Positions 1 to 22,828 of a stretch of 22,828 bases of DNA are shown piece by piece. Origin of the DNA: a virus; the IMG/VR virus record IMGVR_UViG_3300042565_001183, positions 1-22,828 of that record. One strand, 5' to 3'. Every line of letters starts with the position of its first letter. Position 1 is the first letter of the stretch. The notes under the pieces are model-generated. The model worked only from the letters and a program-made list of their open reading frames with translations. It was not told the origin of the DNA and made no database searches. The position numbers and the translations under genes are program-made.

Positions 1-991
1 TCAGGTTAGGATTCGGAACCAGCCACTCAACGGCCTTCGGGTGGAAAACAACCGTGGAGGTGTATTTCGCAGCCTTGTAGGCGGGGTTGATGATGAATTT
101 CGTGCCCTTGGTCGCGCCAGTCGTGGAGACATAGGGAGCAACTTCGGTATAACCACCAGAACCGTTGTCGTTGAAACGCTTCGGGAACGGGCGGCTATGG
201 AACACGAATCCACCGTAAGCCTTACGGGGCAGGAGCGAGGAGCCGTTGGCACCAAGCAGATCATTAACACGATCACTCCAGCGAATGTCCTGACGGACAT
301 CTTCGTTGAGCTTGATCAGGTTCTCAATCGTGGCGCGTTCAGCGAACACGTTGAAAACGGGCGAGCCGTCATCGGTCACCGCATCACCATCATCACCAGC
401 GTTGTTCTGATAGAGACGATCATAGAGTTCACGAAGGACGCCAACCGTCAAGACGGAGGTCGGGTTCGGCAGCGAACCAAAAGTCGATCCAGTGGACTCG
501 GCAAGGCCAGGTTCCACAGAGACTTTCGTCACAGCTGCGTAGTAGTCGTTGTCATAGCGCTCAACCCACTCCTTGTTGACGTTGTCGGCAAGGATCTTGA
601 TGTAGTTGTTGACATCGTCAATCGGGAACGCCGAAGTACGAACGTCTTCCAAGCAGATCCAGTTCGACTCAATCGCCTGATGGCGGAGTTTGAAGGTTTT
701 CTGATCGAAGGCATAGCCAACGGTTTTGACAGGAGCCAAGCAGGAGTTGGCTTCGCCATCAACGCCAGTGACGCCGACATCTTCCCAACCGCTACCAACG
801 GCAACAGTGCGCTGGGCGATGGTGTTGGTGATAACCGCGCCCATATTGTCGGGGAAAGCGGATTGCGTTACGAAACGCATATAGGGATCTTTATAAAGAC
901 CCAAGCGATGTGTGCCAAGAGCGATACGTCCAGTTTCGCGTTGAAACTGATCACTAATGGCTTCACAGGTGGTAGCAGTTTGTGCTGACAT
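1..991 (-). CDS. Major capsid protein, partial (C-terminus beyond left edge)
   Basis: Reading the minus strand from an ATG at 991 gives 330 uninterrupted codons running off the left edge. The protein starts MSAQTATTCEAISDQFQRE and ends at the edge in WLVPNPNL. It is a mixed alpha/beta, acidic, soluble protein without a signal peptide, and it follows the scaffold-like gene in the usual portal-scaffold-capsid order. This position is the main reason for calling it the capsid subunit; the HK97 fold is inferred, not shown. The start is supported by the ordinary phage-like N-terminus and by a stop-rich stretch upstream. There is no Shine-Dalgarno sequence; an A/T-rich AATATACTAAT box sits directly before the ATG. 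A long open frame on the other strand (41-988) is a shadow of this gene. Confidence 0.8.
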   Translation of the reverse strand, partial: MSAQTATTCEAISDQFQRETGRIALGTHRLGLYKDPYMRFVTQSAFPDNMGAVITNTIAQRTVAVGSGWEDVGVTGVDGEANSCLAPVKTVGYAFDQKTFKLRHQAIESNWICLEDVRTSAFPIDDVNNYIKILADNVNKEWVERYDNDYYAAVTKVSVEPGLAESTGSTFGSLPNPTSVLTVGVLRELYDRLYQNNAGDDGDAVTDDGSPVFNVFAERATIENLIKLNEDVRQDIRWSDRVNDLLGANGSSLLPRKAYGGFVFHSRPFPKRFNDNGSGGYTEVAPYVSTTGATKGTKFIINPAYKAAKYTSTVVFHPKAVEWLVPNPNL

Positions 992-1002
992 ATTAGTATA
1001 TT
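992..1002 (-). promoter_or_regulatory. AATATACTAAT box directly upstream of capsid start
   Basis: On the minus strand this 11-base box abuts the capsid ATG. Near-identical boxes precede the scaffold gene, the tailspike gene and the plus-strand small-terminase-like gene. TATACT resembles a bacterial -10 element, but here it lies only three bases from the ATG, too close for a normal transcript of that gene. It may instead be an A/T-rich translation start context. Confidence 0.25.
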
Positions 1003-1144
1003 TTTTTCTATTTAGTTTAAGGGTTAGGTTTGATTGATGGGCATAGAATGTCCGTCTATCGGTTGATTTTCTGGGCCGCGACCAGAGATTTACGGCTACA
1101 AATTTTGAAGGCTAACCAGCCAGCGAGGCGTCTGCGACCAACTC

Positions 1145-1182
1145 AGACTTAAGTCTTAAGCGCAAACTATTACATTTGCGCT
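1145..1182 (-). promoter_or_regulatory. Paired dyad symmetries in the scaffold-capsid gap
   Basis: The 211-base gap between scaffold and capsid genes has no convincing ORF. It holds a perfect 12-base palindrome (AGACTTAAGTCT, 1145-1156) next to a hairpin with an 8-base stem (AGCGCAAA at 1159-1166, TTTGCGCT at 1175-1182) and an 8-base loop. A perfect TTGACA lies just upstream on the minus strand (1187-1192), without a good -10 at the right distance. There is no U-run after the stem, so it does not look like a classical terminator. A regulatory or RNA-processing site that sets capsid expression is a guess. Confidence 0.35.
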
Positions 1183-1202
1183 AAATTGTCAATAGTAGAA
1201 TT

Positions 1203-2522
1203 TTAACGGAAGATAGATTTTCCGAAATTCATCAAACTATCCACATCTTCGTCCTCTTCGCTGGTATCCGTTTCGGTAGCCTTACCAAGACTCGGAGTTG
1301 CTCCAACCAGTCCCTCCAGTTGGGTTTTAAGTTCTTTGATTTCGGCGTCCTTGGACTCGCTAACCTTCTGCAATTGGGCAGAGTAGTGGTTGATGGCCGA
1401 CTCAAGGAAGGGGACAACAGCAGCCCGTGCGAGGATGGCGCTTCGGTCTTCGACACTCAGACGATCCAGATTGGTCTCTGCGGCGTTTTTCTTGGCACTA
1501 CGGATGCTGCCATTCCATTCATCCTGCCCATCAATCTCTTGAAGGAAATTGTAGCGGTCTTCCAGATTTGTCCAAGTCTTGGCCGTGAACGCCTTCTGGA
1601 GCCTCTGGTCGTTCTCAATAAACTCCTGTTCAGATTGAGCCTTGCGGGCGTTTTCGGCCTCGGCAAGGGATTCGGCCTCACTCTGAAAACGTTCATGGTA
1701 TTGAGCCAACTCATGGTATTTATCGGCCATCTTGACGATGGACAACTGCTCCATGCGCTTAAAGTCGCTGGTTAAATCTTCCAAGGAGTCGATACGCTTG
1801 CGGGCATCGGGCTCAGTGATGGCTTGCCAGAGTTTGGAGAAGTCTGCGTCATTGGCTTCTGCGATGGCTTTCAAATCGCCCTGAAGGCCACTGAGGGGCT
1901 TTTTGATGGTTTCGACGTATTCAGGGCTTCTTTCAAAGTTTGCGGTCTTTAGCTCGCGATTAAGCTCTGCCATGCGAGTTTTATAGCCTTCCAGTTCTTC
2001 CTGAAGGGTTTTGACTGTCTCGCCTTCATATTTGCCCACCTTCTCTTTGGTGGCGTCCAGTTCGGCCTTCAAGCGATCCCGCTCCTCGCGGGCTTTTTTC
2101 ATTTCGCTTTTGATCTCTTTCCAGCTTGAGACGCCCTTCTCAGAATCATCACCTTCGGGCTTATCGGAGATGGGCTTGTCGGAGAAGTGGGGGTTCAGCG
2201 GGAGATCATCATCCGAAGTATTTTCATTTGATTTCTCTGTAGTGTTCTCCGAAGACACTTCCTTGGTAATATCTGCAACCTTCTTCTCTACCTCTTCCTT
2301 GGTTGCCTTGGTCTTGGACTCCGCCTTAACGGGAGCTTTTTTCTCCGCCTTGGGAGCTTCCTCTTTCGGGGTTTCGGCGGCGGGCTTGGGCTCTTCTTGC
2401 TGAGTTTCTGGGGCGGGTGTCTCACTCGGAGTCGGTTCTACAGGTTCTTGATTTTTGCCACCAAAGATTGTGCCAGCAAAGTCTGCGTCACCCGTGAGGG
2501 CTGAATTGAGGATATCGGCCAT
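1203..2522 (-). CDS. Scaffold-like head assembly protein
   Basis: This 439-residue protein is very hydrophilic and charged. Residues 1-130 are disordered and rich in Pro, Glu, Lys and Ala. Residues about 130-200 form a clear coiled coil (many KxxLEAEL-like heptads), and further helical segments follow. A second helical stretch near 375-405 ends in an acidic patch and a short basic C-terminus (FGKSIFR). Scaffold proteins of tailed phages typically look like this: helical, charged, with a short basic C-terminal capsid-binding tail, encoded between portal and capsid genes. No protease motif was recognised, so a protease-scaffold fusion is unlikely. The ATG at 2522 lacks a Shine-Dalgarno sequence and is preceded by AATATACTATT. 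Confidence 0.75.
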   Translation of the reverse strand: MADILNSALTGDADFAGTIFGGKNQEPVEPTPSETPAPETQQEEPKPAAETPKEEAPKAEKKAPVKAESKTKATKEEVEKKVADITKEVSSENTTEKSNENTSDDDLPLNPHFSDKPISDKPEGDDSEKGVSSWKEIKSEMKKAREERDRLKAELDATKEKVGKYEGETVKTLQEELEGYKTRMAELNRELKTANFERSPEYVETIKKPLSGLQGDLKAIAEANDADFSKLWQAITEPDARKRIDSLEDLTSDFKRMEQLSIVKMADKYHELAQYHERFQSEAESLAEAENARKAQSEQEFIENDQRLQKAFTAKTWTNLEDRYNFLQEIDGQDEWNGSIRSAKKNAAETNLDRLSVEDRSAILARAAVVPFLESAINHYSAQLQKVSESKDAEIKELKTQLEGLVGATPSLGKATETDTSEEDEDVDSLMNFGKSIFR

Positions 2523-2533
2523 AATAGTATATT
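2523..2533 (-). promoter_or_regulatory. AATATACTATT box directly upstream of scaffold start
   Basis: This box abuts the scaffold ATG exactly as the similar AATATACTAAT box abuts the capsid ATG. A further AACTAAT lies immediately upstream on the minus strand. Its role, as a -10-like element or a start-codon context, cannot be decided from sequence alone. Confidence 0.25.
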
Positions 2534-2540
2534 AGTTATG

Positions 2541-2828
2541 TTAGTTGGTTTCTTCTGAAGTTATATGAGAGAAGGGTTCTGGCAAGTCAAATTTGGGTTT
2601 ATTTACCTGTCCCTGACCCAAGGTATCAATGAGATCCATAACCTCTTGACTGCCCTCATAAAAACCCGCGCTCTTAATGAACACTGGCGACAGATCAAAA
2701 CCCTGCGCCACAGGACTACTGCTCCGCTTCGGGCGAACCCGTTTGGAGATAAACTTAAGCCCCTTTTGCATATGGGGCATGGCCCAAGTTTTACTCCACT
2801 CACGCGAATCCTGATCTGTCCAATCCAT
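2541..2828 (-). CDS. Small hypothetical protein between portal and scaffold
   Basis: This 95-residue hydrophilic protein (starts MDWTDQDSREWSKTW, ends SHITSEETN) is not one I recognise. It has no signal peptide, membrane segment or Cys cluster. Overlapping open frames on the other strand (2565-2831) and in another minus frame (2603-2803) are less likely, since this one continues the head operon with an 18-base gap to the scaffold gene. A small head-completion or scaffold-associated role is suggested only by position. The ATG at 2828 follows a candidate promoter and a 15-base direct repeat, so it may begin its own transcript. Confidence 0.6.
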   Translation of the reverse strand: MDWTDQDSREWSKTWAMPHMQKGLKFISKRVRPKRSSSPVAQGFDLSPVFIKSAGFYEGSQEVMDLIDTLGQGQVNKPKFDLPEPFSHITSEETN

Positions 2829-2840
2829 TAATAAAGTCTA

Positions 2841-2867
2841 ACTATACTCAGATTCTAACTTTGTCTA
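2841..2867 (-). promoter_or_regulatory. Candidate promoter for the scaffold-capsid transcript
   Basis: On the minus strand TAGACA (2867-2862; five of six match TTGACA) is followed after 15 bases by TATAGT (2846-2841; five of six match TATAAT). The predicted transcript would start a few bases before the ATG at 2828. The spacing is shorter than the usual 16-18, and a Bacteroidota host would use a different consensus, so this is weak. Confidence 0.3.
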
Positions 2868-2914
2868 GCACAAATAGCTTAAATTTTAATACATTCCATG
2901 CACAAATAGCTTAA
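2868..2914. repeat. Two exact 15-base direct repeats, 32 bases apart
   Basis: GCACAAATAGCTTAA occurs at 2868-2882 and again at 2900-2914, in the gap between the portal gene and the small head gene. The start-to-start distance of 32 bases is about three helical turns, so both copies face the same side of the DNA. They lie just upstream of the candidate promoter for the leftward genes, a typical arrangement for activator or repressor sites. The repeat is in noncoding sequence, so protein similarity cannot explain it. Confidence 0.7.
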
Positions 2915-2928
2915 TATGATAATATTTT

Positions 2929-5205
2929 CTATGCAGTTTGTGCGGCCATCGGGGGTCGGCCTGCGGGCCTTGCGGTTTTCTCAAGAATAAAACTGCGTGT
3001 TTTGAGATCATTAAGAGCCATCTGCTGACGAATAGTCTCCATCTTCTGTTGATGGGTTTCTTGGTTCATCATGCGCTTTTCCTGCATTTCTGCCAACTTG
3101 AGTTGCGCTTTTTGCATTTCCATCTCCATCTTGGGATCAATCTGTCCCTGTGGCTGTTGTCCAGCTTGCATAGCCTGTTCTTGTGCTTGGCTCTGTTGGG
3201 CCATCATGCGGTTGATCACCTGTTGCTCAAGCTCATCGATATAAGCTGTGAGGTTTTGAAGTTGGCGCTTGAGTTCACGGACTTCTTGCGCCCGATAACT
3301 GTTGTTAGAGAAGAAGACAAGGTGTTCGGTCACATGGTCAGCAGCAGGACGCAGAATTTGCATTGCCTGTTCATCGGCCATTTGCTGTTGACGATGGGCT
3401 TCGATAATTTCGGCAATCATCGGAATATGGGCCTCAATATGAACCGCATGGTTCTGGCTATCGTGAACCATCTGCGGAATACCCTGACGGAGATTGCCAT
3501 TCTCAAGGTTAGCAATATCAAAGTCCACCACACGGCGCGGGCCTTTGTCGGAGACGAAAAGGTTAACCTTCTGCCAACCCACACCAGAGATGCCTGCAAT
3601 GACAGAACGCAGAGTGTTTTCTTTACCCTTCTCGTCCATCAAGGAATAAAGCTCCATGAGTTGCTTACTGGCCATTTCGGTCATCACGGGGCTTCCGTCA
3701 CCCATGGCGCGAAATGCCGTGACCTTAAGGAACTGGCGCATACGCTCAATTGAAACACCTCGACGCGCACAGCGGCGGCGGAACTCAAGAGCGAGTTGCC
3801 CACCCTTATCATTAGCAGTTAGAAGGGGATTGACCGCCCTGCGGTATTGTTCGGTCAGAAGCTTGTTATATGGAGTGTAGAAAAGTTCCAGTGCTGCGGC
3901 GTTGAGCGTGGATTCTTGGCGAGCTTGCTGGACAACCTCCGTAGCAGAGCGGGCTTGGCCGTCTGGAGTTGCCTGACGCGAGCGATAGCTACCCGTATTA
4001 TTCTGCAACACTTGGCTCATCAGATTGTAGACGGGAAGACCCTGAGTGGCAATCGACGGCGGTTGAAGTTGGATCGGGGTCAGCCCACTAGGGATGAACG
4101 TATAAGGCCCAACCTCAATATATTGAAAGTCTTGGATGGCCTCGGCGTCACCTTGCAACTGGATCAAACCAGAGGTGATGGCGGCTTGGGCCGACTGACA
4201 CAGAACACGATTGGAAATCTGGATCTGGTTGTAGATCTTCTGTTTGAGTCCGCGAATCGTGTGGAAGGTTCCTTGTCCGACTCCGTAGGTAAAGATGACG
4301 AAGCACTGATTTACGTTGCCATAGCGGCTATATCGCTCGTAGAGGAAATCCGAAGAATCGCGGGAACCGATAAGCTGTGTAAACTTACCGTCGAATTCGC
4401 GGTTGTATCCATAGATCAGTTGGGCGCGGTGGTAGGCCGACTCGCCAGCGTAGAGGTCATTCTCCTTGATTTCGCGTTCAAAGTCTTCCCAGTGGGCGGT
4501 GTAGTTTTTCCATTGATCCCGTTTGGTCGAAGCCTTCCAGATTGCCTGTTTAACTGCATTGAGATTCCAGCCCAGTTCTTTCGCGGCTTTAGGATTGCGG
4601 ATGTATCGATAAAGCTCGCTCACGCTCATAGAGCGTTGGACGATGGCTACTTCGATGGACTCATCCGATACTTTGGTATCACGGGCTACCTTGAAGTCTT
4701 TGAGCCCGCAAGGCTCCCAGAAGATAGAGCGTTCATCGGGCCACATAGCGACCCCGACCCCGTCACCCACAAACTCGCGGGAAAGAAGCTGCATATTATA
4801 GGCATGGTCGCTCCACTCCTTTAGCATCCAATCAAACTCTTCAGAGATAATCTCGGAGTCCTCATTGGAGTCTCCCTGATAGGATTCCATGATGACGTTG
4901 GCAATGCGAGGCACCCCGTTCTGGAGTTCGATATACGGGGCCAAGGCGGCTTCCATAATGGCATTTGCCTCCCCGAAGTTGGCGTTGACCACATGGGTTA
5001 ACCCCTTGCTTTTTAGTTCTTCGGCATCATAGGGGGCTTCGCCATTGACCAAAGCTTGCGCCCGCGCCCGAAGATATGCCGCATCCTCATCTTGTTCGAT
5101 ATACTTGTTGGCGATTGCCACAAGGCTATCAGATGATTTGATGCGTTTTTTCGGAGGACTACCACTTTCGGGTAGATTTTCTAGTTCTGCGTTGCCTGTT
5201 GCCAT
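2929..5205 (-). CDS. Portal protein
   Basis: This 758-residue protein has the layout of a large podovirus-type portal (head-tail connector). The N-terminal 40 residues are charged and disordered. A mixed alpha/beta wing follows, then the helical stem region with IYNQIQISNRVLCQSAQ. The tract with SATEVVQQARQ and FYTPYNKLLTEQYRRAVNP (about 420-470) is like the crown-proximal helices of many portals. The last 150 residues are Gln/Met-rich coiled coil (MAQQSQAQEQAMQ), a barrel-like extension. Portals form a dodecamer at one capsid vertex through which DNA enters. The ATG at 5205 has no Shine-Dalgarno sequence. Unusually, its nearest upstream neighbours are receptor-binding genes rather than terminase. 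Confidence 0.8.
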   Translation of the reverse strand: MATGNAELENLPESGSPPKKRIKSSDSLVAIANKYIEQDEDAAYLRARAQALVNGEAPYDAEELKSKGLTHVVNANFGEANAIMEAALAPYIELQNGVPRIANVIMESYQGDSNEDSEIISEEFDWMLKEWSDHAYNMQLLSREFVGDGVGVAMWPDERSIFWEPCGLKDFKVARDTKVSDESIEVAIVQRSMSVSELYRYIRNPKAAKELGWNLNAVKQAIWKASTKRDQWKNYTAHWEDFEREIKENDLYAGESAYHRAQLIYGYNREFDGKFTQLIGSRDSSDFLYERYSRYGNVNQCFVIFTYGVGQGTFHTIRGLKQKIYNQIQISNRVLCQSAQAAITSGLIQLQGDAEAIQDFQYIEVGPYTFIPSGLTPIQLQPPSIATQGLPVYNLMSQVLQNNTGSYRSRQATPDGQARSATEVVQQARQESTLNAAALELFYTPYNKLLTEQYRRAVNPLLTANDKGGQLALEFRRRCARRGVSIERMRQFLKVTAFRAMGDGSPVMTEMASKQLMELYSLMDEKGKENTLRSVIAGISGVGWQKVNLFVSDKGPRRVVDFDIANLENGNLRQGIPQMVHDSQNHAVHIEAHIPMIAEIIEAHRQQQMADEQAMQILRPAADHVTEHLVFFSNNSYRAQEVRELKRQLQNLTAYIDELEQQVINRMMAQQSQAQEQAMQAGQQPQGQIDPKMEMEMQKAQLKLAEMQEKRMMNQETHQQKMETIRQQMALNDLKTRSFILEKTARPAGRPPMAAQTA

Positions 5206-5232
5206 TAAAGTAGAAAGTGTAAGGTGTTAAGT

Positions 5233-5778
5233 CTATTGTGTCCAGCCAGTAATAATACCATTGGAGATGGATACTGTATTGGTGTTGGTTGCGGCGTCAA
5301 CAAAAGTAATGTTGGTATTTAGCCCCAAATTTGTCGGGCGGATAATAAGCGCCGTGGCTTTATCATACATGACCGAAGCCAACGAAGCGACCACCGTTCC
5401 AGTAATTGTTGTGGTATTAGTGTTAGCGCCATCGCTCGTAAGCGTAACTGTATTAGTGAATGTTCCAACATTTGATCCGCTCATCCTCACCCACAAAAGG
5501 GCGTTGGAAGAATTGCTCGCCATGGACAGAGTATTTGTGAATGCGGTGTTATTAGTGGATACCTGCCAGTTCGTGGAATCCAAAAGAGTAACAGTGATAT
5601 TGGTCGTGAGATTAGACGCCGTCACGCGAAACGCCTTGCTCGCATTGGTTGTGCCTTGAAATCCCGAAAATGAAGTAGACCAAGGAACTGTCAAGTCATT
5701 GGTATTTGTGGTGATCGTCTGCCCGCAAAGCGAGTAAGACATCGCCAGCAATGCTAGAAGTGTATTTTTAAGGTTCAT
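5233..5778 (-). CDS. Secreted Thr/Asn-rich beta protein
   Basis: Starting at the ATG at 5778 gives 181 residues with a clear Sec signal peptide: Lys near the N-terminus, hydrophobic core LLALLAM, and cleavage probably before QT in SLCGQT. An earlier in-frame start at 5802 would bury this signal, so 5778 is preferred. The gene overlaps the tailspike gene by 11 bases, and GGAG lies just upstream of the ATG, which fits translational coupling. The mature part is mostly short Thr/Asn/Ser/Val strands, as in Ig-like or choice-of-anchor bacterial surface proteins; it also resembles the other secreted protein at 12614-14185. A role in adhesion or tail decoration is inferred. A Sec signal is unusual for a phage structural protein. 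Confidence 0.65.
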   Translation of the reverse strand: MNLKNTLLALLAMSYSLCGQTITTNTNDLTVPWSTSFSGFQGTTNASKAFRVTASNLTTNITVTLLDSTNWQVSTNNTAFTNTLSMASNSSNALLWVRMSGSNVGTFTNTVTLTSDGANTNTTTITGTVVASLASVMYDKATALIIRPTNLGLNTNITFVDAATNTNTVSISNGIITGWTQ

Positions 5779-8638
5779 AAGCTCCAAGTGGCCTCCAAAC
5801 ATTTCCCGCCCTCACATATACTGTGCTAGAAGCATCTCCATCAGTTCTAAGATAAATAGATCCATTGGGTGCAGTTGCGCTGGGTGCGCCTGATCCCGAA
5901 AGCACATTTGTTAAGTTGTATTGATCCAGCGAGGTAATCGTCAAATTTGTGTCAACTGATTTGTTTGATCCAACATTGTATATTTTGACTGCGGCGGTTT
6001 GTCCAGATTGTTCAGCGATGCAAGTTGATTGTAATGGATCACCAACGTTTAAAGTGCAATTATAAACTTCATTATTAGATCCAGAAAATTCTAACCTTGT
6101 ATTTTTGAATATTGTGTTTGCAACAAGACAATTTGAAACAAGAAAAATATTTTGATTTGCCGTTCCAGATGGCGCATAAATGCGGCAATTTTCAATAGTG
6201 ACATCTGGGGCTGGCGTCAAATCAAACAATCTTCCAACAATGGTCGTATCTTTGAATATGGCGCTAGTTCCAGTAAGACCTTGAGAACTAAATCCTCCTA
6301 GCCATTGACATTCATAACACTCCCCGCCAAATATACCCTGTCCGTTCGCGCCATAAAATGGATATTGAGAAGAACATCTTATAAATTTTGCTTTATGTTG
6401 CCAAGATCCACTTGCCACAATTGTTCCAGTTCCTTCTTTGTCAAAAACAACATTTTCAAAAACAATTCCAGTTCCGCTAGATTGTTGTAAAGCAACGCGC
6501 CCATCTGCACCAACAATAGTTAAATTTTTTAAAGTTATATAATTTGAATTTGCTGAAACATTTATTGTGTAAGATTGAGAATTTTTTATGCGAACACTAT
6601 ATGGAGAACAAAGTCCTACAATGTCAACGCCATCTGCGCCGTTAAAATTTCCAGCAACATCTTCTTCGGTATTACTTGTTCCAGCAGAAATATCATATTC
6701 TCCAGCATCAATGTATACTGTGAATTTATTTGTTGCAGATTTTGCAGCATAGTTTGGACTTGCTCCTTTTGCGGCTAACAAAGCTCTTGTCAACTCAAGC
6801 CCATTCAACAAAACAGACTTGTTTCCGCGAACAGTGCAAGATCTTGCGTTCTGACAGTATTCATATCTTTGTATTCCGTTCTGATCTGTATTGCTTTCAG
6901 AAACCCACGAATCAACATTTGCACCAAATTCATTGCCACTAAATGTTATATTTGTGTGAATTACGTTATCTTTAAAAACCGTCTGTTTTGCATCAGAAAC
7001 AAACCACGCCAACTCTGACCCTGATGTTCCGTCATAAGTATCAAGATAATTTCCAGAAATATGGACATTATCCACAAAAGTAAACCTTCCAGCACATCCG
7101 CCAATAAGCGCATTTGAAGAAACACGAAAAACATTATTTGTAACGCGCAGTGATTCAACCCTGCGCCTTACACCAAGACTTCCCTCTCCTCCGCCCGCAC
7201 CAAATGTAATATTTATACACCTTTGACAGTTTCTAAAATAATTTCCATCTATTAAAATACATCCATTGTTCCAAGAATCTCCATTAAATCCAGACCCAAT
7301 ATTTGTTATATGGTTGTTTTGAACGTAAAGAGTATCAAAGGTTCCTCCTGCAATAATCCCCATGCTTCCCTCATAAAATTGATTTGCTTGTCCAAAGTTT
7401 GTTGCAGTTCCTTCGACGTAAGCCCCTTTAATAAAGTTATTAATAATCCATCCAACTCCACCATAATTTATCTTTCCAAGGACACCAGCACTTATTGAGG
7501 CAAAATCAATCGGAGTTCCGTTTGGAGTTGAGGCCAGTTGAAAATTGCTTCCGACAGAATTGACAACGTAATATTCTGTTTCTGTGGCCAAAGGAGATCC
7601 GCCAGTTAAGCTATTGAACAACACCTTGTCTCCGTTGTTGAAAAATGAAAAACCAACACTTAGTGTGTTCCCACTTGCGTCTGAGGACGTTAGTGCGCGA
7701 GGCTGCTGATTAACTGTTCCAAAAAGATTGATATGGGTAGCGTATGTCCCCTGCTCAAGTTGCCGAATCGTGGCGGAAGATTGGTTTTGTGAATTGTTTA
7801 CTGTGTATGTGCCAACGCCGCCAGTATTTCCCGTCAGTTGAGCCGTAATCCTTGTTTCTGAAACAATTGTCCCACTACTCAAAAGCGTTTGTCCAATAAT
7901 ATTAACTCCAATTGTTCCAGCCGAAATGTTGGTGACGGTTAAAGTTGTTCCGCTAATGCTTCCTGTAAATACCGCGCCAATACCAACAACTGGCTGCTCG
8001 GAAACATTATCTCGGATAATGGCATTCATGCCAGAAATAACTAGCGGAAATGATTCCTGAAGAGCTTCCGCGCATCCGCCAAAATTAATTATTCGACATC
8101 CGACAACGCTACAATTGTCGCCAATCAAAGTAATAGCACCTATTTTTTTTCCATGTTCCCGAAGATTTTGCCAATTGCAATCCAAGGTAAGATTGGAGCA
8201 TGAGAGGTTGTTTCCAGTGCTGGTAAGAAGAGTGCTGGTCGTTGTAGCTTGAACTCTAGCCCTAATAATTGATCGTGTTCGGTGTTCGCCCTCAAAAGAT
8301 ATATTGGTAAATCCTGTCTGGTTGGCATCTTTTAAATATGTGCCAGCAGGAAAGTAAATAACACCACCACTGGGTAACGCGGCGGCAGCGGAAGCAATGG
8401 CTGTTGTAGAATCATTCGTTCCAGTAGGATCTGCCCCAAAGTCCAATACGTTTACCCTTTCGGCAAACCTAGCTGATAGCGTCCTCGCAGTATTCGACCC
8501 CGAAGCCAAAACACTACCAGTTCCTGCTGTAGCTGCTGGCAATGCCCCGACAATACGGCTATCATCTCCTTCCGCATATGTTCCTGCGGTAGTGCCAGCT
8601 ACTACTGGTAATGGGTAATATGCGGAGAGGGAGGCCAT
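5768..8638 (-). CDS. Tailspike with pectate-lyase-like beta-helix
   Basis: This 956-residue protein has a short attachment region (1-60) containing GTTAGTYAEGDDSR, shared with the 835-residue fibre. Residues 62-101 carry the VNVLDFGADPTG...ND...FPAGTYL signature that begins right-handed beta-helix domains of pectate-lyase type, and irregular NxFxxx repeats follow through most of the length. Within the helix (about 225-295 and 315-385) sit two insertion domains of kinds common in phage tail proteins, one marked by GSISGTTLTVTNIS, the other by ATETEYYVVNSV. The C-terminus (GSIYLRTDG...WRPLGAYEP) is a typical fibre cap. Such proteins bind and often cleave capsule or O-antigen. No catalytic residues can be assigned by eye. 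The central part is far more AT-rich than neighbouring genes. Confidence 0.85.
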   Translation of the reverse strand: MASLSAYYPLPVVAGTTAGTYAEGDDSRIVGALPAATAGTGSVLASGSNTARTLSARFAERVNVLDFGADPTGTNDSTTAIASAAAALPSGGVIYFPAGTYLKDANQTGFTNISFEGEHRTRSIIRARVQATTTSTLLTSTGNNLSCSNLTLDCNWQNLREHGKKIGAITLIGDNCSVVGCRIINFGGCAEALQESFPLVISGMNAIIRDNVSEQPVVGIGAVFTGSISGTTLTVTNISAGTIGVNIIGQTLLSSGTIVSETRITAQLTGNTGGVGTYTVNNSQNQSSATIRQLEQGTYATHINLFGTVNQQPRALTSSDASGNTLSVGFSFFNNGDKVLFNSLTGGSPLATETEYYVVNSVGSNFQLASTPNGTPIDFASISAGVLGKINYGGVGWIINNFIKGAYVEGTATNFGQANQFYEGSMGIIAGGTFDTLYVQNNHITNIGSGFNGDSWNNGCILIDGNYFRNCQRCINITFGAGGGEGSLGVRRRVESLRVTNNVFRVSSNALIGGCAGRFTFVDNVHISGNYLDTYDGTSGSELAWFVSDAKQTVFKDNVIHTNITFSGNEFGANVDSWVSESNTDQNGIQRYEYCQNARSCTVRGNKSVLLNGLELTRALLAAKGASPNYAAKSATNKFTVYIDAGEYDISAGTSNTEEDVAGNFNGADGVDIVGLCSPYSVRIKNSQSYTINVSANSNYITLKNLTIVGADGRVALQQSSGTGIVFENVVFDKEGTGTIVASGSWQHKAKFIRCSSQYPFYGANGQGIFGGECYECQWLGGFSSQGLTGTSAIFKDTTIVGRLFDLTPAPDVTIENCRIYAPSGTANQNIFLVSNCLVANTIFKNTRLEFSGSNNEVYNCTLNVGDPLQSTCIAEQSGQTAAVKIYNVGSNKSVDTNLTITSLDQYNLTNVLSGSGAPSATAPNGSIYLRTDGDASSTVYVRAGNVWRPLGAYEP

Positions 8639-8644
8639 TGACTA

Positions 8645-8655
8645 TTTAGTATATC
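8645..8655 (-). promoter_or_regulatory. GATATACTAAA box upstream of tailspike start
   Basis: On the minus strand this box lies six bases before the tailspike ATG (8638), in the 41-base gap after the 147-residue gene. It shares ATATACTA with the boxes before the scaffold and capsid genes. No matching -35 element is visible. Confidence 0.25.
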
Positions 8656-8679
8656 TGGATTCGGGGTTGGAGGCGACTA

Positions 8680-9123
8680 TTATGTTTCGGGGTTCGGGCT
8701 GGCGAGGTCAGCAACGGCCTCCGCACTCGCCTCCGCAAAGCTCGCCTGCGGCTGGCCGAAAGACTCCGCTGGTGCGGGTGTCGGGGATGCGGCCCATGAA
8801 AGCATGACGCCCTCAAGCCACTGCTTCGCGGCGGTCATCTTCGGGCCGAGGGGCTTGCCTGCGGTCATCAAGGCCATCTCAAAACGCTGTAAGGCGAGCG
8901 TCTGGTAAGGAGAGAAGTATTGAGCAACAGCCTCTTCGGCGGTCATCGTCGCCATAGGCGGAACCACCCACGCGCCATTAGTCCACACGGCATACACGCT
9001 TGGGGGCGCGCTTTGGACGGCCCAATCAAAACGCTTCGGGTTGTCGGCAACTTCCCATGCAGCCATCTGCTCGCCAAGGTCGCGGACATCGGAGGGGTCG
9101 GAAATGCGGTAATAGTTAGGCAT
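8680..9123 (-). CDS. Hypothetical tail-cluster protein
   Basis: This 147-residue soluble protein starts MPNYYRISDPSDVRDLGEQ and overlaps the LamG-like gene by eight bases. Residues 70-110 are helical (YQTLALQRFEMAL, AAKQWLEGVML), and the tail is Ala/Pro/Glu-rich and probably disordered. The gene sits between a lectin-like protein and the tailspike, where fibre-assembly chaperones are often encoded, but I see no motif that proves such a role. It is GC-rich like the fibre gene and unlike the tailspike downstream, so a module boundary may fall at about 8640. Confidence 0.65.
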   Translation of the reverse strand: MPNYYRISDPSDVRDLGEQMAAWEVADNPKRFDWAVQSAPPSVYAVWTNGAWVVPPMATMTAEEAVAQYFSPYQTLALQRFEMALMTAGKPLGPKMTAAKQWLEGVMLSWAASPTPAPAESFGQPQASFAEASAEAVADLASPNPET

Positions 9124-9742
9124 AAACTCGCGGATGGTTGGCGACTGTCGCCGTGTTGTTGTTGGTGATGGTCAAGCCTCCGCGCACATCTTGCAGTTCA
9201 CGGACGAGCGGGGCGTAAAAGACAAGCGACTGCGGGCGCACCTTGTCGCAGGTCATGCCTTTGGCGAGGGATGCGATTTCGTCGGCGGTGAGGGCGGCGT
9301 TCCAGATGCCGACTTCGGCTATATTGCCATTTGTAAAAAATGTCTGCACATGGTTGCCACCAATAGTAATTCTTGTGTAACTATTTGATGAGCCAATTCC
9401 AACGTCATTTGTGCCAATCAGCGATCCGTTTACATACAAACTCCTGCTTGATGCTGAAGTAAATACACCGCACAAGTGTATCCAAGTATTTGCAGAATAT
9501 GTTCCTCCGATGATGCTAGTGAGTCCGCCTCCTGAATCAATCTGATTGGCTCCAAAAGTTCCATTGTCATTCGCTACTACATTCACGCGACTCTGATTTG
9601 CTCCATCAGAGACAACTATATATGGATATAACGCGCCAGTTGCGTTTCCGCGTGTATTGCAAGCAATGGTCAACGGAACTGCGGAAACAGGACATGATGC
9701 CGTCCGCAAATACTGGTTTGTGCCGTTGAATGCGTAAGCCAT
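9116..9742 (-). CDS. LamG / concanavalin A-like lectin domain protein
   Basis: Nearly the whole 208-residue protein is one jelly-roll domain of the laminin-G/ConA superfamily. It opens with FNGTNQYL, continues with strands around ANTWIHLCGVF, SRSLYVNGSLIGT and RITIGGN, and closes with GNIAEVGIWNAALTADEI, the signature end of LamG_3-type domains. These domains bind sugars; in phages they often decorate tails and help in host recognition. There is no signal peptide. The start lies two bases after the fibre stop (TAG-TT-ATG), and its own stop overlaps the next start, so all three are likely co-translated. Confidence 0.8.
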   Translation of the reverse strand: MAYAFNGTNQYLRTASCPVSAVPLTIACNTRGNATGALYPYIVVSDGANQSRVNVVANDNGTFGANQIDSGGGLTSIIGGTYSANTWIHLCGVFTSASSRSLYVNGSLIGTNDVGIGSSNSYTRITIGGNHVQTFFTNGNIAEVGIWNAALTADEIASLAKGMTCDKVRPQSLVFYAPLVRELQDVRGGLTITNNNTATVANHPRVYA

Positions 9743-9744
9743 AA

Positions 9745-12252
9745 CTACGCCGCGCTCCTTATTTCGACAGCGATCAACTCCGCATCGCCTGTCATGGTGT
9801 CGTTGGTCGCATCGTCCGCATTGCGAAAGACCTTCAAGCGAAACCTGTTGCCTGCCGCCAGCGAGTCGATGGCGGTGGCGGTGATTTCGGTCACGGTCTC
9901 AATGCCGCTTGTGCCGTTGGCCGCGCTGTGCGCTTCGGTGGCAGTGTCGAATGAGTCCGTGTCGAGGTCTGTGCCAGATTTCTCAAACTGAACGCCCCAT
10001 CGGCAGTTGCCGCTCGTTGCGGTGCTTGCCATCCAGTGAATGAAAACTTTCAGGCCGCTGCCGAGCGATGCACCTTCGGGGATGACGCCAACAAATACTG
10101 CGCTTTCGTCCGTGGCGGCATCGAAGTCGAGGACGGCAATGCTGTTGCGCGTGTCGAGGGTGGCGAAGGCTGTGGCAGGCGGTTGGTTGTGTTCGGCGGT
10201 GAAGACGGCGTAGGTCTTGGTGCCGCCAGACCCGCCGCCCGTAGCCGACAGCTCCCCCGCCGACAGCGAAAGGCCCGATCCGATTTGGATCTCCTCGATG
10301 GAGCCTGTGCTGCTGCTTGTCCTTCCCAAAATTCTTGCGGTGGCTTGGGTTAGGCCCGATGAAGTGATGGAGCCGCTGGCGGCTGCGCCTGTAACGTCCG
10401 CGACAACGTGGGTGTGGTTGCCTGCGGCTACTTCGGTGGAGCCTGTGCCGACAGGGAGGCGGGCGACATCAACCGTGCCGCTAAATATCGCTTCGGCGCC
10501 AAAACGGCTAATCGTTCTATCCTCATACCAAGACGTTGCAGAAGTGCTTGCAGCAATAAATGTGGCGCGATCAACGGCTCGCAGATTGTCTGTGAAAAAG
10601 CCAGAAGAGATCGACCCGCGCATAGGCGTCAGCGTCTGCCCCGTAGAGGAATTAAATTCAATTATGACCACATCGCCCGCCATGACGCCCGTAGTTGGCA
10701 GCAAGATTCGCAGACCAGATGTGGCTGTGTTGACCGTGTAAATTTTGGCGCGGGCGGCGGTCAGTGTGACGTTGGCGGTAATGGTGCCGAGATTTTCGGT
10801 GAGGAAGATGGACTGAGCCCCAATATCACTCGGAGCCAGCGCATCCGTGCCGCCTGTGGCGTGGGAGGCTTTGTGTGCGAGTGTGCTGCTTGGCGTCCTC
10901 GCATCCGAAAGCCGCGCATCATTCCCCTCGCAAGCGGTTCCCGCTGTGGTTCCGTAGCTGACAGCGAGAGTTCTATTGGCTGTGAGGTCTCCACCGCCTG
11001 TCAACCCTGTGCCAGCACTAATACTTCGGGATGTTGGAACACCTCCGATATTAGTTAATGCGGTTGCGGGATTTGAGACATCAGATAAGTTATTAACTTC
11101 AAGAAGTGCCCCCTGTGCCGTCAAAAGCCCGCCTACATTGATTGTCCAAGCTGTAAATGGCCCACCGCTTCCTTCTACGGTATCGACATTAACCACCAAC
11201 GTTGTTCCAGAATAGCTTGTAACAAAAGCATGCATATGACGATTTACATCATAGACAATCGTAACGTCCTGTGTTGGAGTATAACTAAGTCCCGACTGTA
11301 CAGTAAATGTTTTGGAACCAGTAGTAAGAGAATGAGAAGATGTGCTGGTTGTTAGATATCTGTCTCCGCGATTGGCCAACGTAAATGCCGTAGTAGCGAT
11401 TTGAGTGGTATCAGTTCCAGCAGCAGCAGTAGGTGCTGTCGGGGTTCCAGTGAGCGCGGGGGAGTCTAGATTAGCCTTTAGATTTAGCGCAGTCTGGGTA
11501 GCTGTTGAGACGGGTTTTGAGGCATCACTTGTGTCATCGACATTACCGAGTCCAACATCAGACTTTGTGGCGGAAGCTCCGACAGTAGCCCGCCCCTTCG
11601 CATCAACGGTGACTTTGGTGTAGGTTCCCGCGCTTACCCCTGAAGTAGTTAAGGTGGGATTTGGGTAGGTTCCTGTAAGATCTCCTCCTGCGGGGCCGCT
11701 GGGTGCGGTGGATATAGCTCCCCACTCAGGTGCGGTGGCTCCGCTATTTACCTTTAGGACTTGCCCTGCCGTTCCGATAGGAAGCCTCTCGTTGACCAGC
11801 GCCCCGCGATAGAGGGTGTCGCCTTGATTAGTAAGGATAGACTCTCCTCCTCCTCCAGAGGTGCCATAGCGAGGAAGGATCTGCCATCCACGGGTAGACC
11901 CCGTATAGATCATCGTGAAGTAGGCTCCTTCGACGTTACAGACGAGGTTTTCTTCGATGGATTCGATTCTCTGTCCGTTTCGGGCGATGATCAGGGGATT
12001 TGTGTCAAAGGTCTCCGAGTAGTCAAAGATATCGATGGAGTCGCCTTCATTCGGGTTAAGCGGGAGAGTAAGGGTAAATGTCCCTCCAGAGGTATCGGCT
12101 GCGATGTTCTGTGAGTTAGAGAGCGTCTGCGGACTAGAGACTACCGTGTAGTTGATATTAGCTTGCGGGCCAGTCGGCCCAGACGGCCCCCGCTCCACCA
12201 CCTCAATGACCTCAATCTCCCTCTCCGTGATCTCAATGACCTCTTGGCTCAT
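9745..12252 (-). CDS. Large tail fibre protein
   Basis: This 835-residue fibre begins with an acidic Ile/Glu/Val repeat and a short collagen-like GPSGPTGPQ (22-30). A small beta domain (31-130) follows, then classical fibre-shaft motifs: [16 protein letters not shown] (145-160), [12 protein letters not shown] (190-201), [19 protein letters not shown] (229-247), [18 protein letters not shown] (414-431) and [14 protein letters not shown] (434-447). The last 145 residues are a compact beta domain ([29 protein letters not shown]) of a type found at the tip of other phage fibres. No enzymatic motif is seen. The gene overlaps the upstream 122-residue gene by ATGA. The C-terminal third is much richer in GC than the middle, suggesting domain exchange. 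Confidence 0.85.
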
Positions 12253-12617
12253 CGGGCGATCTCCTGATAGACTTTAGCTTTGCCTGTGGCGAATGCAGTA
12301 TAGGTATAGCCTTGGTAGAGTTCGATTTCGTAGACGTTGTCGCCTGCTGTGAGGTTTGCGGCCTGTGTGGCGGTGATTTCGATTTCGATAGTGCCCGCTG
12401 CCCCGCCCAATGTAATCCCGCTTCCAGAGGTCAATGTAAGCAAAGTAGCACTATCCTTGGCACACTCCCGAATCACCATGTTGGCCCCGTAGCCCGTAAG
12501 ATTAACTGGGACATTAGACTTCCCCTTACAGGACTTGGTCAGATAACGAAACTTCGCCGTCCAAGTTTTTCCTTGGACGATTTCAATATCTCTCTCAAGT
12601 CTCCAGTAGTTGGTCAT
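12249..12617 (-). CDS. Small beta-sandwich tail protein (paralogue of 14506-14868)
   Basis: This 122-residue protein has the pattern of a small phage beta-sandwich family that often precedes fibres. It starts with a strand and [11 protein letters not shown], has the core [14 protein letters not shown] near the middle, then [11 protein letters not shown], an [19 protein letters not shown] strand pair, and ends with AKVYQEIAR. The 120-residue protein at 14506-14868 matches this point by point (VDLTGFTAKMHIR, VYDLELYNG, EVTR ending), so the two are paralogues. A baseplate or fibre-adaptor role, comparable to BppU-type N-terminal domains, is an inference. It overlaps its neighbours on both sides by ATGA. 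Confidence 0.7.
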
Positions 12618-14185
12618 TTATACAGTGGAACACGGAAGCTGACATTGCTTCCATTGGTTTGTACGGTAACCTCCATCCAAGCAACATGGTTGTTAAAATT
12701 TCCCGCATTTGTCGGGTTGGAATTCGTGGCAAACACTGCTGCTTGGAAGTTGGCGTTATTGGTGTTGGTGAGGGCTGAGAGAGGAATGCCCAAGTTGGTT
12801 CTGGTTTGCGCCACTGCTGTTGCCCCTCCCAAATACGGCCAAGAAATTGGGCCAACCAAAGATAGTTGACCGCTATCCCAGCTTACTTCGACTATGCCTG
12901 TATCACCATAAAGATTTCTGTTTGTAGAAAACAAAGCAGTTTGAAATGTTACATCATTAGTGTTGGTGAGGCCGCTCCAAACTAGCCCCAAATTCGTTCT
13001 ACTTGCCGCCGCATTCGCTGCTGCATTGGTTCCCGAAAAGAAGATAGGCTCAACATAAGAGATATTGTCGGCCAATCTCCATGCTCCACTGCGATACATC
13101 AACAGAACAGTCTCATCAAGCTGGTTGATGGTGATTAGATTGGTTGCTGCGCCCAATTGCCTAATTGCCGTTAACGCATTGGTTGTCTGGGCCAAATGAA
13201 TAATAGTTGCTCTATCTCCTTCAAATGTGGTTACGGGGTTGGTCGGAAGCGTCACAGTATTGGTAACTCCAGATACAGAAGGGGCAAGGCTGAACAGGAA
13301 AAGATTGCGACTATTTGTGGCGGCATTTGTTGATGTTCCAGTAACGTTTGTCTGGTATTGGACAGTTGTGGAAATCGGGGCTACCGCCCAGAAATTAGTC
13401 GGGCTTACCACAGAGCCATTTGTATCAACCAACACTGGATTGGTATTAGTTCCAAATAATGCGGCTTGAAATGTTGCGGCGTTGGTGTTGGTTAACCCAC
13501 TCCAAGGAAGGCCGAGGTTAGTACGAGTAGTGGCCGCATTGCTTGTGTTATTAAAAAATAAGCTGGTAAAAAGCGTAAGATTACCACTTCCATCGTCAGC
13601 GAGGTCATAGCCTGCAATTGTAATTTCTTCAAATTTTGCCGCAGGAGCATAAATGTCATAATTTCCCAGCGTATTGGTTGTGCCACCTAAAAGGAGGCCA
13701 TTAAACATAACGTTATTGGTTTCGTTCAATCCAATAGCTGTGCGAAAATTTGTGGCATCGGTGTTTGTGAGCGCACTCCAGCCAAGGCCAAGATTGGTAC
13801 GGGTGATGGCGGCATTTGTGGTGTTGGCAAAAGAAATTCCGCTTACTGTGTTAATAACAATCTCACTGGCCTTGAGTCTAGCAACATTAGAACCAACCAC
13901 AACAAGATCGGTTTCACCTCCTCCCGCTCTCCTAAATCCAGTGTTTGTTGCTCCAAATCTAAGTTGAAAATTTCCATCAGTTACATTTGCAAAATATCCA
14001 GTGTTAAAAGTTGCATCATTGGTGGCCCCAAGTCCAAGTCCTGAACGAGCGTTTGAAGCATCGGCGCTCCAAAAATTAGTGGGTTGAACCACAGCACTGT
14101 TTGTTCCAACCAAAACATTTCGTGTTTGTCCAAAGCCCGAAACAACCAAGGCTGCTGAAATAATAAGAGAGAGAATTTTTTTCAT
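12614..14185 (-). CDS. Secreted Asn/Thr-rich repeat fibre-like protein
   Basis: The 523-residue reading from ATG 14185 opens with a strong Sec signal (MKKILSLIISAALVVSGFG, then QT). A start six codons upstream would weaken it, and the preceding stop overlaps this ATG as TAATG. The mature protein carries four to five diverged copies of a roughly 30-45-residue unit: RTNLGL, then WSALTNT or WSGLTNT, then xxFQAALF and TNTN (clear copies near residues 120, 215, 400 and 460). AVVQPTNFW and SVVSPTNFW also recur. Fibre shafts often use ARTNLG-type repeats, so a host-binding fibre is likely. A Sec signal on a fibre-like protein is odd and suggests export or a surface-protein origin. Confidence 0.7.
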   Translation of the reverse strand: MKKILSLIISAALVVSGFGQTRNVLVGTNSAVVQPTNFWSADASNARSGLGLGATNDATFNTGYFANVTDGNFQLRFGATNTGFRRAGGGETDLVVVGSNVARLKASEIVINTVSGISFANTTNAAITRTNLGLGWSALTNTDATNFRTAIGLNETNNVMFNGLLLGGTTNTLGNYDIYAPAAKFEEITIAGYDLADDGSGNLTLFTSLFFNNTSNAATTRTNLGLPWSGLTNTNAATFQAALFGTNTNPVLVDTNGSVVSPTNFWAVAPISTTVQYQTNVTGTSTNAATNSRNLFLFSLAPSVSGVTNTVTLPTNPVTTFEGDRATIIHLAQTTNALTAIRQLGAATNLITINQLDETVLLMYRSGAWRLADNISYVEPIFFSGTNAAANAAASRTNLGLVWSGLTNTNDVTFQTALFSTNRNLYGDTGIVEVSWDSGQLSLVGPISWPYLGGATAVAQTRTNLGIPLSALTNTNNANFQAAVFATNSNPTNAGNFNNHVAWMEVTVQTNGSNVSFRVPLYK

Positions 14186-14505
14186 TACATTAGTCGTTTC
14201 CAAACCCGATTTGTTCCTGTTTGACTGTTATAATCATTGGGTCGGATAATAAATGGATCATTTTGAGCGTCTGTTCCTGTGGTTAGTTGATAAATGGCAG
14301 GAATTCCGCCAATGACCAAAAATAATACAATACCAACCGCATAAGTTCCACTAACCGTATTAAGATTGGCCAAAGATCCGCTACCTCCTGTAAGAGTTGT
14401 AATTGAAGGTTCAACACGAAGGATATTAACACTGGGAGTGGTAATGGGGCTTGAAGAAACTCCGATAACGCTACTGGATGGGATGGGGATACAGATCTTG
14501 CTCAT
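14185..14505 (-). CDS. Hypothetical beta-rich tail-cluster protein
   Basis: This 106-residue protein starts MSKICIPIPSSSVIGVSSS and ends NRVWKRLM. It has a hydrophobic stretch (AVGIVLFLVIGGIPAIYQL, about 55-73) that could be a strand pair or one membrane segment. It is wedged tightly between the 120-residue beta-sandwich gene (stop directly followed by this ATG) and the secreted repeat protein (TAATG overlap). The C-terminal FIIRPNDYNSQTGTNRVW looks like phage-fibre sequence. I do not recognise a family; a small fibre-associated protein fits the context best. Confidence 0.6.
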   Translation of the reverse strand: MSKICIPIPSSSVIGVSSSPITTPSVNILRVEPSITTLTGGSGSLANLNTVSGTYAVGIVLFLVIGGIPAIYQLTTGTDAQNDPFIIRPNDYNSQTGTNRVWKRLM

Positions 14506-14868
14506 TTATCGGGTAACCTCTGGTGAAATGATAACATTGCCTTGCAGGATTCGGGTTGTGACGGCCCCGTTGTAAAGCTCAAGGTCATATACGGCTTTAT
14601 CACAAACCGAGAGCGATGCCGTGTCAGTTGCCAAAATAAATAGTCTAATAGATCCTGTAGCCTCATTCAATATAATTCTACCATTACTTGTGGACAATTC
14701 AAGAATTAGTGCTTTCGATTCGGGCTTTGACCGAATGTGCATCTTGGCTGTAAATCCCGTAAGATCCACGGGAGCCGAGGGTTCCCCAGTCTCATAGAAC
14801 AGAGTCTGATTGAAGGTGGCACCTTGGAATATGCAGATATCCGCTTCGGCAATCGGTAGTTGAGCCAT
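14506..14868 (-). CDS. Small beta-sandwich tail protein (paralogue of 12249-12617)
   Basis: The preferred ATG at 14868 gives 120 residues; a TTG three codons upstream is the alternative. The layout is that of a widespread phage beta-sandwich family: FQGATFNQTLFY, then PVDLTGFTAKMHIRSKPES, ILELSTSNGRIIL, ATGSIRLFI and VYDLELYNG, ending VIISPEVTR. The copy at 12249-12617 shares this order. Each precedes a long fibre-like gene, the other directly and this one after the 106-residue gene, which suggests two tandem adaptor-plus-fibre cassettes. The gene begins 16 bases after the terminase stop, so it is likely on the same transcript. No Shine-Dalgarno sequence is visible. Confidence 0.72.
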   Translation of the reverse strand: MAQLPIAEADICIFQGATFNQTLFYETGEPSAPVDLTGFTAKMHIRSKPESKALILELSTSNGRIILNEATGSIRLFILATDTASLSVCDKAVYDLELYNGAVTTRILQGNVIISPEVTR

Positions 14869-14884
14869 AAATGGCAAATAGAAT

Positions 14885-16726
14885 CTACCAATTCTTCTTT
14901 ATAGTCAAGGCTTGTTTAAGTTTTTTAAACGTCTCCTTGTTGAGTCGTTTCTTTTCCTCAATCGCCTCGCTGCCCGCCATAGCCCCAAATACCTTACGAG
15001 CCACAAATAATCCAACTGCAAATGAGTCAAACAAGTCGGGGGACTTTCCGATCCTCTTTTTCATGTCGGTCTTGGACTCAATGATGATCTTGCGGGTTCG
15101 GCGCACATACTTTCTTTGGGTCATCTCCCATGCCAAGTCAGGGGTAATTCCCTTGAGTTGTTCGCACTCCAAGAAGTAACGGGCAGCAAAGCAGAGTTCT
15201 GAAGCCATATTGTGGAATAATTCTTTGCCGACTTGCGGTTTCCCAGTGACTTCGTTTCTCATGGCATATTGGGCGCTGACAGGAAGGTCAGATGCTGCTC
15301 CTGCAAAACTTACTGCATGCCAACCCTTTAGGAGTTCTCGTTCTCCAATTGACCAGAAAATACCGCCCGCCGAAGCATCCACACCCATCCATTGATTTGG
15401 AATTCCCAACTTAAGGGACAAATCATGGATTTGCTGGATCATCTCGTATTGGAAATCTTCCTGAGACCCAGCCCTTCGGTTGAGGACATACTGTTTTTCA
15501 ACAGCTATCGCCCACTTGCCGCTAATCAGCTTCCCATACTTGAGGTGGGTAAACACAAACCTATCGCCGCCTTCGGTGTAGCTTGGGTCAATACCAGCAA
15601 TATCTTTCGGGGTTCCATCCCAGATAGGTTTATCTAACGCCCCATGGCGGGCTAGGAGGATGTCCGAGACAATCGTGGAATCATCGGCATCGGCAGGAGG
15701 CCAGAATCCCCTAAACTTTCTCCAATACTGTGGGTTAAGTTCTCCAAGTTCTTTTCGGGCCAAGGCCACATCATTGGGTTTGGGAAGAAATGGATATCGG
15801 AGTCCCTTGCCAGCGTCGAAGGACTGTTGGTTCGGATTGTCGTTCTCTGAATCAAACCTGATGCACACCCCCTCAATACCAGCCACCCGTATCTTCCAGT
15901 TCGGGGTTTGCTCGTCCACACTCATCCACCCCTTGATGGGTTCGCAGAATTTTCCATGGGGATCGAAGATGGAAGACGGGTTGCCCGCGCCGACGATATA
16001 GAGTTCTTGTGCGCCCTTAAATCCCCAGACCGCTTCGTTAATTACAGAAGCCGAGCAATCTTGCAACTCATCGATTATCAACACGATACGACGATTCTTT
16101 TTACCTTGAAGTCGCTTTTGAGCGTCATCTTTGTATTCGTCACCCGCCGCTAGAAGCATAATAGACGAGGCATCACTAACTCCTGTTTCGGGATCGATCA
16201 CGGCCCCCTCTTCGTCTGAGAGCTTAATGATATCCATGGACTCAATGAGCCTTCCAGAGGCCAGCCCCATGTTTCGGGCTTCGCGGTACATCTTGACCAG
16301 TGCCGCCCAGATACGCTGTTTAGCGTCAATCTTGGACGTAGAGACCACAATGGTCATTGTATTGATCGGGTCGCAGAACCAGTTAACCAGCGCAAACGCC
16401 GCCATCCCGTAGGACTTTCCAGAGTCAGTGCCACCAGCGAGACCAGTAACACTTCGGACAAATCGGTTTCCAGTGACTTCGTCTACTTCGTGAACAGTGT
16501 TACAGAACGCCTGTGCGCTGAGTTCTGCCCACCTATGCCACTGGAAGGTTGGCCAGATTGCCGAAACGATATTTCGGTAATGGCGGGCTTTTCCGAGTCC
16601 TCCTTCTTCGGGGGTAAGCCCCTGCAAGAAGGCGTCCATCTCAATGCGGATTGGCGTAATTGCCTGTCCGTCTTTGGGTAACCACAACCTCCCGTATTTC
16701 TCTATCCCTTGATCAACTGTTGCCAT
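14885..16726 (-). CDS. terL: Terminase large subunit
   Basis: This 613-residue protein is the DNA-packaging motor. The ATPase half has a Walker A (GGTDSGKS, 98-105), a Walker B with catalytic Glu (VLIIDE, 215-220) and a coupling motif (GAGNPSS, 246-252). The C-terminal nuclease half has the RNase H-like acidic triad: D380 in AGIDPSY, D450 in GVDASAGG and D564 or D567 in KSPDLFDSFAVG. All needed residues are present, and the length is within the usual 450-650 range. It cuts concatemeric DNA and pumps it through the portal. The ATG at 16726 lies 28 bases from the divergent small-terminase-like gene. No Shine-Dalgarno sequence is visible. Confidence 0.93.
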   Translation of the reverse strand: MATVDQGIEKYGRLWLPKDGQAITPIRIEMDAFLQGLTPEEGGLGKARHYRNIVSAIWPTFQWHRWAELSAQAFCNTVHEVDEVTGNRFVRSVTGLAGGTDSGKSYGMAAFALVNWFCDPINTMTIVVSTSKIDAKQRIWAALVKMYREARNMGLASGRLIESMDIIKLSDEEGAVIDPETGVSDASSIMLLAAGDEYKDDAQKRLQGKKNRRIVLIIDELQDCSASVINEAVWGFKGAQELYIVGAGNPSSIFDPHGKFCEPIKGWMSVDEQTPNWKIRVAGIEGVCIRFDSENDNPNQQSFDAGKGLRYPFLPKPNDVALARKELGELNPQYWRKFRGFWPPADADDSTIVSDILLARHGALDKPIWDGTPKDIAGIDPSYTEGGDRFVFTHLKYGKLISGKWAIAVEKQYVLNRRAGSQEDFQYEMIQQIHDLSLKLGIPNQWMGVDASAGGIFWSIGERELLKGWHAVSFAGAASDLPVSAQYAMRNEVTGKPQVGKELFHNMASELCFAARYFLECEQLKGITPDLAWEMTQRKYVRRTRKIIIESKTDMKKRIGKSPDLFDSFAVGLFVARKVFGAMAGSEAIEEKKRLNKETFKKLKQALTIKKNW

Positions 16727-16754
16727 TTATGAAATTTATACTAAACTAATCCGA
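16727..16754. promoter_or_regulatory. 28-base divergent gap between terminase genes
   Basis: The two start codons face away from each other with only 28 A/T-rich bases between them. TTTATACTAAAC (16735-16746) reads as TATACT toward the plus-strand gene, about 12 bases from its ATG, and as TAGTATAAA toward the large terminase. Any -35 element must lie inside the opposite coding region. Very short leaders or leaderless messages are expected if transcription starts here. Confidence 0.4.
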
Positions 16755-17525
16755 ATGGAGAAAAAGCGCAAGAGCGGAGAGCGGGATTGGGATACGCCAG
16801 AAAACCGCATCAAAAAACAGAATGCATTTAGGCTCTACGCCGCTGGGAGAGGATTGCCAGAGGTAATGAAAGCCTTAGAAACAAAGCATAAACCAACTCT
16901 GGAAAAGCTAATCTATAGCGAAAAGTGGGACGAGTACGTCAAGGTATGGCAGGAAAATCCCGAAGCAGAAAACCTCTACCCTTGGGATAAAGAACGTCCC
17001 GTAGCCTTGGTTACACCTCCCTCCAGAATGGAGGAGATGGATAAGAAGCGTAGAATGGAATGTATCAAGGGATTCTCCATGTACTGTTCAGGGCGTAGCC
17101 TGCGGGATATTGCCGAAGAACTGAAGGTAAGCGAGTCTACTGTTTGCTTGTGGCGAGATACCCAACGCTGGATTCAGTGCAGGGAGCGTTTGGTAAATGA
17201 GCAATCTCCCGCTCCTTGGGAGGATGAGGGTGTTCCAACTTTGATGTCGGAAATTACGGCTTCATTGGAGACCATGAAAAAATCGATCAAGTTTTTAACT
17301 GGCAAAGTTCTGATAAAGGCTGCTGATGCCGCGCAAGACCTAGACGGCATGGAAGCTCTTGGCATGATGAGAAACATCAAGCAGTTGGCAGAAGCTGCCT
17401 CTATCAACTTTTCTGAGGGCAACAATCAGCAAAATGCAATTCAAATCAATATTGCTACCAAGCTGGATTCCATGAAGATTCCCGAAAACAACACCTATGA
17501 ATCGGAGCTAGTTATCAATGAGTGA
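16755..17525 (+). CDS. Putative terminase small subunit, helix-turn-helix
   Basis: This 256-residue protein has a clear helix-turn-helix at about 104-142 (YCSGRSLRDIAEELKVSESTV, then LWRDTQRW), like the DNA-binding domain of many phage small terminases. Residues 24-62 (FRLYAAGRGLPEVMKAL, KLIYSEKWDEYV) align with it and look like a diverged second copy. Residues 165-220 are helical, suitable for oligomerisation. Small terminases recognise the packaging site and stimulate the large subunit. Adjacency to the large terminase supports this, but the opposite strand is unusual, and a transcription regulator is the alternative. It overlaps the next gene by eight bases (ATGAGTGA). Confidence 0.65.
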   Translation: MEKKRKSGERDWDTPENRIKKQNAFRLYAAGRGLPEVMKALETKHKPTLEKLIYSEKWDEYVKVWQENPEAENLYPWDKERPVALVTPPSRMEEMDKKRRMECIKGFSMYCSGRSLRDIAEELKVSESTVCLWRDTQRWIQCRERLVNEQSPAPWEDEGVPTLMSEITASLETMKKSIKFLTGKVLIKAADAAQDLDGMEALGMMRNIKQLAEAASINFSEGNNQQNAIQINIATKLDSMKIPENNTYESELVINE

Positions 17526-18120
17526 GGTACCAAAATTTTGCTACGAGAGGAAATCGGATGTTCCATCAGGGGGATGGTGGGTAAGTTGTCCGATTGTTGG
17601 CGAGCCCGTTCGCGGAGGTGATTGGCATGACATGGTTGCGAGTTGTGAGAAGCTTTTAATATCCAGAGGAATAACACCCCCAACAGATCTTGTGTCACAA
17701 ATAGAACACAATCTTTGTGACAGGCTTGCTGGAAGCACCAACTGCGTTCCTTGTTTAACGGCCAAACAAACCCTTGGATTTAGTGAAATTGTACGATGGG
17801 TAAAGGCTATGTATCACTTTGCCAAGGACAACAAATTTCAACTGGTTGATCAGGACGAGGCTGAACGAAGAGCAAAAATATGCGCTGCTTGTCCATACCA
17901 GATTTCAACTTCTGGCTGCTGGGGGTGCAAGGGGATTGCTGGAATGCTACCCCATATTGCGGGAGCAAAGACAACATCTTATGACCAGCAACTTAAAGCC
18001 TGCGGGATCTGTGGCTGCTACAATGCGGTCTCAGTCCATCTTCCACTTGATGTACAGACGGGTGAAGGATTGAACTTCCCCCCTCATTGCTGGAAGGCTA
18101 CGCCATCTCAAATCGGGTAA
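17518..18120 (+). CDS. Cys-rich, probably zinc-binding protein of unknown function
   Basis: This 200-residue protein has about a dozen Cys. C122-x2-C125 pairs with C134-x2-C137 (CAACPY, GCWGC); C162-x2-C165-x-C167 (CGICGC) precedes a conserved-looking HCW at 190-192. An extra CVPC is at 76-79. Knuckle pairs such as these usually bind zinc, and a 2Fe-2S or 4Fe-4S cluster is possible. There is no signal peptide or enzyme motif. It is translationally coupled to the small-terminase-like gene by an eight-base overlap, so a packaging or DNA-linked role is an inference. Its 3' end overlaps the helicase gene by 23 bases, tail to tail. Confidence 0.75.
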   Translation: MSEVPKFCYERKSDVPSGGWWVSCPIVGEPVRGGDWHDMVASCEKLLISRGITPPTDLVSQIEHNLCDRLAGSTNCVPCLTAKQTLGFSEIVRWVKAMYHFAKDNKFQLVDQDEAERRAKICAACPYQISTSGCWGCKGIAGMLPHIAGAKTTSYDQQLKACGICGCYNAVSVHLPLDVQTGEGLNFPPHCWKATPSQIG

Positions 18121-19402
18121 TTGCCTTATTAAAGCTCATGTTGGCCACGCCTGTCGGGCCGTCACGATGCTTGCCGACAATAAACTCCATGGTGGGATTC
18201 TGTTCGTGATCTTGGGCATCTTCGCTGTGAAGCATGATTACGATATCCGAGTCTTGTTCAATTGCTCCAGATCCCTTGAGGTCTGAAAGGCTTGGGCGTC
18301 CTCCGCGCTTGTCTGGGTCGCGGTTGAGTTGGGCCAGCACTAAAACAGGAACCTTGAGAGTTTTTGCCAGATCCTTGATGCCACCGCTAATCTCTTCCAC
18401 CTCACACACGCGATTGTCTTTTCCGCGCTTGCTATCACCCTTAACCAACTGGAGGTAGTCAATGATGATGAGGTCTAGCGGAGTGCGCTGGTGGGCGCGG
18501 CGGGCTACCGCCTTGAGATAGCCGATAGATTTGGCCGAGCTATCGTCGCAGATGATTTCGGACGCTTGGATTTCCTGAACCGCCCGTCCGAGAGATTGCT
18601 TCTGATGCGGGGTCACCCGACCAGAGAGGATGTCAGCAGCACCCACACGCGCCCGCGAGCGGATCATGCGCTCCATAAGAGCAACGCTTGTCATCTCCAA
18701 AGAGAAGATCAAGACCCGCTTCTTCTGGTTAAGTGCCACGTTTTCGGCAATCTGAAGGGCACTGGCCGTCTTGCCAACCGCTGGCCTTGCAGCCAAAACA
18801 ACCATGTCCCCGCCGCGCAGGCCAAACATAAGAAGGTCATCCAGCGGAGTGATGCCAGTGCGAATACCGATACAAGGTTTTCCCGCAATCGTGGATTCAA
18901 TGTTCTGGGCAGCGCGATCCAAGGCATTGTTGATGGAAAGCTTACTGCCATCATCCATCTCGTAGTCAGCCCGCATGACAGTGGTTTCCGACCAGTTCTT
19001 GAGTTCTTCGATCTTTAGCTCGCGGTCTCTAGCCTTGTGAACCATGTCGTTGGCCAAGTATTCCAGCGACCTTCTGTAGCGGGCTTCCTCCAGCTTGGGG
19101 TAGTAGCGTTTCCAATTGTTATGGGCTACACACGAAGTTGCTACTTCTGTGATCTTCTGCTCACCACCTACGATATCGTATTCGTTGGCAGCTTCAATCT
19201 CTCCTTTAACATTGATGATGTCTGCCTGCATCCCCTTGGCGATACAGCGCATGACCGCCCTAAAGATGATCTTGTTCTCCTGAAGGTAGAAGTGGTCTTC
19301 CTTTATGGATAAAAGGATCTCACGCTGATCCTCTGACGGAGCATGACAGAGGCAGGAAAGAATGGCGGTTTCGGCGGATGGTTCAAAGATGACTTCTTGC
19401 AT
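18098..19402 (-). CDS. Replicative DNA helicase, DnaB family
   Basis: This 434-residue protein has both DnaB domains. The N-terminal helical domain (1-110) resembles the DnaB primase-contact domain. The RecA-like domain has a Walker A (ARPAVGKT, 205-212), catalytic Glu in SLEM (236), a Walker B (LIIIDYLQL, D315), the LAQLNRD motif (357-362) and the arginine-finger region KHRDGPTG (411-418). All signature residues are intact, and the length matches bacterial DnaB. The hexamer unwinds DNA at the phage fork; no primase was found here. It begins eight bases after the glycosyltransferase-like gene and has no Shine-Dalgarno sequence. Confidence 0.93.
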   Translation of the reverse strand: MQEVIFEPSAETAILSCLCHAPSEDQREILLSIKEDHFYLQENKIIFRAVMRCIAKGMQADIINVKGEIEAANEYDIVGGEQKITEVATSCVAHNNWKRYYPKLEEARYRRSLEYLANDMVHKARDRELKIEELKNWSETTVMRADYEMDDGSKLSINNALDRAAQNIESTIAGKPCIGIRTGITPLDDLLMFGLRGGDMVVLAARPAVGKTASALQIAENVALNQKKRVLIFSLEMTSVALMERMIRSRARVGAADILSGRVTPHQKQSLGRAVQEIQASEIICDDSSAKSIGYLKAVARRAHQRTPLDLIIIDYLQLVKGDSKRGKDNRVCEVEEISGGIKDLAKTLKVPVLVLAQLNRDPDKRGGRPSLSDLKGSGAIEQDSDIVIMLHSEDAQDHEQNPTMEFIVGKHRDGPTGVANMSFNKAITRFEMA

Positions 19403-19410
19403 AGGAAGCG

Positions 19411-20472
19411 TTAGACAGCCTCTTGGGCCTTTCGTTCACGCTTTCTTTGCAAAATTTCCAGCATCGCCTGCCTGCGGCGTTCGCGCTCCACCTCAGAGAT
19501 AACTCGCTTCTTTTTCGCCTTTTGTGACGAATTATTTTTGGGCTTCAGAGTAGATTTTGATTTTGTCGCCACTTCTGGCGAATTAAGCACCACTTCTGAT
19601 GCTTTGTTACAAACTGTAGGACTTTGTGCATCATTGTTGACACTTTGGTCTAATCCCATCGAATTCGATGGGGTATTTAATCCCGTGGAATCTGACGGCA
19701 TTGAAAACCCTTCTTGCGCCATTTTGTGGAGAGATCCGTCTTTACACCCGTGGATGACCACAGCTTGGCTGGAAATAGTTCGGTCTGGACAAGTAACCCC
19801 CTGAACGGCTTGGGATTCTGGATCAGCAGCAAAGAATACAATCTTTCCATCTTTCCATTGGTAGTTAACGCTTTTCCAGTAGGTTCGGATAAGCGGCGTG
19901 TCGCGGCCAATCTCCATGAAATTCCATCGGCAACGTACATCCCAAGGCTCTGGAACATTTCCCGATTCCCTATAGGCCAAATTGTAGGTTGATAGAGATT
20001 GGGCTGAAGGACAAAAGTCCAAGAAATTGGGAGGATAAACCGCGCTGCCCACAATCATCTTGTAGATGTTTTTACCATTGGACGCCATTCCACCTTCGTA
20101 AAGGTGACCAAGAATTCCGACTTTTTTGTTGTATTCGGCGTCCAAATCATCTACCCACCCCTCCTTCATGGGGACACAGTCTGGCTCCCAAAAGTAGAAA
20201 GGAGCATTGGTTGGATACATGGCAGCAGCCACATCGGCAAACATCTGGTTCGGGCCAAGAGGCCAGCCATCAAATCCGTCTTGGACAAACAATTGGTCAA
20301 CTTCGGGAAAGCTTTTCTTTAGTTCTTGGATAAGAGAAGAGGATCCAAATGTATCCTTCGTGCAGCATAAAGTCGCTTTATGTCGCATGTTGATACCCAT
20401 GGCTGTGATAGCTTTGGCCGACTCCATGGCCAGATCGGCATCCCCGTTGTGGTAGGCAAAAGCAATATTCAC
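19411..20472 (-). CDS. Glycosyltransferase-like protein with basic C-terminal tail
   Basis: Residues 1-255 look like a GT-A-type glycosyltransferase: an opening strand MNIAFAYHNGD, a Rossmann-like half, then FYFWEPDCVPMKEGW (92-106) where EPD takes the place of the metal-binding DxD motif. Residues 256-303 are low-complexity Ser/Thr/Asn with a doubled GLN/GLD-type repeat. Residues 304-353 are strongly Lys/Arg-rich (KAKKKR, ERERRRQ). The start is GTG at 20472, overlapping the previous stop as GTGA; the next in-frame Met is at residue 16. The protein may glycosylate modified phage DNA or a host glycan. The basic tail and adjacent helicase favour a DNA target, but this is inference. Confidence 0.65.
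   Translation of the reverse strand: MNIAFAYHNGDADLAMESAKAITAMGINMRHKATLCCTKDTFGSSSLIQELKKSFPEVDQLFVQDGFDGWPLGPNQMFADVAAAMYPTNAPFYFWEPDCVPMKEGWVDDLDAEYNKKVGILGHLYEGGMASNGKNIYKMIVGSAVYPPNFLDFCPSAQSLSTYNLAYRESGNVPEPWDVRCRWNFMEIGRDTPLIRTYWKSVNYQWKDGKIVFFAADPESQAVQGVTCPDRTISSQAVVIHGCKDGSLHKMAQEGFSMPSDSTGLNTPSNSMGLDQSVNNDAQSPTVCNKASEVVLNSPEVATKSKSTLKPKNNSSQKAKKKRVISEVERERRRQAMLEILQRKRERKAQEAV
19655..19672. repeat. 18-base perfect palindrome inside the glycosyltransferase-like gene
   Basis: CCCATCGAATTCGATGGG is its own reverse complement and can also fold as a 7-base stem with an AATT loop. It lies in the low-complexity tail region, where a second, diverged copy of the same segment follows about 27 bases later. 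Confidence 0.6.
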
Positions 20473-20660
20473 TGTGCGTCGAAGTTAAGGGGCCAGCTAG
20501 GATGGATAGGGTCTTCCAGCCTCACCCTAACGTTTTTGTAGCCATGGGCCATGAGTTTTTGGGCTTCTTGGTTGGCCTCCTCTTTACTCATGCCAAACCT
20601 GTCCAGTTCCACAACTTTGTCCCCGTGACACACAATGTAAGTTTTATTACTTTCGCTCAT
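20469..20660 (-). CDS. Small hypothetical protein
   Basis: This 63-residue protein is read from ATG 20660 (MSESNKTYIVCHGDKVVEL). The start is supported by an ATGA overlap with the previous stop; a longer frame from 20714 would extend into the preceding gene. It is a mixed alpha/beta, hydrophilic protein with a helix at about 24-38 (KEEANQEAQKLMAHG) and a strand RVRLEDP. I do not recognise it. The stop overlaps the GTG of the glycosyltransferase-like gene, so the two are probably co-translated. Confidence 0.6.
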   Translation of the reverse strand: MSESNKTYIVCHGDKVVELDRFGMSKEEANQEAQKLMAHGYKNVRVRLEDPIHPSWPLNFDAQ

Positions 20661-20881
20661 TTTTTCTTTTTTTTCTCTGATTGATTGATGTATTTTTGAA
20701 AGGATTCGGCGCAATCTCTGGCCATCTCGATTTCTGATTCTGGGTCGAAGAAGTAACCGCCACGTTCAGCGTAGAGTGCTTCCATCGGCATGGGCCCACC
20801 CCTACGAAATCTTGGGCCGACAACGAATGGAGAAACGGAGTCTTCATTGATTACCGTAAGAACTACTTTGAATCGGGCCAT
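20657..20881 (-). CDS. Small hypothetical protein with poly-Lys end
   Basis: From ATG 20881 (MARFKVVLTVINEDSVSPF) the protein has 74 residues; an upstream TTG (20890) is less likely. Its middle holds FRRGGPMPMEALYAERGGYF. The end is a helix with a run of five Lys, coded by an A-rich tract where slippage could occur. The tract also lies just before the next ATG (AGAAAAAATG), so it may help translation initiation. No family was recognised. Confidence 0.6.
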   Translation of the reverse strand: MARFKVVLTVINEDSVSPFVVGPRFRRGGPMPMEALYAERGGYFFDPESEIEMARDCAESFQKYINQSEKKKKK

Positions 20882-21051
20882 GGTGTCCAATACTTAATCA
20901 CACGTTCAAGAATATGTCCAACCCCGCTCCATCCATGGTGGGGGTGGTAATGGCAGGCCCATTTCAATGGAGGGTTTGACTCATCGTTTTTGATGAGATA
21001 GACTCCTTCTGCATCGGGCTTTGTATTATTGTAATCGTTCCAAGTGATCAT
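20863..21051 (-). CDS. DUF551-like small protein
   Basis: This 62-residue protein from ATG 21051 (MITWNDYNNTKPDAEGVYLI) shows the usual layout of small phage DUF551-type proteins: an initial W, a P..G..YLI turn, a strand with W and ending VIKYWTPWPDSK, matching the HWMPLP-like end of the family. Function is unknown in the family. Its ATG lies only seven bases from the divergent HNH ATG. It overlaps the next gene by 19 bases. Confidence 0.62.
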   Translation of the reverse strand: MITWNDYNNTKPDAEGVYLIKNDESNPPLKWACHYHPHHGWSGVGHILERVIKYWTPWPDSK

Positions 21052-21058
21052 AGTAGGT

Positions 21059-21463
21059 ATGACAAGAAAAACTCCACTTCGTTCAAAAACCCCATTGAGA
21101 AGGAATAAGCCACTTAAGCGCAGCGGAAGGTTGCGGAGCGCATCCCCCAAACGCCAGCGTGAATACAATGAGTATGCAAAGGTAAAGAAAGCCTACTTGG
21201 CACTGCATCCCGTATGCGAGAAATGCAAGAAAACGAAGAGTCAGGACATCCATCACAAGGCAGGCAGGGTTGGTCGCTACCTTTGCGACTACAGCCTGTT
21301 TGCTGCGCTTTGTCGGAGTTGCCATGATTGGTGCCATCAGAATGGGCGAGAAGCCCGAAAGCAGGGATGGATTATTGATACATTTCATACTCTTCAAGAT
21401 CCCTCTCCAGAAGCTTCATTAGTTCAATCTCATAGCCAAAATCAGGCTCATACTGCCGAATAA
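21059..21463 (+). CDS. HNH nuclease-like protein
   Basis: From ATG 21059 the protein has 134 residues. The first 26 are basic repeats (KTPLRSKTPLRR, KPLKR), then a helix, then the nuclease fold: C53-x2-C56, H65-H66 (DIHHKAGR), C85-x2-C88-H89 and H93. These are the zinc ligands and His of a ββα-metal (HNH) domain, in the style of small phage HNH proteins ending ARKQGWI. An upstream GTG (21044) is less likely. It is the only plus-strand gene among the small minus-strand ones, with seven bases to its divergent neighbour. Its non-conserved last 28 residues overlap the lipoprotein-like gene by 92 bases. DNA processing or recombination is the expected role. Confidence 0.8.
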   Translation: MTRKTPLRSKTPLRRNKPLKRSGRLRSASPKRQREYNEYAKVKKAYLALHPVCEKCKKTKSQDIHHKAGRVGRYLCDYSLFAALCRSCHDWCHQNGREARKQGWIIDTFHTLQDPSPEASLVQSHSQNQAHTAE

Positions 21464-21662
21464 TCGGATTCCACACTTTACCCTTGGGGGCCGTCCAGTT
21501 GCGGAGGGCATCAACGGCATTGACCCAACTAGTCTCCAAGTGTGCGTTCCATTCATGTTCTGGTGGGAAGTTCCAAGGATAGGGGCGGGGTGGATAGGAA
21601 ACACAACCACTTGTAATAAGTAGTGCGATTACTATCCCTGCTCTTTGAAGTCGTAGAACCAT
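21372..21662 (-). CDS. Putative lipoprotein, possible outer-membrane spanin
   Basis: This 96-residue protein has a short positive N-terminus (MVLRLQR), a hydrophobic core (GIVIALLI) and a lipobox ending SGC at Cys20 that fits the general prokaryotic lipoprotein pattern. The mature part begins Pro-rich (YPPRPYPWNFPP). Outer-membrane spanins (Rz1 type) are small lipoproteins with Pro-rich stretches, so that role is possible, but no endolysin or inner-membrane spanin was identified. It overlaps the upstream 216-residue gene by 31 bases and the convergent HNH gene by 92 bases. Confidence 0.6.
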   Translation of the reverse strand: MVLRLQRAGIVIALLITSGCVSYPPRPYPWNFPPEHEWNAHLETSWVNAVDALRNWTAPKGKVWNPIIRQYEPDFGYEIELMKLLERDLEEYEMYQ

Positions 21663-22282
21663 AGCTCCTCCTCGCTTTCACTAACCCATCTGCTGCCTGT
21701 ATGCTCGCAGCTAAACTCTTGGCTGAAAACCTTCCAGTCGGGCTTCATGGGGAATTGTTTGGCAATAAACGATCCCCCATCCATCCACAACACACGGTTG
21801 TTGGGTTGTAAAAAGTATTGACCACCTTCTCCCACCAGCACATGACCGCACTTATGCCCCGCCGCCATCTCGCCGTAGCCAGAGGTATAGTGGGGGCCGA
21901 AACACCAGTCCAAGGTGAACATATATTTTGCTTTTTCAAAGGTTTTGTTCTTTAGCATGACGTTTGCCGCACGATTCTTGCAGTAGTCCAAAATATTAAC
22001 CGAGCAATAGTAGCTCATGGAATCCCATAGCTGTATCCAATCCAATGGGTAAGACGATCCTCCCGTATCCTCTGCATGAAGGTAATGGATCGGGACTCTA
22101 GCATGCTGGCTTCCGTATTCAGTCATCACGCTAAACAACCCACACCGTTGGGGGATAGAAGTGAATGCGAAGACCTCGACTAGTTGTCGTTCTCTGCTGA
22201 CACATGGTTCCAAGTCATAAAAGAACCCCTCGTCTACAAAAGCAAAGAATGTGGGGATATTGATGTTAAGATAGTTGCTCAT
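21632..22282 (-). CDS. Hypothetical phage protein
   Basis: This 216-residue protein (MSNYLNINIPTFFAF) is rich in aromatics and Cys, with landmarks FTSIPQRCGLFSVMTEYG (about 41-58), PLDWIQLWDSMSY, FTLDWCFGPHYTSG and a C-terminal WVSESEEELWFYDF. It resembles a conserved family of unknown role that I associate with other phages, but I cannot name it. There is no signal peptide or known catalytic motif. The ATG overlaps the previous stop as ATGA (22279-22282), so it is likely translated with the secreted protein upstream. Confidence 0.65.
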   Translation of the reverse strand: MSNYLNINIPTFFAFVDEGFFYDLEPCVSRERQLVEVFAFTSIPQRCGLFSVMTEYGSQHARVPIHYLHAEDTGGSSYPLDWIQLWDSMSYYCSVNILDYCKNRAANVMLKNKTFEKAKYMFTLDWCFGPHYTSGYGEMAAGHKCGHVLVGEGGQYFLQPNNRVLWMDGGSFIAKQFPMKPDWKVFSQEFSCEHTGSRWVSESEEELWFYDFKEQG

Positions 22283-22563
22283 TGATCGGCAATTTTACGC
22301 AGGAGTCGTGTCTGCTCGCGCAGTTCGTAGAGTTGGTTATTGGCTGTAATCTCCGCACTGATACGGGCGTTTGATTCCGCCAACTCCGCATTGATACGGC
22401 GAAGGGTGGATAGATAGGTGTCTTTAGGCTCTGGGCGACTTACATTTCCATAAATAACCTGTGTGCGCCCCGAATCTAAATCATAGATGGCCCCACTAAA
22501 CGAACCATCTTGTGCCCGAACGCTAGTGACCAATGCTAGTAGTAGTAGTAGTAGTTTTTTCAT
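22279..22563 (-). CDS. Small secreted protein with coiled coil
   Basis: From ATG 22563 this protein has 94 residues. It opens with a Sec signal (MKK, then six Leu, then ALVTSVRA) and probable cleavage before QDG. The six Leu are coded by six CTA codons. The last 45 residues are a helical, charged segment (RRINAELAESNARIS, LREQTRLLRK) likely to form a coiled coil. A longer frame from 22677 overlaps the preceding gene and lacks a signal start. Because it is exported and coiled, a periplasmic role such as a spanin partner or superinfection factor is possible, but nothing proves it. Confidence 0.65.
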   Translation of the reverse strand: MKKLLLLLLALVTSVRAQDGSFSGAIYDLDSGRTQVIYGNVSRPEPKDTYLSTLRRINAELAESNARISAEITANNQLYELREQTRLLRKIADQ

Positions 22564-22810
22564 AAGATATTCCATCATTGTGGCTATGATCCCCGAAGTT
22601 GAAGAAAATTCTGACCCACGGGCCTTCCTCATCTTCGCCCTCTTCAAAGCGGGATTCAAAGTAGCTATGACCAGCATAGCTGTGCTTGACCGCCGCCTTC
22701 ATGCAATCGCGGGCTGCTGCCCGAATAGCAGGCTCAAACGGCTCATCGTCTAGGAACCAGTCTTTGGGATAACCCCGCCCCATGGACTTGTAGACCTCCA
22801 AAACCTTCAT
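22523..22810 (-). CDS. Hypothetical protein, possibly 5'-extended
   Basis: The first Met is at 22810 (MKVLEVYKSMGRGYPKDWF), giving 95 residues. The frame stays open to the right edge, so the true start may lie outside. The middle is acidic (EEGEDEEGP) before a strand WVRIFFNFG. The end is YEK, six Thr, then SIGH. The six Thr are coded by the same CTA repeat, in another frame, that makes the signal peptide of the next gene; the overlap is 41 bases. I recognise no family. Confidence 0.55.
   Translation of the reverse strand: MKVLEVYKSMGRGYPKDWFLDDEPFEPAIRAAARDCMKAAVKHSYAGHSYFESRFEEGEDEEGPWVRIFFNFGDHSHNDGISYEKTTTTTTSIGH
22537..22554 (-). repeat. (CTA)6 trinucleotide repeat in two overlapping reading frames
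   Basis: Six perfect CTA units (minus strand) lie in the overlap of two genes. In one frame they give six Leu of a signal peptide core; in the other, six Thr near a C-terminus. A run of six A's follows the ATG of the signal-peptide gene directly upstream. Gains or losses of whole units would keep both frames and change the signal core length. Confidence 0.85.
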
Positions 22811-22828
22811 GGCTGATTGGAAATCAAA

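Follow-up and report, generated by a model that had tools for sequence, protein, structure and literature searches.

The glucosyltransferases of phage T4 (alpha-GT and beta-GT) are GT-B enzymes, of families GT63 and GT72, and the TAGT enzymes have the GT-A fold, according to the accessible part of PMC13216743. The same part of that article provides, with TAGT, a precedent for GT-A enzymes that glycosylate phage DNA, and it describes the association of alpha-GT with the replisome clamp. Four core motifs of the GT-A fold are set out in the available part of PMC7185993. Among the open-licence papers listed on DNA-modifying or AT-hook phage glycosyltransferases, on TET metaviromes, and on DnaB and Verrucomicrobia, none describes the family reported here.

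We analyzed an IMG/VR record of an uncultivated bacterial virus, in which a terminase and further phage genes are present; the whole stretch of 22,828 bases is referred to as the window. An earlier note on this DNA had proposed an ORF that combines a sugar transferase with a basic, disordered tail beside the replicative helicase, and had raised DNA base glucosylation as a possible function. The features of this locus are as follows.

18098 to 19402, minus strand: DnaB-type replicative helicase; Pfam PF03796 (DnaB_C), E 5.5e-78; starts 8 nt past the glycosyltransferase stop
19411 to 20472, minus strand: predicted glycosyltransferase gene, 353 aa, GTG start, stop included; near relatives begin with the same MNI(A/V)F
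19414 to 19518, minus strand: basic C-terminal tail, residues 319-353, with a helix at 327-352; defined by charge, tail profile, predicted helix and selection
19519 to 19707, minus strand: linker, residues 256-318, variable and mostly disordered; pLDDT below 50 across much of 268-318; omega 0.44
19708 to 20472, minus strand: predicted GT-A catalytic domain, residues 1-255; AF2 pLDDT ~97, Foldseek and VIA matches to GT-A structures, omega 0.046
19741 to 19752, minus strand: H241-G-C-K244, candidate C-His and invariant lysine; H in 56/57 and K in 57/57 rows
19939 to 19941, minus strand: D178, candidate xED catalytic base; 52/57 rows; assigned by sequence position, not coordinates
20170 to 20187, minus strand: EPDCVP, residues 96-101, putative ExD metal/nucleotide-sugar motif; E96 and D98 in 57/57 aligned rows

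The structure used here was predicted by AF2 from 57 diverse rows, with a mean pLDDT of 87 and ~97 in the domain formed by the first ~260 residues, beyond which the chain is predicted to be disordered before it ends in a helix. A run with 19 near relatives gave a pLDDT of 44.7 and was left out of the fold search. Foldseek matched the model to GT6, GT8 and GT31 chains with E-values of 1e-5 to 1e-6. The 50 matches listed by VIA had Z 12.6-14.0; among them were glycogenin, LgtC, LARGE1 and B3GalT, with Z 13-14 over ~190-230 residues. Searches of solved structures by sequence, with a single or a profile query, returned nothing meaningful. AGT and BGT chains were absent among the structural matches listed, an absence that alone carries no weight as evidence. 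Counterparts of the core motifs described in the consulted portion of PMC7185993 were found at E96-x-D98 (57/57 rows), G142 (50/57), D178 (52/57) and H241 (56/57), with roles given by order along the sequence rather than from coordinates; in addition, K244 is invariant (57/57). Because EPDCVP had selected most of the 57 rows, the ExD was rechecked on 14 domains picked otherwise. Both ExD and HxxK were present in all 14, several of which are near-duplicates, with variation at the P and C positions. By the modelled fold, together with the DxD-type metal motif, the xED Asp, the G-loop Gly and the C-His, the protein is assigned to the GT-A fold class. Glycosyltransferase chemistry is predicted with high confidence, and the proposal of a sugar transferase is upheld by the predicted fold and the counterparts of four catalytic motifs. 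Since the xED-type Asp is conserved, the mechanism would be inverting.

A scan of IMG/VR viral contigs yielded 105 relatives, and the analyses use the best 80 of these 105, in which the ORF is 318-423 aa long. The ORF is a genuine gene on which purifying selection acts strongly: NG86 omega is lowest in the enzyme domain (0.046), higher in the tail (0.18) and highest in the linker (0.44), over 112 pairs from 49 distinct coding sequences. The lower value in the tail than in the linker argues for a functional tail, carried on a linker under loose constraint. Over these pairs the tail region has a reduced dS as well, perhaps owing to overlap with the dnaB ribosome-binding site. The last 45 residues contain 16 K/R versus 6 D/E. 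In each of the 53 among these 80 relatives that were inspected singly the C-terminus is K/R-rich (16-21 K/R per last 50 residues), and a tail profile, partly built from the same sequences, matches 80/80 of the best 80 of 105. Among 193 called ORF ends of two related genomes, the orthologue tails, each with a net charge of +11, take fourth and fifth place in basicity. The basic tail described in the earlier note is therefore K/R-rich, kept in relatives and constrained (omega 0.18). The disorder ascribed to it was found for residues ~265-320 and not for residues 327-352, which are predicted helical. A Pfam search of seven tails assigned no family (best E 0.043, under that family's cut-off), and the tail profile had no match among the non-glycosyltransferase ORFs of the collected loci. 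The tail more probably than not serves as a tether to a polyanion or a partner. A membrane anchor was considered and rejected: the hydrophobic moment of the tail helix (0.17-0.29) is no more than that of shuffled sequences and its mean hydrophobicity is ~-0.5 to -0.6, and a simple anchor is ruled against because the helix is not amphipathic.

The position beside the replicative helicase was confirmed and goes beyond chance, with dnaB 8 nt downstream in the window and the same adjacency in 80/80 of the best 80 of 105 relatives, where a dnaB-like ORF follows at 6 nt (13 relatives), 8 nt (65) or 31-33 nt (2). In a wider set of 159 ORFs that includes redundant loci, dnaB lies within 100 nt in 150 and 1295 nt away, with a single ORF between, in three; it is missing from the locus in six, in one of which (L168) a 118-residue non-DnaB ORF comes next and the locus stops soon afterwards. 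The pairing is old, since DnaB diverges to 55% identity among 17 loci compared; its counts are not independent, as all belong to one phage lineage. In three contigs, L180 (2118-3428, plus strand), L185 (6441-7751, minus strand) and L152 (799-2109, minus strand), an ORF of 437 aa that carries a GMGKT Walker-A-like motif separates the glycosyltransferase gene from dnaB. It is helicase-like by eye (GMGKT) and had no Pfam helicase match in L180, the one tested. Upstream of the glycosyltransferase gene, window positions 21632 to 22282 on the same minus strand encode a conserved gene with a match to phrog_3704 (E 7e-39, annotated ferredoxin) and no Pfam domain.

To define the extent of the family, an EPDCVPx4W DNA pattern was used, which gave at least 119 stretches. 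The loci from L123 on contain 111 motif-bearing ORFs; L175, without a family-profile match, was dropped. Iterated profiles brought in members not selected by EPDCVP, and clustering gave 49 representatives. Distant relatives are ~17-30% identical to the target. Against Pfam, PHROGs and NCBIfam the target matched no credible family (best PHROG E 0.05, residues 277-349 only), and no glycosyltransferase family of Pfam (nothing at E<=1) or NCBIfam was matched. The domain shared by ten distant members was likewise given no family name by Pfam or PHROGs. Among named phages, no credible relative of the target, of its paralogue or of one distant relative was found (best E 1). In genome_contigs, the near-family alignment returned no relatives and the distant alignment returned two bacterial loci. 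One of these is an Opitutia MAG contig with transposase-like and phage-protease-like ORFs beside the gene, by our reading; matches occur in 3/286 genomes of its class. From this rarity in bacteria no firm conclusion follows on which host the window's phage infects. The results add a large, divergent GT-A family, unrecognized by Pfam, PHROGs and NCBIfam profiles at the sensitivities used, that is seen here almost exclusively in uncultivated phages and is rare in bacterial genomes.

A distant paralogue of 262-268 aa, one of the members brought in by the iterated profiles, has a WETDMIP motif, lacks the basic tail and occurs in 4/12 related records (G004 30334-31122, equivalent to L101 11334-12122, plus strand; L109 10273-11079, plus; L111 343-1131, minus; L112 3519-4307, minus). 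In G004 it is located 3' of the primase gene and adjoins a 2600-aa ORF. The genes between the primase and the next giant ORF differ between G001 (24262-28871), with two methyltransferase genes and an ORF that by eye is possibly GT9-like, and G004 (27423-31122), with the paralogue and a weak GT8-like ORF; this interval may be a variable glycan-gene slot. Of three related genomes scanned for tRNA genes, two carry a single tRNA-Met (CAT): G004 (L100 13067-13142, minus strand) and G002 (L105 15712-15787, plus strand).

The distant members were examined for their genomic setting in a sample of 104 of 152 neighbour ORFs; those left out were mostly short ones and near-duplicate loci. Among the 25 of 33 families listed for these neighbours were seven FkbM methyltransferases, two GT2 and two DUF6492 proteins, and one each of WcbI, pyruvyltransferase and DNA methylase. 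The domain itself occurs in tandem copies in L130, L138, L149 and L178, and is fused to Methyltransf_24 in L203 and to DUF6492, under that family's cut-off, in L220. GT9-like second domains were recognized by eye in L148, L154, L195 and G001 (25969-27282), without confirmation by Pfam (E 0.041 for L148). For 4/64 distant ORFs, the locus contains a dnaB-like ORF in the same orientation at a distance of 4.9-12.5 kb. In the near clade, no recognized sugar gene lies immediately beside the glycosyltransferase gene; the genomes of the near relatives G001 and G004 contain Polysacc_synt_C, GT2, DUF3431 and methyltransferase genes. The basic tail as a trait of the whole family was rejected, a charge of +6 or more being found in 4/39 distant relatives versus 15% of background ORF ends; the mean charge of the distant C-termini is 1.87 versus -0.18 (p 0.0004) for a background that includes spurious ORFs.

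The fold, motifs, selection and operon described above are computed, and we infer metal use, stereochemistry, tail target and acceptor. The explanation that we favour, at slightly better than an even chance, is a phage-encoded GT-A glycosyltransferase of glycans or proteins with a polyanion-binding tail tether. Such an enzyme would be metal-dependent and probably inverting: E96-x-D98 and H241 would bind both metal and nucleotide-sugar phosphates, the donor would sit in the G142 loop, and D178 would activate the acceptor. Through the flexible linker and the conserved basic helix the enzyme would be held on a polyanion, for which nucleic acid at the working site of DnaB, its operon partner, is the simplest candidate. 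Together with the phages' other glycan genes, it would most likely act on a phage protein or glycan rather than on a DNA base; for a phage protein or glycan as the acceptor the chances are about equal either way. The evidence for a glycan setting comes mostly from the distant relatives (~17-30% identity), and for an enzyme that simply acts on glycans it is unusual that the strongly basic tail and the helicase neighbour are confined to the near clade.

Alternatively, the enzyme could alter glycans on the host surface at an early stage of infection, for instance to keep other phages out. The LPS and capsule enzymes LgtC and WbbM among the structural neighbours, the WcbI and pyruvyltransferase genes near distant relatives, and a replication-operon position that suggests early expression are consistent with this reading, which is nevertheless unlikely. 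Host-surface-modifying enzymes are usually encoded by prophages, whereas matches occur in only 3 of the 286 genomes of the class searched, and the non-amphipathic tail helix offers no simple membrane anchor. Less likely still is the transfer of sugar to another acceptor, such as a nucleotide, tRNA or a host regulatory protein, by a counter-defence or takeover factor; by its charge the tail could bind RNA, and the operon position would also suit, but the context of the wider family is glycan-like.

Glucosylation of DNA bases, in which the tail would keep the enzyme on new phage DNA while sugar is added to a hydroxylated base as a guard against host nucleases, is not supported by the analysis and is unlikely. 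The conserved basic tail and the dnaB operon in 80/80 of the best 80 of 105 relatives, a linkage kept despite the inserted Walker-A-like ORF, would fit such a role, as would AT-hook-like GRPRK/GRPKK sequences in 3/39 distant relatives and the TAGT and clamp-associated alpha-GT precedents in the accessible part of PMC13216743. However, the thymidylate-synthase-type hydroxymethylase PF00303 was found in 0/12 related records (control matched in 9/14), a search that left out the window record, itself a fragment. Two of the 12, G001 (72,849 bases) and G002 (70,251), are probably complete genomes, since their ends are identical over 123 and 127 bases. TAGT (PF20691) was found in 0/13 records (control matched in two genomes). 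The 0/12 records for the TET/JBP oxygenase PF12851 speak neither for nor against this reading, since the control of that search matched nowhere; PF12851 was also not among the 25 of 38 families listed for 71 ORFs. Moreover, distant relatives are not dnaB neighbours, mostly lack the basic tail (+6 or more in 4/39) and stand in glycan-gene settings. The structural comparison with the T4 glucosyltransferases suggested in the earlier note also speaks against its proposal, the predicted fold being GT-A and that of the T4 enzymes GT-B. We retain DNA as a candidate acceptor because an unrecognized enzyme could hydroxylate the base and because the gene lies in a helicase operon. More doubtful still is the idea that phage DNA glycosylation arose here independently for a third time, through a GT-A enzyme that its operon and a basic, DNA-binding tail couple to the replicative helicase and whose target base is hydroxylated by that unrecognized enzyme. 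As a test case the locus is clear, a glycosyltransferase having become fixed in the replication operon of a phage and carrying a conserved basic tail.

Compared with known systems, the T4 alpha-GT and beta-GT (PF11440 and PF09198) are likewise phage glycosyltransferases, and alpha-GT is replication-linked; they are GT-B enzymes, in contrast to the predicted GT-A fold of the phage protein, which has no PF11440 or PF09198 match. TAGT of T6-like phages shares with it the GT-A fold and a phage origin, as far as the available text of PMC13216743 describes it, but the PF20691 profile is not matched. By the tests made, the protein is a member of neither the T4 DNA-glucosyltransferase families nor TAGT. 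Among the CAZy families, no single one stands out. The likeness to GT8 is structural only, the PF01501 profile being unmatched in Pfam at E<=1. The GT8 motif is HxxGxxKPW, whereas the phage protein has HxxK. Retaining GT-A families vary at the position of the Asp that the phage family conserves. With the GT-A enzymes glycogenin and LgtC (GT8), B3GalT (GT31) and GT6, to which its sequence identity in the structural matches is 4-15%, the phage protein shares the predicted fold over residues 1-257 and the ExD, G-loop, xED-like Asp and C-His.
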